The notes below the pieces were generated by a model. The model searched no databases. It saw only the letters and a list, made by a program, of their open reading frames with translations, and was not told the DNA's origin. A DNA stretch of 64,000 bases, taken from Niallia sp. FSL W8-0635. GTDB taxonomy: Bacteria > Bacillota > Bacilli > Bacillales > Cytobacillaceae. This document shows, in pieces, positions 1-64,000 of the stretch; position 1 is the stretch's first letter, and the number at the start of each line of letters is the position of its first letter. The stretch lies in the NCBI RefSeq assembly GCF_038007965.1, contig NZ_JBBOYD010000001.1, forward strand, positions 1,776,501 through 1,840,500, written 5' to 3'. A program made the translations under genes and the position numbers.

Positions 1-1457
1 TTGAAGCGTATATGAAAACTTATCCTCAAAGTGAAACCGTGAGGCAATCGATAGCAAAATTAAGACTGGAAAATAGTGTTGTTGTGATAGGTGGACAACA
101 AGCTGGCGTTCTAACTGGTCCGCTCTATTCTATTCATAAAGTGATCAGCATCATTCTTCTAGCTAAACAAAAAGAAGAAGAGTTGGGGATACCAGTTGTA
201 CCTGTCTTCTGGGTAGCTGGAGAGGATCATGATTATTTAGAGATTAATCATATCTATACACCAGGTAAGGAAAAAATGAAAAAGGTTGTATTTCCGCAAA
301 GAGTATTGGATAAAAGAATGGCTTCCGATATTGAGCTTGATAAACAGGTCTGTTTAGACTGGATGGAAACTATCGTTGAATCATATGGTGAAACCGATCA
401 TTCTAATTCCTTACTTCAGCTTTTGCAAACTGCAGTTAATGAATCCAACACAATTGTGGACTTCTTTAGCTATATGACAATGAGTTTATTCAAAGATTAT
501 GGCTTGCTTTTGGTTGATTCTGGTGATAAAGAAATTCGCAAGCTAGAGAAAGAAATTTTTCTGAAACAAATTAATGAATTTCAACAATTGGCGGATGCCG
601 TTTCAGAACAGCAAAAATTAGTGCAGGATAGCGGTTATTCTCTTGTTATTGAAATGGCGGAAAATCCAGTTAACTTGTTTTATTATGATGAGATGGAGCA
701 AGAAAGAGTATTGCTACAATACGATGTAGAAGATAAACGTTTTATTGGAAAAGATAAAACAGTATCCTTTACGATGGACGAATTAAGGGAAATTGCAAGT
801 GAATTCCCACATAAGCTAAGTAATAATGTTGTAACAAGACCGATTACACAAGATCTTTTATTTCCTACCCTTGCGTTTATTGGTGGTCCCGGAGAAATTG
901 CCTATTGGGCGGAACTGAAAAAAGCGTTTGAGCATTTAGGGATTAAGATGCCACCTGTCATTCCGCGTTTAAATATTACGCTACTAGAGAGAAGTGTAGA
1001 AGCAGATATAGAGGAATTACAGTTATCGATGAAGGATGTTCTGATTAATGGAACATCGGAAAAGTGTGAGCAATTTTTACAGTCTGTTTCGAATGAAAAG
1101 ATAGCTCAGTTGCTAAATGAGGTAAAGGATGTTATTGAAACCAAGTACGATCAGCTTGAACAGGAAATCACATCAGAGCATAAAGGTTTATTGCCGCTAA
1201 TGGAAAAAAACGAAGAATTTTTAAAGAGCCAGGTGGAGTTTCTACAGAATAAAGTGGATGCCTCGGTAAAATTAAAGCATGAGGTCATAGTGAATAAGTT
1301 TGGCCGTATTGAGCAAAATTTAAAGCCAGAAGGTTCTCCTCAAGAGAGAGTCTGGAACATTACTTATTTCTTAAATAAGTATGGACTTGATTTCCTTGAA
1401 GCTGTCATGGAATTGCCGATGGATTTTGATGGTAAACATAAAGTAGTTAAGCTATAA
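1..1457 (+). CDS. bshC: BshC, putative cysteine-adding enzyme of bacillithiol synthesis (5' end outside window)
   Basis: BshC is assigned the last step of bacillithiol synthesis, adding cysteine to GlcN-malate. About 484 codons are visible; the family is usually near 540 residues, so roughly the first 55 lie off the left edge. The reading frame is open through base 1, so the internal ATG at 12 is not the start. Recognisable family stretches are GGQQAGVLTGPLYSIHK, FWVAGEDHDYLEINH and FIGGPGEIAYWAELK, followed by the C-terminal coiled coil typical of BshC. It lies directly upstream of mraZ, as in Bacillus, and is closed by a strong terminator at 1527-1569. Identification rests on sequence recognition and synteny. 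Confidence 0.93.
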   Translation, partial: EAYMKTYPQSETVRQSIAKLRLENSVVVIGGQQAGVLTGPLYSIHKVISIILLAKQKEEELGIPVVPVFWVAGEDHDYLEINHIYTPGKEKMKKVVFPQRVLDKRMASDIELDKQVCLDWMETIVESYGETDHSNSLLQLLQTAVNESNTIVDFFSYMTMSLFKDYGLLLVDSGDKEIRKLEKEIFLKQINEFQQLADAVSEQQKLVQDSGYSLVIEMAENPVNLFYYDEMEQERVLLQYDVEDKRFIGKDKTVSFTMDELREIASEFPHKLSNNVVTRPITQDLLFPTLAFIGGPGEIAYWAELKKAFEHLGIKMPPVIPRLNITLLERSVEADIEELQLSMKDVLINGTSEKCEQFLQSVSNEKIAQLLNEVKDVIETKYDQLEQEITSEHKGLLPLMEKNEEFLKSQVEFLQNKVDASVKLKHEVIVNKFGRIEQNLKPEGSPQERVWNITYFLNKYGLDFLEAVMELPMDFDGKHKVVKL

Positions 1458-1526
1458 TGGGAAAAGTTTTTGCTATCCTTTTGTAGGAGAAGCCTTAAAT
1501 TAATAGGTGCTAAAAAGTTAATAATG

Positions 1527-1569
1527 AAAAAAGCTTGGCTAGAATCTTTATCTCTAGCCAAGCTTTTTT
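1527..1569 (+). terminator. Intrinsic terminator after bshC
   Basis: A perfect 17-bp stem (1527-1543 with 1553-1569) is closed by a 9-nt loop and ends in a T-run. The arms contain AGCTTGGCTAGA and its complement. It separates bshC from the dcw operon. Confidence 0.92.
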
Positions 1570-1692
1570 GTGTTTTTTTGATGGTTACTCTTATTTTTTA
1601 AATAGGTTAATCGAAATTTTACTTTTTTACGATAGACGAGCTGGAGAATTCTAGAAATTGTTATTTCAGTTTTTTCGAAATTATTATTTTTA

Positions 1693-1721
1693 TTGCAGGA
1701 AATAAACAAAATAGCTAGAAT
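1693..1721 (+). promoter_or_regulatory. Candidate sigma-A promoter of the dcw operon (PmraZ)
   Basis: A -35-like TTGCAG (1693-1698) and a -10-like TAGAAT (1716-1721) are separated by 17 bp. The predicted start near 1728 falls just before the first MraZ box, so the repressor sites would lie at the start of the transcript. This is inferred from consensus only. Confidence 0.6.
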
Positions 1722-1732
1722 TAAATTTAATA

Positions 1733-1779
1733 GTGGAGGAAAGTGGGGGATTGTGGTACATTGAGGTTAGAAAGTGGGG
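1733..1779 (+). promoter_or_regulatory. MraZ operator: five GTGG-type boxes at about 10-bp period
   Basis: Hexamers GTGGAG (1733), GTGGGG (1743), GTGGTA (1753), GAGGTT (1763, degenerate) and GTGGGG (1774) recur every 10-11 bp. MraZ proteins are known to bind direct TGGGN/GTGG repeats separated by about 5 nt upstream of their own gene. Spacing and position match, so autoregulation of the operon by MraZ is expected. The last box overlaps the mraZ ribosome binding site. Confidence 0.85.
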
Positions 1780-1788
1780 GACAAGGGT

Positions 1789-2220
1789 ATGTTTATGGGG
1801 GAATATCATCATAATGTCGATGTTAAGGGACGTATCATTGTGCCTGCAAAGTTCAGAGATAACTTAGGTGAGACCTTTATCCTAACCCGTGGCCTCGATC
1901 GATGCCTTTTTGGATACCCACTTAGCGAATGGGAGATAATAGAAGAAAAGCTTAAGCAATTACCCTTAACGAAAAAAGATGCTAGAGCATTTACCCGTTT
2001 TTTCTTCTCCGGAGCAACAGAATGCGAAATTGATAAACAAGGTCGCATCAATATTGCATCGCCCCTGTTTCAATATGCACAGCTAGAGAAGGAATGTGTC
2101 ATTTTAGGCGTTTCTAATCGTATTGAAATATGGGATAAACAAGAGTGGGAAAATTATTTTTCAGAATCAGAGGATTCTTTTGCAGAAATTGCAGAGAATA
2201 TGATTGGATTCGATATTTAA
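1789..2220 (+). CDS. mraZ: Transcriptional regulator MraZ
   Basis: MraZ is a DNA-binding protein of the AbrB-like/SpoVT fold that forms a ring and represses the dcw operon. The 143-residue product carries two tandem MraZ domains with the hallmark DxKGR (residues about 11-15, VDVKGR) and a second DKQGR near residue 85. The start [11 protein letters not shown] aligns with B. subtilis MraZ; a GTG fifteen bases upstream (1774) lies inside the SD/operator and is less likely. It is the first gene of the cluster, preceded by five MraZ boxes, and is followed by rsmH after 64 bp. Confidence 0.97.
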
Positions 2221-2284
2221 TTTTTGTCACCATGTACATAATAACTATTACTTATCAGAAAAATTTATAGACAGGTGTGGATTC

Positions 2285-3217
2285 ATGTTTAATCATACAA
2301 CAGTTTTACTAAATGAAGCAGTCGATGCCCTTAACATTAAGCGAGATGGAATCTATGTAGATTGTACATTAGGTGGAGCAGGGCATAGCGAGTTAATTCT
2401 TTCCAGATTATCAGGTAGTGGAAGATTAATAGCGTTCGACCAAGATGAAGTAGCAATTAAAAATGCAGAGCAAAAATTAGCTCCATATAGAGACAGATTA
2501 ACGATAGTAAAAAGTAATTTTCGCTATTTAGAAGAAGAGATTCACCGCTTAGGGCTTACCCATGTAGATGGTATTCTTTATGATTTAGGTGTTTCTTCGC
2601 CGCAATTGGATACACCAGAACGTGGATTCAGTTATCACCATGATGCACCACTTGATATGCGCATGGATAATGAGGCGGATGTTAGTGCTTATGATGTCGT
2701 AAATTCTTGGTCATATGAATCATTGGTGAAAATTTTCTTTCGTTATGGGGAGGAGAAATTCTCTAAGCAAATAGCGAGAAAAATTGAGGCTGCAAGAGAA
2801 AGCCAGCCAATCGAAACGACAGGGGAGCTGGTTGAATTAATAAAAGAGGCAATTCCAGCGCCTGCAAGAAGAAAAGGTGGCCATCCTGCCAAAAGAGTTT
2901 TTCAAGCGATACGAATTGCAGTCAATGACGAATTAGGCGTTTTTGAATCGTCGTTAGAGCAAGCAATGAAGTTATTAAATCCAGGTGGAAGAATTAGTGT
3001 AATCACTTTTCATTCGCTGGAAGATAGAATCTGTAAGTCGGCATTTAAAAAAGCGAGCGACTTGCCGCCATTACCGCCAGGACTTCCAATCATCCCGGAT
3101 GAATTTAAACCAGAAATGAAATTAATAACAAGAAAGCCAATCACTCCATCAGAAGAAGAATTAGAATTTAATAACAGAGCAAGATCAGCAAAATTACGTG
3201 TTGCTGAAAAACAATAA
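2285..3217 (+). CDS. rsmH: 16S rRNA (cytosine1402-N4)-methyltransferase RsmH
   Basis: This SAM-dependent enzyme (formerly MraW) methylates N4 of C1402 in 16S rRNA. The 310 residues match the usual length. Visible motifs are [11 protein letters not shown] (SAM loop), [18 protein letters not shown] and the C-terminal [12 protein letters not shown]. The ATG at 2285 gives MFNHTTVLL, the family N-terminus, and is preceded by an AGGTGTGG SD. An in-frame upstream Met at 2204 would add 27 atypical residues and overlap mraZ. It is the second gene of the dcw operon; ftsL follows after 24 bp. Confidence 0.97.
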
Positions 3218-3241
3218 TACATGCACGCAGGAGGTAATAAA

Positions 3242-3601
3242 ATGAGTAATTTAGCTAGAAAAATCCAACAGGATCAAAATTATCATCAAGAAGAAAAACA
3301 GTCGGTTAAAAAGGTTATTAAACAAACCAAATCATTATTATCTCCTGGAGAGAAAATTTTAGGTATTGCCTTTGTCGCGATTATTTGTTTTGGCGGTGTG
3401 AAAATCGTTAGCAACCAAGCGGAAATTTATCAAGTGAACAAAGAGATTCAAGTAACACAAAGCACTATTAATTCAATTGAAAAGTCAAATAAGGAATTAG
3501 ATACACAAGTAAAGGATTTAAGTAGCTTTGAGCGTTTACGCGAAGTAGCTGGTAAGTTAGGTCTGGATTTTAGTAAAGACAATGTAAAGGTTGTGCATTA
3601 A
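3242..3601 (+). CDS. ftsL: Cell division protein FtsL
   Basis: FtsL is a bitopic divisome protein that complexes with DivIC and DivIB/FtsQ and supports PBP2B. The 119-residue product has a charged cytoplasmic N-terminus, one membrane helix at about 37-55 (ILGIAFVAIICFGGVKIV) and an extracytoplasmic coiled coil (KEIQVTQSTINSIEKSNKEL), ending in the typical FERLREVAGKLGLDF. The start at 3242 is chosen because GGAGGT lies 6-8 nt upstream; an ATG at 3221 precedes that SD. FtsL is poorly conserved, so the position between rsmH and pbpB adds much of the support. Confidence 0.93.
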   Translation: MSNLARKIQQDQNYHQEEKQSVKKVIKQTKSLLSPGEKILGIAFVAIICFGGVKIVSNQAEIYQVNKEIQVTQSTINSIEKSNKELDTQVKDLSSFERLREVAGKLGLDFSKDNVKVVH

Positions 3602-3604
3602 GCA

Positions 3605-5731
3605 ATGATTCGAAAGCAGCCTAATATTAATTTTGGAGCAGCCATCCTCTTTGTTTTCTTTTGTCTGCTCTTTTTTGTTTTAGTTATTCGTTTTGTCTAT
3701 ATTCAGGCAACAGGTGAGGTTTCAGGAGTAGAGCTTTCGGAACAAGCAGAAATAAAACATAATACATCTCGTGTGTTACAGGCATCAAGAGGCAGTATTT
3801 TGGACCGAAATGGGGAAGTAATTGCAGAAGATGCAGTTTCCTATAAGCTTGTAGCTGTTACAGATGAGAAGTTAAGCGAGAATGACAAGAATAACCCGGT
3901 TCACGTAAACGATCCAGAAACAACGTCTAGGGAACTAGCAAAATATATCGATTTATCAGAGTCAGAGATTTATAGAATTTTAACAAAAAAAGACGCTAAA
4001 CAAGTGGAATTTGGAAAGGCTGGGAAAGATCTTTCCTATGAAACAAAGAAGAAAATTGAAGATTTGAAGCTCCCTGGTATTCTAATCGTGGAAGGGAAAA
4101 AGCGATTTTATCCAAATGGCGTTTTTGCTTCCCATGTCATTGGATATCTAGAAGAATCAGAGGGGAAAGAAGTAGGTAGACTTGGTATTGAAGAAAGCTT
4201 AAACAACATGTTAACAGGTACAAATGGCAGCATGCAGTATAGCAAAGATATTTGGGGATATATTTTGCCAAATAGTAAAGATAAAATCGTTCCAGCCCAA
4301 AATGGGGATGATGTTTATTTGACGCTTGATAAGAAAATTCAATCTTTTTTAGAAGATACAATGAAAAAAGTGAATGATAAATACAAGCCTAAGAAAATGA
4401 TTGCGATTGTTGCTAATCCAAAAACAGGAGAAATTTTAGCAATGAGCCAAAGACCATCCTTTGATCCGGAAACAAGGGAAGGAATTACAGATTCTTGGCA
4501 TAATGAAGCAATCGAAACCAATTATGAACCAGGTTCTACCATGAAAATCTTTACACTAGCGGCAGCCGTGGAAGAAGGAGTATTTAATCCGAATGAGCCA
4601 TATGAGTCTGGTAGATATGAAGGGATAGGCGATCATAACGGTGGTGTAGGCTGGGGAGAAATCTCCTATTTAGAAGGTGTTCAACGATCTTCCAATGTAG
4701 CCTTCGCGAAACTTGCCAAGGAAAAAATAGGCTTTGACACGTTTAGGGAATATATGACGAAATTTGGTTTGGATCAACCAACAGGCATTGATTTGCCAAG
4801 AGAAGCGAATAGTTCCATTGTATTTAACTGGCCAATAGAAAAAATCACGACCGCTTTTGGTCAAGGTACTGCATTAACACCAATCCAACAAATTCAAGCA
4901 GCAACCGCTATTGCGAACGATGGAAAAATGGTGAAGCCGTACGTAATTGAGCAAATTAAAGATCCAAATACAGGAGAAATCATAAAAAAAGGGGAGACTC
5001 AAGTAACAGGAACTCCTATTTCTGCCGAAACGGCAAAAGAAGTGCGTGATATTCTGGAAACGGTTATTACAAGCAAAAAAGGAACAGGATATAAAAAGTT
5101 TAATATAGATGGCTATGCTGTTGCTGGTAAAACCGGAACGGCACAAATTCCTAAAAGTGGCGGCGGCTATCTAACTGGCAGCGAAAACTATATTTTTTCT
5201 TTCTTAGGAATGGCTCCAAAGGATGATCCAGAATTGATTATGTATGTAGCAGTACAGCAGCCAACCCTTAAGGAAACGGAAGGAGGTTCTGAACCTGTTG
5301 CGGAAATCTTCACTTCTGTCATGAAGAGCAGTCTTCAATATATGGACATTGTTCCAAATGAAGAAAAAGTGTCAAAATCAATTGAAATTCCAAATTTAAG
5401 TGGAATGACAGCGGATGAAGCGAAGAAAATTCTCAAGGATAAAGGACTCAATGCTATTATTATCGGAGACGGTAAAACAGTAGAAGCCCAGCTTCCAATC
5501 AAAGGAGATACTTATCTAAAAGGGGAAAAGGTAATTTTAAAAACAAATGGTAAGGAAACAGTTCCTAATATGATGGGCTGGTCACTACGCGATGTTTTAA
5601 AAGTTGCAGATTTAAATAAATTAAAGGTTGAAAGCTCGGGAAGTGGATATGTATCTTCCCAAAGCATCAAGGCAGGCTCAAAGGTAAAAGAAAATGACAA
5701 GTTAACGGTTAAGTTAAAAGAGCCGGAATAA
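3605..5731 (+). CDS. pbpB: Penicillin-binding protein 2B, septal transpeptidase
   Basis: This class B PBP crosslinks septal peptidoglycan. The 708 residues comprise an N-terminal membrane anchor (about 10-32), a PBP dimer domain (RGSILDRNG near 60), a transpeptidase domain and two C-terminal PASTA repeats (IPNLSGMTADEAKK and VPNMMGWSLRDV). Active-site motifs are S311-T-M-K, SSN (RSSNVAFAKL) and KTGTA (VAGKTGTAQIP). The start lies 3 nt after the ftsL stop, with only a weak SD (AAAGG), suggesting coupling to ftsL. A terminator follows at 5736-5773. SpoVD, next on the chromosome, is its sporulation paralogue. Confidence 0.97.
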   Translation: MIRKQPNINFGAAILFVFFCLLFFVLVIRFVYIQATGEVSGVELSEQAEIKHNTSRVLQASRGSILDRNGEVIAEDAVSYKLVAVTDEKLSENDKNNPVHVNDPETTSRELAKYIDLSESEIYRILTKKDAKQVEFGKAGKDLSYETKKKIEDLKLPGILIVEGKKRFYPNGVFASHVIGYLEESEGKEVGRLGIEESLNNMLTGTNGSMQYSKDIWGYILPNSKDKIVPAQNGDDVYLTLDKKIQSFLEDTMKKVNDKYKPKKMIAIVANPKTGEILAMSQRPSFDPETREGITDSWHNEAIETNYEPGSTMKIFTLAAAVEEGVFNPNEPYESGRYEGIGDHNGGVGWGEISYLEGVQRSSNVAFAKLAKEKIGFDTFREYMTKFGLDQPTGIDLPREANSSIVFNWPIEKITTAFGQGTALTPIQQIQAATAIANDGKMVKPYVIEQIKDPNTGEIIKKGETQVTGTPISAETAKEVRDILETVITSKKGTGYKKFNIDGYAVAGKTGTAQIPKSGGGYLTGSENYIFSFLGMAPKDDPELIMYVAVQQPTLKETEGGSEPVAEIFTSVMKSSLQYMDIVPNEEKVSKSIEIPNLSGMTADEAKKILKDKGLNAIIIGDGKTVEAQLPIKGDTYLKGEKVILKTNGKETVPNMMGWSLRDVLKVADLNKLKVESSGSGYVSSQSIKAGSKVKENDKLTVKLKEPE

Positions 5732-5735
5732 GAGG

Positions 5736-5773
5736 AAAGCTTCACTACATTTGGGATGTGGTGGAGCTTTTTT
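5736..5773 (+). terminator. Terminator after pbpB
   Basis: An imperfect 15-bp stem (5736-5750 with 5756-5770, several G-U pairs) is followed by a T-run. It would set the vegetative part of the operon apart from spoVD. Confidence 0.75.
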
Positions 5774-5889
5774 AAATTAGCGTTTTTAATACTCTATGTT
5801 GATGGAAGGAAATGAACTTCATTACTGTCAAAAGGATGGAGCGTTTAAGCGTTATAATAAATGTTGTAATTTTTTTGGAGCAAGCAGAG

Positions 5890-6080
5890 ATAAGCGGAGT
5901 TTTTCCGGCTAAGCAGCAAAATAGAGCTCCATTTGGGTTAAATAGGCGGAACTTTTCCGGTTAAGAAAAGTAAAATCACTATTTTTCACGTTTTTCAAGT
6001 GGATAGACGGAAATCCTCCGTCTAATTAAGCTGTTTTCCGCACTATTTCTTTATTAAGGGAAATTTCTCCGCTTATCCAA
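5890..6080 (+). repeat. Degenerate palindromic intergenic repeat array
   Basis: At least three short imperfect palindromes of the type TAAGCGGA...TTTTTCCGGCTAA lie at 5890-5912, 5941-5964 and 6002-6025. A related TTTCTCCGCTTATCC half lies near 6062-6080. Each could fold into a small hairpin, and units start 50-60 bp apart. There is no ORF. They resemble dispersed intergenic repeats common in Bacillaceae; that family assignment is from memory. Confidence 0.6.
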
Positions 6081-6170
6081 TCCGCTTAAGAGTCTTCTTG
6101 CATTACAACGAGCAAACCCTCGATTCAAGAAACCAGACCACCTCAAAATCGAACTAACAAATACTCTACG

Positions 6171-6199
6171 TTCTATTCCCTTTCGTACAAGCATATATT
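6171..6199 (+). promoter_or_regulatory. Candidate sigma-E promoter of spoVD
   Basis: TTCTATT (6171-6177) and CATATATT (6192-6199), separated by 14 bp, resemble the sigma-E elements KMATATT and CATACAnT (5 of 7 and 6 of 7). Position about 35 bp before the start codon, and the known mother-cell expression of spoVD, make it plausible. Confidence 0.4.
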
Positions 6200-6233
6200 T
6201 TAATCGAGCTAGTATAAAGGGGGTTCCATCTGT

Positions 6234-8144
6234 ATGCGGGTTTCAAACGTAACCGTCCGGAAACGGTTGTTGACAGCGTTAGTTGCTGGAATAATTATTT
6301 TTCTTATTATTGATGCAAGATTGGCGTATGTGCAATTTTTTCTGGGGGACGAGCTTACAACTAAAGCGAAAAATTTATGGAGTCGACAAATTGCTTTTGA
6401 GCCACAGCGAGGAGAAATTTTGGATCGTAATGGAGTAGCGCTTGCGACAAATGTCAGTGCGCCGACGGTTTATATAGTACCACGCCAAATTAAAGATCCA
6501 GCGGACACAGCAGAAAAGCTTGCAGCAGTATTGGAAGCGGATAAGGAATCTGTTTATAAGCAGGTAATTCAAAAGGAGATGAGTGTTCGTTTAAAAGAAG
6601 GAAGAAAAATTACACATGAAAAAGCAAAAAAAGTTCGTGCGCTTGATATAGATGGTGTCTATATTGGGGAGGATTCGAAGCGATCATATCCATTTGGAAA
6701 CTATTTATCCCATGTTTTAGGATTTGCTGGTATTGATAATCAAGGGCTTATTGGTTTAGAGCTTGAATATGATGATGAGTTAAAAGGGAAAAAAGGATCT
6801 GTTCAATATTATTCAGATGCAAAAGGGCAAAGAATGAATGATATGGCCGATGCTTATGAGGCTCCAGTGAATGGGAATGATTTAGTACTTACCATTGATA
6901 CAAAAATCCAAACGATTGTAGAAAGGGAATTGGATATTGCAGAGCAAACGTATGATCCTGAATCGATTATTGCACTTGCAATGAATCCAAAAACGGGAGA
7001 GGTTTTGGCGATGTCTAGTCGTCCAGGATTTGATCCATCAGACTTTCAAAATGTAGATTCAACGGTTTATAATCGGAATTTACCTATATGGAGCTCTTAT
7101 GAACCAGGTTCGACCTTTAAAATCATTACCTTGGCAGCAGCCCTTGAAGAAGGAAAAGTAGATTTAGACAAGGATACTTTCTACGATAAAGGGTATGCAG
7201 AAGTTGGCGGTGCTAAGTTGAAATGCTGGAAGCGCGGTGGTCATGGTTCGCAAACTTTCCTAGAGGTAGTTCAAAATTCCTGTAACCCAGGCTTTGTGGA
7301 GTTAGGGGAGCGCCTTGGAAAAGATAAGCTCTTCCAATATATTCGTGATTTTGGATTTGGACAAAAAACAGGCATCGATCTACAAGGGGAGTCAAAAGGA
7401 ATCTTGTTTAATATGGATAGGGTAGGACCAGTTGAGCAAGCGACCACAGCATTTGGTCAAGGGGTTGCGGTAACGCCTATCCAGCAAGTAACAGCACTAT
7501 CGGCAGCGATTAATGGCGGAACTTTATATACTCCATATGTGGCAAAAGAATTAATCGATCCGACTACAGGAGAAGTAATTATGGAGAAGAAGCCTGTTGC
7601 CAAAAGAGAGGTCATCTCAGAAGAAACATCTAAAGAAGTAAGAAGAGCACTTGAAAGTGTTGTAGCAAAAGGTTCTGGGGGCAAAGCCTTTGTAGAAGGT
7701 TATCGAGTTGGCGGGAAAACAGGAACAGCCCAAAAAGCATCTGGTGGAAGATACCTAGAAAATAACTATATTCTTTCCTTTATCGGCTTCGCACCTGCAG
7801 ATGATCCCGAATTAGTTGTCTATGTTGCAGTAGATAACCCGAAAGGAACGGTGCAATTTGGTAGTGCTGTAGCGGCACCGATCGTTGGGGCGATTATGGG
7901 TGATAGTTTAAGAGCTCTAGGTGTAGAACCCCGTAAAGACCAAATGGATAAAGTATACAAATATCCAGAAAATCCATTAATTGAAGTGCCAGATCTTGTA
8001 GGTCATACGAAAAAAGACATTAGTGAAATGTTTATTAATCTAAAAATAGAATCAAGTGGCAGTGGGGATACTGTTATCAAACAATCTCCAGAACCAGGAA
8101 CAAAGGTAAAGGATGGATCAACCATATTGATTCAATTTAATTAG
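6234..8144 (+). CDS. spoVD: Stage V sporulation protein D, class B PBP for spore cortex
   Basis: SpoVD is the mother-cell transpeptidase that works with SpoVE in spore cortex synthesis. The 636-residue protein (B. subtilis about 645) has an N-terminal membrane helix (about 13-32), a dimer domain (RGEILDRNG), a transpeptidase with S293-T-F-K, SCN (QNSCNPGFVEL) and KTGTA (VGGKTGTAQKA), and a single C-terminal PASTA domain (EVPDLVGHTKKD). One PASTA repeat, and Cys in the SxN motif, distinguish it from PBP2B just upstream. The ATG is preceded by a GGGGG SD about 10 nt away. The 502-bp gap upstream carries repeats and a possible sigma-E promoter, fitting separate sporulation control. Confidence 0.96.
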   Translation: MRVSNVTVRKRLLTALVAGIIIFLIIDARLAYVQFFLGDELTTKAKNLWSRQIAFEPQRGEILDRNGVALATNVSAPTVYIVPRQIKDPADTAEKLAAVLEADKESVYKQVIQKEMSVRLKEGRKITHEKAKKVRALDIDGVYIGEDSKRSYPFGNYLSHVLGFAGIDNQGLIGLELEYDDELKGKKGSVQYYSDAKGQRMNDMADAYEAPVNGNDLVLTIDTKIQTIVERELDIAEQTYDPESIIALAMNPKTGEVLAMSSRPGFDPSDFQNVDSTVYNRNLPIWSSYEPGSTFKIITLAAALEEGKVDLDKDTFYDKGYAEVGGAKLKCWKRGGHGSQTFLEVVQNSCNPGFVELGERLGKDKLFQYIRDFGFGQKTGIDLQGESKGILFNMDRVGPVEQATTAFGQGVAVTPIQQVTALSAAINGGTLYTPYVAKELIDPTTGEVIMEKKPVAKREVISEETSKEVRRALESVVAKGSGGKAFVEGYRVGGKTGTAQKASGGRYLENNYILSFIGFAPADDPELVVYVAVDNPKGTVQFGSAVAAPIVGAIMGDSLRALGVEPRKDQMDKVYKYPENPLIEVPDLVGHTKKDISEMFINLKIESSGSGDTVIKQSPEPGTKVKDGSTILIQFN

Positions 8145-8468
8145 TAGGATAAAACGCGGCCGAATTGACGTGCCGCTTCTCTTTTATCTATAGGAACCAA
8201 GAACTCCCCCTGATTGCTTTTAATAAAGAGAAAGGGGGGAGAAAAAATACATAGAAATAGAAATATCCTCAAACTGAAATTATTCTTCTAATATAAATTC
8301 TCCAACAATAAGGTACAACATAGATAAAAATTTTATTATCATGTAAAATAAAATACGCTAAGAAAATTGTATAATCTATATGGTTGATTCATTATTTAGT
8401 ATATAATTATTATTTATGAACGATTTTAGATTACATATAGAGCTAGAGAAAAGAGGAATCAAAAAGCG
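8145..8468 (+). other. spoVD-murE intergenic region with possible murE promoter
   Basis: No ORF is seen. A GC-rich hairpin (GCGGC/GCCGC, about 8157-8176) is followed by a T-rich stretch and may be a weak spoVD terminator. A second inverted repeat (CTCCCCCT 8204-8211 with the AG-GGGGGAG run near 8233) lacks a T-tail. Possible promoter elements are TATAAT at 8370-8375 without a good -35, and TTGATT (8384-8389) with TATTAT (8408-8413) at 18-bp spacing. None is decisive. Confidence 0.35.
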
Positions 8469-9950
8469 ATGCAATTAAAAAAACTTATTGAGAGTTTGCA
8501 GCCATATGCTCCTTATAATGGAGAAGATGTGGAAATAAAATCAATAGAGAATGATAATCGCAAAGTAACACCTGGCAGTCTATTTATTTGTATAAAAGGA
8601 TACACAGTCGATGGACATAATTATGCGCAAAAAGCATACGAGTCTGGCGCAGTAGCTGTGATTGCTGAAAGAAATTTAGCCTTGCCAATTCCCGTTATTG
8701 TTGTAAAAGACACGAAGAAAGCTAGTAGTGTGCTTGCAGATGTATTTTATCAAAAGCCAACACAAAAGCTTCAACTTATTGGGATAACAGGAACAAATGG
8801 AAAAACGACAACAAGTCATTTAATAGATGCTATTTTAAAAGAGGCGCATAAAAAAACGGGAATCATCGGAACGATGTATACGAAAATCGGTGAGGAAATT
8901 CAAGAAACGAAAAATACTACTCCAGAAGCGGTGACACTTCAGAAGGTGTTCCATCAAATGGTCGAACAACAAGTCGAAACAGCTGTTATGGAAGTATCTT
9001 CCCATGCCCTTGTGGAAGGCAGAGTATTTGGCTGTGATTATGATATAGCTGTATTTACGAATCTAAGTCAGGATCATTTAGATTATCATGGCACGATGGA
9101 AGAATATAAGAAAGCAAAAGGACTGTTATTTACAAGATTAGGGAATGCATTTCAAGAGGAAAAACCGAAGTTTGCCATCCTAAATAAAGATGATGCAGCT
9201 GCTAACGAGTACGAAAGCCTTACAGCCGCTCATATTCTTACATATGGAATTGATACAGAGGCAGATATTATGGCCAAAAATATAAAAATAACGGCAGCCG
9301 GTACATCTTTTGATTTACATACTCCACTTGGGGCACAATTTGTACAACTAAAAATGGTAGGGAAATTCAATGTGTATAATTCCTTAGCAAGTATTGGTGC
9401 TGCGATTGCGAGCAATATCCCAATGGAGGTAACGATTCGTGCCCTCGAAAAGGTAGAAGGTGTAGCAGGTAGATTTGAAACAGTAAATGCTGGGCAAGAT
9501 TTTTCTGTGATTGTTGATTATTCCCATACACCTGATAGTTTACAAAATGCCCTGCAGACGGTGAAAGAATTTGCTGAGAAAAACGTATATGTCATTGCAG
9601 GCTGTGGAGGAGATAGAGACAAGACAAAACGCCCGTTAATGGCAAAAATTGCTTGTCAGGAAGCGAGCTATGCTATCCTTACTTCCGATAATCCAAGAAG
9701 TGAAGATCCGGATGCCATTTTAAAAGATATGGAAGCTGGGGTTATGGATGAACAGAATTATATAATTATCCCTGATCGAAAAGAAGCAATTACATATGCG
9801 GTCAATCAAGCACAGCCTGGCGATGTTATCTTAATTGCAGGAAAAGGACATGAAACATATCAAATTATTGGTTCTGAAGTGTTAGATTTTGATGACCGTT
9901 TAGTTGCAAAAGAAGCGATAGAGGAGAGAAAAAATGACACTGTCCTATAA
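8469..9950 (+). CDS. murE: UDP-MurNAc-L-Ala-D-Glu:meso-diaminopimelate ligase MurE
   Basis: MurE adds the third residue of the peptidoglycan stem peptide in the cytoplasm, using ATP. The 493 residues show the three Mur-ligase domains: an N-terminal UDP-binding domain ([16 protein letters not shown]), the ATP site G108-T-N-G-K-T with SHALVEGR, and a C-terminal domain. The D407-N-P-R motif (DNPRSEDP) is the signature of meso-DAP specificity, so the wall is A1-gamma mDAP type as in Bacillus. It overlaps the next gene by 17 nt. Confidence 0.97.
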
Positions 9951-10374
9951 TTTAGTCCTTCAGGCAATATCCGAAGCAAAAGGGTTTGTAAAAGAAGATT
10001 TGCTTTTTCAAACCGTGTCATTCCTAGCAGATTCTAAGCAGCCAAAAGGGCTTTTTATCCCATTATATGAAGAGAATTCTGGTGATTTGAGTACTGCTAT
10101 AGCAAACGGAGCAATAGGAGCGATTTGGGAAGAAGGGGTCGTACTCCCTTCTTATACGCCTAATCATTTTCCTATATTTTATACAAAAGATTTAAAGGAA
10201 GGCTTATTAAAAATGATCGAAATTTATGAGAAACAACTACAGGCACAAGAAAGTAAAACAAAATTCATTTTTTTGAAAGAAAAAAGTCTGAATTCCATTG
10301 AGGAATCATATGATATACCGGTAATCAGAGAGCATGTATTAAAGACGAACAGTCAAGCGAAAGGAGGGAACTAA
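9934..10374 (+). CDS. Stand-alone MurF-type N-terminal domain protein (no ATPase or ligase domain)
   Basis: This 146-residue protein resembles only domain 1 (UDP-substrate binding) of MurF: residues about 25-95 ([44 protein letters not shown]) follow the MurF pattern LFIPLKGE...A..GA.A..W....P...IL.DD.L.AL. The GxTGSNGKTTTK ATP loop and everything after it are missing; instead there is a 45-residue tail of unknown type. The start overlaps the murE 3' end (SD GAGGAGAG), and mraY begins 2 nt after the stop, so it is embedded in the operon and probably translated. The position murE-X-mraY is where murF stands in many other phyla. It cannot be an active ligase; the full murF must be elsewhere. 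It may be a remnant or an accessory binding protein. Confidence 0.75.
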
Positions 10375-10375
10375 A

Positions 10376-11350
10376 ATGCAGGAGAAAGTAATCTTTTTTA
10401 CCATTCTTTTAGGGTTTTTAATAACTGTATTAATATCTCCCTTTTTTATTCCCTTCTTGCGTAGATTGAAATTTGGTCAAAGCATTAGGGAAGAAGGGCC
10501 GAAATCCCACCAGAAAAAAACAGGAACGCCAACAATGGGTGGCTTAATGATTATTTTTTCCATTGTTGTTACAACTTTGGTTATGATTAATAAATTTTCA
10601 GAGCCAACGATTAAGACCTATTTATTGCTTTTAGTATTAGTTGGTTTTGGATTACTAGGCTTTTTAGATGATTTTATAAAAGTAGTAATGAAGCGTAATC
10701 TAGGATTAACTTCTAGACAAAAGCTTTTAGGGCAGATTATTATCTCGCTTATATTCTATTTTGTTTTACGTGAAAATGAATTTTCAACCGCTATTTCTAT
10801 TCCTTTTGTGGATAAACCATTAGAATTAGGATGGTTTTATGCGTTATTTATTATTTTTTGGCTAGTTGGATTTTCTAACGCGGTGAATCTAACAGATGGC
10901 TTGGACGGTTTAGTTTCGGGAACTTCTGCTGTTGCCTTTGGCGCATTTGCTGTTCTTGCTTGGAGTCAGTCACAATTTGAAATTAGCATTTTCTCTGTAG
11001 CCATTGTTGGTGCGGTATTAGGGTTCTTAGTATTTAATGCCCATCCAGCAAAAGTGTTTATGGGAGATACAGGTTCTCTTGCACTTGGAGGTGCGATAGC
11101 TGCGATTGCTATTCTAACGAAGACAGAAATTCTACTGATATTAATTGGTGGAGTATTTGTTATCGAAACACTTTCTGTTATTCTTCAAGTTATTTCCTTT
11201 AAATCAACAGGAAGAAGAATTTTCCGCATGAGTCCATTGCATCACCATTATGAATTGGTTGGATGGTCCGAATGGAGAGTAGTTGTCACGTTTTGGACGG
11301 TTGGATTATTATTTGCCGCTTTAGGAATTTATATTGAGGTGTGGTTATAA
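10376..11350 (+). CDS. mraY: Phospho-MurNAc-pentapeptide transferase MraY
   Basis: MraY is an integral membrane enzyme that transfers phospho-MurNAc-pentapeptide to undecaprenyl phosphate, making lipid I. The 324-residue protein has about ten membrane helices and the family motifs GTPTMGG, DDFIK (residues near 97), NLTDGLDGL and the C-terminal [10 protein letters not shown] histidine cluster. The SD AAAGGAGGG lies 9 nt before the ATG. It follows the MurF-like gene by 1 nt and shares an A with the murD start codon. Confidence 0.98.
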
Positions 11351-12702
11351 TGAAACAGATTAACGATTATCATCATAAAAAAATACTTGTATTAGGTCTT
11401 GCAAAAAGTGGAGTAAGCGCAGCTCAATTACTACATAATTTAGGTGCATTTGTAACGGTCAATGACAGTAAACCATTAGATGAAAATCCGGAAGCACAAG
11501 GCTTGCTGGAGCAAGGAATAACAGTAATTTGCGGAAGCCATCCGATTGAATTATTAGACGAAGGATTTCAGCTAATTGTAAAAAATCCAGGGATTCCTTA
11601 TTTTAATCCAATGATTAAAGGGGCAATGGAACGTGGAATTCCAGTTATTACAGAGGTAGAGCTTGCGTACAGAGTTTCTGAAGCACCGTTCCTTGCCATC
11701 ACGGGATCAAATGGGAAAACGACCACAACGACTTTATTATTTGATATGCTAGAAGTAGATAAGAAAAAGCCGCTTATTGCGGGAAATATTGGTACAGTTG
11801 CTTCAAATGTGGCTCAAGTTGCAGAGAAAGATAATAAAATTGTTATCGAATTATCTTCTTTTCAATTAATGGGTATTGAAAAATTCAAGCCACATATTGC
11901 AATCATTACGAATATTTATGAGGCGCATTTAGATTATCATGGAACACGAGAAGAATATGCGAAGGCAAAAGGAAATATTACGAAGAATCAAGATGCGAAT
12001 GATTATCTAATAGCGAATGTAGAGCAAGAGGTAGTAATGAATATCGCCAAAAACAGTAAAGCGACGATTATTCCTTTTTCTGCGAAACGGGAATTAGAGT
12101 TTGGTGCATATGTGAAAGATAATGTCATCTATTTTAATAATGAAAAAATAATGGGGCTATCTGATATTACGTACTTAAGTGCCTTAAATTTAGAAAATAT
12201 CCTTTCTTCTGTTGCTGCTGCAAAGCTTTCAGGAGTGTCGAATGAAAGTATTTTTGAAATTCTTAGTACCTTTAAAGGGGTTAAACACCGTCTCCAATTT
12301 ATTAAAGAATTACATGGACGGAAATTTTATAATGACTCGAAAGCAACGAATATACTAGCAACACAAAATGCCCTTGCAGCCTTTAATGAGCCGGTTATTT
12401 TACTAGCTGGTGGTCTCGATCGCGGAAATGAATTTGACGAACTGATTCCATCTCTTAAAAATGTAAAAGCAATGATTACATTTGGACAAACTGCTGAAAA
12501 AGTGGAGAAGGCAGGGAGACTTGCAGGAATAAAAACAATTAAACGCGTCGATAATGTGGACAAAGCAGTACCTGTTGCCTATGACTTATCAGAAAGTGGA
12601 GATGTCATTCTTCTTTCCCCAGCATGTGCAAGCTGGGATCAATACAAAACTTTTGAGGTCAGAGGAGACATTTTTATCAATTCGGTGCATATGCTTAAAT
12701 AA
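11350..12702 (+). CDS. murD: UDP-MurNAc-L-Ala:D-Glu ligase MurD
   Basis: MurD adds D-glutamate, the second residue of the stem peptide. The 450-residue product shows the N-terminal Rossmann domain (ILVLGLAKSGVSAA), the ATP loop G119-S-N-G-K-T-T-T, ELSSFQL, HLDYHGTREEYAKAK and the C-terminal KHRLQ...FYNDSKATN and LLSPACASWDQ. The start at 11350 matches the family; an in-frame upstream start at 11341 would only add three residues. The stop of mraY (TAA) overlaps the ATG by one base, indicating coupling. Confidence 0.98.
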   Translation: MKQINDYHHKKILVLGLAKSGVSAAQLLHNLGAFVTVNDSKPLDENPEAQGLLEQGITVICGSHPIELLDEGFQLIVKNPGIPYFNPMIKGAMERGIPVITEVELAYRVSEAPFLAITGSNGKTTTTTLLFDMLEVDKKKPLIAGNIGTVASNVAQVAEKDNKIVIELSSFQLMGIEKFKPHIAIITNIYEAHLDYHGTREEYAKAKGNITKNQDANDYLIANVEQEVVMNIAKNSKATIIPFSAKRELEFGAYVKDNVIYFNNEKIMGLSDITYLSALNLENILSSVAAAKLSGVSNESIFEILSTFKGVKHRLQFIKELHGRKFYNDSKATNILATQNALAAFNEPVILLAGGLDRGNEFDELIPSLKNVKAMITFGQTAEKVEKAGRLAGIKTIKRVDNVDKAVPVAYDLSESGDVILLSPACASWDQYKTFEVRGDIFINSVHMLK

Positions 12703-12800
12703 GGGCTTGTCTGTAAGTAGGCGTTGAAAGAAATAAACTCTAAAATTGTATGAACAAACATCAATGATCAAACAGGATATAAACGTTCTTACTAGGAAGT

Positions 12801-12929
12801 AAGCTCTGTAAATGACAACAAGGTGAGTAGAGAAAAGGATAAAGGTTATTTTTATACCTATATAGGACCAAATAACTTTTGTGCCTTTTCCTTTTTTTCA
12901 ACCGTTAATTTACAGAGCTTTCTTTTTTT
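12801..12929 (+). repeat. Long inverted-repeat element with terminator-like end upstream of spoVE
   Basis: A perfect 13-bp inverted repeat, AAGCTCTGTAAAT (12801-12813) and its complement (12908-12920), encloses about 94 nt and is followed at once by a T-run (12921-12928). The interior has secondary complementarity (GAAAAGG near 12831 with CCTTTTC near 12884). A small hairpin CTTACT/AGTAAG lies at 12788-12803. It may terminate the murE-murD transcript or be a mobile-repeat remnant; no gene is credible in it. Confidence 0.6.
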
Positions 12930-13015
12930 GAATCAGATTTTTGAGGATGCAAGAAATCTGGAAACAACCCGCTTTTCTTTTTTTTCAAGCCCAAATCTTG
13001 CAATTCGAGGTGTTA

Positions 13016-14119
13016 ATGGTGCCATCAAAAAAAACGACTCCAGATATAATTCTAATGATTCTCACTTTTACGTTACTGGCAATAGGGTTAATCATGGTGT
13101 ATAGTGCTAGCGCGGTTATGGCCGAACGGAATTTAGGTGATTCTTTCTTCTTTGCAAAAAGACAGATGCTTTTTGCTGGCGTCGGAATTGCAGCAATGCT
13201 ATTTATTATGAATCTTGATTACTGGATATGGCGTTCTTGGGCTAAACCGATTATTATTGTTTGTTTTGTATTACTAATAGTCGTTTTAATTCCTGGAGTT
13301 GGGTTAGTTCGGAATGGATCCCAAAGCTGGATTGGAGTAGGTGCATTTTCCATACAGCCCTCTGAATTTATGAAAATAGCAATGATTATTTTCTTAGGGA
13401 AATTTCTTTCAGAAAATCAAAAGCATATTACTTCCTTTAAAAAGGGGTTGCTCCCATCTTTAGGGATAGTATTTCTAGCGTTTGGAATGATTATGCTTCA
13501 GCCAGATTTAGGTACTGGTACGGTTATGGTTGGTACAAGTATTGTTATGATTTTCATCGCTGGTGCTAGAATTCGTCACTTTGTTATTTTAGGTCTTATT
13601 GGTGTTGCAGGGTTTATTGGATTAGTTGCATCGGCGCCTTATCGGATTAAAAGGATTACTTCCTTCCTTGATCCTTGGTCAGATCCATTAGGAAGCGGAT
13701 TTCAAATCATTCAATCCTTGTATGCAATTGGTCCAGGTGGTCTGTTTGGTTTAGGACTCGGGGAAAGCAGGCAAAAGTTTTTCTATCTTCCTGAACCGCA
13801 GACAGATTTCATTTTTGCTATTCTTTCAGAAGAACTAGGCTTTATTGGCGGCTCGCTGATTCTTTTATTATTTTCCCTTTTACTATGGAGAGGGATTAGA
13901 ATCGCTTTAGGCGCTCAAGATTTATTTGGAAGCTTTGTGGCCGTCGGAATCATTTCTATGGTTGCTATTCAAGTTATGATAAACATTGGCGTTGTAACAG
14001 GACTAATGCCTGTTACAGGGATTACCCTTCCATTTCTAAGCTACGGAGGTTCCTCTCTTACACTTATGTTGATTGCGATTGGTATTCTTTTAAATGTCAG
14101 CAGATTTTCGAGGTATTAA
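13016..14119 (+). CDS. spoVE: Stage V sporulation protein E, SEDS-family glycosyltransferase
   Basis: SpoVE is the SEDS peptidoglycan polymerase of spore cortex formation, partner of SpoVD. The 367-residue multi-pass protein (about ten helices) carries the SEDS/FtsW/RodA signatures MVYSASAVMAE, GVGAFSIQPSEFMKI, LQPDLGTGTVM, RIKRITSFLDPW and the C-terminal GITLPFLSYGGSSL. The ATG at 13016 has GAGGTG 4-9 nt upstream and yields the length of B. subtilis SpoVE (366); an in-frame start at 12941 adds 25 residues without family support. The 313-bp upstream gap suggests its own sporulation promoter, which I could not locate. Confidence 0.96.
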   Translation: MVPSKKTTPDIILMILTFTLLAIGLIMVYSASAVMAERNLGDSFFFAKRQMLFAGVGIAAMLFIMNLDYWIWRSWAKPIIIVCFVLLIVVLIPGVGLVRNGSQSWIGVGAFSIQPSEFMKIAMIIFLGKFLSENQKHITSFKKGLLPSLGIVFLAFGMIMLQPDLGTGTVMVGTSIVMIFIAGARIRHFVILGLIGVAGFIGLVASAPYRIKRITSFLDPWSDPLGSGFQIIQSLYAIGPGGLFGLGLGESRQKFFYLPEPQTDFIFAILSEELGFIGGSLILLLFSLLLWRGIRIALGAQDLFGSFVAVGIISMVAIQVMINIGVVTGLMPVTGITLPFLSYGGSSLTLMLIAIGILLNVSRFSRY

Positions 14120-14139
14120 TAAAAGTAAAAAGCTGCTTG

Positions 14140-14175
14140 CAACCTAGTGTGATTGCTTCTCACTAGGTTTTTTTA
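14140..14175 (+). terminator. Terminator after spoVE
   Basis: A perfect 9-bp stem AACCTAGTG (14141-14149)/CACTAGGTT (14161-14169) is followed by seven Ts. Confidence 0.88.
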
Positions 14176-14520
14176 TGTCTAATTGTACAAGAAAAGCAAG
14201 GAAAAGATTTTACTTCAAAATTAGAAAAATTTACTTTTTTCGCATATATGATATTCCTTTTGCAATCATGACAAATAGATATGCAGGAAAGTGGAATGTG
14301 TTACATTTCATTATCAATTTCGAGATATTCTTAAAGCTCGTTTAAAATATAGTAGAATAAGGTATCTATTATTTGGGGGTTGACGGTAAAGTAAAAAATA
14401 TCTTAGGAAATTGCAGAAGATTATTTCTGTTTTTTATTAATTGAAGCTATAATGTAAAGGAAAAGAAAAAAATAACGTTTTTTTAAAAGTAGATAAGAGA
14501 AGTAGTTTGAGGTGGAAAGA
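14176..14520 (+). promoter_or_regulatory. spoVE-murG intergenic region with candidate murG promoter
   Basis: No ORF is seen. The best candidate -10 is TATAAT at 14448-14453, with a poor -35 (TTTCTG, about 14424). A TTGACG at 14380-14385 has no well-spaced -10. The strong terminator upstream makes a separate murG promoter likely, but its exact place is uncertain. Confidence 0.4.
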
Positions 14521-15624
14521 ATGAAGATAGTAGTAAGCGGCGGAGGAACAGGGGGACATATATACCCTGCTTTAGCATTAATTCGCGAAATAAAAAAAGA
14601 AGTGAAGGATGCTGAGTTTCTATATGTCGGTACAGAGCAAGGGTTAGAAAGTAAATTAGTTAGACGGGAAGATATTCCATTTAAAGCTATACATATCACA
14701 GGTTTTAAACGAAAGCTTTCCCCTGAAAATGTGAAAACCGTGTGGAGATTTATTGCTGGTGTACAAAAAAGCAAGGCTCTTTTAAAAGAGTTTAAAGCAG
14801 ATGTTGTAATCGGGACAGGTGGTTATGTATGCGGGCCAGTTGTTTATGCGGCTGCAAAGCTTGGGATACCAACAATTATTCATGAGCAAAATAGTGTTCC
14901 AGGATTAACTAATAAATTTTTAAGTAAATATGTCGATAAAGTTGCAACATGCTTTGAAGAAGCGGCTTCTTATTTCCCAGAAGAAAAAGTAGTGATGACG
15001 GGGAATCCAAGAGCTTCGGAAGTATTAAATCAGGATGGTATTAAAGGACGCTTATCGGTTGGCTTGCAATTAAAGGCTCCTGCTGTACTCATTGTTGGCG
15101 GAAGTAGAGGGGCTAGACCGATAAATGATGCTGTTATTCAAGCTTTACCTCACTTAGGGAAAAAAGCCTACCAAGTTCTTTATGTAACAGGAGAAGTCCA
15201 TTATGAAGCGGTTAAAAAAGAAGTAGAGCGTGTAGGGAATCCTTCAAATGTAATTATAAAGCCATTTGTTCATAATATGCCAGAAGTATTAACAAGTATT
15301 GATTTGACTGTTGCAAGAGCAGGGGCAACAACACTTAGTGAGCTAACGTCGCTCGGTATTCCGAGTATTCTTGTTCCGAGCCCTTATGTGACAAACAATC
15401 ATCAGGAGAAAAACGCGAATGCTTTAACAAGCAATGGTGCTGCTAAGATGCTTCTAGAAAAGGATATGAATGGACAAACATTAGTGGAAGAGATGGATGC
15501 AATTATGCTGAATCCGGAAGTATTAAAGGAAATGAAAGAGGCGTCCAAAAAATTAGGTATTCCTGATGCGGCAATGAGGCTGTATAATGTCATGAAGGAA
15601 GTTATAAACAATAAGAAAAGATAG
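14521..15624 (+). CDS. murG: MurG, lipid I to lipid II N-acetylglucosaminyltransferase
   Basis: MurG is a peripheral membrane GT28 enzyme that adds GlcNAc to lipid I. The 367-residue protein begins with the glycine-rich loop [15 protein letters not shown] and has the second G-loop [20 protein letters not shown] and the C-terminal UDP-GlcNAc site ([25 protein letters not shown]). The ATG at 14521 follows GAGGTGG by 5 nt; the GTG at 14512 overlaps that SD. In B. subtilis murB follows; here a hairpin at 15632-15676 follows instead, then divIB. Confidence 0.98.
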
Positions 15625-15631
15625 ATCAATG

Positions 15632-15676
15632 AATCGAAAATTTGATTATAAAAGCAAATTTTCGATTTGTTTCTAA
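15632..15676 (+). terminator. Terminator-like hairpin after murG
   Basis: A perfect 13-bp stem AATCGAAAATTTG (15632-15644)/CAAATTTTCGATT (15655-15667) is followed by a T-rich stretch with interruptions. Efficiency is uncertain because of the low stem GC and broken U-tract. It occupies the place of the missing murB. Confidence 0.65.
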
Positions 15677-15743
15677 AAAAAGGTGGACAACCTAATCAAT
15701 TGTTTTGTACTATTTCCTTATTTAAAAATACCGGGGTGATTTT

Positions 15744-16523
15744 TTGGAAAATGGGAAGGTAGTTTCTTTAGAAGATCGAATTCCAAAATTAAAAGAACAA
15801 AGACGAAAAAAGGCAAATCGTCGACTTATTTTCCTTCTCCTTCTATTCTTCCTTATCATCGTTTGCGTTATCTACTTCCAATCACCTTTAAGTCATGTGA
15901 AAAACATCGAAATTACAGGGAATCATTTATATACTTATGAAGACTTAGAGAAAATGAGTGGAATTACTAGCGAAACAAATATTTGGACAATCAAAAAAGA
16001 TCAGTTAGCAGAGAAGTTAAAGGAATCAGGTGGAATGAAGTCTGTTGAAATTTCCATCGGTATTCCAAATACTGTTCATATTGATGTAAAAGAATATAGG
16101 AAGATTGCTTATTTTGAAGTAGAGAATCAATTTATTCCTCTTCTTGAAAATGGAGTTATGCTACATGATAGAGCGATGACTAATAGTCCTTATGATGCTC
16201 CTATTATTAAAGATATAAAGAGCGAAGATGATACAGTCATCACAAAGATGGGGGAAGAGTTAAGTAAATTGCCAGCAAGTGTGTATAATGCGATTTCTGA
16301 AGTAAGGTATACACCTAAAAATACGGATAAGTGGCATGTTACGGTTTATATGAATGACGGAAATCAAGTATTGGCTTCTTTATCCTCTTTTTCAGATAAA
16401 ATGGAGCATTATCCATCCATTATTGGACAGCTAAATACGGACAAAAAGGGAGTAATTGATTTAGAGGTCGGTTCTTATTTCAAAGCTTTTGATTCGGAAG
16501 GGGAAAAGAAGAGTGAAGACTAA
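15744..16523 (+). CDS. divIB: Cell division protein DivIB/FtsQ
   Basis: DivIB is a bitopic divisome protein that stabilises FtsL and DivIC. The 259 residues comprise a basic cytoplasmic N-terminus (EDRIPKLKEQRRKKANRR), a membrane helix at about 28-45, a POTRA domain (SPLSHVKNIEITGNHLYTYEDL) and the FtsQ/DivIB beta domain. Initiation is at TTG (15744) preceded by GGGGTGAT; no alternative in-frame ATG gives the conserved N-terminus. It overlaps the next gene by 11 nt. The weak TTG start is one of several in this part of the cluster. Confidence 0.94.
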   Translation: MENGKVVSLEDRIPKLKEQRRKKANRRLIFLLLLFFLIIVCVIYFQSPLSHVKNIEITGNHLYTYEDLEKMSGITSETNIWTIKKDQLAEKLKESGGMKSVEISIGIPNTVHIDVKEYRKIAYFEVENQFIPLLENGVMLHDRAMTNSPYDAPIIKDIKSEDDTVITKMGEELSKLPASVYNAISEVRYTPKNTDKWHVTVYMNDGNQVLASLSSFSDKMEHYPSIIGQLNTDKKGVIDLEVGSYFKAFDSEGEKKSED

Positions 16524-17211
16524 AAAAAGAAGAAGAAATGTTATCTTCTCCTTGGTTTTTCTTGTACTCGGATTTATGATTTCCTTTTCGTATCAAAATA
16601 CAAAAAAAGATGATGGCCAAGAAATTAGTGAAAGCCAATTTGAACGAGATTTAGATTTGCGTAATGAATTAATCGAGCAGGAAGAAAAGAATAACGAGCT
16701 TTATAAGGAATTAAAGGCATCTCAAAGGAAACTTGTACAATTAGAGAAGAGCCTTTCGAATGAAGCGGAAACCTATCATAACCTCGCTGAAGATGCGGAG
16801 AGGTTTCGAATCTATTTAGGAAAGGTTGCTGTTAAAGGAGAAGGGGTACAAATTACACTGGAAGATGGAGAGTATAATCCAAAAGAAGATAATGTGAATA
16901 ATTACTTGGTCCATGAGCATCATGTGTTTAAAGTGATTAATGAGCTCTATGTTTCTGGTGCACAAGCGATTAGTATTAACGGACAAAGACTAGCACATAA
17001 TTCTTATATACTTTGTAATGGACCAGTAATAGAAGTCGACGGTTACCAGCATCCTGCACCATTTGTGATTACGGCAATCGGGGATAGTGAAGTGCTAGAA
17101 GGTGCAATTAATATGAACGGTGGCGTAAAGGATTTGGTAGTAAATGATAATATCAGATTTACGCTCGAGAAAAAACGAACGATACAAATGGAGCCTTTAA
17201 AAGTTAATTAA
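16513..17211 (+). CDS. ylxW: DUF881 family protein (YlxW-like)
   Basis: Function unknown. The 232-residue protein has a basic N-terminus and a single membrane helix (about 8-25), a long charged coiled coil (about 35-90, RNELIEQEEKNNELYKEL) and the DUF881 domain (KGEGVQITLEDG, VNNYLVHEHHVFKVINELYVSGAQAISINGQRL). The chosen start is GTG at 16513 behind GGAAGGGGAAAAG, overlapping divIB by 11 nt; a TTG at 16489 would overlap more and lacks an SD. It is one of two adjacent DUF881 paralogues, as in B. subtilis, in the divIB-sbp interval. Confidence 0.88.
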   Translation: MKTKKRRRNVIFSLVFLVLGFMISFSYQNTKKDDGQEISESQFERDLDLRNELIEQEEKNNELYKELKASQRKLVQLEKSLSNEAETYHNLAEDAERFRIYLGKVAVKGEGVQITLEDGEYNPKEDNVNNYLVHEHHVFKVINELYVSGAQAISINGQRLAHNSYILCNGPVIEVDGYQHPAPFVITAIGDSEVLEGAINMNGGVKDLVVNDNIRFTLEKKRTIQMEPLKVN

Positions 17212-17229
17212 CAGGAAGTATGATGCGCT

Positions 17230-17958
17230 TTGAATAAGAAGTTTATAACAATGACTGGAATAACGCTTATTGTAGGTTTTATGATTGCCGTACAATTCCA
17301 GACAATTAAAGAACCTGTTGTACGAGATACAAGAGATACATGGGAATTAAGAGAAGATTTAATAAATGAAAAAAAATTAGAATTACAACTGATTAATGAA
17401 ATTCGTTCCATAAATGCAAAAGTGGAAGAGTATGAAAACGAAACCTCTGAAAGCAAAGAAGAAGTATTGAAAGAAACTTTGGATGAATTAAAGCAGGAAG
17501 CAGGTCTAACAGAAGTCACAGGAAATGGGATTATCCTAAAAATTGCACCAGTTAATACTGAAATTCTATTAGGGGAAGAACCAGGTGTAGTAACTTCTGA
17601 ATTATTACAGCGACTTGTAAATGAACTGAATTTATATGGTGCAGAGGAGATAGCGATTAATGATAATCGCTATGTGAATACAAGCGTTATCCGCGAGATA
17701 AATAATGTGTTGAAAATGGATGGAAATCCTCTTAATCAGCTGCCAATTGAAGTGAAAGTGATTGCAAAGGATGCAAATGCGGCAGAAAAATTGTTTAATT
17801 ACATGAAAGTTTCAAAATCAGCCGATGAATTTTTTCTTTCCAATCTTTTATTAAACGTGGAGCAGTCAGAGAAGTTAATCACGATCCCAGCGTATAGTAA
17901 GGCAATTAATATCCAATATATGGAGCCGGAAAATACAAATGAAGGAGGCGGAAACTAA
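17230..17958 (+). CDS. ylxX: DUF881 family protein (YlxX-like), second copy
   Basis: Paralogue of the preceding gene with the same plan: N-terminal membrane helix (about 5-20), coiled coil (about 35-85) and DUF881 domain (GNGIILKIAP, LLQRLVNELNLYGAEEIAINDNRYV). It is 242 residues. The start is TTG at 17230, with AGGAAG about 11 nt upstream; the ATGs around 17220 are followed by an in-frame stop. The stop overlaps the sbp ATG by one base. Function unknown; the pair is widespread in spore-formers next to sbp. Confidence 0.87.
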   Translation: MNKKFITMTGITLIVGFMIAVQFQTIKEPVVRDTRDTWELREDLINEKKLELQLINEIRSINAKVEEYENETSESKEEVLKETLDELKQEAGLTEVTGNGIILKIAPVNTEILLGEEPGVVTSELLQRLVNELNLYGAEEIAINDNRYVNTSVIREINNVLKMDGNPLNQLPIEVKVIAKDANAAEKLFNYMKVSKSADEFFLSNLLLNVEQSEKLITIPAYSKAINIQYMEPENTNEGGGN

Positions 17959-18323
17959 TGTGGCTTCCTATATTTGGGTTGGTTGTTGGGATAGTATTTG
18001 GGCTATTAACCGACATAAAAGTACCAGAAGAATATGCTAACTATTTATCAATTGCCGTTCTAGCTGCATTGGATACCTTATTTGGTGGGATTCGTGCTCA
18101 TTTGCAAAATATATATGATGAAAAAGTCTTTGTAACAGGCTTCTTCTTTAATATTGCACTTGCAGCAAGTTTAGCTTTTCTAGGTGTTCATCTTGGTGTA
18201 GACTTATACTTAGCGGCTATTTTTGCATTTGGTGTTAGACTATTTCAAAATATTGCTGTTATAAGAAGTATTATTTTAAAAAAAACAAATACTAACTCCC
18301 AAGAAAAAAATGAAAAAAGTTGA
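17958..18323 (+). CDS. sbp: Small basic membrane protein Sbp (DUF1290)
   Basis: This 121-residue membrane protein with about four hydrophobic segments matches the Sbp family (MWLPIFGLVVGIVFGLLTDIKVP, LDTLFGGIRAHLQNIYDEKVFVTGFFFN). Its function is unknown; in B. subtilis it lies just before ftsA, as here. The start shares a base with the ylxX stop, and the SD GAAGGAGGCGG lies in the ylxX 3' end, indicating coupling. Confidence 0.93.
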   Translation: MWLPIFGLVVGIVFGLLTDIKVPEEYANYLSIAVLAALDTLFGGIRAHLQNIYDEKVFVTGFFFNIALAASLAFLGVHLGVDLYLAAIFAFGVRLFQNIAVIRSIILKKTNTNSQEKNEKS

Positions 18324-18348
18324 CAGAGAAAAAAAGGGAATGTATTAG
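18320..18348 (+). promoter_or_regulatory. Candidate ftsAZ promoter 1
   Basis: TTGACA (18320-18325) and TATTAG (18343-18348) are spaced 17 bp at the 3' end of sbp. It is the best consensus match in the ftsA upstream region. Confidence 0.55.
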
Positions 18349-18404
18349 TTTTGGCGAATAATTTAAATATTAATAGAAATGTTGAACTGAATGACGTTAT
18401 TTCC

Positions 18405-18433
18405 TTGACAGGGTGAGTAAATAGTCCTATTTG
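18405..18433 (+). promoter_or_regulatory. Candidate ftsAZ promoter 2
   Basis: TTGACA (18405-18410) and TATTTG (18428-18433) are spaced 17 bp. The -10 is weak, so it is uncertain without transcript data. Confidence 0.4.
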
Positions 18434-18456
18434 TAGTAAAAAAGTCCAAAATTGTA

Positions 18457-18507
18457 TTGACACTAAGCGAAAACTTAGTGAAAATATGGTGTTGCCTGGT
18501 ATACAAT
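18457..18507 (+). promoter_or_regulatory. Candidate ftsAZ promoter 3 with palindromic operator in the spacer
   Basis: TTGACA (18457-18462) is followed by a perfect inverted repeat CACTAAG-N6-CTTAGTG (18461-18480) that fills the 17-bp spacer up to GAAAAT (18480-18485). A further extended -10 (TG at 18497-18498, TATACA 18500-18505, overlapping TACAAT 18502-18507) lies just downstream. B. subtilis ftsAZ has several promoters, including a sigma-H one; which sigma reads this site cannot be told. Confidence 0.5.
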
Positions 18508-18645
18508 AGAGTAGTTGTTAAGATTAAATTATTTTTCTGTATATCAAAACTTGGAAATAGAAGACGTTACTTCTTTATAAAAAAAGTTGAAATTGACATA
18601 ACTTGTTGTTCACATTATTTAAAATGCAAAAGGAGGTGCCCGAGA

Positions 18646-19929
18646 ATGAACAGCAATGAACTTTATGTAAGTCTAGACATCGGTACATCCAGCATAAAAG
18701 TTATCATTGGAGAAATGATAAACGAATCTTTAAATATTATTGGTGTAGGCATCGTCCCATCAGAAGGTTTAAAAAAAGGTTCAATAGTGGATATAGATGA
18801 AACCGTTCATTCTATTCGACAAGCAATAGAGCAAGCCGAAAGAATGGTTGGAATGGAGATTAAACAAGTAATTGTTGGCGTTTCGGGAAATCATGTTAAT
18901 CTGCAAACTTCACGTGGAGTTGTTGCAGTTTCAAGTGAAAATCGCGAAATTACTATTGAAGATGTAATTAGGGTAAAGGATGCTGCACAAGTAGTCTCCA
19001 TTCCCCCAGAAAAAGAAATTATTGATATCATTCCGAAACAATTTATTGTCGATGGATTAGATGAAATAACGGATCCTAGGGGAATGATAGGTGTACGTCT
19101 TGAAATGGAAGGTACGATTATAACCGGAAGTAAAACCATTTTACATAACACCTTAAGATGTGTGGAAAGAGCAGGGCTAGAAATTCAAGATATTTCCTTA
19201 CAGCCACTAGCTACAGGGTCTTTCGCACTTTCAAAAGATGAAAAAAACTTAGGGGTAGCATTGATAGATATAGGTGGTGGATCAACCACTATTGCTGTAT
19301 TTGAAAATGGATTCCTAAAAGCAACAAGTGTTATTCCGATAGGAGGAGACCATATCACAAAGGATTTATCGATTGGTCTTCGCACTACGACAGAAGATGC
19401 AGAAAAAATTAAAATTAAGTATGGATATGCCTTTTATGATCATGCTTCTGAAGAAGAGGTCTTTAGTGTTCCAATCATAGGAAGCGATCAGCATCAACAA
19501 TTTAATCAATTAGAGATTTCTGATATTATTGAAGCTAGATTAGAAGAAATCTTTGAACTTGTTGGTCATGAAATAGCTAGATTTGGTGTATACGACCTTC
19601 CAGGAGGATTCGTATTAACTGGTGGGGTAGCTAGTACGAAAGGGATTTTAGAATTAGCACAAGATGTTTTCCAAAGCCGAATTAGAATTGCTATTCCTGA
19701 TTATATTGGAGTTAGAGAGCCACAATATACTACTGCTGTTGGTTTAATTAAATTCTCCTATAAAAATAGTAAACTTCAAGGTGGAAATATCCATAATCCT
19801 GTCACCGTTCCTGCTGAAAATAGGGAAAAAGTTCAAAAACCAGCATCCCAAAAACCAGCATATGAAAAAAAACAAGTGGAAAAGGAACCTTCAAAGTTTA
19901 AGAAATTTATGGGTTATTTCTTTGATTAA
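18646..19929 (+). CDS. ftsA: Cell division protein FtsA, actin-like membrane tether of FtsZ
   Basis: FtsA anchors the Z-ring to the membrane and recruits later divisome proteins. The 427-residue protein shows the actin-fold nucleotide motifs LDIGTSSIKVIIGE (phosphate 1), VALIDIGGGSTTIAVF (phosphate 2) and FVLTGGVASTKG (adenosine), the SHS2/1C insertion, and a C-terminal amphipathic helix after a linker (KFKKFMGYFFD). The ATG at 18646 is preceded by AAAGGAGGTG, a near-perfect SD. Codons open upstream to 18457 are not family sequence. ftsZ follows after 172 bp, a wider gap than in B. subtilis. Confidence 0.97.
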   Translation: MNSNELYVSLDIGTSSIKVIIGEMINESLNIIGVGIVPSEGLKKGSIVDIDETVHSIRQAIEQAERMVGMEIKQVIVGVSGNHVNLQTSRGVVAVSSENREITIEDVIRVKDAAQVVSIPPEKEIIDIIPKQFIVDGLDEITDPRGMIGVRLEMEGTIITGSKTILHNTLRCVERAGLEIQDISLQPLATGSFALSKDEKNLGVALIDIGGGSTTIAVFENGFLKATSVIPIGGDHITKDLSIGLRTTTEDAEKIKIKYGYAFYDHASEEEVFSVPIIGSDQHQQFNQLEISDIIEARLEEIFELVGHEIARFGVYDLPGGFVLTGGVASTKGILELAQDVFQSRIRIAIPDYIGVREPQYTTAVGLIKFSYKNSKLQGGNIHNPVTVPAENREKVQKPASQKPAYEKKQVEKEPSKFKKFMGYFFD

Positions 19930-20101
19930 TGAAAAGCTTCAAAAAGATGGACATGTTTTGATAAAAAGAACTTCGAGAAGGCTGAGAGTCGTTTAAGGTT
20001 CAGTCTAGGTATATTTAAATGGTATGTTACTCCATATCACCAAGACTTGAGATGCGGACAGTTCGATACTGCTGAATATCGACGAATTAGGAGGATTTGT
20101 C

Positions 20102-21268
20102 ATGTTGGAATTTGATACAAATATAGATTCACTAGCTGTAATAAAAGTTATAGGAGTAGGTGGCGGTGGGAATAACGCTGTTAACCGAATGATTGAACAT
20201 GGTGTTCAAGGGGTAGAATTTATTGCTGTGAATACAGATGCACAAGCATTAAATCTATCGAAAGCTGAAATTAAAATGCAAATAGGCGGCAAGCTAACGA
20301 GAGGACTTGGTGCAGGTGCCAATCCTGAAGTAGGAAAGAAGGCTGCTGAGGAAAGTAAAGAACAAATTGAAGAGGCGTTAAAAGGAGCAGATATGGTCTT
20401 TGTAACGGCTGGAATGGGTGGCGGAACTGGTACAGGTGCTGCACCAGTTATTGCTCAAATCGCTCATGACTTAGGTGCGTTAACAGTCGGTGTTGTAACA
20501 AGACCATTCACTTTTGAAGGAAGAAAAAGATCTACACATGCTGCTAGTGGAATTACGGCACTAAAAGATGCAGTAGATACTTTAATTGTGATTCCAAACG
20601 ATCGCTTACTTGAAATCGTAGATAAATCAACTCCAATGCTTGAAGCATTTAGAGAAGCAGATAATGTATTACGACAAGGTGTACAAGGTATCTCTGACTT
20701 AATCGCAACACCGGGTCTTATTAACTTGGACTTCGCTGATGTGAAAACAATTATGGTGAATAAAGGTTCAGCACTTATGGGTATAGGGGTTGCTGCAGGA
20801 GAAAATCGTGCAGCTGAAGCAGCTAAAAAAGCTATTTCCTCCCCGCTTCTTGAAACTTCTATTGACGGAGCACAAGGAGTACTAATGAATATTACTGGCG
20901 GATCGAATTTAAGCTTGTATGAAGTACAAGAAGCAGCAGATATTGTTGCATCTGCTTCTGATCAAGATGTAAATATGATCTTTGGTTCTGTTATCAATGA
21001 CAGTTTAAAAGATGAAATAGTTGTTACTGTAATTGCTACAGGCTTTAACCAAGATTTATCTCAACCACAGCCAGGCAGACCTGGATTTGGAGGATTAAAG
21101 CCAAATACCAATAGTACAAGCCAAAACAGTAATCCTGTTAATACGAGAGAAGTAAAAAGAGAAGAACCACATGTTCAAAAAGAACAACCAAGAAACACGA
21201 ATGTACAACAAACAGAGGATACTTTAGATATCCCAACATTCTTAAGAAATAGAAACCGCAGAAGATAA
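20102..21268 (+). CDS. ftsZ: Cell division protein FtsZ
   Basis: FtsZ is the tubulin-like GTPase that polymerises into the Z-ring. The 388-residue protein begins with [30 protein letters not shown], with the tubulin signature G106-GGTGTG-112, the T7 loop ([11 protein letters not shown]), a Gln/Asn/Pro-rich linker (about 315-370) and the conserved C-terminal peptide [13 protein letters not shown] that binds FtsA, SepF and EzrA. The SD TTAGGAGGA lies 7 nt upstream. A small hairpin (TCGATA/TATCGA, about 20068-20087) lies immediately before the SD. Confidence 0.99.
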
Positions 21269-21281
21269 TTACTTCTGTAGC

Positions 21282-21328
21282 AAAAGCCTTTCTGTTATTT
21301 TATACAATAATGGAGAGGTTTTTTTTCG
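21282..21328 (+). terminator. Terminator after ftsZ
   Basis: An imperfect stem of about 17 bp with G-U pairs (AAAGCCTTTCTGTTATT with AATAATGGAGAGGTTTT) ends in eight Ts. Confidence 0.82.
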
Positions 21329-21575
21329 TTTAATAGGAAGGACCCATTATATAAAATTAGAAGTTATTTACTGCGACAATCATGCACTAGATAGAGTGAG
21401 CCGAGTATGGAAAACACGGAGTAGGGTTAAACATAGTAGTCCACGGAAATAGCAACCATTCCATTTCTTCTTTCACCCCCCCTTTTTTATATACCCCTTA
21501 TACATTTCTTTAGAATTAGTAAAAAAAACTGATAATAATTCAGTAGAACTAAAATATAGCTACTTAGGAGAGATA
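21329..21575 (+). other. ftsZ-spoIIGA spacer without genes
   Basis: I see no ORF, although B. subtilis carries bpr here. A pyrimidine-rich tract (about 21468-21490) and a short inverted repeat (CACT/AGTG near 21384-21398) are the only visible features. The right part, 21575-21840, holds the spoIIG promoter candidate. Confidence 0.5.
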
Positions 21576-21627
21576 GTGACAAAAAACGTTAGAAATAGAG
21601 GAAATTTCTGATTTTTTGATTACAGAA

Positions 21628-21661
21628 AGTGACAGAATTTCAAGAACAAGTACGTTATACT
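21628..21661 (+). promoter_or_regulatory. Candidate Spo0A-dependent spoIIG promoter with long spacer
   Basis: GTGACA (21629-21634) and TATACT (21656-21661) are separated by 21 bp. The B. subtilis spoIIG promoter is known for near-consensus hexamers set 22 bp apart and activated by Spo0A bound over the -35. Here AGTGACAGAA (21628-21637) resembles a reversed 0A box, and a second AGTGACAAA lies at 21575-21583. Both are partial matches. Confidence 0.5.
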
Positions 21662-21840
21662 TTTCCGTAACAGATTAATAGAGAGAAGAGTTACTTCTTT
21701 TGTGGCTTTGGTGAAGATTTCTTATCATTTACAAGAATACGAAGACTATGTATTTCAATCATTGACGCGTGGCGGTAGATGAATAAAGAAATTATCACTC
21801 TTTAACAAAGCTTCGATGAAGGAGAGGAGGAGTTACATGC

Positions 21841-22773
21841 TTGGCCATTTATCTAGATGTAATATGGCTATTGAATTTTCTGTTTGACAGTTTATTACTA
21901 TATTTAACTGGAATTCTCTTAAAGAAAAAAATTATTCATTGGAGAATTTTGCTTGGTGGATTCATTGGTTCTTTAATTATTTTGTTATCCATCACTTCTC
22001 TTAGTCCCTATACAAGTCATCCATTATCCAAACTGCTATTTTCCATTGTGATGGTAGCAACTGCTTTTGGATATAAACGATTTCGTACCTATTTTCAAGC
22101 TTTAATGATTTTTTACTTAACCACCTTTTTAATTGGTGGAACGTTGATAGGTGCTCATTATTTTATACAGTTTGATTTTCAACTGTCTTCTTCCGTACTT
22201 CTTGCAAGTGTGAAAGGATTTGGTGATCCAATTAGTTGGTTATTTGTCCTTTTAGGTTTTCCGATTGCTTGGTACTTTTCACGTAGAAATGTGGAAGGAA
22301 TCGAAGTAACAAAGATTCAATACGATCAAATAATCGATGTTACTTTTCAAATAGGTGGAAAGGAGTTTGCGGTCAAAGGATTGGTGGATAGTGGAAATCA
22401 AGTGTATGACCCAATCTCTCGTCTTCCAGTTATGTTTGTTTCCTTGAAAAATATTGTTAGTGATATGCCGGCAGAGTTAATTCGTTTATCAGAGCAGCCA
22501 GAAGAGGTCATCTATGGTAGTGAGTCGATTGCTCCAGAATGGGAAAGTAGGATGCGCATTATTCCATATAAGGTAGTTGGAAAGGATCATCAGCTAATTA
22601 TTGCTGTGAAACCTGATTTTCTGCTTTTAAAAAAGGAACAGGAACTAATTGCGGTTGAAAAAGGATTGATTTCATTTACAAACCAAGTTCTCTCCGCTGA
22701 GGATGCATTTGATTGTATTGTTCATCCGAAAATGCTTTTAGGAAAGAAATCAGTGGAAGAAAAGGTTAGTTAA
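21841..22773 (+). CDS. spoIIGA: SpoIIGA, membrane aspartic protease that activates pro-sigma-E
   Basis: SpoIIGA sits in the forespore septum and, triggered by SpoIIR, cleaves pro-SigE. The 310 residues show five N-terminal membrane helices (about 1-150) and a cytoplasmic protease domain with the catalytic motif GLVDSGN, Asp183, the same number as in B. subtilis. The start is TTG at 21841 with GGAGAGGAGG 10 nt upstream; the nearby ATG at 21837 is out of frame. sigE follows after 45 bp in one operon. Confidence 0.96.
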   Translation: MAIYLDVIWLLNFLFDSLLLYLTGILLKKKIIHWRILLGGFIGSLIILLSITSLSPYTSHPLSKLLFSIVMVATAFGYKRFRTYFQALMIFYLTTFLIGGTLIGAHYFIQFDFQLSSSVLLASVKGFGDPISWLFVLLGFPIAWYFSRRNVEGIEVTKIQYDQIIDVTFQIGGKEFAVKGLVDSGNQVYDPISRLPVMFVSLKNIVSDMPAELIRLSEQPEEVIYGSESIAPEWESRMRIIPYKVVGKDHQLIIAVKPDFLLLKKEQELIAVEKGLISFTNQVLSAEDAFDCIVHPKMLLGKKSVEEKVS

Positions 22774-22818
22774 TATACTATACTCAGGAAAATCATCGTT
22801 TAGAAGGAGGAAATGCAC

Positions 22819-23538
22819 ATGAAGAAATGGAAGCTTCGCTTATCTTATTATTGGTACAAATTTTTAATTAAAATTGGATTGAAAACAGACGAAGTATTTT
22901 ATATTGGTGGAAGTGAAGCACTGCCTCCTCCGTTAACGAAAGAAGAAGAAGAAATTCTTTTAGAAAAACTTCCAAAAGGGGATCAAGCAGCACGATCGAT
23001 GCTAATTGAAAGAAATTTACGTCTTGTTGTTTATATTGCAAGAAAGTTTGAAAATACAGGCATTAATATTGAAGACCTAATTAGTATTGGTACAATTGGT
23101 TTGATTAAGGCGGTAAATACATTTAATCCAGAGAAAAAGATTAAGCTTGCCACTTATGCCTCCAGATGTATTGAAAACGAAATATTAATGTATTTGCGCA
23201 GAAATAATAAAATTCGTTCAGAGGTTTCTTTTGATGAACCATTAAATATTGATTGGGATGGAAATGAACTTCTTCTTTCAGATGTGATGGGAACAGAAGA
23301 TGATATTATTACGAAGGATTTAGATGCAAGTGTTGATAAGAAGCTATTAGTAAAAGCCCTACATCAGCTTTCCAAAAGGGAAAAACAAATCATGGAATTG
23401 CGGTTTGGTTTAGGTACAGGCGAAGAAAAGACCCAAAAAGATGTTGCTGATATGCTTGGAATTTCACAATCGTATATTTCACGATTAGAGAAAAGAATTA
23501 TCAAGAGACTACAAAAAGAATTTAATAAAATGGTTTAA
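22819..23538 (+). CDS. sigE: Pro-sigma-E, early mother-cell sporulation sigma factor
   Basis: The 239-residue sigma-70 family protein is nearly identical to B. subtilis SigE through regions 2 and 4 ([40 protein letters not shown] is its region 2 signature, 23092-23211). The N-terminal amphipathic pro-sequence of about 27 residues ([18 protein letters not shown]...) keeps it inactive and membrane-bound until cleaved by SpoIIGA before [11 protein letters not shown]. The start at 22819 has AAGGAGG 8 nt upstream; an ATG at 22813 is only 2 nt from the SD. Confidence 0.99.
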
Positions 23539-23622
23539 AAATTTTTCGCATCTAAATCCTTGTCCCACTTAATTCCAATTGAAATTAGCGTAAATTGGAA
23601 ATTTAACAAAAATTCTATTGAT

Positions 23623-23691
23623 GCATATTTTTCCTTCTCAAGGAGATACTGTTTTTTGTACAGCAGCTCCTGTGAGGAGGGAAATAGATTG
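23623..23691 (+). promoter_or_regulatory. sigG leader: sigma-F/G-like promoter, sequestered SD and TTG start
   Basis: GCATA (23623-23627) and GGAGATACT (23642-23650) fit sigma-F/G elements (GYWTA; GGnRAnAnT), but with 14 bp between them, slightly short. CTCCT (23667-23671) can pair either with AGGAG of the SD (23675-23679, 3-nt loop) or with an upstream AGGAG (23641-23645). The second pairing exists only in transcripts read through from sigE. Weak translation of the forespore sigma factor is therefore likely. Confidence 0.55.
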
Positions 23692-24468
23692 ACTCGAAAT
23701 AAAGTAGAAATTTGCGGTGTTGATACATCAAAGCTTCCAGTGTTGAAAAACGAAGAAATGAGATTACTCTTCAAGCAAATGCATGAGGGAGATATATCCG
23801 CAAGAGAAAGTCTCGTAAATGGAAATCTCCGCCTCGTATTAAGTGTGATTCAACGATTTAATAATCGAGGAGAATTCGTTGATGACTTATTTCAAGTGGG
23901 TTGTATTGGTCTAATGAAATCTATCGATAATTTTGATTTAAGTCAAAACGTTAAGTTTTCCACCTATGCTGTCCCAATGATTATTGGAGAAATTCGCCGT
24001 TATCTACGCGATAATAATCCAATTAGGGTTTCCAGATCTCTGAGAGACATTGCTTATAAGGCATTACAGGTCAGAGAACGGTTGATGAACAAAACATCAA
24101 AAGAACCGACAGCTGAGGAAATTGCCAAAGAGTTAGACATTCCACATGAGGATATTGTTTTTGCATTAGATGCCATTCAAGACCCGGTATCTCTTTTTGA
24201 ACCAATATATAATGACGGTGGAGATCCGATTTATGTAATGGATCAATTAAGTGATGAAAAAAATAAGGATATACAATGGGTGGAAGAATTGGCTTTAAAA
24301 GAAGGAATGCGCCGATTAAATGATCGAGAAAAACTGATTTTGCGAAAGCGATTTTTCCAAGGGAAAACACAAATGGAAGTTGCAGATGAAATCGGCATCT
24401 CACAAGCGCAAGTCTCAAGATTGGAAAAAGCTGCTATCAAACAAATGAATAAAAATATCCAAAGCTAA
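23689..24468 (+). CDS. sigG: Sigma-G, late forespore sigma factor
   Basis: The 259-residue sigma factor is almost identical to B. subtilis SigG: anti-sigma contact region MTRNKVEICGVDTSKLPVLKNEEM, region 2 (DDLFQVGCIGLMKSIDNFDL), region 3 (RVSRSLRDIAYKAL) and region 4 (GKTQMEVADEIGISQAQVSRLEK). It directs late forespore genes after engulfment. The start is the TTG at 23689 behind GTGAGGAGGG; the frame is open upstream to 23560, but that part has no family similarity. It lies 150 bp after sigE. Confidence 0.98.
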   Translation: MTRNKVEICGVDTSKLPVLKNEEMRLLFKQMHEGDISARESLVNGNLRLVLSVIQRFNNRGEFVDDLFQVGCIGLMKSIDNFDLSQNVKFSTYAVPMIIGEIRRYLRDNNPIRVSRSLRDIAYKALQVRERLMNKTSKEPTAEEIAKELDIPHEDIVFALDAIQDPVSLFEPIYNDGGDPIYVMDQLSDEKNKDIQWVEELALKEGMRRLNDREKLILRKRFFQGKTQMEVADEIGISQAQVSRLEKAAIKQMNKNIQS

Positions 24469-24481
24469 ATTAGGAATATCG

Positions 24482-24531
24482 GGTTAGACTTCTTAAAGTA
24501 TATATACTTTAATGACTGTCTAGCCTTTTCT
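24482..24531 (+). terminator. Terminator after sigG
   Basis: An outer stem GGTTAGAC (24482-24489)/GTCTAGCC (24518-24525) encloses a perfect 20-bp palindrome (24493-24512, TTAAAGTATA and complement). A short TTTTC tail follows. Confidence 0.75.
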
Positions 24532-24638
24532 ATTGGAATGAAAAAAATCTTAATTTTTATCAAAAAAGCTACGGTGGATATTGTTTTTTAGGAAGTTTAG
24601 TGGTCGCAAATGACCATATGGCTTTTGGAGTTTGAAAA

Positions 24639-24770
24639 GGTAACAGAGAAGCCGTATCAGTACCCGAAAGTGCTTAGTAAACGTAGAAAAGGTAATAGAG
24701 GAGCCGTGTCAGAGCCCGGAAATGGACTGCAAATGCTAAAACGGTAACAGAGAGGCAACGCTAAAGCTCG
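24639..24770 (+). repeat. 52-bp degenerate tandem repeat (two full units plus partial)
   Basis: Units begin at 24639, 24691 and 24743, exactly 52 bp apart, each with GGTAAYAGAG followed by RGCCGTRTCAGWRCCCG (units 1 and 2); the third unit decays after about 28 bp. Sequence before the first unit (24590-24638) looks like a more decayed copy. No ORF runs through it. In B. subtilis ylmA and ylmC lie in this interval; neither is present. Confidence 0.75.
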
Positions 24771-24858
24771 TTCCATCAAGTTCACGAATAAGAAAATAGC
24801 AAATCAGCTTATTTTTAATAAAAAGCAACCATATTTCCAAAGAAAATCATGTTTTTCT

Positions 24859-24888
24859 GTGACCAATTATAGGTCCGTATGGTAAACT
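24859..24888 (+). promoter_or_regulatory. Candidate sigma-A promoter of the ylmD-divIVA group
   Basis: GTGACC (24859-24864), 18-bp spacer, and TAAACT (24883-24888) with an extended -10 TG at 24880-24881. It lies 25 bp before the ylmD ATG. Confidence 0.6.
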
Positions 24889-24912
24889 AAAACAAAAAGA
24901 TGGGGTTAGAGT

Positions 24913-25755
24913 ATGGAACCTTTTACTTTAGGAAATAAACAGTTTTTTAATCTTGAATTATGGGAGCAGCAGTTTCCGAATCTACTAGTTGGTTTCACAA
25001 CAAAAAATGGTGGGAATAGTAAAGGCGATTATGCTAGTTTAAATATGGCATTTCATGTAAATGATCAAAAAGAAGCAGTAGTAGCCAATCGTAATGAAGT
25101 AGCACGGGAATTAGCCTTTCCTTTGGAGCAATGGGTTGGAGCAGAGCAAACCCATAAAGTCCATATTGTAGAAGTAACAAAAGCGCATAGAGGATTGGGT
25201 TCCAAAGATTATGAAAGTGCACTAAAAGATACAGATGGTTTTTTTACTTTTGAAAAAAATATATTATTAACATTATGCTTTGCTGATTGTGTTCCATTAT
25301 ATTTTATCCATCCAGCTACAAAGGCGATTGGAATCGCGCATGCAGGCTGGCAAGGAACGGTAAAAGGCATTGCCAGGGAAATGATGAAAGTGTTTGCCTC
25401 TCATGCTATTCCGGTGGAAGAGGTAATGGCTGTAATTGGTCCTTCTATTACAGATCGTCACTATATTGTGGACGACCGAGTTATTAATGAAATGGATAAG
25501 GCGATACATTCTAAGGAAAAGCCATATGCGACTGTTTCTAAAGGGCAATACAGTCTGAATTTACAGGAAGCAAATAAGCTGATTATGCTGGAAGAAGGTA
25601 TATTGGAAAGCAATATTTTTATAACCAATTACTGTACCTATGAAGATGACACTTATTTTTTCTCTCACAGAAGAGATAAAGGAAAAACGGGAAGAATGAT
25701 GAGTTATATTGGATGGAGAGAGGAAGAAGGAAACGAAAATGTTAGTGAAAGATAA
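24913..25755 (+). CDS. ylmD: Laccase-domain (YfiH/PgeF) family protein YlmD, purine nucleoside phosphorylase-like
   Basis: Members of this family have purine nucleoside phosphorylase/adenosine deaminase activity and have also been linked to peptidoglycan editing. The 280-residue product has the metal-binding Cys and His of the family in [12 protein letters not shown] and [15 protein letters not shown], plus the N-terminal [25 protein letters not shown]. The ATG at 24913 follows GGGGTTAGAG. It leads a tight group with ylmE, sepF, ylmG and ylmH, and overlaps ylmE by 17 nt. Confidence 0.93.
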
Positions 25756-26416
25756 TCTTGAAGTAATAAAGCAAGAAATTGCAAATGCATGTGAAAAAGG
25801 GAATCGGAATCCAGAAGAGGTAACAATTATTGCTGTGACAAAATATGTTACAATAGAGCGAGCGCAAGAAGCATTGAATGCGGGAATTGTTCATCTAGGT
25901 GAAAATCGAGAAGAAGGCTTATTGGCCAAGTATGAGGTTCTTCAGGACAAGCCAATTTGGCATTTTATTGGATCATTGCAGACGAGAAAAGTAAAAGGTA
26001 TTATAGATTATGTAGACTATATTCACTCTTTAGATCGACTATCTTTGGCAAAAGAAATACATAAAAGAGCGAATCGTACCATAAAGTGTTTTGTACAGGT
26101 TAATGTTTCGAAAGAAGAATCGAAGCACGGAATGGAACCGGAAGAAGTAATTGATTTTGTTAAACAATTATCCGAATATCCAAATGTTCAAGTAGTTGGA
26201 TTAATGACAATGGCACCATTTACGGAAGATAAAGTATTTCTACGTCAATGCTTTCAAAAATTAAAAAGCATCCAAGAAAATGTAATAGGATTACAATTAC
26301 CATATGCTCCATGTACAGAGCTTTCTATGGGAATGTCGAATGATTATTCCATTGCGATCGAAGAGGGAGCAACAATGATAAGAATTGGAACTGCTTTAGT
26401 GGGAAGCGAGAAATAG
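25739..26416 (+). CDS. ylmE: YggS/PROSC family PLP-binding homeostasis protein YlmE
   Basis: This family binds pyridoxal 5'-phosphate and balances B6 and amino-acid pools. The 225-residue alanine-racemase-like barrel shows the PLP lysine in [37 protein letters not shown] and the phosphate site [29 protein letters not shown]. The start at 25739 aligns with B. subtilis YlmE; GAGGAAGAAGG is upstream inside ylmD. The two genes overlap by 17 nt. Confidence 0.95.
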
Positions 26417-26428
26417 GAGGCAAGTGAA

Positions 26429-26908
26429 ATGAGTATAAAATCGAAAATAAAAACGTTCTTTTTTTTAGAAGATGAAGATTACGAAGAAGAGCAAGCTAGA
26501 TATCAAGAAGAGCCAAGCGAGCCTGCTAGAAATTATAAGCAGCCTGTTCAGCAAACTCAGCACAATCAACATATTCAACAACCGAAAAATAACCAAAATG
26601 TTGTTAGCTTACAGAGCATACAAAAATCATCTAAAGTATTTTTGGTTGAGCCACGGGTTTATGCAGAAGCACAGGATATTGCGGATCAGTTAAAAAACCG
26701 CCGTGCTGTGGTTGTGAATTTACAGCGAATTGAAAAGGACCAAGGGAAACGCATAGTAGATTTCTTGAGTGGAACTGTATATGCGATTGGTGGAGATATT
26801 CAAAAAATTGGTACAGACATATTCCTATGCACTCCAGATAATGTAGAAGTTTCAGGGAATATATCCCAAATCCTGCAGGATGCAGAATACGAAAATACGA
26901 GGTGGTAA
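26429..26908 (+). CDS. sepF: Cell division protein SepF
   Basis: SepF binds FtsZ filaments and the membrane and organises the Z-ring. The 159 residues comprise an N-terminal amphipathic membrane-targeting helix ([12 protein letters not shown]), an acidic then Gln/Asn-rich linker (about 15-58) and the SepF domain ([50 protein letters not shown]). The linker is rich in His, Gln and Asn. An AGGAGG SD precedes the ATG, 12 nt after ylmE. Confidence 0.97.
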
Positions 26909-26914
26909 CAACGA

Positions 26915-27178
26915 ATGACATTTATTATTTTAGTATTAGCTAAATTATTACAGTATTACTCCTATGCATTAATTATTTACATTCTAATGTCTTGGATTCC
27001 GAGTGCTCGTGAAACATCTATTGGTGTTTTTCTTGCTAAAGTATGTGAACCATACTTAGAAGTTTTCAGAAGGGTTATTCCACCAATTGGTATGCTAGAT
27101 ATTTCACCAATTGTTGCTATCTTTGTTTTAAACCTTGCTGGAATGGGAATTCAACAATTAGGAATGTGGTTTATATAA
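26915..27178 (+). CDS. ylmG: YggT family membrane protein YlmG
   Basis: An 87-residue protein with two membrane segments (about 1-25 and 62-87) and the family signature [14 protein letters not shown]...[26 protein letters not shown]. YggT proteins are linked to division and membrane organisation, but the exact role is unknown. It starts 6 nt after sepF with SD ACGAGGTGG. A short hairpin (27184-27206) follows. Confidence 0.93.
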
Positions 27179-27183
27179 GTTTA

Positions 27184-27206
27184 AGAGGGCTAATATAGCC
27201 CTTTTT
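27184..27206 (+). terminator. Weak hairpin between ylmG and ylmH
   Basis: A 7-bp stem AGGGCTA (27186-27192)/TAGCCCT (27196-27202) with five Ts. The short stem and tail suggest an attenuator or partial terminator. Confidence 0.55.
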
Positions 27207-27231
27207 CTATGCAAAAAAGGAGCTAAAAAAC

Positions 27232-28005
27232 ATGTCAATCTATCAACACTTTCGCCCAGAAGAAAGAGAGTTTATCGATCAAGTAGAAAATTGGCGAAGC
27301 TATGTCGAAAATACCTATTCCCCGAAATTATCCGATTTTTTGGATCCAAGGGAACAAAAAGTACTCAGTATGATTATTGGTGAGCATCAGGAAGTGAAAT
27401 TTCAGTTTTTTGGTGGATATGAACAGGCAGAAAGAAAACGCGCCCTCCTCTATCCTGAATATTACGAAGCAGATAAAGAGGATTTTAACTTATCTTTACT
27501 AGAAGTTAATTATCCAAAGAAATTTGTCACCATTGAACATCCACATGTTTTAGGAAGCTTAATGTCTCTTGGATTAAATCGTAATAAATTCGGTGATATT
27601 TTGGTTGTGGATGGGGAAATTCAATTTGTTGTTGCGGCAGAAGTAGAGGATTATGTAAGACTTCAGCTTGAATCGATCGGGAAAGCAAAGATAAGCCTTT
27701 CAGCTGTTTCTTTAGATAAACTTATTTTTAAAGAAGAGCATTGGACAGAAATCACTACGACCGTTTCCTCTCTGCGCCTCGATACACTAATTGCAGCTAT
27801 TTATAATTTTTCAAGGGAAAAGGCAAAAACATATATTACGCAAGGATTAGTAAAAGTGAATTTTACTTTAATTGAGAATGTTGCATTTATATGTGAAGAA
27901 GGAGATGTATTTTCCGTTCGGGGAGAAGGAAGAGCTACCATTAAATCCATGGAAGGTAGAACCAAAAAAGATAAATGGCGAATTGTGGTAGGTAAATTGA
28001 AGTAG
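27232..28005 (+). CDS. ylmH: S4-domain RNA-binding protein YlmH
   Basis: YlmH is a ribosome-associated S4-domain protein; in B. subtilis it has been tied to ribosome quality control. The 257-residue product has the N-terminal YlmH domain (HFRPEEREFIDQV, FLDPREQKVLSMI, FFGGYEQAERKRALL) and a C-terminal S4 fold at about 180-240 (RLDTLIAAIYNFSREKAKTYITQGLVKVN). The SD AAGGAGCT is upstream. Downstream is divIVA. Note that rqcH, another quality-control factor, lies in the same window. Confidence 0.94.
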   Translation: MSIYQHFRPEEREFIDQVENWRSYVENTYSPKLSDFLDPREQKVLSMIIGEHQEVKFQFFGGYEQAERKRALLYPEYYEADKEDFNLSLLEVNYPKKFVTIEHPHVLGSLMSLGLNRNKFGDILVVDGEIQFVVAAEVEDYVRLQLESIGKAKISLSAVSLDKLIFKEEHWTEITTTVSSLRLDTLIAAIYNFSREKAKTYITQGLVKVNFTLIENVAFICEEGDVFSVRGEGRATIKSMEGRTKKDKWRIVVGKLK

Positions 28006-28076
28006 ATAATAAGAGGGAAGAATAGCTGTGTAATTTCAAATCAAACAAAAAACATAGTTTTTTTATTGAATATATA

Positions 28077-28085
28077 TGATACAAT
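28077..28085 (+). promoter_or_regulatory. Candidate extended -10 promoter of divIVA
   Basis: TGATACAAT (28077-28085) is a TG-extended -10 in the 200-bp ylmH-divIVA gap. No convincing -35 is seen; the region upstream is T-rich. Confidence 0.4.
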
Positions 28086-28206
28086 ATTTTTTAGCAGCAT
28101 TATTTTTCATGTTTCTTCTTATTTTTTAAAAATAATGCAGGAAATTCGGTAATACTGTCGAAATAAGGATGATACATAAAGAAATTGAAGTTTGGGAGGT
28201 GGCATT

Positions 28207-28704
28207 ATGCCATTAACGCCGTTAGATATTCATAACAAGGAATTTGCCAAAGGCTTCCGCGGTTATGATGAAGATGAAGTAAATGAATTTCTTGACCAGG
28301 TAATTAAAGATTATGAAAATATTATCCGTGAGAAAAAAGAACTAGAAGAAAGATTAAACGAGTTAACTGATCGTATCGGCCACTATAATACAATTGAAGA
28401 AACGTTAAATAAATCCATTGTAGTAGCACAGGAAGCTGCCGAGGAAGTTAAACGTAATGCACAAAAAGAAGCAAAACTAATTATAAAAGAAGCAGAAAAA
28501 AATGCTGATCGCATTGTAAATGAATCATTATCGAAAGCAAGAAAGATTGCCCTTGAAATTGAAGAATTGAAAAAGCAATCAAAAGTATTCCGTACTCGAT
28601 TCAAAATGCTAATTGAAGCACAATTAGATATGCTGAATAATGATGATTGGGATCATTTGTTAGAATATGAATTAGATGCATCCGAATTAAATTCAACAAA
28701 ATAA
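28207..28704 (+). CDS. divIVA: DivIVA, polar and septal curvature-sensing scaffold
   Basis: DivIVA marks poles and septa and positions MinJ/MinCD and, in sporulation, the origin. The 165-residue protein has the conserved membrane-binding N-terminus PLTPLDIHNKEFAKGFRGYDEDEVNEFLDQV and a long coiled coil (about 35-145), ending with a charged tail. The start MPLTP at 28207 follows GGGAGGTGG; a GTG at 28192 adds only MGGGI and overlaps the SD. It is the last gene of the ylm group and stands directly before the T-box of ileS. Confidence 0.97.
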   Translation: MPLTPLDIHNKEFAKGFRGYDEDEVNEFLDQVIKDYENIIREKKELEERLNELTDRIGHYNTIEETLNKSIVVAQEAAEEVKRNAQKEAKLIIKEAEKNADRIVNESLSKARKIALEIEELKKQSKVFRTRFKMLIEAQLDMLNNDDWDHLLEYELDASELNSTK

Positions 28705-28714
28705 CTCCCAAGTC

Positions 28715-28744
28715 TTGACGAATGATGGAATGATGCAATATAAT
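28715..28744 (+). promoter_or_regulatory. Sigma-A promoter of ileS
   Basis: TTGACG (28715-28720), 18-bp spacer, TATAAT (28739-28744). The transcript would start near 28751, just before the T-box leader. Confidence 0.78.
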
Positions 28745-28769
28745 TTTCCACAAATATATATTCATGTAG

Positions 28770-29014
28770 CGTTGATAGGGATAGTAGATTTCCAGAAAAC
28801 TTAAAGTAGCGAATCAGGGATGGTGTAAGCCTGATATAAGTTGGAAATTGAAAATCACCCTGGAGTCCTTTTCTGAAATAGTAGTAAGAAGAGGCGGTTC
28901 ATTGCCGTTAATAAATGTCTAAGTGGATAAGAGTTTCTTTTATCTATAAGGGTGGTACCGCGGGAACCTTTAAAAACCTTCTCGTCCCTTTCGTGGGGAT
29001 GAGAAGGTTTTTTG
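28770..29014 (+). promoter_or_regulatory. T-box riboswitch for tRNA-Ile upstream of ileS
   Basis: The leader holds the AGTA bulge region (about 28781), a stem I specifier region with ATC (Ile) at 28854-28856, the T-box core AAGGGTGGTACCGCGGG (28948-28963) and an intrinsic terminator (stem about 28975-28990 with 28996-29011, then T-run). Uncharged tRNA-Ile pairs with the specifier and the UGGN bulge and stabilises the antiterminator. The specifier matches the downstream gene. Confidence 0.95.
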
Positions 29015-29117
29015 CTGTGTATACTGATTCTAAAAAAGCAGTTATGTCTATAATAGAATACTGAATATATAGAAGCTTACATGATGAAATAAAGATAAAA
29101 TGTGTTGGAGGAAGAAA

Positions 29118-31877
29118 ATGGAATATAAAGATACGTTGCTTATGCCAAAAACAGCCTTTCCGATGAGAGGGAATTTACCAAATCGCGAGCCTGATATGCA
29201 AGCGAAATGGAAAGAAATGAATATTTACGAAAAAGTACAAAACCGTACAAAAGGACGTCCAATGTTTGTTCTTCATGATGGACCCCCATATGCAAATGGT
29301 GATATACATATTGGGCATGCTTTGAACAAAATTTTAAAAGACTTTATTGTCCGTTATAAATCCATGACTGGATTCCAAGCACCATATGTGCCTGGTTGGG
29401 ATACACATGGTCTTCCAATCGAACAAGCTTTAACGAATAAAGGCGTTAAACGAAAAGAAATGACGATTGCAGAATTTCGTAAATTATGTGAAGAATATGC
29501 TTTAGAGCAAATTGACAGTCAAAGAGAACAGTTTAAGCGCTTAGGTGTTCGTGGGGATTGGGAAAATCCTTATATTACGTTAAAGCCTGCTTATGAAGCA
29601 CAGCAAATTAAAGTGTTTGGAGAAATGGCGAAAAAAGGCTATATCTATAAAGGGAAGAAGCCTGTATATTGGTCTCCAACAAGTGAATCAGCTCTAGCAG
29701 AAGCAGAAATTGAATATAAAGACAAAAAGTCGGCATCTATTTTTGTTGGATTTAAAGTCAAGGATGGTAAAGGTGTTTTAGCAGAAGATGTACAAATCGT
29801 AATTTGGACAACTACTCCTTGGACAATTCCTGCTAACTTAGGTATTTCCGTTCATCCTACATTAACGTATGTTGTTGTGGAAGAAAAAGGAAATCGATAT
29901 TTAGTTGCCCAAGACTTACTAGAAAGTGTTAAAACGGAAATTGGCTGGGAAGAGGCGAATGTTGTTCAAGAAGTGAAAGGTGCGGAGCTAGAGTATATTT
30001 TAGCCACACACCCAATTTATGGCCGTGATTCTTTAGTAATGCTAGGAGAACATGTAACAACAGATGCTGGTACTGGCTGTGTTCATACGGCACCAGGACA
30101 CGGGGAAGATGACTTCCTAGTTGGTCAAAAATATGGATTAGAAGTACTATGTCCTGTTGATGATAAAGGGGTTATGACAGAAGAGGCTCCTGGCTTTGAA
30201 GGACTATTCTATGATAAGGCAAATAAGCCAATTACAGAAAAGCTTGAAGAGGTTGGCGCATTATTAAAGCTTCAATTTATTACACACTCTTATCCACATG
30301 ACTGGAGAACGAAAAAACCAGTTATTTTCCGTGCAACAGCACAATGGTTTGCTTCTATTAAAGACTTTAGAAATGAACTATTGGATGCAGTTAAAGAAAC
30401 ACAGTGGGTACCTGCATGGGGTGAAACAAGATTGTATAATATGGTTCGTGATCGCGGTGACTGGTGTATTTCTAGACAACGGGCATGGGGTGTGCCAATT
30501 CCTGTATTCTATGCTGAAAATGGCGAGAGCATTATTACGGATGAAACAATTGAGCATATCTCTCATTTATTTAGAGAGAATGGTTCAAATATTTGGTTTG
30601 AAAAATCGGCTAAGGAATTATTGCCTGAAGGATTTACACATCCTGGCAGCCCGAATGGCGAATTTACAAAAGAAACAGATATCATGGATGTATGGTTTGA
30701 TTCAGGATCATCTCATCAAGCAGTATTGTTAGAAAGAGATGATTTACAACGTCCAGCAGATCTTTATTTAGAAGGATCTGACCAATATCGCGGTTGGTTT
30801 AACTCTTCTTTATCTACAGGCGTAGCAGTAACAGGTAAAGCACCTTATAAAGCTGTTTTAAGCCATGGTTTCGTGTTAGATGGAGAAGGACGTAAGATGA
30901 GTAAATCACTAGGAAATGTGATGGTTCCTGCAAAAGTCATGAACCAATTAGGTGCTGATATTTTACGCTTATGGGTAGCTTCTGTAGACTTCCAAGCAGA
31001 TGTACGTGTATCTGATGCTATTTTAAAACAAGTAACAGAAGGATATCGTAAAATCAGAAATACTTTCCGTTTCTTATTAGGTAACCTAGCTGATTTTAAC
31101 CCAGAAACAGATGCACTTGCTTACGCAGAATTACGTGAAGTGGATCAATTTATGATGATCAAGTTAAATAAGCTTATTAAATCTGTGACAGAATCCTATG
31201 ATAAATATGAATTCTCTACTATTTATCATAATATTAATAATTTCTGTACATTAGATTTAAGTTCATTCTATCTTGATTTCTCAAAAGATGTTCTTTACAT
31301 TGAAGCAACAAATAATAAAGAAAGAAGAGCGATTCAAACCGTTCTTTACGAAAGCTTAATGAGCTTAACGAAGCTAGTTGCACCAATCTTACCACATACT
31401 GCTGATGAGGTATGGGATCATATTTCTTCTGTAAAAGAGGAAAGTGTTCAGTTAACTGATTTCCCTGAATACAGAACATTTGAAAATAGTGATGCGGTAG
31501 AGGAAAAATGGAATAAATTCTTGGTTGTACGTGATGATGTACTTAAAGCATTAGAAGAAGCACGTAATCAAAAAGTAATTGGTAAATCTCTTGCTGCGAA
31601 AGTTACTTTGTATGTGAATGAAGAAGTAGGTACACTACTAAATTCTATTCAAGAAAACTTACAGCAATTATTTATCGTATCAGGATTTGAAATTGCTGGT
31701 GAATATAATAGTGCACCAGAAGAGGCATTAAAGCTAGAAAATGCTGCAATCGTAGTATCAAAAGCAGATGGTGAAACATGTGAAAGATGCTGGACTGTTA
31801 CAACAGACGTTGGCACAGTAAAAGCACATCCAACACTATGTAAAAGATGCGCACTTGTAGTAGAAGAAAATTATTAA
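29118..31877 (+). CDS. ileS: Isoleucyl-tRNA synthetase
   Basis: This class I aminoacyl-tRNA synthetase has 919 residues. Visible are [25 protein letters not shown], the HIGH motif ([11 protein letters not shown]), the CP1 editing domain ([27 protein letters not shown]), the KMSKS loop ([10 protein letters not shown]), the anticodon-binding domain and a C-terminal zinc site (CERCW...CKRC). The ATG at 29118 follows TTGGAGGAA; a start at 29100 is less consistent with the family. It is controlled by the tRNA-Ile T-box. Confidence 0.99.
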
Positions 31878-31889
31878 GAAACACTTATG

Positions 31890-31925
31890 AAGCCGATAAA
31901 CTTTCATTAGTTTATCGGTTTTTTG
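31890..31925 (+). terminator. Terminator after ileS
   Basis: An 11-12 bp stem AAGCCGATAAAC (31890-31901)/GTTTATCGGTT (31910-31920) followed by six Ts. Confidence 0.92.
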
Positions 31926-32190
31926 CTTTTAAAAGATAGTTTAAAACAAAAAAATTAAAGGAAAAAAGTTTTGTAAAAGCCTTTTATTGGGAAAGGAAAA
32001 GAAGAATTAATGAATACATAGCGTGAAAGTAATGTCCGTCTATTATCTTGATGCAGGTGGAATTTTTTATACATACGTAATAAAGAGAAATAATACCACC
32101 TCCGTTAATAGTTGTTATGCCTGTTAAATCTTTAATCGTTTTTTGTCTTCTTCAATGGAAATGCTAAAGATAATTAAAGAAACGGAGGTA
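31926..32190 (+). other. ileS-ylyA intergenic region
   Basis: About 265 bp without a credible ORF. I see no well-formed sigma-A promoter, repeat or terminator. The ylyA SD (GGAGG) is at 32184-32188. Confidence 0.5.
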
Positions 32191-32196
32191 ATGGAA

Positions 32197-32478
32197 TTGA
32201 ATTCAACTATTGAAAAGCTTTATACAGAACTCCGTATGACACAAATCGAATTAGCAACAACATTAAGAGTGAAAAGAGACTCGAAAATCAATAAATACAT
32301 TGAAGAAGAATTAAGAGATGTAGAAGAAACAATGCAAAAATTAGAAAATGGTAATTATGGAATGTGCGAAATGTCAGGTGAATTACTGCCTGTTGATTTG
32401 TTGGAAATGATTCCAACGATTCGATCGAAAGAGGATATAAATAGTATTCAATCCTATTATAGAAAGTCCATTCATTAG
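32197..32478 (+). CDS. ylyA: DksA/TraR-type protein with degenerate zinc finger (YlyA-like)
   Basis: The protein has an N-terminal alpha-helical hairpin (LYTELRMTQIELATTLRV...IEEELRDVEETMQKLENGNYG) followed by a C-terminal segment matching the DksA/TraR finger, YGMCEMSGELLPVDLLEMIPTIRS. Only the first cysteine of the C4 site is kept; the others are replaced, so zinc binding is doubtful. B. subtilis has a comparable protein, YlyA, just before lspA; it interacts with RNA polymerase in late sporulation. I choose TTG at 32197 because GGAGG lies 8 nt upstream; ATG at 32191 has only 2 nt spacing. Length would be 93 or 95 residues. Confidence 0.8.
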   Translation: MNSTIEKLYTELRMTQIELATTLRVKRDSKINKYIEEELRDVEETMQKLENGNYGMCEMSGELLPVDLLEMIPTIRSKEDINSIQSYYRKSIH

Positions 32479-32584
32479 AAGGTGATGATATATAGCTTGC
32501 ATTTAAAATAATTAACCAAGCTATCGTTTTCATCTGGTTTATGCTAAAATGCTAAAGGAGACTCGAGAATTGGAGGAAACTTTA

Positions 32585-33082
32585 GTGTTTTATTACATAA
32601 TTGCAGCTATAATTATTATTCTTGATCAATGGACGAAATGGTTAGTTGTAAAAAATATGGAACTTGGAGAAAGTATCGAAGTAATAAAAGATTTTTTCTA
32701 TCTGACATCCCATCGTAATAGTGGTGCAGCTTGGGGAATGCTTGAGAATCAAATGGTGTTCTTCTATATTATCACTGTTATCGTTGTAATTGGATTGATT
32801 TATTTAATTCAGACAGGTACGAAAGGGAAAATTCTTTATGGTGTTTCTCTTGGTCTTATTTTAGGGGGGGCAATCGGCAATTTTATTGACCGCGCGCGCC
32901 ATCAATATGTAGTAGACTTTATCAATACGTATATCTTTAATTATGATTTCCCAATATTTAATATTGCAGACTCATCTTTAGTAATTGGAGTTATTTTATT
33001 AATCCTAGTTATGCTGAAGGAGGATAGAGACGCAAAGAAGGAGAAGAAACATGGAAAAAAAGGAACATATCATTCAGAGTGA
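32585..33082 (+). CDS. lspA: Lipoprotein signal peptidase (signal peptidase II)
   Basis: LspA is a membrane aspartic protease that removes signal peptides from lipoproteins. The 165-residue product has four membrane helices, [31 protein letters not shown], and the catalytic Asp102 (GNFIDRA) and Asp129 (FNIADSS). The start is GTG at 32585 with TGGAGGA 7 nt upstream; the ATG at 32549 is 5' of that SD and would add an unlikely charged leader. The lysine-rich C-terminal tail overlaps rluD by 32 nt. Confidence 0.97.
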
Positions 33083-33962
33083 ACAAGTAAATGAACGAAT
33101 CGACAAAATCGTTTCTACGATTAACAGTGATTGGTCGAGAACACAGGTTCAACAATGGATAAAAGACGGTCATGTTACGGTTAATGGACAAACGGTAAAA
33201 ACAAAGTATAAAGGTGTTTTAAATGATGTAGTCGAAATTGAAGTACCAGATGCTATCGAATTAGATGTCGAAGCTGAAGAAATGGATTTAGATATTTATT
33301 ATGAAGATAGTGATGTTATCGTAGTAAATAAACCAAAAGGAATGGTTGTACACCCAGCACCAGGTCATGTAACGGGCACATTAGTAAATGGCTTAATGGC
33401 ACATTGTAAAGATCTTTCTGGTATAAATGGTGTAATGAGACCAGGAATTGTTCATCGAATCGATAAAGATACATCTGGGCTTTTAATGGTTGCTAAAAAT
33501 GATGCTGCACATGAAAGTCTTGTTAATCAGTTAGTGGCAAAAACAGTAACGAGAAAATATAAAGCTTTAGTACATGGTTCTATCCCACATGATTATGGAA
33601 CGATTGAGGCGCCAATTGGTCGTGATACGAAAGATAGACAAAGTATGACGGTATTAGATAAGGGCAAGCATGCTGTTACTCATTTCCATGTATTAGAAAG
33701 AATCGATGGATACACCTATATTGAATGCCAATTAGAGACTGGACGTACCCATCAAATTCGTGTGCATATGAAGTATATTGGCTATCCACTTGTAGGAGAT
33801 CCTAAATATGGACCAAGAAAAACATTGGATATCGGCGGTCAGGCACTGCATGCAGGAATACTAGGATTTGAACATCCACGCACAGGGGAATATTTAGAGT
33901 TTGAAGCACCACTTCCTAAAGACTATGAGAATCTTCTAGATACATTACGAAATAATCGTTGA
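33051..33962 (+). CDS. rluD: RluA-family rRNA pseudouridine synthase (RluD-like, YlyB)
   Basis: A 303-residue pseudouridine synthase with an N-terminal S4 domain ([34 protein letters not shown]) and the catalytic motif [10 protein letters not shown] with Asp138. Other motifs are [15 protein letters not shown] and [11 protein letters not shown]. RluD-type enzymes modify 23S rRNA helix 69; the substrate here is inferred from the family. It overlaps the lspA 3' end, and the pyr promoter -35 begins inside its stop region. Confidence 0.94.
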
Positions 33963-33988
33963 CACGCTTTTAATTTTATATTAAGATA
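33960..33988 (+). promoter_or_regulatory. Sigma-A promoter of the pyr operon
   Basis: TTGACA (33960-33965), 17-bp spacer, TAAGAT (33983-33988). The hexamer overlaps the rluD stop codon. The transcript start would be near 33995, directly before the first PyrR-binding leader. Confidence 0.75.
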
Positions 33989-34004
33989 ACGTTAGTTGAA
34001 TAAG

Positions 34005-34121
34005 TCCTTTAAATCAATCCCGTGAGGTTGAGAAGGAAACGGATCCTAGCTATTTTAAGCAATAGCTATATTGGTATACGTCTATCCTCTCATCTAAAAG
34101 GGTGAGGGGATATTTTTTTTT
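34005..34121 (+). promoter_or_regulatory. PyrR-dependent attenuator 1 (upstream of pyrR)
   Basis: The PyrR-binding loop (34005-34037) contains the conserved CCNGTGAGGNTGAGAAGG pattern flanked by TCCTTT and AAGGA. A hairpin AGCTATT/AATAGCT follows, then a terminator (TATCCTCTCATC 34083-34094 with GGTGAGGGGATA 34101-34112, T9 tail). UMP- or UTP-bound PyrR stabilises the binding loop and so favours termination. Confidence 0.93.
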
Positions 34122-34136
34122 AGAAAATATGATTGA

Positions 34137-34703
<567 letters not shown>

Positions 34704-34709
34704 ATAGAG

Positions 34710-34816
34710 CCCTTTTAATAGCAGTCCTGTGAGGCTGAGAAGGGGAGTTTTTTTCATCAGGTTTCTTTAAGCCTGTATAAAACCCCTTTTCAGCTGCGCT
34801 GAAAAGGGGTTTTATT
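34710..34816 (+). promoter_or_regulatory. PyrR-dependent attenuator 2 (pyrR-pyrP)
   Basis: PyrR-binding RNA at 34710-34745 (CCCTTTT, then TCCTGTGAGGCTGAGAAGGGG), followed by a perfect 15-bp terminator stem (34780-34794 with 34798-34812, 3-nt loop) and a T-rich tail. Confidence 0.94.
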
Positions 34817-34882
34817 TATGTAATAGGGGATATTAATAGCAATTATACAAGTAATTTTTTTAAACAGAAAGAGGAGACAGCA

Positions 34883-36208
34883 ATGAACGAAACAAAACCC
34901 TTATTAGGAATTAAAGACAAGCCAAGTGCCCTTCAGTGGGTAACGTTAAGCTTACAGCATTTATTCGCTATGTTTGGTGCAACAGTGTTAGTACCATTCT
35001 TAATAGAAATGAACCCTGCGGTTGCTTTAGTCTCAAGTGGTGTAGGTACACTCGCATTCTTAATCATTACGCAATTTAAGGTTCCGGCCTACTTAGGATC
35101 ATCCTTCGCCTTTATCGCACCAGTAATAGCTGCGAAGACAATGCCTGGTGGAGGTATAGGGGCAGCCATGATTGGAACATTTATAGCCGGGATTGTATAC
35201 GGCATCGTATCCTTAATCATCAAAAAAGCTGGTTATCGTTGGATTATGAATATCCTACCGCCGATTGTTGTTGGACCAGTAATCATGGTTATCGGGCTAG
35301 CATTAGCTTCCACAGCAGTAGGGCAAGCAATGTATGTAAATAATGGTAGTGAAAATCAAGAATATAGCTTGCTTTATATCTCTGTTGCGCTAGTAACCTT
35401 ACTAGCGACAATACTTTTCACCATGTTTGGCAAAGGAGTATTTAGCTTCATCCCAATCTTAGCAGGAATAATTGTTGGTTATGTATATGCCTTACTAGTA
35501 GGTGTTGTTAACTTCCAAGGTGTTCTGGATGCGAAATGGTTTGCAATGCCAGATTTCATCTTCCCATTTGTAGATTATCCAGTATCAGTTAATCTTGCCT
35601 TACTAACAATATTTGTACCAGTTGCAATTGTTACATTAACAGAGCATATTGGTCATCAGCTTGTATTAAGTAAAGTTGTTGGCAAAGATTATATTAAAGA
35701 TCCTGGGTTACACAGAAGTATTTTAGGTGATGGAACAGCAACCATTCTCTCCGCATTAATGGGTGGCCCTGCCAAAACAACGTATGGAGAGAACATCGGA
35801 GTATTAGCTATCACAAGAGTATACAGCGTTTATGTATTAGCAGGAGCGGCAGTACTTGCAATCGGGTTTGGATTTATTGGCAAAATCGCAGCATTGATTC
35901 AATCCATCCCAACACCGGTAATGGGAGGAGTATCGATCCTTCTATTCGGAATCATCGCTTCCTCAGGTTTAAGAATCATTGTAGAAGCAAAGATTGACTT
36001 CAATAAAAATCGCAATTTAGTCATTGCATCAGTCATCCTAGTAACAGGAATCGGAGGCTTCTCCATTCATATGGGAGAAAACTTTAAATTAGAAGGAATG
36101 GCATTTGCCGCAATCCTAGGAATTATCTTAAATCTAGTATTGCCAGGTAGAGAAAAAGTAAAAGAAGATTTATTTGAAGAGGCAATTGCCGTAGACGAAA
36201 CTAAATAG
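34883..36208 (+). CDS. pyrP: Uracil permease PyrP
   Basis: A 441-residue NCS2/UraA-type symporter with about 14 membrane segments that imports uracil. Family features are LGIKDKPSALQWVTLSLQHLFAMFGATVLVPFL, the TEHIGHQLVLSK helix and GGPAKTTYGENIGVLAITRVYS. The SD AGAGGAGA is 9 nt upstream. It lies between the second and third PyrR attenuators, so import and synthesis are switched together. Confidence 0.97.
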   Translation: MNETKPLLGIKDKPSALQWVTLSLQHLFAMFGATVLVPFLIEMNPAVALVSSGVGTLAFLIITQFKVPAYLGSSFAFIAPVIAAKTMPGGGIGAAMIGTFIAGIVYGIVSLIIKKAGYRWIMNILPPIVVGPVIMVIGLALASTAVGQAMYVNNGSENQEYSLLYISVALVTLLATILFTMFGKGVFSFIPILAGIIVGYVYALLVGVVNFQGVLDAKWFAMPDFIFPFVDYPVSVNLALLTIFVPVAIVTLTEHIGHQLVLSKVVGKDYIKDPGLHRSILGDGTATILSALMGGPAKTTYGENIGVLAITRVYSVYVLAGAAVLAIGFGFIGKIAALIQSIPTPVMGGVSILLFGIIASSGLRIIVEAKIDFNKNRNLVIASVILVTGIGGFSIHMGENFKLEGMAFAAILGIILNLVLPGREKVKEDLFEEAIAVDETK

Positions 36209-36210
36209 TA

Positions 36211-36349
36211 ACACCTTTTAAACAAGTACAGAGAGACTTATAAGGGTGCCAAAAATGATGCATAGATTGTATGTGCTAGGTTCACTTTGCCTAAATCTAC
36301 GCAGAATCAAACTTTTTGACGCCCTAACAAGTTGTTAGGGCGTTTTTTT
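36211..36349 (+). promoter_or_regulatory. PyrR-dependent attenuator 3 (pyrP-pyrB)
   Basis: PyrR-binding RNA at 36211-36247 has the divergent core ACAGAGAGACTTATAAGGG. A terminator follows: 11-bp stem ACGCCCTAACA (36319-36329)/TGTTAGGGCGT (36333-36343) and a T7 tail. Confidence 0.9.
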
Positions 36350-36362
36350 AGAAAAAAAGTAG

Positions 36363-38570
<2,208 letters not shown>

Positions 38571-38574
<4 letters not shown>

Positions 38575-39668
38575 AAAAACAATTAATTCTTGAAGATGGC
38601 ACGGTATTTATCGGAAAAGGCTTCGGTGCCGATACAGAAAAATTTGGTGAAGTAGTATTTAACACAGGAATGACAGGCTATCAGGAAATTCTATCCGATC
38701 CATCCTACTGTGGACAAATTGTCACACTTACGTATCCTTTGGTAGGAAATTATGGCATCAATCGAGATGATTTCGAATCGATAACGCCAGCCATTCATGG
38801 ATTTATTGTGAAAGAAGTGTGTGATTTTCCTTCAAACTGGCGTAATGAACTATCCTTAGATGAATATTTCAAACAAAAGAATATCCCAGGAATTGCAGGA
38901 ATTGATACGAGAAAATTAACCCGTATTATCCGTCAATATGGAACGTTAAAAGGAGCAATTTGCAGCATCGAGGAAAATGCAGAGGAAGTAATCGCAAAAT
39001 TAAAAGGGATTACGTTAAGCACAGACCAAGTAAAGCAAGTTTCTACAAAGAAACCATATCCAAGTCCAGGCCGTGGAAGTCGCGTTGTGTTAGTAGACTA
39101 TGGCATGAAGCATGGAATTTTACGAGAATTAAATAAACGAGATTGTGATGTAATCGTTGTTCCTTATAATACTACAGCAGAAGACATTCTACATTTAAGT
39201 CCAGACGGAGTGATGCTATCAAATGGACCTGGGGATCCAAAGGATGTGCCCGAGTCCATTGAAGCAATTAAAGGAATTATTGGAAAAGTACCACTGTTTG
39301 GAATCTGTCTAGGTCATCAATTGTTCGCACTTGCAAGTGGGGCAAACACAGAGAAAATGAAGTTTGGTCATAGAGGATCAAACCACCCCGTGAAGGATTT
39401 GTTAACAGGAAAAGTTTCTCTAACATCTCAAAACCATGGCTATACAGTAGAAGAAGAATCTATTAAGCATACAAACTTAGAAGTAACACATATTGCTTTA
39501 AATGATGGAACAATCGAAGGCTTACAGCATAAAGAATATCCAGCATTTACGGTGCAATATCATCCAGAAGCTTCACCTGGACCAGAGGATGCTAACTATT
39601 TATTCGATCGTTTTATGGAAATGATACAATCTCACAAACAGGAAGGTGCCGCATATGTCAAAGCTTAA
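38571..39668 (+). CDS. carA: Carbamoyl-phosphate synthase small (glutaminase) subunit
   Basis: The small subunit releases ammonia from glutamine for CarB. The 365-residue protein has the N-terminal CPSase domain ([15 protein letters not shown]) and a class I amidotransferase domain with the nucleophile Cys in [14 protein letters not shown] and the His/Glu in [10 protein letters not shown]. The start at 38571 overlaps the pyrC stop (ATGA). It overlaps carB by 14 nt. Being in the pyr operon, it is the pyrimidine-specific (PyrAA) copy. Confidence 0.98.
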
Positions 39669-42600
39669 AAGTATTAAAAGTATATTAGTAATCGGATCAG
39701 GACCAATCATCATTGGGCAGGCAGCAGAATTTGACTATGCAGGAGCGCAAGCATGTATCGCTTTAAAGGAAGAAGGCTATCGTGTTATCTTAGTAAACTC
39801 GAACCCTGCAACCATTATGACGGATACAGAAATGGCGGATAAAGTGTATATCGAACCGTTAACACTTGAGTTTGTCAGCAGAATTATTCGCAAAGAGAGA
39901 CCAGATGCTATCCTGCCAACATTAGGAGGACAAACTGGCTTGAACCTTGCTGTTGAGCTTTCAGATGCAGGTGTGTTAGAGGAATGTGGGGTTGAAGTAC
40001 TTGGAACGAAGCTATCTGCGATTCAGCAAGCAGAAGACAGAGACCTTTTCCGTAACTTGATGAATGAATTAGGAGAACCGGTACCAGATAGTGATATCAT
40101 CCATAATATGGACGAAGCAAGAGCATTTGTGGAGAGAATCGGTTATCCAGTAATCGTTCGTCCTGCTTTCACACTAGGTGGAACGGGCGGCGGTATTTGC
40201 CATAATGATCAAGAATTAGAAGAAATCGTTACAAGTGGATTAAAAAACAGTCCAGTAACGCAATGTTTATTAGAAAAAAGTATCGCAGGATTCAAGGAAA
40301 TTGAATATGAAGTAATGCGTGATAGCAATGATAACGCGATTGTTGTATGTAACATGGAAAATATCGATCCAGTTGGAATTCATACAGGTGACAGTATCGT
40401 TGTCGCACCAAGTCAGACGTTAAGTGATCGTGAATATCAATTATTAAGAAATACATCTTTAAAAATTATCCGTGCACTAAAAATTGAAGGTGGCTGTAAC
40501 GTACAGCTTGCACTAGACCCAGATAGCTTCCAATACTATATTATCGAAGTTAACCCAAGGGTAAGTCGTTCATCTGCACTTGCGAGTAAAGCAACTGGCT
40601 ATCCAATTGCAAAGCTAGCTGCAAAAATCGCAGTAGGCTTAACATTAGATGAAATGATGAATCCTGTAACAGGAAAAACATATGCAAGCTTTGAACCAGC
40701 ACTTGATTATGTAGTAAGTAAAATCCCACGCTTTCCATTTGATAAGTTTGAATCAGCAAAACGTAACCTTGGTACACAAATGAAAGCAACTGGAGAAGTA
40801 ATGGCGATTGGTCGTACTTTTGAAGAATCTTTATTAAAAGCGATTCGATCACTTGAAGCTAAAGTATATCACTTCTCCCTCAATGCAGCAGATGAAACAA
40901 GTGACGAATTACTGGAGAAACGAATAAGAGTTGCTGGAGACGAAAGATTGTTTTACATTGCAGAAGCACTTAACCGAGGTGTTAGCATTGAAACGATTCA
41001 TGAATGGAGCAAGATTGACTTATTCTTCCTTTATAAAATGGAGGGCATCATCAAGTTTGAAAAAGAATTAATCAATCATCCATTTGATTATGAATTTGTG
41101 AAAGAAGCGAAAGAAAAGGGATTTGCTGATATTCAGCTTGCAAAGCTTTGGAATACAACAGAGCTTGAAGTATATAACTGGAGAAAAGAAAAAGGCATCG
41201 TGCCAGTTTATAAAATGGTAGATACATGTGCGGCGGAGTTTGAATCAGAAACACCGTACTATTATGGAACATATGAAGAAGAAAATGAATCAATTGTAAC
41301 GGATAAGAAAAGCATCGTTGTCCTTGGCTCTGGACCGATTCGTATCGGGCAAGGGATTGAGTTTGACTATGCAACGGTTCACTCTGTATGGGCAATTAAG
41401 GAAGCTGGATATGAAGCTATTATCATTAATAATAATCCAGAGACAGTTTCAACGGACTTCAGTATCTCAGATAAGCTTTACTTTGAACCACTTACAATTG
41501 AAGATGTAATGCATATCATCGATTTAGAAAAGCCAGAAGGCGTTGTGGTTCAGTTTGGTGGGCAAACAGCCATCAACCTAGCTGGTCCATTAGCAGAGCG
41601 TGGCATCAAGATTTTAGGAACATCTCTAGAAGATTTAGATCGTGCTGAAGATCGTGATAAGTTTGAACAAAGTCTACATGAATTAGATATACCACAGCCA
41701 GACGGAAAAACGGCATTAACGGTAGAAGAAGCTCTTGTTGTTGCAAAATCAATTGGCTACCCAGTACTTGTTAGACCATCATACGTACTGGGCGGAAGAG
41801 CGATGCAAATCGTTTATAAGGATGAAGAATTGATTCCTTATATGGAAAATGCGGTAAAAGCAAGTCCGGGACAGCCAATCTTGATTGACCGTTACTTAAC
41901 AGGAAAAGAAATCGAAGTAGATGCAATTTGTGATGGAACAGATGTAGTAATTCCAGGGATTATGGAGCATATCGAACGTGCTGGGGTTCACTCAGGAGAT
42001 TCGATCGCTGTCTATCCACCACAAAGCTTATCTGCTGAAATTAAGCAAACATTAGTAGATTATACAACTAGACTTGCAAAAGGATTAAAAATTGTAGGGC
42101 TACTGAATATCCAATACGTTGTTTCCAAAGGAGAAGTATTCGTACTAGAAGTAAATCCTCGCTCTAGTAGAACAGTACCTTTCTTAAGCAAAATTACAAA
42201 TGTGCCAATGGCGAAAATCGCTACAAAAGTAATTTTGGGTACTACCTTAAAAGAACAAGGCTATCAATCTGGTTTAGTAGCAGAGAAGTCTGGTGTTTAT
42301 GTGAAAGTTCCAGTATTCTCTTTTGCAAAATTACGAAGAGTAGATATTACATTAGGACCTGAAATGAAATCAACAGGAGAGGTAATGGGGAAAGACATTA
42401 CTCTTGAAAAAGCACTATATAAAGGCTTAATTGCTTCAGGGATGAAGATAAAAACATTTGGGACAGTGCTGATGACAATTGGGGATAAAGATAAGGAAGA
42501 GGCTTTACAGCTTGCAAAAAGATTTACAAATATCGGCTATAGCTTGATGGCGACAAGCGGAACAGCAGCGTTCCTAGAAAGCAATAGCATTCCAGTGAAA

Positions 42601-42863
42601 GTAGTCGGTAAAATCGGTGGAGAAGGTCATACATTAATTGATGTAATCCGCAATGGGGAAGCACAATTTGTGATTAATACATTCTCAAAAGGCAGTCAAC
42701 CAGCAAGAGATGGATTCCGTATCAGACGTGAATCTGTTGAAAATGGCATTCCATGTTTAACTTCTTTAGATACAGCTGAAGCAATACTTAGAGTAGTAGA
42801 ATCAATGACATTCTCAACAGAGGCAATGGAGCCGAGCAAAACGCAACCGGAGGCAGTGTTAGT

Positions 42864-42867
<4 letters not shown>
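39655..42867 (+). CDS. carB: Carbamoyl-phosphate synthase large subunit
   Basis: CarB makes carbamoyl phosphate from bicarbonate, ATP and the CarA-derived ammonia. The 1070-residue protein consists of two homologous ATP-grasp halves ([20 protein letters not shown] near 12 and [20 protein letters not shown] near 560) and a C-terminal MGS-like allosteric domain (about 930-1070, [18 protein letters not shown]). The start MSKLKSIKS at 39655 has GGAAGGTG upstream; an in-frame ATG at 39646 would add three residues. Coupled to pyrK by an ATGA overlap. Confidence 0.98.
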
Positions 42868-45265
<2,398 letters not shown>

Positions 45266-45269
<4 letters not shown>

Positions 45270-45883
45270 AACATGAAATTGCAGAACAATTATTAGATAT
45301 TAAGGCAGTATTTTTACAACCAAATGATCCATTTACTTGGTCTTCAGGATTAAAGTCGCCAATCTATTGTGATAATCGCTTAACTTTGTCTTATCCAAAG
45401 GTGCGTAAAAATATCGCAACAGGATTAGCTGGATTAATTAAAGAAAAATTCCCTGAAACAGAAGTAGTAGCTGGAACTGCAACAGCAGGTATTCCTCATG
45501 CGGCTTGGGTAAGTGATATTCTCGACTTGCCAATGGTATATATCCGTTCAAAGGCAAAGGCACATGGAAAAGGTAAGCAAATTGAAGGCAAAGTCGAAAA
45601 AGGACAAAAAGTGGTAGTGGTGGAAGATCTAATTTCAACAGGTGGTAGTGTTATCAATGCTGTTGAGAGTTTACGAGAAGCAGGCTGTGAAGTTCTTGGA
45701 GTAGTTGCCATCTTTACATATGAGCTGCCAAAAGGGAATGAAATGCTAGGAGAAGCGGAAATTACAGCTTATTCGTTAACTGACTATACGAGTTTATTAA
45801 ATGTAGCGCAAGAAAAAGGATACATTGAAGAGGCGGATCTAGCAAGCTTAAAAGCTTGGAAGGAAAATCCAGAGAAATGGTAA
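45266..45883 (+). CDS. pyrE: Orotate phosphoribosyltransferase
   Basis: PyrE makes OMP from orotate and PRPP. The 205-residue product has [15 protein letters not shown], the catalytic-loop region [15 protein letters not shown] and the PRPP motif [15 protein letters not shown]. The start at 45266 forms an ATGA overlap with pyrF and has GGGAGGGC upstream; an in-frame codon at 45248 would add six atypical residues. It is the last gene of the pyr operon; a terminator follows. Confidence 0.98.
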
Positions 45884-45895
45884 AATAACTAAATG

Positions 45896-45930
45896 GAAAA
45901 AGGCGAATTCGTGTTGGATTCGTCTTTTTT
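45896..45930 (+). terminator. Terminator of the pyr operon
   Basis: A stem of about 12 bp with G-U pairs (AAAAAGGCGAATTC with GATTCGTCTTTTTT) ends in a T-run. A further inverted repeat AAAGGACA/TGTCCTTT lies about 45976-46013. Confidence 0.85.
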
Positions 45931-46104
45931 CATGTTTTTTTGTATATTTCGATTTAATGAAGTTTAACAGATAAAAGGACAAAGTTCTATTTCGCAGCAG
46001 ACACTGTCCTTTCAATACTTCTATAGGCTACTGTTCCTTTCCATTCCCGAATTTCATTAATAATAATTAAATTCGCAATATATTAGGAATTACGAATTAA
46101 GCTG

Positions 46105-46138
46105 CTAAAAAATTTGTGCAAATGTACAAAATTTTTAG
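46105..46138 (+). promoter_or_regulatory. 34-bp near-palindrome upstream of glycerate kinase (candidate CdaR operator)
   Basis: CTAAAAAATTTGTGCA (46105-46120), AA, TGTACAAAATTTTTAG (46123-46138): the 16-bp arms match at 14 positions. It has no terminator tail and lies about 100 bp before the kinase start. Position before the gene adjacent to a cdaR-like regulator suggests an operator; no binding motif is known to me for Bacillus CdaR. Confidence 0.45.
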
Positions 46139-46186
46139 TAAATATGACTATATCAATCCAAAGAAAAATAGAGTAATATTTTTAAA

Positions 46187-46201
46187 TAGAAAGCGCTATC
46201 T
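46187..46201 (+). promoter_or_regulatory. cre-like CcpA site upstream of glycerate kinase
   Basis: TAGAAAGCGCTATCT matches 14 of 15 positions of WTGNAANCGNWNNCW (the second base deviates). It lies 36 bp before the start codon, consistent with catabolite repression from within the transcribed leader. Confidence 0.7.
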
Positions 46202-46237
46202 ATACTTTTTTGTTTAAAAAGAAAGGGGTGAGTACTC

Positions 46238-47380
46238 ATAAAAAACGATTTTGTTATTGTTTTAGCTCCAGACTCTTTTAAAGAGAGCATGACAGCAAGA
46301 GAAGCATGTGAGGCTATGGAAAGAGGGATTAAGAAAGCAAATAATCGGATTACCTGTCTCCAAGTGCCAATGGCAGATGGTGGAGAAAGCACAATGGAAT
46401 TGCTAGTAAATGCTAATAAAGGTAAAATATACAATGAAAAAGTATTAGATCCTCTTGGGCGTGAAGTGACAGCATCATATGGTATTTTAGAAGATAGCCA
46501 AACAGGAATTATTGATATGGCTAGTGCAAGTGGCATTCATTTGGTAGCAATTGAAGAAAGGAATCCGCTTATTACTACTACTTATGGAACTGGTCAATTA
46601 ATAAAAGCTTGTCTAGATCATAATATTAAAAAACTTATCGTAGGTATTGGTGGAAGCGCTACAAATGATGGTGGTGCTGGGCTGGTACAGGCTCTAGGTG
46701 GAAAGTTTTTTGATGAAAATGGAAAGGAGCTCGGGTTTGGAGGTGGAGAATTAGGAAGGCTGGCAAGAATAGATATAAAAAATTTGGATCCGCGCATAAA
46801 AGATCTATCAGTTGAGGTTGCATGTGATGTTAATAATCCCCTCTGTGGTGAGCAAGGAGCATCCTATGTGTTTGGACCACAAAAAGGTGCGACATTAGAA
46901 ATCGCTCAACAATTAGACAGAAATTTAATGAATTATGCGGCTATAATTAAAGAAGAATTTCATATAGACATTCTTAATGTACCAGGTGCAGGAGCAGCAG
47001 GAGGCTTGGGTGCTGGATTGATGGTGTTTTTAAATGGAACGTTAAAAAAAGGCATTGATATTGTCATTCGATATTCATCATTGGAAGAGAAAGTGAAGGG
47101 GGCGGATATGGTCTGGACAGGTGAAGGCTGTATAGATTTCCAAACCAAATTTGGAAAAACCCCTATAGGTGTTGCTTCGGTCGCTAAAAAGTATAATAAA
47201 CCTGTAGTGGCCTTTGCTGGTAAAATCGGTAATAATATTGATTCATTATATGAAAAAATTGATTCTATTTTTTGTATCATGCAAGGAGTAACAACGCTCG
47301 AGGAGGCGTTAGCAAATGGCAAGCAGAATCTAGAGCGTACTTCTGAGAATATGATACGATCGATGAATTTAGTCATGTAA
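46238..47380 (+). CDS. glxK: Glycerate kinase (GlxK/GarK family) with apparent AUA start
   Basis: This family phosphorylates D-glycerate, the end point of glucarate, galactarate and glyoxylate routes. Motifs are VIVLAPDSFKESMTA (family N-terminus), PMADGGEST, VGIGGSATNDGGAGL and GAGAAGGLGAG. If started at the first ATG (46289) the protein loses its conserved first strand. In the same frame, ATA at 46238 sits 7 nt after AAAGGGGTG and gives 380 residues, the usual length; a stop (TGA, 46229) precedes it. Alternatively a one-base indel in the A6 run (46240-46245) hides a GTG start at 46228. The kinase assignment is firm; the start is unresolved. Confidence 0.85.
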   Translation: MKNDFVIVLAPDSFKESMTAREACEAMERGIKKANNRITCLQVPMADGGESTMELLVNANKGKIYNEKVLDPLGREVTASYGILEDSQTGIIDMASASGIHLVAIEERNPLITTTYGTGQLIKACLDHNIKKLIVGIGGSATNDGGAGLVQALGGKFFDENGKELGFGGGELGRLARIDIKNLDPRIKDLSVEVACDVNNPLCGEQGASYVFGPQKGATLEIAQQLDRNLMNYAAIIKEEFHIDILNVPGAGAAGGLGAGLMVFLNGTLKKGIDIVIRYSSLEEKVKGADMVWTGEGCIDFQTKFGKTPIGVASVAKKYNKPVVAFAGKIGNNIDSLYEKIDSIFCIMQGVTTLEEALANGKQNLERTSENMIRSMNLVM

Positions 47381-47410
47381 AATGGATACCTCGTAAGAAA
47401 AGGTGATGGG

Positions 47411-48445
47411 ATGAAATTATCGAAACAAATTGCGGAAAAGGTAGCAAAGGAAATGATGAATATCATCCCTTATAATATTAATCTTATGAATGAAAAAGGA
47501 ATTATTTTTGGAAGCGGAGATAAGAAAAGAATCGGAACTTTGCATAAGGGAGCATCAAAGGTTCTTGTTACTCAAAAAATCTATGAGGTTTATATGGAAG
47601 AAGAGTCAATGAAACCGGGAGTCAATGAACCTATTGTAATTAATGATGAAATTATAGGAGTTATCGGAATTACTGGGCATCCAGATGAAGTGAGACCATT
47701 TAGTAAGTTGGTGGGCGCTACCGCCAAATTACTAATTGAACAGGAAAGCGTAAATAAGAAAATGCAAAACGACAGAATGAGGCGTGAGAAATTTTATAAC
47801 GAATTATTACTAAGAAAAACATGCTATGACGATGAATTTTTGCAACAAGGAAAATTTTATGGAATTGACCTTACACAGAAATGTCAAGCAATCGTCATCA
47901 AAGGAAATTTAAATACAAAAGCTTTTAAGACATTTTTAGAAGATTTTAGACATTACTCTAGCATAAATCCTAATAAAATTGTTCTATTTATTACGGAACA
48001 AACTAAAGTGATGGAAGTAATAAAAGGCTTAATAGAAAGAATAGAAATAGAAAAAATAGCAATCGGTAACAAGGAGGAGTTAGCTGCTGTTTCATTGGAA
48101 CAAGCAGACAGTGCGTGGGAGGTCGGAAATAAAATAAAGCCATCAGAAAAAGTCTATTACTATGATGATTTTAAATTATTTATTCATCTTGCTTCCTGTG
48201 AAAGAAATAATATTGATTCCAGTTTAGCAGGGTTAGATAAGTCAGGAAATAATAAGGAGCTTTTTCATACATTGCAAATATTTATAGAAGAAAATGGCGA
48301 TATTCACAACACGACGAAAAAATTGAACATTCATAGAAATACTTTGAATTATCGATTAGAAAAAATTAAGGATCTAACTGGGAAGAATCCGAAAGTGTTT
48401 TTAGAATTATTCGAATTATTATGTTCAATGATTTGGTATAAATAA
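47411..48445 (+). CDS. cdaR: CdaR-family sugar diacid regulator
   Basis: A 344-residue transcription factor with an N-terminal putative sugar-diacid recognition domain (about 1-130, LSKQIAEKVAKEMMNIIPYNINLMNEKGIIFGSGD, EPIVINDEIIGVIGITG), a middle linker domain and a C-terminal PucR/CdaR helix-turn-helix (about 285-340, NTTKKLNIHRNTLNYRLEKIKDLTGKNP). Relatives activate glucarate, galactarate and glycerate genes. It begins 30 bp after glycerate kinase, with SD AAAGGTGATGGG, so the two likely form an operon. Which diacid it senses is not visible. Confidence 0.88.
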   Translation: MKLSKQIAEKVAKEMMNIIPYNINLMNEKGIIFGSGDKKRIGTLHKGASKVLVTQKIYEVYMEEESMKPGVNEPIVINDEIIGVIGITGHPDEVRPFSKLVGATAKLLIEQESVNKKMQNDRMRREKFYNELLLRKTCYDDEFLQQGKFYGIDLTQKCQAIVIKGNLNTKAFKTFLEDFRHYSSINPNKIVLFITEQTKVMEVIKGLIERIEIEKIAIGNKEELAAVSLEQADSAWEVGNKIKPSEKVYYYDDFKLFIHLASCERNNIDSSLAGLDKSGNNKELFHTLQIFIEENGDIHNTTKKLNIHRNTLNYRLEKIKDLTGKNPKVFLELFELLCSMIWYK

Positions 48446-48489
48446 TAGCAATTGTATAGAGAATAAAGCTCTTTTTGATTTGATCATTT

Positions 48490-48503
48490 TGTAAGCGCTA
48501 ATA
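48490..48503 (+). promoter_or_regulatory. cre-like CcpA site upstream of GPH transporter
   Basis: TGTAAGCGCTAATA fits 13 of 14 positions of TGWAARCGYTWNCW. It stands 4 bp before the -35 of the promoter candidate at 48508-48535. Confidence 0.65.
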
Positions 48504-48507
48504 TGGA

Positions 48508-48535
48508 GTGAAATCAAAAGTATCACTGATATAAT
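48508..48535 (+). promoter_or_regulatory. Candidate extended -10 promoter of the transporter-GH5 pair
   Basis: GTGAAA (48508-48513), 16-bp spacer, TATAAT (48530-48535) with TG at 48527-48528 (perfect TGnTATAAT). The leader to the first ATG would be about 240 nt, unusually long, and has no clear structure I can name. Confidence 0.6.
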
Positions 48536-48780
48536 GGCATACTTTGCTAGTACTACCATCCTACATAAGAAATCGATAACAATTTAAAGGTGATAGTAGG
48601 CATTGCGTTTTCGTATTGAATGGGCGAAAGGCTTAATTTAGAAGAACTGTGAGAGAAAAAATTTTTTATCTAATCTTTTGTTCGATAAATAACTATTTTT
48701 GGAAAGGTGATAGAAATCACTCCAAATACGAGGAAGCATTCATATTGTATGAACAATAATTAGAAAAAAGGGGGATAAAT

Positions 48781-50163
48781 ATGAACACAAGACTCGCAGA
48801 GAACATTCCGGTGGTTCCAACAGTAAAAATTAGAACGAAAGAAAAACTTGGCTATGCTACTGGAGATTTAGCTTGTAATTTTATCTATCAAACAGTGAGT
48901 AGCTATCTATTATTCTTTTACACGGACGTTTTTGGAATCACAGCTGCAGCAGCTGGATTGATGTTCTTAATCGTTCGGCTAATTGATGCCGTTCTCGATC
49001 CATTTATTGGAACACTTGTTGATAAAACCAATACAAAATACGGAAGATTTCGTCCATATCTTTTATATGGCGCTTTTCCCTTTGCAGGTGTAGCAATTCT
49101 TTGCTTTACAACACCAGGATTTTCTGACCCGATGAAACTTGTTTATGCCTATATAACTTATATTTTATTATCAATAACCTATTCCGTTATTAATATTCCG
49201 TATACAGCCCTTACGTCAGCAATCACTCAAGATAATAAAGAGGTTGTTAGTTTAACTTCTTATAGAATGCTATTTTCCAATACCGGCGGATTAATTGTTT
49301 CTTTCGGAGTGCCACTTTTAGCTGGAATCTTTACAAGTGTATCTGGCGCAACAAGTACTGGTTGGCAAATCACGATGTCTATCATGGGAATTGTCGGAGC
49401 CTTTTTATTGATTTATAGCTTTTATAATACAAAAGAACGCGTACCTATTTCTCATAAGGAAGAAGATAAGATTACATTTAAGGATATATTTATTCAATTA
49501 AAGAGTAATCGTCCGCTTCTCATCGTATGTTTATTCTTTATTCTTAACTTCGGCGTGAATTCGATTGTTAACTCTGTTGGTATTTATTATGTTACGTATA
49601 ATGTTGGGAAACCAGAACTTGTAAAATGGTATGGATTATTAGGAACACTTCCAGCACTTGTTCTTATGCCATTAATGCCAATGATGTATAAGTGGATGGG
49701 AAAGAAAAAATTACTATTTACAGCGCTATCTTGTAAGGCAATTGGTTTGATTGCTCTATTCCTAGTGCCAGCTTCTATGGTTCCACTTGTTTTTGCATCA
49801 AGAGCTATTGCGGCAATTGGTACAATCACAGCAGGCGGTTTTACATGGGCGTTAATTCCGGAGACGATTGATTATGGTGAATATAAAACGGGTAAACGTG
49901 CAAGCGGTGTCATTTATGCTTTAGTTGGTTTCTTCTTTAAGTTCGGTATGGCTATTGGCGGAATCATTCCAGGTTTAATCCTAGCTAATTTCGGCTATGT
50001 TGCCAACCAAATTCAAACAGCAACTGCTTTACACGGAATTTTAATAACAATGACAATTATTCCAGCAGTCTTTGTCATAATTGAACTATTTGCTATCTAT
50101 TTCTATAACCTTGATGAAAAGGAACATAAAAGAGTACTTTCAGTGTTGAATACTAGAAAATAA
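48781..50163 (+). CDS. GPH-family glycoside-pentoside-hexuronide:cation symporter
   Basis: A 460-residue MFS-type sugar symporter with about 12 membrane helices. Family features are KLGYATGDLACNFIYQTVSSYLLFFYTDVFGI, the RLIDAVLDPFIGTLVDKTNTKYGRFRPYLL loop (the GPH DP.G...D signature), NIPYTALTSAIT and FTWALIPETIDYGEYKTGKRASGVIYAL. The SD GGGGGAT is 6 nt upstream of the ATG. It probably imports the oligosaccharide or glycoside cleaved by the next gene. The substrate (for example beta-glucosides, mannosides or glucuronides) cannot be read from sequence. Confidence 0.9.
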   Translation: MNTRLAENIPVVPTVKIRTKEKLGYATGDLACNFIYQTVSSYLLFFYTDVFGITAAAAGLMFLIVRLIDAVLDPFIGTLVDKTNTKYGRFRPYLLYGAFPFAGVAILCFTTPGFSDPMKLVYAYITYILLSITYSVINIPYTALTSAITQDNKEVVSLTSYRMLFSNTGGLIVSFGVPLLAGIFTSVSGATSTGWQITMSIMGIVGAFLLIYSFYNTKERVPISHKEEDKITFKDIFIQLKSNRPLLIVCLFFILNFGVNSIVNSVGIYYVTYNVGKPELVKWYGLLGTLPALVLMPLMPMMYKWMGKKKLLFTALSCKAIGLIALFLVPASMVPLVFASRAIAAIGTITAGGFTWALIPETIDYGEYKTGKRASGVIYALVGFFFKFGMAIGGIIPGLILANFGYVANQIQTATALHGILITMTIIPAVFVIIELFAIYFYNLDEKEHKRVLSVLNTRK

Positions 50164-50260
50164 TCTTGATTGTATAAGGTTATATAAAAAAAACTATTAA
50201 TCTTCCAGCGTTTATTGGATTCTTCAATCTGGAAAACAATTTATCTCCTGTTAGTTTGAT

Positions 50261-50313
50261 ATAAAATAGTCAATTAATAAGTAAAGTTCCCCGCTATTTT
50301 TTGACTATTTTAT
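50261..50313 (+). repeat. 13-bp perfect inverted repeat before the GH5 gene
   Basis: ATAAAATAGTCAA (50261-50273) and TTGACTATTTTAT (50301-50313), 27-nt loop. No T-run follows directly, so it may be an RNA stem or operator rather than a strong terminator. The second arm contains TTGACT, a possible -35 with a poor -10 (TAAGAC, 50323). Confidence 0.5.
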
Positions 50314-50355
50314 GTTTAAAAATAAGACATTTGCTAGGAAAGGATGATTATAATA

Positions 50356-51843
50356 ATGGAATTACTTCAAGTAGAAAATAATAAAATTATCGGTGCATCT
50401 GGAAAACCAATTCAATTAAGAGGGACCTGTATTGGTGGATGGATGAATATGGAAGACTTTATTAATGGGTATACAGGAACAGAACACGCACTTCGTTATA
50501 CAATGGCTGAAACGATTGGTAAAGAAAAAGCTGAGTTTCTATTTGATCGATTATTACATTATTTTTTCGGAGAAGATGATATAAAATTTATCAAAAGTTG
50601 GGGAGCAACTGCCATCCGAATTCCTTTAAATTACCGTCATTTTGAAGATGATGAAGCACCATTTATTTATAAAGAATCGGGATTTGAACGTTTGGATAAA
50701 ATCATTGATTTATGCGAAAAGCATGAGCTTTATGTTATTCTCGATCTCCATGCAGTCCAAGGCTATCAAAATACGCATTGGCATTCAGATAATGATGTGC
50801 GCCATAGCTTTTTCTGGCATGATAAAACATACCAAGATCGATTTATTGCTTTATGGGAAGAATTTGCAAGACGCTATAATGGCAGAAGTGTGATTGCAGG
50901 CTATAATATTATGAATGAACCATGTGTGAATACTCCCCATGGGGACTTCCCTCACACTTTCTTTAAGAATTATAAACCAGACTGGGAAAGGATGAATCGA
51001 ATCTATAGAAGAACGGTGGAAGCAATCCGTGATATTGATCCTGACCATATTATCTTTCTTGAAGGAGATAACTACTCGAAGTTATTCGAGGGATTAGAAG
51101 CACCTTTTGCTACCAATCTGGTTTACAGTAGCCATAATTATACTGCTGCAGGATTTGGACCTGGCCCTTATCCAGGTATAGCTGATGCAAAGACTGCTCG
51201 TGTTGAAAGTGGAAAGCATTGGGATTTAGACGTTCAAAAGGAAGTATTTAATAGTCATGAAGGGACACAATTTGCAGAAAAATATAATGTTCCTCTTTGG
51301 GTAGGGGAATTTGGTTCCGTATATAATGGGCCAGAAAATGAGATTTCCGACCGCCTAGATGCGATGGATGATCAATTAGGTATCTTTGAGGAATTTGGTG
51401 CACACTGGACAACTTGGACATATAAAGATGTAGGAGTAATGGGCTTAGTAACACTCGATCCAGAATCTGAATATTTACAGAAGGTTTCGGCCATTTTCAA
51501 AATGAAGCATGCCCTTAATACAGATGATTGGATGATATGGTTACCAGGATTTAAGGCAAGACAATCTGTTGAAGAACTAGCAACTCATCTTGAAGAGGTG
51601 GTTAATCCAGAAATGTCTCACAGCTTTAATCTATCCAGCCTGTCACAAGCAATTTTAACTATTTATGCTGGAGCATTGATCCAACCAGAGTATGCAAAGA
51701 TTTTTAAAGATCTTTCTGAAGAAGAAATTGATCTTATTATGCAGTCCTTTGCTTTTAAAAACTGTAAAGTAAATGAAGGTTTGCTAAATGTATTGGAAAA
51801 GCATACAAATAATAAACATAGTTCCTTAAAAGTAGAGCAGTGA
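50356..51843 (+). CDS. Cytoplasmic glycoside hydrolase family 5 enzyme
   Basis: A 495-residue GH5 (clan A, beta/alpha barrel) glycosidase. The acid/base Glu188 lies in YNIMNEPC and the nucleophile Glu318 in PLWVGEFGS; other signatures are [28 protein letters not shown] and the sugar-contact [13 protein letters not shown]. There is no signal peptide, so it probably cleaves imported oligosaccharides. About 110 C-terminal residues after the barrel ([16 protein letters not shown] onwards) are helical and unassigned. The start at 50356 is preferred, because an ATG at 50344 abuts the AGGAAAGGA SD. The closest type by feel is an exo-beta-glucanase/glucosidase; the substrate is unknown. Confidence 0.85.
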
Positions 51844-51849
51844 TAAATA

Positions 51850-51888
51850 AAAAAACGGGGAGAAATAAATTATTTCTCCCCGTTTTTT
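51850..51888. terminator. Bidirectional terminator between GH5 and rqcH
   Basis: A perfect 18-bp stem (51850-51867 with 51871-51888, 3-nt loop) with CGGGGAGAAATA in its core is flanked by A-run and T-run. It serves both convergent genes. Confidence 0.95.
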
Positions 51889-53618
51889 TATACTGCTGTA
51901 TTATTACGTTTCTCTTTCAATCGAATAACTGTCTCTTCATCTGGCGTTACATAAACAGTTTGCTGATTATCATAGATAACAAAGCCTGGTTTTGCACCGC
52001 TAGGCTTTTTCACGTGGCGGACTAGGGTATAGTCTACAGGTACAGAGCTTGATTGGCGGGCTTTGCTAAAATAGGCGGCTAATTTTGCTGCTTGCAGAAT
52101 TGTTTCCTCCGAAGGTTCCTTGCTCCGTATCACGACATGGGATCCAGGAATATCCTTTGTATGCAGCCAAATTTCATCTCTTGCAGCAACTCTATTGGTC
52201 AAATAATCATTCTGTTTATTGTTTTTACCGACGATAATCTCCGTTTGATCATCGGAAAGATAGTAATCAAGTACTGGTTTTACATTTTGTGATTTCTTTG
52301 TTTGCTTTTTCTGTCTTTCTCTTAAATAGCCTTCTTCTACTAGCTCCTCGCGAATTTCTTGAATATCTTTTGGAGAGGCAGCAAGAATTTGTTGATATAA
52401 TGTTTCAAAATACTCATATTCTTGTTCGGCTAGTTGAATTTGTTCCTTGATAATATCAATAGATTTTTTCGCTTTTTGATATTTAGTAAAATATTTTTGT
52501 GCATTTTCAGAAGGGGATAGTCTAGGATTAAGAGGAATCTTAACCATCTTGCTATCCTCATCATAATAATTAATTACTTCTACTTCAGCCATCCCTTTTT
52601 TTACTGCATATAAATTGGCTGTTAAAAGCTCTCCTAGTAACTGATATTCCTCGGCATTCTCTGCTTCCATTAAAGAACGTTCTAGTTTTTTAATCTTTTT
52701 GCTATTTTTATCTCGTTCATTCACGATAAAGCGTTCAAGATCATTGCTTTGTTGTTTGACCCGATCTCGTTCTGCTTTTCCGAAATAATAGCGATCGAGC
52801 ATTTTGCTTAATGTAGGGAAAGGTTTAACATTACCTTTCACATGCTCGATTGGCAGAAAATAAAAATATTCTTTATCGGGAGTATCCATAATAGAAGGAG
52901 CATAGCTGCCTTTTTTTATTGGATCCATTACAGCAAGAAAAGCCTTTGGCAGTGTATCACGGTTAGCGAGACCAGCATGATGGAAAATTTCTTTGGCAAT
53001 TAATGGAGAGAATCCAGCGAATTGCTGTACAAGCTGCTTGTCCAATTTTCCACTATTAAAATCAATTGCTCTTAAAACATCTTCCTCTGTAGCTGTATAA
53101 GGATCCTGTTTCTCCTGTTTTGGTGGAGCTTTATACTCATAGCCAGGAAGAATGGCTCGATGACTATTAACAGCATAGGAAATATGTTTAATACTATCTA
53201 GAATGGTATTTTTGTCGCGATCGACTAAGATAATGTTACTGTGTCTACCCATAATTTCAATCATCAATTTTTTATACGAAGTATCGCCAATTTCATTTCT
53301 TCCTCTAATCTCAAAAACAATGATTCGTTCATTATCTATCTGATAAATGTCTTCTATAAAATAACCTTCTAAATGCTTGCGGAGGAGCATACAAAACATT
53401 GGTGGTTCTTTTGGATTTTCATAGGATTCTTCGGTAATTTGAACTCGTGCATAGCTTGGATGTGCAGATAAAAGCAATTTTTGATTTTTTCCATTTGCAC
53501 GAACAGATAAAATAATTTCATTCGTAAAAGGCTGCTGAACTTTATTAATTCTGCCTCCTAGTAAAAGCTCTTTTAATTCAAGAGACATTGCTCTTGTGAA
53601 TAAACCATCAAATGACAT
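51888..53618 (-). CDS. rqcH: RqcH, NFACT-family ribosome quality control factor
   Basis: RqcH (formerly YloA/FbpA) binds stalled 50S subunits and adds C-terminal alanine tails. The 576-residue product has the NFACT-N domain ([54 protein letters not shown]), a central coiled coil (about 275-440) and the NFACT-R domain ([26 protein letters not shown]). The start is ATG at 53618 (complement), matching B. subtilis; an ATG five codons upstream (53633) precedes the GAGGT SD. It is the only reverse-strand gene besides the one at the right edge. Confidence 0.96.
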
Positions 53619-53633
53619 AACTAACAACCTCAT

Positions 53634-53938
53634 TTATAATAATTTCCCTCTTTACTCTATCTTTAATTCCGAAGAAATACAAGGATTTGGTAGGCTATCT
53701 AGAGAAAAATTAGCTTTATGTGAAAAGACGAAATAACTTCCAATTTAAAATCGAAATAAAAATCTATCCCTGATAGCATTTTTTCGGCCAAGCCTGAATA
53801 TGATTTCCATAGAGTGGTGTTGGGACAACTATGTATGTTAGTTAGAATTGCTAACCTTTTGTTCAGAACTACTACATACTACTTCGCAAGATACATTTAG
53901 CGAACGGTGAATGAAAAAGGGGGAAGTGAGATGGCCGG
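53634..53938. other. Divergent rqcH/Ca2+-ATPase intergenic region
   Basis: About 305 bp between divergent genes. It must contain promoters for both, but I find no convincing hexamer pair on either strand, and no clear repeat. An SD-like GGGGGAAGTGAG lies at 53919-53930. Confidence 0.5.
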
Positions 53939-56617
53939 ATGAACTATCATGAAATGAACGAAAAAGAAGTAGAACAAACATTGAATACTGATTTTTCGGC
54001 TGGGTTAACGGATGAAGAAGCGGAAAAGCGACGAAAGAAATTTGGATTCAATGAATTAGAGGAAGGGGAAAAGCAATCATTATTGCTTATTTTCTTCAGT
54101 CAATTCAAGGATTTTATGGTACTAGTTCTTTTAGCTGCAACGCTTGTTTCAGGTTTATTGGGCGAATATATTGATGCGATTGCCATTATTGCAATCATCA
54201 TTCTCAATAGTTTTATTGGCTTTTTTCAGGAGATTCGGGCAGAGAAATCTTTATCTGCTTTAAAGGAATTATCACAGCCACATGTACATGCCCTTCGTAA
54301 TGGGGAATGGGTCAATATTTTATCCAAGGAATTAGTTCCTGGTGATGTCATTAAATTTACTAGTGGTGATCGAATTGGTGCAGATGTAAGAATAATAGAG
54401 TCTAGAAGTTTAGAGGTCGAGGAATCTGCGTTAACAGGTGAATCAGTCCCTGTTCCAAAGACCGTATCTGCCATTAAGAACAATAATTTAGCACTCGGTG
54501 ATATGGAGAACATGGGCTTTATGGGTACCATGGTTTCTCGTGGGAGCGGTGTTGGGGTTGTAATCGGTACGGGAATGAAGACAGCGATGGGGCAAATTGC
54601 GGACCTGCTGCAAAATGCTGATTCTGTTACAACACCATTGCAAAGACGTCTTGAGCAATTAGGAAAAATTCTAATTGTTACAGCCCTGCTATTAACGGTG
54701 TTAGTGGTAGTAATCGGTGTTCTTCAAGGAAATGATTTATACACAATGGTGCTTGCAGGTGTTTCATTAGCTGTTGCAGCAATACCAGAAGGGTTGCCAG
54801 CGATTGTTACGATCGCCTTGTCACTTGGCGTTCAGAAGATGATTCGCAAAAATGCAATTGTCCGTAAGCTACCTGCAGTAGAAACGCTTGGATGCGCTTC
54901 TGTTATCTGCTCCGATAAAACAGGTACCTTAACGCAAAATAAAATGACGGTGACAAGAACATGGATTGGCGGCAAAACATATACAGTAGATGGAACAGGA
55001 TATGAACCACAAGGGAAATTTTATGTGGGTGAAAAAATAGTCAATCCAACCAATGATAAGGCGCTCCAGCAATTATTAACATTTGGGATGCTTTGTAACC
55101 ATGCAGAGATTCTGCAAAAAGAGGGAGAATATGTGTTAAATGGTGATCCGACAGAAGGAGCTATTTTAGTAGCTGGAATGAAAGCAGGATTCACTCGCTC
55201 CCAATTACTAAACCAATTTACGATAGTAAATGAATTTCCTTTTGATTCAACAAGAAAAATGATGAGTGTCATCGTGAAGGATCCATCTGGGCGACAGTTT
55301 GTTGTTACAAAAGGTGCACCAGATGTGTTAATCGGTCAAAGTAAATCCATTCTTTTTGAAAATCGCTCTCAAGTTTTAGGCAGTGAACAGAAGAAAGTAG
55401 TGCAAGAAGCGATTAACGGATTAGCTTCACAAGCGCTTCGTACGATTGCAATTGGGTATAAGGAAATATCTCCTAATACGATTATTTTGCACGAAAGAGA
55501 AGCAGAAAAGGACTTGATTTTCATCGGGCTCCAAGGAATTATTGACCCGCCAAGACCGGAAGTGAAACAAGCAGTCAAAGCGTGTAAGGAAGCTGGTATT
55601 AAGACAGTTATGATTACAGGTGACCATGTCATTACGGCAAAAGCGATTGCTAAACAACTTGGCATTGCCAATAATCGTTCCAAGGTAATGGAAGGAAAAG
55701 AACTTACAGATTTAAGTTTACAAGAATTAGAGGATATTGTAGAAGATGTTGCTGTATTTGCACGGGTTTCACCAGAACATAAGCTGAAGATTGTTCAAGC
55801 ATTCCAAAATAGGGGACATGTGGTTGCTATGACTGGTGATGGGGTGAATGATGCTCCAGCAATCAAGAAAGCGGATATCGGGATTGCAATGGGCATCACA
55901 GGTACAGATGTAGCGAAGGAAGCTTCTTCTTTAGTATTAATGGATGACAATTTTGCAAGTATTAAATCAGCTATTGTAGAAGGAAGAAATATTTACGAAA
56001 ACATTCGTAAATTCATTCGTTATTTGCTTGCTTCAAACGTTGGGGAAATACTAGTAATGTTATTTGCGATGCTATTAGCTCTACCTCTACCACTCGTACC
56101 GATACAAATCCTATGGGTGAACTTAGTAACAGACGGATTACCAGCAATGGCGTTAGGGCTAGATAGACCGGAAGATAATGTAATGAAAAGAGGTCCACGA
56201 AGTCCAAATGAAGGCGTATTTTCAAGAGGATTGGGTTGGAAAGTAATATCACGAGGCTTCTTAATCGGGATTTCTACTATATTAGCGTTTATGTTTGCGT
56301 ACGATAATAATCCTGAGAATCTAGAATACGCCCAAACTGTAGCGTTTATCACATTAGTCCTTGCCCAGTTAATTCATGTATTTGACTGTCGCAGCGAAAA
56401 ATCCATTCTCTCTAGAAACCCATTTGGCAATATGTATCTCGTATGGGCAGTAATCTCTTCCTTAGTACTGGCACTAGTTGTAATCTATGTACCATTCCTA
56501 CAAGAGATCTTCCATACCCTGCCAATAGCAATGAAAGATTGGCCAATGATCATCGGATTCGCCTCCGTACCAACTTTTTTACTTGCAGGATCATTTTTAT
56601 TAAGTAAATCAAAATAA
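53939..56617 (+). CDS. yloB: P-type calcium-transporting ATPase (YloB-like)
   Basis: An 892-residue P2A ATPase closely similar to B. subtilis YloB, a Ca2+ pump expressed in sporulation. It has the N-terminal cation-ATPase domain (MNYHEMNEKEVEQTL), actuator TGES (ESALTGESVPV), the phosphorylated Asp326 in CSDKTGTLTQNK, nucleotide-binding TKGAPDVL, hinge MTGDGVNDAPAIKKADIGIAMG and the membrane Ca2+ site motifs AAIPEGLPAIV and ILWVNLVTDGLPAMALG. The start MNYHEM matches the family, though the SD is distant (about 9-12 nt). A terminator follows. Confidence 0.94.
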   Translation: MNYHEMNEKEVEQTLNTDFSAGLTDEEAEKRRKKFGFNELEEGEKQSLLLIFFSQFKDFMVLVLLAATLVSGLLGEYIDAIAIIAIIILNSFIGFFQEIRAEKSLSALKELSQPHVHALRNGEWVNILSKELVPGDVIKFTSGDRIGADVRIIESRSLEVEESALTGESVPVPKTVSAIKNNNLALGDMENMGFMGTMVSRGSGVGVVIGTGMKTAMGQIADLLQNADSVTTPLQRRLEQLGKILIVTALLLTVLVVVIGVLQGNDLYTMVLAGVSLAVAAIPEGLPAIVTIALSLGVQKMIRKNAIVRKLPAVETLGCASVICSDKTGTLTQNKMTVTRTWIGGKTYTVDGTGYEPQGKFYVGEKIVNPTNDKALQQLLTFGMLCNHAEILQKEGEYVLNGDPTEGAILVAGMKAGFTRSQLLNQFTIVNEFPFDSTRKMMSVIVKDPSGRQFVVTKGAPDVLIGQSKSILFENRSQVLGSEQKKVVQEAINGLASQALRTIAIGYKEISPNTIILHEREAEKDLIFIGLQGIIDPPRPEVKQAVKACKEAGIKTVMITGDHVITAKAIAKQLGIANNRSKVMEGKELTDLSLQELEDIVEDVAVFARVSPEHKLKIVQAFQNRGHVVAMTGDGVNDAPAIKKADIGIAMGITGTDVAKEASSLVLMDDNFASIKSAIVEGRNIYENIRKFIRYLLASNVGEILVMLFAMLLALPLPLVPIQILWVNLVTDGLPAMALGLDRPEDNVMKRGPRSPNEGVFSRGLGWKVISRGFLIGISTILAFMFAYDNNPENLEYAQTVAFITLVLAQLIHVFDCRSEKSILSRNPFGNMYLVWAVISSLVLALVVIYVPFLQEIFHTLPIAMKDWPMIIGFASVPTFLLAGSFLLSKSK

Positions 56618-56632
56618 AATATGTTATAATCC

Positions 56633-56667
56633 AAAAGGTAGTAGAGACCACTCTATTACCTTTTATT
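56633..56667 (+). terminator. Terminator after the Ca2+-ATPase
   Basis: A stem AAAAGGTAGTAGA/TCTATTACCTTTT (one G-T mismatch type pair), then a T-rich tail. Confidence 0.78.
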
Positions 56668-56751
56668 TATTTAATGTAGTTTTTAATGCTGTTTTTTCTA
56701 AAATATTCGACGCTATGCAAGTCTGATGAGAAATTATTAAAGAATAATAAA

Positions 56752-56865
56752 GCAGCCTGAATACACGGAGACACCACGGGGATTAGCGAGACAGGTGAGA
56801 CCCCGGAGGCGAAGCTGAGGAGGCTCACCGCTCGCCCCACGGAAAGCGAAGTGTATTCAGGCTGC
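56752..56865. repeat. 114-bp hairpin-forming intergenic repeat
   Basis: The ends are a perfect 15-bp inverted repeat, GCAGCCTGAATACAC (56752-56766) and its complement (56851-56865). The GC-rich interior (GACAGGTGAGACC ... GAGGAGGCTCACCGC, CGAAGCTGAGG) pairs internally, so the whole element can form one long branched hairpin. Elements with the same GGTGAGACCCCG...GAGGAGGCTCACCG core occur in many Bacillaceae genomes as I remember them. No ORF or transposase. Confidence 0.8.
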
Positions 56866-56942
56866 GGGTTAGTAGCGAAACTTTGCGGGAAAAGCATGAG
56901 CAACATTAATTCGCACATTTTTAAGAAAACGGATGTGTCAGC

Positions 56943-57818
56943 ATGATAAAAAGTATGACTGGATTTGGAAGAGCAACAAAACAATATCACCATACAACAC
57001 TTCATATCGAAATAAAATCGGTCAATCACAGGTTTAGCGATCAGATCATTCGGATGCCAAAGCAATTTCTCTATTTGGAAGATCAAATAAAGAAAATTAT
57101 TTCAAACTATATACATAGAGGTAGAGTAGAAGTATTTGTAACATTAGAAGATGAAGAGAAGAAAGGCCAAGAAATTAGCGTTAATTGGCCACTACTCGAT
57201 CAATATTATCAATTGTTTCATCAATTAAAAGACAAATATTCCATCAAAGAGCCAATCTCGCTTCGTGATTTATTAAATCAAGAAGAATGTTTTCAAATAG
57301 TAGAACGAGAGCTTGATATGGAGAAACTCGGAGAAGTATTACTTGCTACAGTAGAAGAAGCTGTTATCCAGTTAAATAATATGCGAGCAGTAGAAGGTTT
57401 AGAGTTATATAAAGACTTAGAAAACAACCTAAAGCATATAGAAGCATGGGTTAAACAATTGCAGTCATTAGCTCCTGAAGTGATTACACAATACCGCGAA
57501 AAGTTAAAAACACGGATAGAAAGCTATTTGCCGGAACCGATAGATGAAGCACGACTTATTACAGAAGTGGCAATCTTTGCAGATAAAGCAGATATTAATG
57601 AGGAATTGGTTAGATTACATAGTCATATTAGACAGTTTTATCAAATTATGGAAGAAAAAAACCCGATAGGAAGAAAGCTTGATTTCCTATTGCAGGAAAT
57701 GAATCGTGAAGTGAATACCATTGGTTCCAAAGCTAATTCAGCCGATATAGGAACAATTGTTGTCGAAATGAAAAGTAGCTTGGAAAAAATGAAAGAACAA
57801 ATCCAAAACATTGAATAA
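56943..57818 (+). CDS. yloC: YicC/YloC-family endoribonuclease
   Basis: YicC-family proteins are endoribonucleases or RNase adaptors. The 291-residue protein starts with the signature MIKSMTGFGRATKQYHHTTLHIEIKSVNHRFSDQ and ends with the conserved GRKLDFLLQEMNREVNTIGSKANSADIGTIVVEMKSSLEKMKEQIQNIE block. The SD is weak. It opens the conserved group yloC-remA-gmk-rpoZ-coaBC-priA and lies 77 bp after the hairpin repeat. Confidence 0.94.
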   Translation: MIKSMTGFGRATKQYHHTTLHIEIKSVNHRFSDQIIRMPKQFLYLEDQIKKIISNYIHRGRVEVFVTLEDEEKKGQEISVNWPLLDQYYQLFHQLKDKYSIKEPISLRDLLNQEECFQIVERELDMEKLGEVLLATVEEAVIQLNNMRAVEGLELYKDLENNLKHIEAWVKQLQSLAPEVITQYREKLKTRIESYLPEPIDEARLITEVAIFADKADINEELVRLHSHIRQFYQIMEEKNPIGRKLDFLLQEMNREVNTIGSKANSADIGTIVVEMKSSLEKMKEQIQNIE

Positions 57819-57878
57819 AACGGGTTTAGAATAAATCTTCCTAGTTAAAACTACAAATAATAGGATTGGAGAAGGCGA

Positions 57879-58142
57879 ATGTCCATTAAATTAATTAATA
57901 TTGGTTTTGGAAATATAGTTTCTGCGAATAGAATTATCTCTATTGTCAGTCCAGAATCTGCTCCCATTAAACGCATTATTCAAGATGCTAGGGATAGAGG
58001 ATCATTAATAGATGCTACTTATGGAAGAAGAACGCGAGCTGTTATCGTTATGGATAGCGATCATGTTGTTCTTTCAGCAGTTCAACCAGAAACGGTTGCA
58101 CATCGATTAAATGATCGTGATGAGATTATAGAGGAAGGGTAG
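57879..58142 (+). CDS. remA: Extracellular matrix regulatory protein RemA
   Basis: RemA is a small DNA-binding activator of biofilm matrix and osmoprotection genes in B. subtilis. The 87-residue product is nearly identical across the signature [70 protein letters not shown] (57885-58100). SD GGAGAAGG is upstream; gmk follows after 9 bp. Confidence 0.97.
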
Positions 58143-58766
<624 letters not shown>

Positions 58767-58769
58767 TTT

Positions 58770-58988
58770 ATGTTATATCCATCCATTGATAAATTAATGA
58801 CAAAAATCGATTCTAAATATTCATTAGTATCTGTAGCAGCGAAAAGAGCAAGAAAGCTACAAACAAATGCGAGACCACAATTAGCAAAATATGTTTCTCA
58901 TAAAAATGTCGGGAAAGCATTAGAAGAAATCAACAAAGATCAACTTACTTATCGTGTGAATGCACCAAGTGGCTCAAGCGAAGATTAA
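58770..58988 (+). CDS. rpoZ: RNA polymerase omega subunit
   Basis: The 72-residue omega subunit aids RNA polymerase assembly. It has the conserved [31 protein letters not shown] and [12 protein letters not shown]. It starts 3 nt after gmk, with TTGGAGG in the gmk 3' end. Confidence 0.97.
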
Positions 58989-59020
58989 TTAATTTTTTTG
59001 TGAAAAATATAGTACGGAAT

Positions 59021-59066
59021 AAAAGGCTTAAGTAAAAGGAACAATTCCATTTACTAAGTCTTTTTT
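59021..59066 (+). terminator. Terminator after rpoZ
   Basis: An imperfect stem (AAGGCTTAAGTAAA with TTTACTAAGTCTT, one bulge) around a 12-nt loop, followed by six Ts. Confidence 0.78.
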
Positions 59067-59393
59067 CATGGACATAATGATTATTTAATTATATGCTAAC
59101 ATTAATAATAGAAATGCAAATCTTACATATGGCTAAAGTTTAAGAATATTGATTCTACTAAAGTTGGGGAATTTCCGTTAAGGATGCCCGCATCTTCTAT
59201 TAGTAACATGCTTATCCAATAGGCCTTATTCATAAACAAACAATATATCTCACTCTTAACGGACAAAATAAGATTCATATATGTCTGACAGATACAAATA
59301 GTTCAACTAATCCGGTCAGAGAGGGTGAAGGACAACCTCTCTTACTGATGATATGATCATAAACTTTAGAATAAAAAGAAAGGAAGGAGGCAC
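59067..59393 (+). other. rpoZ-coaBC intergenic region
   Basis: No ORF. It holds a CCGTTAAG (near 59176)/CTTAACGG (near 59256) inverted pair about 80 bp apart. A 7-bp hairpin AGAGAGG (59318-59324)/CCTCTCT (59336-59342) without a T-tail lies just before the coaBC SD. A promoter is expected but not identified. Confidence 0.45.
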
Positions 59394-59396
59394 ATG

Positions 59397-60611
59397 ATGT
59401 TGAATGGCAAGAAGATTCTTCTGTGTGTAACAGGGGGCATTGCGGTATATAAGGTATGTGCTTTAACTAGTAAATTAACGCAAAAGGGTGCAGATGTGAA
59501 GGTTATTATGTCGGAATCGGCAATGGAATTTGTGAATCCATTGACCTTTAAAGCCCTCTCTAAAAATGAAGTATATACAGACACCTTCGATGAAAAAGAT
59601 CCAAAAGTGATTGCACATATTGATTTGGCTGATTGGGCTGATTTAATTTTAGTGGCCCCAGCAACGGCCAATGTGATTGGAAAGATTGCAAACGGTATTG
59701 CGGATAATATGATCACAACAACCTTGCTTGCAGCAACAAGTGACGTTTGGATTGCCCCAGCGATGAATGTACATATGTATGATCATCCTGCTGTTATTAA
59801 AAATATTAACACGCTTCATGACTATGGTTATCGCTTTATCAACCCAGGTGAAGGCTATTTAGCATGTGGCTATGTAGGAAAAGGAAGATTGGAAGAACCG
59901 GAAATGATTGTTCAGCATATGGAGGACTATTTTTCCGATAATAACAAGAACAAAATCCTAACTGGAACAACCGTACTCGTGACTGCTGGACCAACTCGCG
60001 AAAAAATTGATCCAGTTCGTTTTATTTCCAATCACTCCTCTGGAAAAATGGGATATAGTATTGCTAAAAAAGCCATTGCGTATGGGGCAGATGTTATTTT
60101 AGTATCTGGACCTACGAATCTAACTCCACCAAAAGGTGCTCAAATTATTTCAGTGGAAAGTGCGGAAGAAATGTATAACGCTGTAATGACATACAGAGAA
60201 AAAGCTGACATTATTGTTAAAACAGCTGCGGTAAGTGACTATAAGCCCACGATTGTTTATGACCACAAAGTGAAAAAGCAAAGTGGTCCAGAAACAATTG
60301 AATTCACGCGGACCCAAGATATTTTATCCGAACTTGGAAAAAGAAAAGAACAGCAGATTCTAATTGGCTTTGCAGCAGAAACACAAAATATGACTGAATA
60401 TGCAATGGATAAATTAAAACGGAAAAATGCAGATATGATTGTGGCTAATAATGTAATTAGACAAGATTCTGGCTTTGGAACAGATACAAATCTTGTGACT
60501 ATGTATAGGAGAGATGGAACTTCAATCGAGTTACCCCTTCTTTCTAAGGAAGAGGTAGCGGAAAAAATATTGGAACAAGCTATGTTGATGAAGGAAGCTG
60601 TTCAAAAATGA
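59397..60611 (+). CDS. coaBC: Bifunctional phosphopantothenoylcysteine decarboxylase/phosphopantothenate-cysteine ligase
   Basis: CoaBC makes 4'-phosphopantetheine for coenzyme A. The 404-residue protein has the FMN-binding CoaC half (CVTGGIAVYKVCALTSKL, catalytic His in IAHIDLADWADL, PAMNVHMYDHP, active Cys in YLACGYVGKGRLEEPE) and the CoaB half from about 185 (TAGPTREKIDPVRFISNHSSGKMGYSIAKKA, AAVSDYKP, VANNVIRQDSGFG). I choose the second ATG (59397, MLNGKK, as in B. subtilis); ATG 59394 is one codon earlier. It overlaps priA (ATGA). Confidence 0.97.
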   Translation: MLNGKKILLCVTGGIAVYKVCALTSKLTQKGADVKVIMSESAMEFVNPLTFKALSKNEVYTDTFDEKDPKVIAHIDLADWADLILVAPATANVIGKIANGIADNMITTTLLAATSDVWIAPAMNVHMYDHPAVIKNINTLHDYGYRFINPGEGYLACGYVGKGRLEEPEMIVQHMEDYFSDNNKNKILTGTTVLVTAGPTREKIDPVRFISNHSSGKMGYSIAKKAIAYGADVILVSGPTNLTPPKGAQIISVESAEEMYNAVMTYREKADIIVKTAAVSDYKPTIVYDHKVKKQSGPETIEFTRTQDILSELGKRKEQQILIGFAAETQNMTEYAMDKLKRKNADMIVANNVIRQDSGFGTDTNLVTMYRRDGTSIELPLLSKEEVAEKILEQAMLMKEAVQK

Positions 60612-63019
60612 CGGTAGCCAAAGTAATTGTCGATGTTCCGGCAAAACAAACGGACAGACCCTTTGATTATCTCATTCCACAAGAACTAGAAGATGTTATT
60701 CAACCAGGAATGCGGGTAATTGTTCCATTTGGTCCTAGAAAGGTACAAGGCTTTGTAGAAAGCTTGGAGGAAACATCTAATTTTAAATCACTAAAAAAGG
60801 TAATCGAACCGATGGATTTAGTGCCTGTTTTAAATAAAGAGCTTCTATCTCTTGCAGATTGGTTGTCCCATTCGACTCTTTGCTATAAGATTTCTGCTTT
60901 TCAGGCGATGCTGCCGCCGGCTTTAAAGGCTAAATATGAGCGCAAAGTAAAAAAAGTAGCAGCTCAGGAACAAGACATGGCAGAAGGGGTAGCTGCTCTT
61001 TTTAGAAATACAGAAGAATTGGTGTGGGAGGAAGCTCTAAAGAATGTGTCTCTTTCGGCTTTACAAAAGGAAGTGAAGAGAGGAACAATAGTGGTTTCCT
61101 ATGAGGTTCAATCAAGAGGACAGAAGAAGAAGGTAAAACATATTTATCCCCTTGTAAATGGAAAAGCTTTAACCGATTACGAAGAATCACTGAATAAAAA
61201 CGCAAAGAAACAAAAAAAATTGCTGGCTTTTTTTAGTAAGCATCCAGAACCCATTGAACAAAAACAGCTCTTAACGAAATTAAATATTTCTACTGCTGCT
61301 ATTAAAGGATTAGTCGAAAAAGGACTTCTCGGTGAAATGGATAAGGAAGTATATCGAGATCCTTATCAAGAGCGTGAGTTTGAGAGAACGCATGCCTTGC
61401 CTTTAACCGATGATCAAGCAAAAGTGGTTGCACCTATCCATCAGGCTGTGGAAGAGGATAGACATGAAGTGTTTCTCTTATATGGTGTAACCGGTAGCGG
61501 GAAAACAGAAGTTTATTTGCAATCCATTGAAAAAGTATTGGCAAAGGGAGAGGAAGCGATTGTGCTTGTCCCTGAAATCGCTCTAACTCCCCAAATGGTA
61601 AACCGTTTTAAAGGGCGATTTGGTGAACTGGTTGCTGTTTTGCATAGTGGATTGTCAGTGGGAGAAAAGTATGATGAATGGCGAAAAATTCAAAGAAACG
61701 AAGTGAAAGTTGTAGTGGGAGCTAGGTCCGCAATTTTCGCTCCATTTACGAATCTTGGCATTATCATTATTGATGAAGAGCATGAAATGACCTATAAGCA
61801 AGAGGAGAATCCACGTTACCATGCAAAGGACGTTGCCATTGAAAGAGGGAAAAAGCATGGTTGTTCGATTATTTTAGGTAGTGCAACTCCTTCTCTAGAA
61901 AGCTTTGCACGAGCCCAAAAAGGCGTATATACTTTACTATCCCTTCCTAATCGAATGAATAACCAAGCTCTTCCTAATGTTGAAATTATTGATATGCGGG
62001 AAGAACTTAGAAACGGCAATCGCTCCATGTTTTCCGAAGTATTGCTAGATAAGCTGAAAGATCGCCTTGAAAAGAAAGAGCAAACGGTCTTATTTTTAAA
62101 TAAGCGAGGACATTCCTCCTTTGTCATGTGCCGTGACTGTGGGTATGTTGTTAAATGTCCGAATTGTGATATTAGCTTAACCTACCATCGTTTTCAAAAT
62201 CAGATGAAGTGTCATTATTGCGGGTATGAAACATATACGCCTACCACTTGTCCAGAATGTAGCAGTGAGCATATTCGGTATTTTGGAACAGGAACACAAA
62301 AGGTAGAGGAAGAGCTGGCGAAAATTTTGCCTGAAGCAAGAGTTATTCGGATGGATGTGGACACAACTAGTCGAAAGGGAGCCCATGAAAAGCTGCTGCA
62401 AAAATTCCAAGATGGAGAAGCAGATATTCTATTAGGCACCCAAATGATTGCCAAAGGACTAGATTTCCCAAGAATTACGCTAGTTGGCGTACTGTCAGCT
62501 GATACAATGCTCCATTTGCCAGATTTCCGCTCATCGGAGAAGACCTTTCAATTACTGACACAAGTAAGCGGAAGAGCGGGCAGACATGAATTACTAGGGG
62601 AAGTAATTTTCCAAACCTATACGCCAGAGCATTATAGTATTGAGCTTGCGAGCGAACAGGATTATGACCGTTTTTATGAAACGGAGATGATGATTCGCAG
62701 ACAGCATGCCTATCCTCCATACTATTTTCTTACCATGATTACGATTAGTCATGAAGAGCTAATGAAAGTAGTCGGTGTCTCGGAGAAAATCACGCAGATC
62801 GTCAGAAATAGATTATCACCGCAAACGGTTATTTTAGGACCAGTCGCTTCACCAATCGCAAGAATAAAAAATAAATACCGCTATCAATGTTTGATAAAAT
62901 ATAAACAAGAACCGAATCTAGAAGAAGTTCTAAAGTCGATTTTAGATCATTACCAGACAGAAATAAGTTCAAATGGACTGCAAATCTCGATTGATGTTAA
63001 TCCGTTTATTTTAATGTAG
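60608..63019 (+). CDS. priA: Primosomal protein PriA, replication-restart helicase
   Basis: PriA recognises stalled forks and reloads the replicative helicase. The 803-residue protein has an N-terminal 3'-DNA-binding domain (ADWLSHSTLCYKISAFQAMLPPALK), winged helix, Walker A GVTGSGKTEVYLQ (about 295), Walker B IIIDEEHE, zinc ligands (CRDCGYVVKCPNCD...CHYCGY...CPECSS) and helicase motifs (GTQMIAKGLDFP, QVSGRAGR). It overlaps coaBC by 4 nt and ends before a bidirectional terminator. Confidence 0.98.
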   Translation: MTVAKVIVDVPAKQTDRPFDYLIPQELEDVIQPGMRVIVPFGPRKVQGFVESLEETSNFKSLKKVIEPMDLVPVLNKELLSLADWLSHSTLCYKISAFQAMLPPALKAKYERKVKKVAAQEQDMAEGVAALFRNTEELVWEEALKNVSLSALQKEVKRGTIVVSYEVQSRGQKKKVKHIYPLVNGKALTDYEESLNKNAKKQKKLLAFFSKHPEPIEQKQLLTKLNISTAAIKGLVEKGLLGEMDKEVYRDPYQEREFERTHALPLTDDQAKVVAPIHQAVEEDRHEVFLLYGVTGSGKTEVYLQSIEKVLAKGEEAIVLVPEIALTPQMVNRFKGRFGELVAVLHSGLSVGEKYDEWRKIQRNEVKVVVGARSAIFAPFTNLGIIIIDEEHEMTYKQEENPRYHAKDVAIERGKKHGCSIILGSATPSLESFARAQKGVYTLLSLPNRMNNQALPNVEIIDMREELRNGNRSMFSEVLLDKLKDRLEKKEQTVLFLNKRGHSSFVMCRDCGYVVKCPNCDISLTYHRFQNQMKCHYCGYETYTPTTCPECSSEHIRYFGTGTQKVEEELAKILPEARVIRMDVDTTSRKGAHEKLLQKFQDGEADILLGTQMIAKGLDFPRITLVGVLSADTMLHLPDFRSSEKTFQLLTQVSGRAGRHELLGEVIFQTYTPEHYSIELASEQDYDRFYETEMMIRRQHAYPPYYFLTMITISHEELMKVVGVSEKITQIVRNRLSPQTVILGPVASPIARIKNKYRYQCLIKYKQEPNLEEVLKSILDHYQTEISSNGLQISIDVNPFILM

Positions 63020-63076
63020 GAAAGTCTTCTACAAATAATGCCACTGTGGCTAGTAACCCTCAACCTGAAAATGAAA

Positions 63077-63122
63077 ATAAAAAGAAATGACATAATGGAA
63101 ACGGTCATTTCTTTTTATTTTG
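63077..63122. terminator. Bidirectional terminator between priA and the ArsR-like gene
   Basis: A perfect 15-bp stem ATAAAAAGAAATGAC (63077-63091)/GTCATTTCTTTTTAT (63104-63118), 12-nt loop, A- and T-rich flanks on both sides. Confidence 0.85.
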
Positions 63123-63127
63123 CTATA

Positions 63128-64000
63128 TTAATTTTCCTTCTCCAAATAATAAATCCCAATCTGTATATTTTGCTTATGGTTTCCAAAATGTTCCCCAAAT
63201 AAAGTCATCCCACCAACTCTTTCTGAATCTTCTTTAACCGCAATTTTCAAAGTGAGAAAGGGGGAGTTCTCTAATTGTAAATCATTAATCGTGACACTAG
63301 AAAATGGCTCCCCATCAATACCTGTATCCATTTTATTTACCCTGATCGTTTTTAAAAGGCCGTACTGACTAAATTTATCATTCCACCATTTTGGCGTATA
63401 GCGACCTCTCACATCAGAGAAGTTTCCAGGCACAGTGTAGGTGCCAATCTCCACGTTATTTAAGTAAAACGTTATATCACTTGGCCAAACATTATTAGAG
63501 ATTGGAAACTCAGATGCAAGCTCTAGACTGATTTCTACCATTTCTGGAATTTCATTTGGTCCTAGTAAATTTGGGATTTTGTACTCTACATAACCTTGGG
63601 ATAACCATAATAGCTGTGCATCCACTCTTTGGCTATCCATAAAATATTTCGGGTCATCCGCTTTCCCGATGATTTCTTTTTCTGTCGCAATGCCACAGGT
63701 AGGCTTAGCGGAAAAATCAGTATAATGACCAATTTTTAAATCGGTCTGGTGAAGTAAATATTCTTTAAATATTTTTCTTGGAAAATGAATTTCAATATTG
63801 TCTATCGCTAAATAAACTATTTTTTGCAGTCCTGATTTACCAGGGATTCGTTCCGATTTAACAATCCCTGCTTCTTCTAGCTTTTGAATATGACGGGTAA
63901 CGATGGCGGCGCTTATGCCTAATTGTTTTGCTAAATCAGATATATTCATGTTGTTTTTTGCGAGAATTTCTATGATTTCTATTCTAGTTTCACTAGCAAG
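63128..64000 (-). CDS. ArsR-type winged-helix regulator with unknown beta-rich C-terminal domain (5' end outside window)
   Basis: The frame stays open to base 64000, so the ATG at 63949 is internal and the true start is off the right edge. The N-terminal part LASETRIEIIEILAKNNMNISDLAKQLGISAAIVTRHIQKLEEAGIVKSER (63848-64000) is a typical ArsR winged helix. About 230 residues follow with many aromatic and beta-prone segments (IEISLELASEFPISNNVWPSDITFYLNNVEIGTYTVPG) that I do not recognise; there is no Cys pair of the metal-sensing type, so ligand and targets are unknown. It is convergent with priA. Confidence 0.8.
   Translation of the reverse strand, partial: LASETRIEIIEILAKNNMNISDLAKQLGISAAIVTRHIQKLEEAGIVKSERIPGKSGLQKIVYLAIDNIEIHFPRKIFKEYLLHQTDLKIGHYTDFSAKPTCGIATEKEIIGKADDPKYFMDSQRVDAQLLWLSQGYVEYKIPNLLGPNEIPEMVEISLELASEFPISNNVWPSDITFYLNNVEIGTYTVPGNFSDVRGRYTPKWWNDKFSQYGLLKTIRVNKMDTGIDGEPFSSVTINDLQLENSPFLTLKIAVKEDSERVGGMTLFGEHFGNHKQNIQIGIYYLEKEN

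Follow-up and report, generated by a model that had tools for sequence, protein, structure and literature searches.

Why should a gene of 146 codons that matches only the first domain of the ligase MurF be kept open between murE and mraY? The question is raised by a stretch of 64,000 nucleotides from Niallia sp. FSL W8-0635 (hereafter, the window), in which cell-wall and division genes surround this stub in the usual dcw order, as read from the open reading frames. The stub overlaps murE by 17 nt and is followed by mraY after a gap of 1 nt (Table 1). A preliminary description, made from the sequence of the window, presented it as an intact frame with an overlapping start and its own Shine-Dalgarno sequence, which the window coordinates bear out, and regarded it as a MurF domain 1 without a ligase, left at the ancestral murF position.

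Table 1. Features of the murE-mraY interval in the window (positions count from the first letter of the window).
Feature	Position	Strand	Basis
murE, 493 aa	8469..9950	+	
Shine-Dalgarno AGGAG of the stub, within murE	9922..9926	+	sequence reading
Stub gene, 146 codons, stop TAA at 10372-10374	9934..10374	+	
MurF domain-1-derived part of the stub, residues ~1-104	9934..10245	+	profile, motifs, fold
C-terminal module of the stub, residues ~108-146, TKFIF..SLN..SYDIPV..	10255..10374	+	not MurF
mraY-linked sequence element TCTGAA-N14-CATATGATA-NN-CC-N-GT	10287..10322	+	pattern match
Element core CATATGAT	10307-10314	+	
Stretch of low synonymous divergence, FPIFYTKD to mraY codon 10	10168..10405	+	family alignment mapped on the window
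Shine-Dalgarno AAAGGAGGG of mraY, spelled by the last stub codons (KGGN)	10360..10368	+	sequence reading
mraY, 324 aa	10376..11350	+	

Descent and distribution of the stub

A mis-assembly that had cut away the rest of murF can be discarded, since the closest named relatives of the stub protein in a sequence search (80-88% identity) belong to Niallia, and since stubs are present in 145 of the 193 host-family genomes, the other 48 giving no stub match (both tallied from the search tables). A sample of the order gave short-frame matches outside the host family too, with at least 50 genomes and at least 12 families represented, a tally that excludes G246, where the match ends at a contig end, and includes G413, where the C-terminal module is split off. 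Orthologues thus lie at the same place in related genera, as anticipated.

The first ~105 residues of the stub match MurF domain 1, and both the profile comparison and the fold of a structure model show this similarity. A profile of the stubs met domain 1 of the dcw MurF with a probability of 99.9% (E 3.6e-33), and that of the MurF encoded next to ddl with E 4.3e-17; a P-x-x-x-P-x-x-F-P stretch is common to stub and dcw MurF and is three residues shorter in the ddl-linked protein. The stub is therefore closer to the dcw than to the ddl-linked MurF, and it occupies the same locus, where relatives keep a full-length MurF between murE and mraY.

Exactly one MurF above the curated cut-off was found in 75 of 80 genomes of the order, which were chosen by hand to span strong, weak and no stub matches, so that their proportions are not frequencies. 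According to its coordinates, this single MurF is adjacent to mraY in 28 of the genomes and lies elsewhere in 47; among the latter, 32 loci were fetched, and all 32 carry a Ddl motif in the same locus. The host genome itself has its above-cut-off match (TIGR01143) at C1:386346, with its ddl neighbour; between ddl and murF, a 155-nt unit occurs twice in tandem, the copies being 96% alike (L002, 976-1282). Among the five remaining genomes, murF of G246 is divided between the ends of two contigs, and a different MurF-like protein is encoded in G399, G442, G217 and G227.

In an unrooted tree from 111 columns, whose support values are approximate because the bootstrap had not settled, the ddl-linked MurFs form one group (support 100/99) with no stub inside, and all stub rows but two are separated from the full-length proteins by a 100/100 branch. 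The two exceptions, relics of G399 and G442, nest with full-length dcw MurFs, of which two come from their own genus; the group has a support of 87/87 and suggests that these relics were truncated separately. The G217 relic, whose branch is very long, sits among the stubs, but its placement is unreliable.

Since 75 of the 80 genomes have one MurF, linked to ddl in all 32 fetched loci where it is away from mraY, the stub is best read, on sequence comparison, as what the dcw murF left behind after a takeover by the ddl-linked MurF: catalysis moved to that single enzyme, and the dcw copy became a non-catalytic stub. The evolutionary account of the preliminary description, comprising descent, slot, loss and a full-length murF elsewhere in the genome, is thus well supported.

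A second kind of replacement was observed alongside. The four genomes G442, G399, G227 and G217, which have no MurF above the TIGR01143 cut-off, carry ddl-linked MurF-like ligases of ~530 residues (L162, 844-2442; L163; L164; and L165, respectively), whose middle and C-terminal domains are MurF-like, whereas domain 1 is replaced by a hydrophobic N-terminus that apparently spans the membrane; the Pfam and NCBIfam search covered L162. Given the lack of any above-cut-off MurF, this membrane-type ligase may be the MurF of these four genomes. At the dcw position, G399, G442 and G217 hold relics of 302-313 aa (L122, 2068-3009; L123, 2125-3066; L124, 1500-2408), made of domain 1 and a degenerate domain 2 whose P-loop is gone, without domain 3; Pfam finds Mur_ligase_M in L123 and nothing in L124. 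That a stub might supply the missing domain 1 in trans to a membrane-type MurF is rejected for the present locus, as the ddl-linked MurF of the host genome possesses a domain 1 itself. The Bacillaceae locus studied here also turns up in two records (L238, L292) under the names Pseudomonas sp. ISL-84 and Chryseobacterium sp. ISL-80, which hence look mislabelled or contaminated.

Losses and retained motifs of the domain-1 protein

The loss of the P-loop and of domains 2-3 holds: GSNGKT is absent from the stub, a loose P-loop pattern occurs in 1 of 96 family members (regular expression), and the tail is not MurF. The stub has no TIGR01143 or other NCBIfam match even at E 10, and none to PF01225, the Mur ligase N-terminal domain of the MurE/MurF type, at the Pfam gathering score, a genome scan with PF01225 giving three other places only; a PDB search with the single sequence returned two designed proteins only (E 0.45 and 0.52). 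Unlike that family domain, moreover, the stub stands alone.

Two motifs of MurF domain 1, DSR and DGH, which we take to be ligand-binding, are also gone. All 19 dcw MurFs and 34 of the 35 ddl-linked MurF rows (32 distinct sequences) have the DSR Arg, which is absent from all 80 stub rows. The DGH His is present in all 19 and all 35, respectively, but in only 2 of the 80, both from one sequence. The 80 rows represent 66 distinct sequences, including three relics with domains 1 and 2 and one bogus row of 98 aa (L135); without these four and the duplicates, the 62 stubs have the DSR Arg in none, the DGH His in 1, and the N and H of NHF in 54 and 53. The patterns D[ST]R and [DN][GA]H are absent from the 80 stub rows, and occur in 1 and 0 rows, respectively, of alignment A2 (96 of 164 sequences, picked by script at <85% identity and >=135 residues; alignment A1 holds 36 hand-picked sequences of 101). 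What domain 1 retains are the motifs GLF, AIANGA and YTPNHFP (P.YTPNHFP).

In three genera, compared over 6, 13 and 37 pairs, its dN/dS came to 0.17, 0.25 and 0.18, while murE has values of 0.03-0.11 and mraY of 0.01-0.03; the selection suspected for the stub is thus found in domain 1. Taken with the lost DSR and DGH, these sequence-based rates indicate that domain 1 is under purifying selection as a protein, weaker than in murE or mraY, but not as a MurF-like ligand binder.

The C-terminal module and the element beside mraY

The description of the stub as MurF domain 1 alone stands for these first ~105 residues; for the C-terminal third it does not, a module having been overlooked there. Profile comparison sets the last ~40 codons, which read KKLLN..ETYDIAVM in many genera, apart from MurF. 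In many host-family genomes without domain 1, a free small frame with the same motif lies directly before mraY, and in G413 stub and tail are two frames joined by ATGA. The C-terminal third is a separate part, constrained largely at the nucleotide and not the amino-acid level, and has outlived domain 1 in several genera.

Two other views of this module were considered. A remnant of MurF domain 2, suggested by the resemblance of TDIAVLEM to TYDIAVM, was not adopted, given a profile probability of 0.6% and the nucleotide-level constraint. A microprotein selected for its amino acids was discarded as the main reading, since CA-TAT-GAT is invariant even where T and S alternate; the dN/dS of the module core is also erratic (0.87, 0.16 and 0.20 in three genera).

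The family pattern of the nucleotide element is TCTKAA-N14-CATATGATA-N2-GC-N-GT, the window having CC in place of GC. In a scan of 84,980 species genomes, the exact pattern was found on 76 contigs, in all 76 just upstream of mraY, at a distance of 54-88 nt in 72 (by script), the other four being checked by eye from the flank translation. In all 72 assessable loci, the frame that crosses the element has its stop between -5 and +8 relative to the mraY start; in one of them, L295, this frame is open without a start codon. The element itself was seen to hold an ATG, mostly followed by ATA and often by a +1-frame stop within a few codons (by eye).

At the codon level, T/S-Y-D is written NCA-TAT-GAT (ACA or TCA, TAT, GAT) in 34 of 34 non-redundant loci, chosen by their amino acids from 117. 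In the same loci, the domain-1 residues T75, F79, G59 and A60 have mixed synonymous codons, and Y74, N77 and H78 mostly the AT-rich one. Over 97 pairs, synonymous divergence is 0.355 at the 3' end of murE and 0.26-0.41 in mid domain 1. Over the last third of the stub it falls to 0.06-0.17 in eight windows out of nine, the ninth having 0.26; it is 0.095 in mraY codons 1-10 and thereafter at least 0.30, except in codons 21-30 (0.14). Low values in these last codons, and also in the first codons of the stub, mean that low divergence is not confined to the element, and the codon and rate counts overstate significance, as the sequences are related to one another and the loci compared are mostly best matches rather than a random sample.

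The core CATATGAT was tabulated over 142 distinct regions upstream of mraY. It is present in 58 of 72 loci with a stub and in 27 of 44 with a short murE-mraY gap without domain 1, and all but one of these 27 have it in frame within a small ORF, 39-59 codons long; it is absent from all 22 loci with a full-length MurF or another long ORF before mraY, from the three relics with domains 1 and 2, and from one locus without murE in view. The element is not essential to all, since it is missing in 14 of the 72 stub loci and 17 of the 44 short-gap loci. In some genomes, murE nearly touches mraY (gaps of 1-25 nt).

As regards structure, alifold gave no conserved RNA structure over 42 sequences, and Rfam no family in window positions 9600-10700, its single match lying inside mraY and scoring 20.1 bits where the gathering score is 65. 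Of three sequence groups, a single one showed an alignment hairpin (z -4.4), the others having z of ~0, so that a conserved hairpin is not general; the hairpin of that one group (L004) lies over the mraY Shine-Dalgarno, from about -20 to +36 of mraY. Pairing of this Shine-Dalgarno is 0.58 versus 0.52 with shuffled flanks, and is higher in 54 of 80 loci. As judged from the alignments, the most rigid stretch of the stub gene is a nucleotide element beside mraY.

Possible roles of a retired enzyme gene

The enzyme parts have been lost, the gene survives between murE and mraY, and its tail overlaps a conserved signal; for these reasons it looks like a retired enzyme gene reused to serve its neighbour mraY. 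Open frame, position and nucleotide constraint together argue for a role in cis on mraY, as a coupled leader ORF that carries a signal. Opening inside murE and ending within a few nucleotides of the mraY start, the frame would couple translation from murE to mraY, and the conserved element in its last third may act on mraY as a transcription, RNA or translation signal. Domain 1 still yields a folded protein under purifying selection, as its dN/dS and the structure model show, probably a protein-binding adaptor for a neighbour such as MurE or MraY. Its conservation over 13 families is more than coupling needs and counts against a mere coupler; it is nevertheless evolutionarily dispensable, the leader ORF and the element often remaining after its loss. 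Also weighing against the cis reading are the loci that lack the element, the near contact of murE and mraY in some genomes, and the negative results on conserved RNA structure, Rfam families and sigma-70-type promoters. That the stub is a pseudoenzyme gene acting mainly in cis as a coupled leader of mraY, with the domain-1 protein as a probable adaptor, is a reading that we hold about as readily as we doubt it.

More tentatively, and somewhat short of an even call, the element may be a new regulatory element of Bacillaceae dedicated to mraY, of DNA or RNA and built on CATATGAT, which would control the first membrane step of wall synthesis from inside the retired MurF frame; its carrier ORF would have begun with the MurF pseudoenzyme body and later been pared to a leader of 39-59 codons in several genera.

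Could the domain-1 protein instead be the main product, a scaffold or regulator binding MurE, MraY, MurG or the ddl-linked MurF, and the element incidental? Purifying selection on domain 1 would agree with this. So would the PNHF motif, which varies less among stubs (66 of 80 rows with the N, 63 with the H) than among dcw MurFs (4 and 1 of 19), the relics without P-loop and domain 3 that persist in G399, G442 and G217 after another replacement, and the MurE-MurF complex named in the title of PDB entry 8f5d. We nevertheless find it rather doubtful: the C-terminal ORF remains in many of the loci examined from family genomes without a stub match, and the nucleotide-level constraint is left unexplained.

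Mother-cell sporulation boxes of the CATAnnnT kind invite comparison with CATATGAT, and the element might be a promoter for mraY and the genes downstream, with CATATGAT as a -10-like box that the open frame merely crosses. The distance to mraY and the conserved blocks at about -20 and 0 would suit such a promoter, as would, in the excerpted text of PMC1925097, the internal sigma-E regulation of spoVE-murG in this operon of B. subtilis. It is unlikely, however, given that the core is nearly invariant, that GC.GT is conserved downstream as well, and that the host genome holds a single mismatch-free match (four more with 2-3 mismatches; a reversed-pattern control gave one), unlike a sigma-factor box shared by many promoters. 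A simple consensus scan of window positions 9900-10500 found no promoter of the sigma-70 type, with -35/-10 hexamers at 16-18 nt spacing.

A regulator sensing UDP-MurNAc-peptides through the MurF UDP site, the version put forward in the preliminary description, could draw on the shared fold of MurF and MurE domain 1, on the uridine site that MurE domain 1 holds according to the excerpted PMC3829189, and on the one stub sequence that keeps a His in the DGH column; it is highly improbable, and the UDP-binding role is rejected, because of the loss of DSR and DGH, which nearly all the full-length MurFs compared keep. A decaying pseudogene without function, to which high divergence, a variable tail, repeated absences and a split or shortened frame in two loci (G413, G370) might point, is scarcely credible and already contradicted by the open frame and motifs in 13 families, the domain-1 dN/dS and the low synonymous divergence.

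Among known systems, the dcw MurF (UDP-N-acetylmuramoyl-tripeptide:D-Ala-D-Ala ligase, TIGR01143) shares with the stub its domain-1 fold, sequence descent, slot and, in many cases, a start overlapping murE, whereas the stub lacks the P-loop, domains 2-3, DSR and DGH and has a different C-terminal module. Translationally coupled leader ORFs are short frames ending at the Shine-Dalgarno or start of the next gene, whose frame is kept while their sequence varies. The stub is alike in both respects, but it is an old enzyme gene, and its coupling is putative. The spoVE-murG signal of B. subtilis is likewise internal to the same operon, but further downstream, as far as the excerpt of PMC1925097 goes, and it is likened here by position, not by sequence. 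A MurF-derived pseudoenzyme and a coupled leader ORF are thus known kinds; new are their combination, the element linked to mraY, and the survival of this element after loss of the enzyme domain. Titles and abstract openings of the open-licence literature, covered in part through best matches only, mention neither a stand-alone MurF domain 1 nor an mraY leader.

The locus shows a possible fate of an operon slot after its essential enzyme has been replaced, in which catalysis is lost while a domain-1 body and a link to mraY are kept, and the relics of G399, G442 and G217, beside a second kind of replacement, show a parallel course. MraY is an antibiotic target. If the element is regulatory, it would give access to the way in which these bacteria balance MraY with MurE and MurF.
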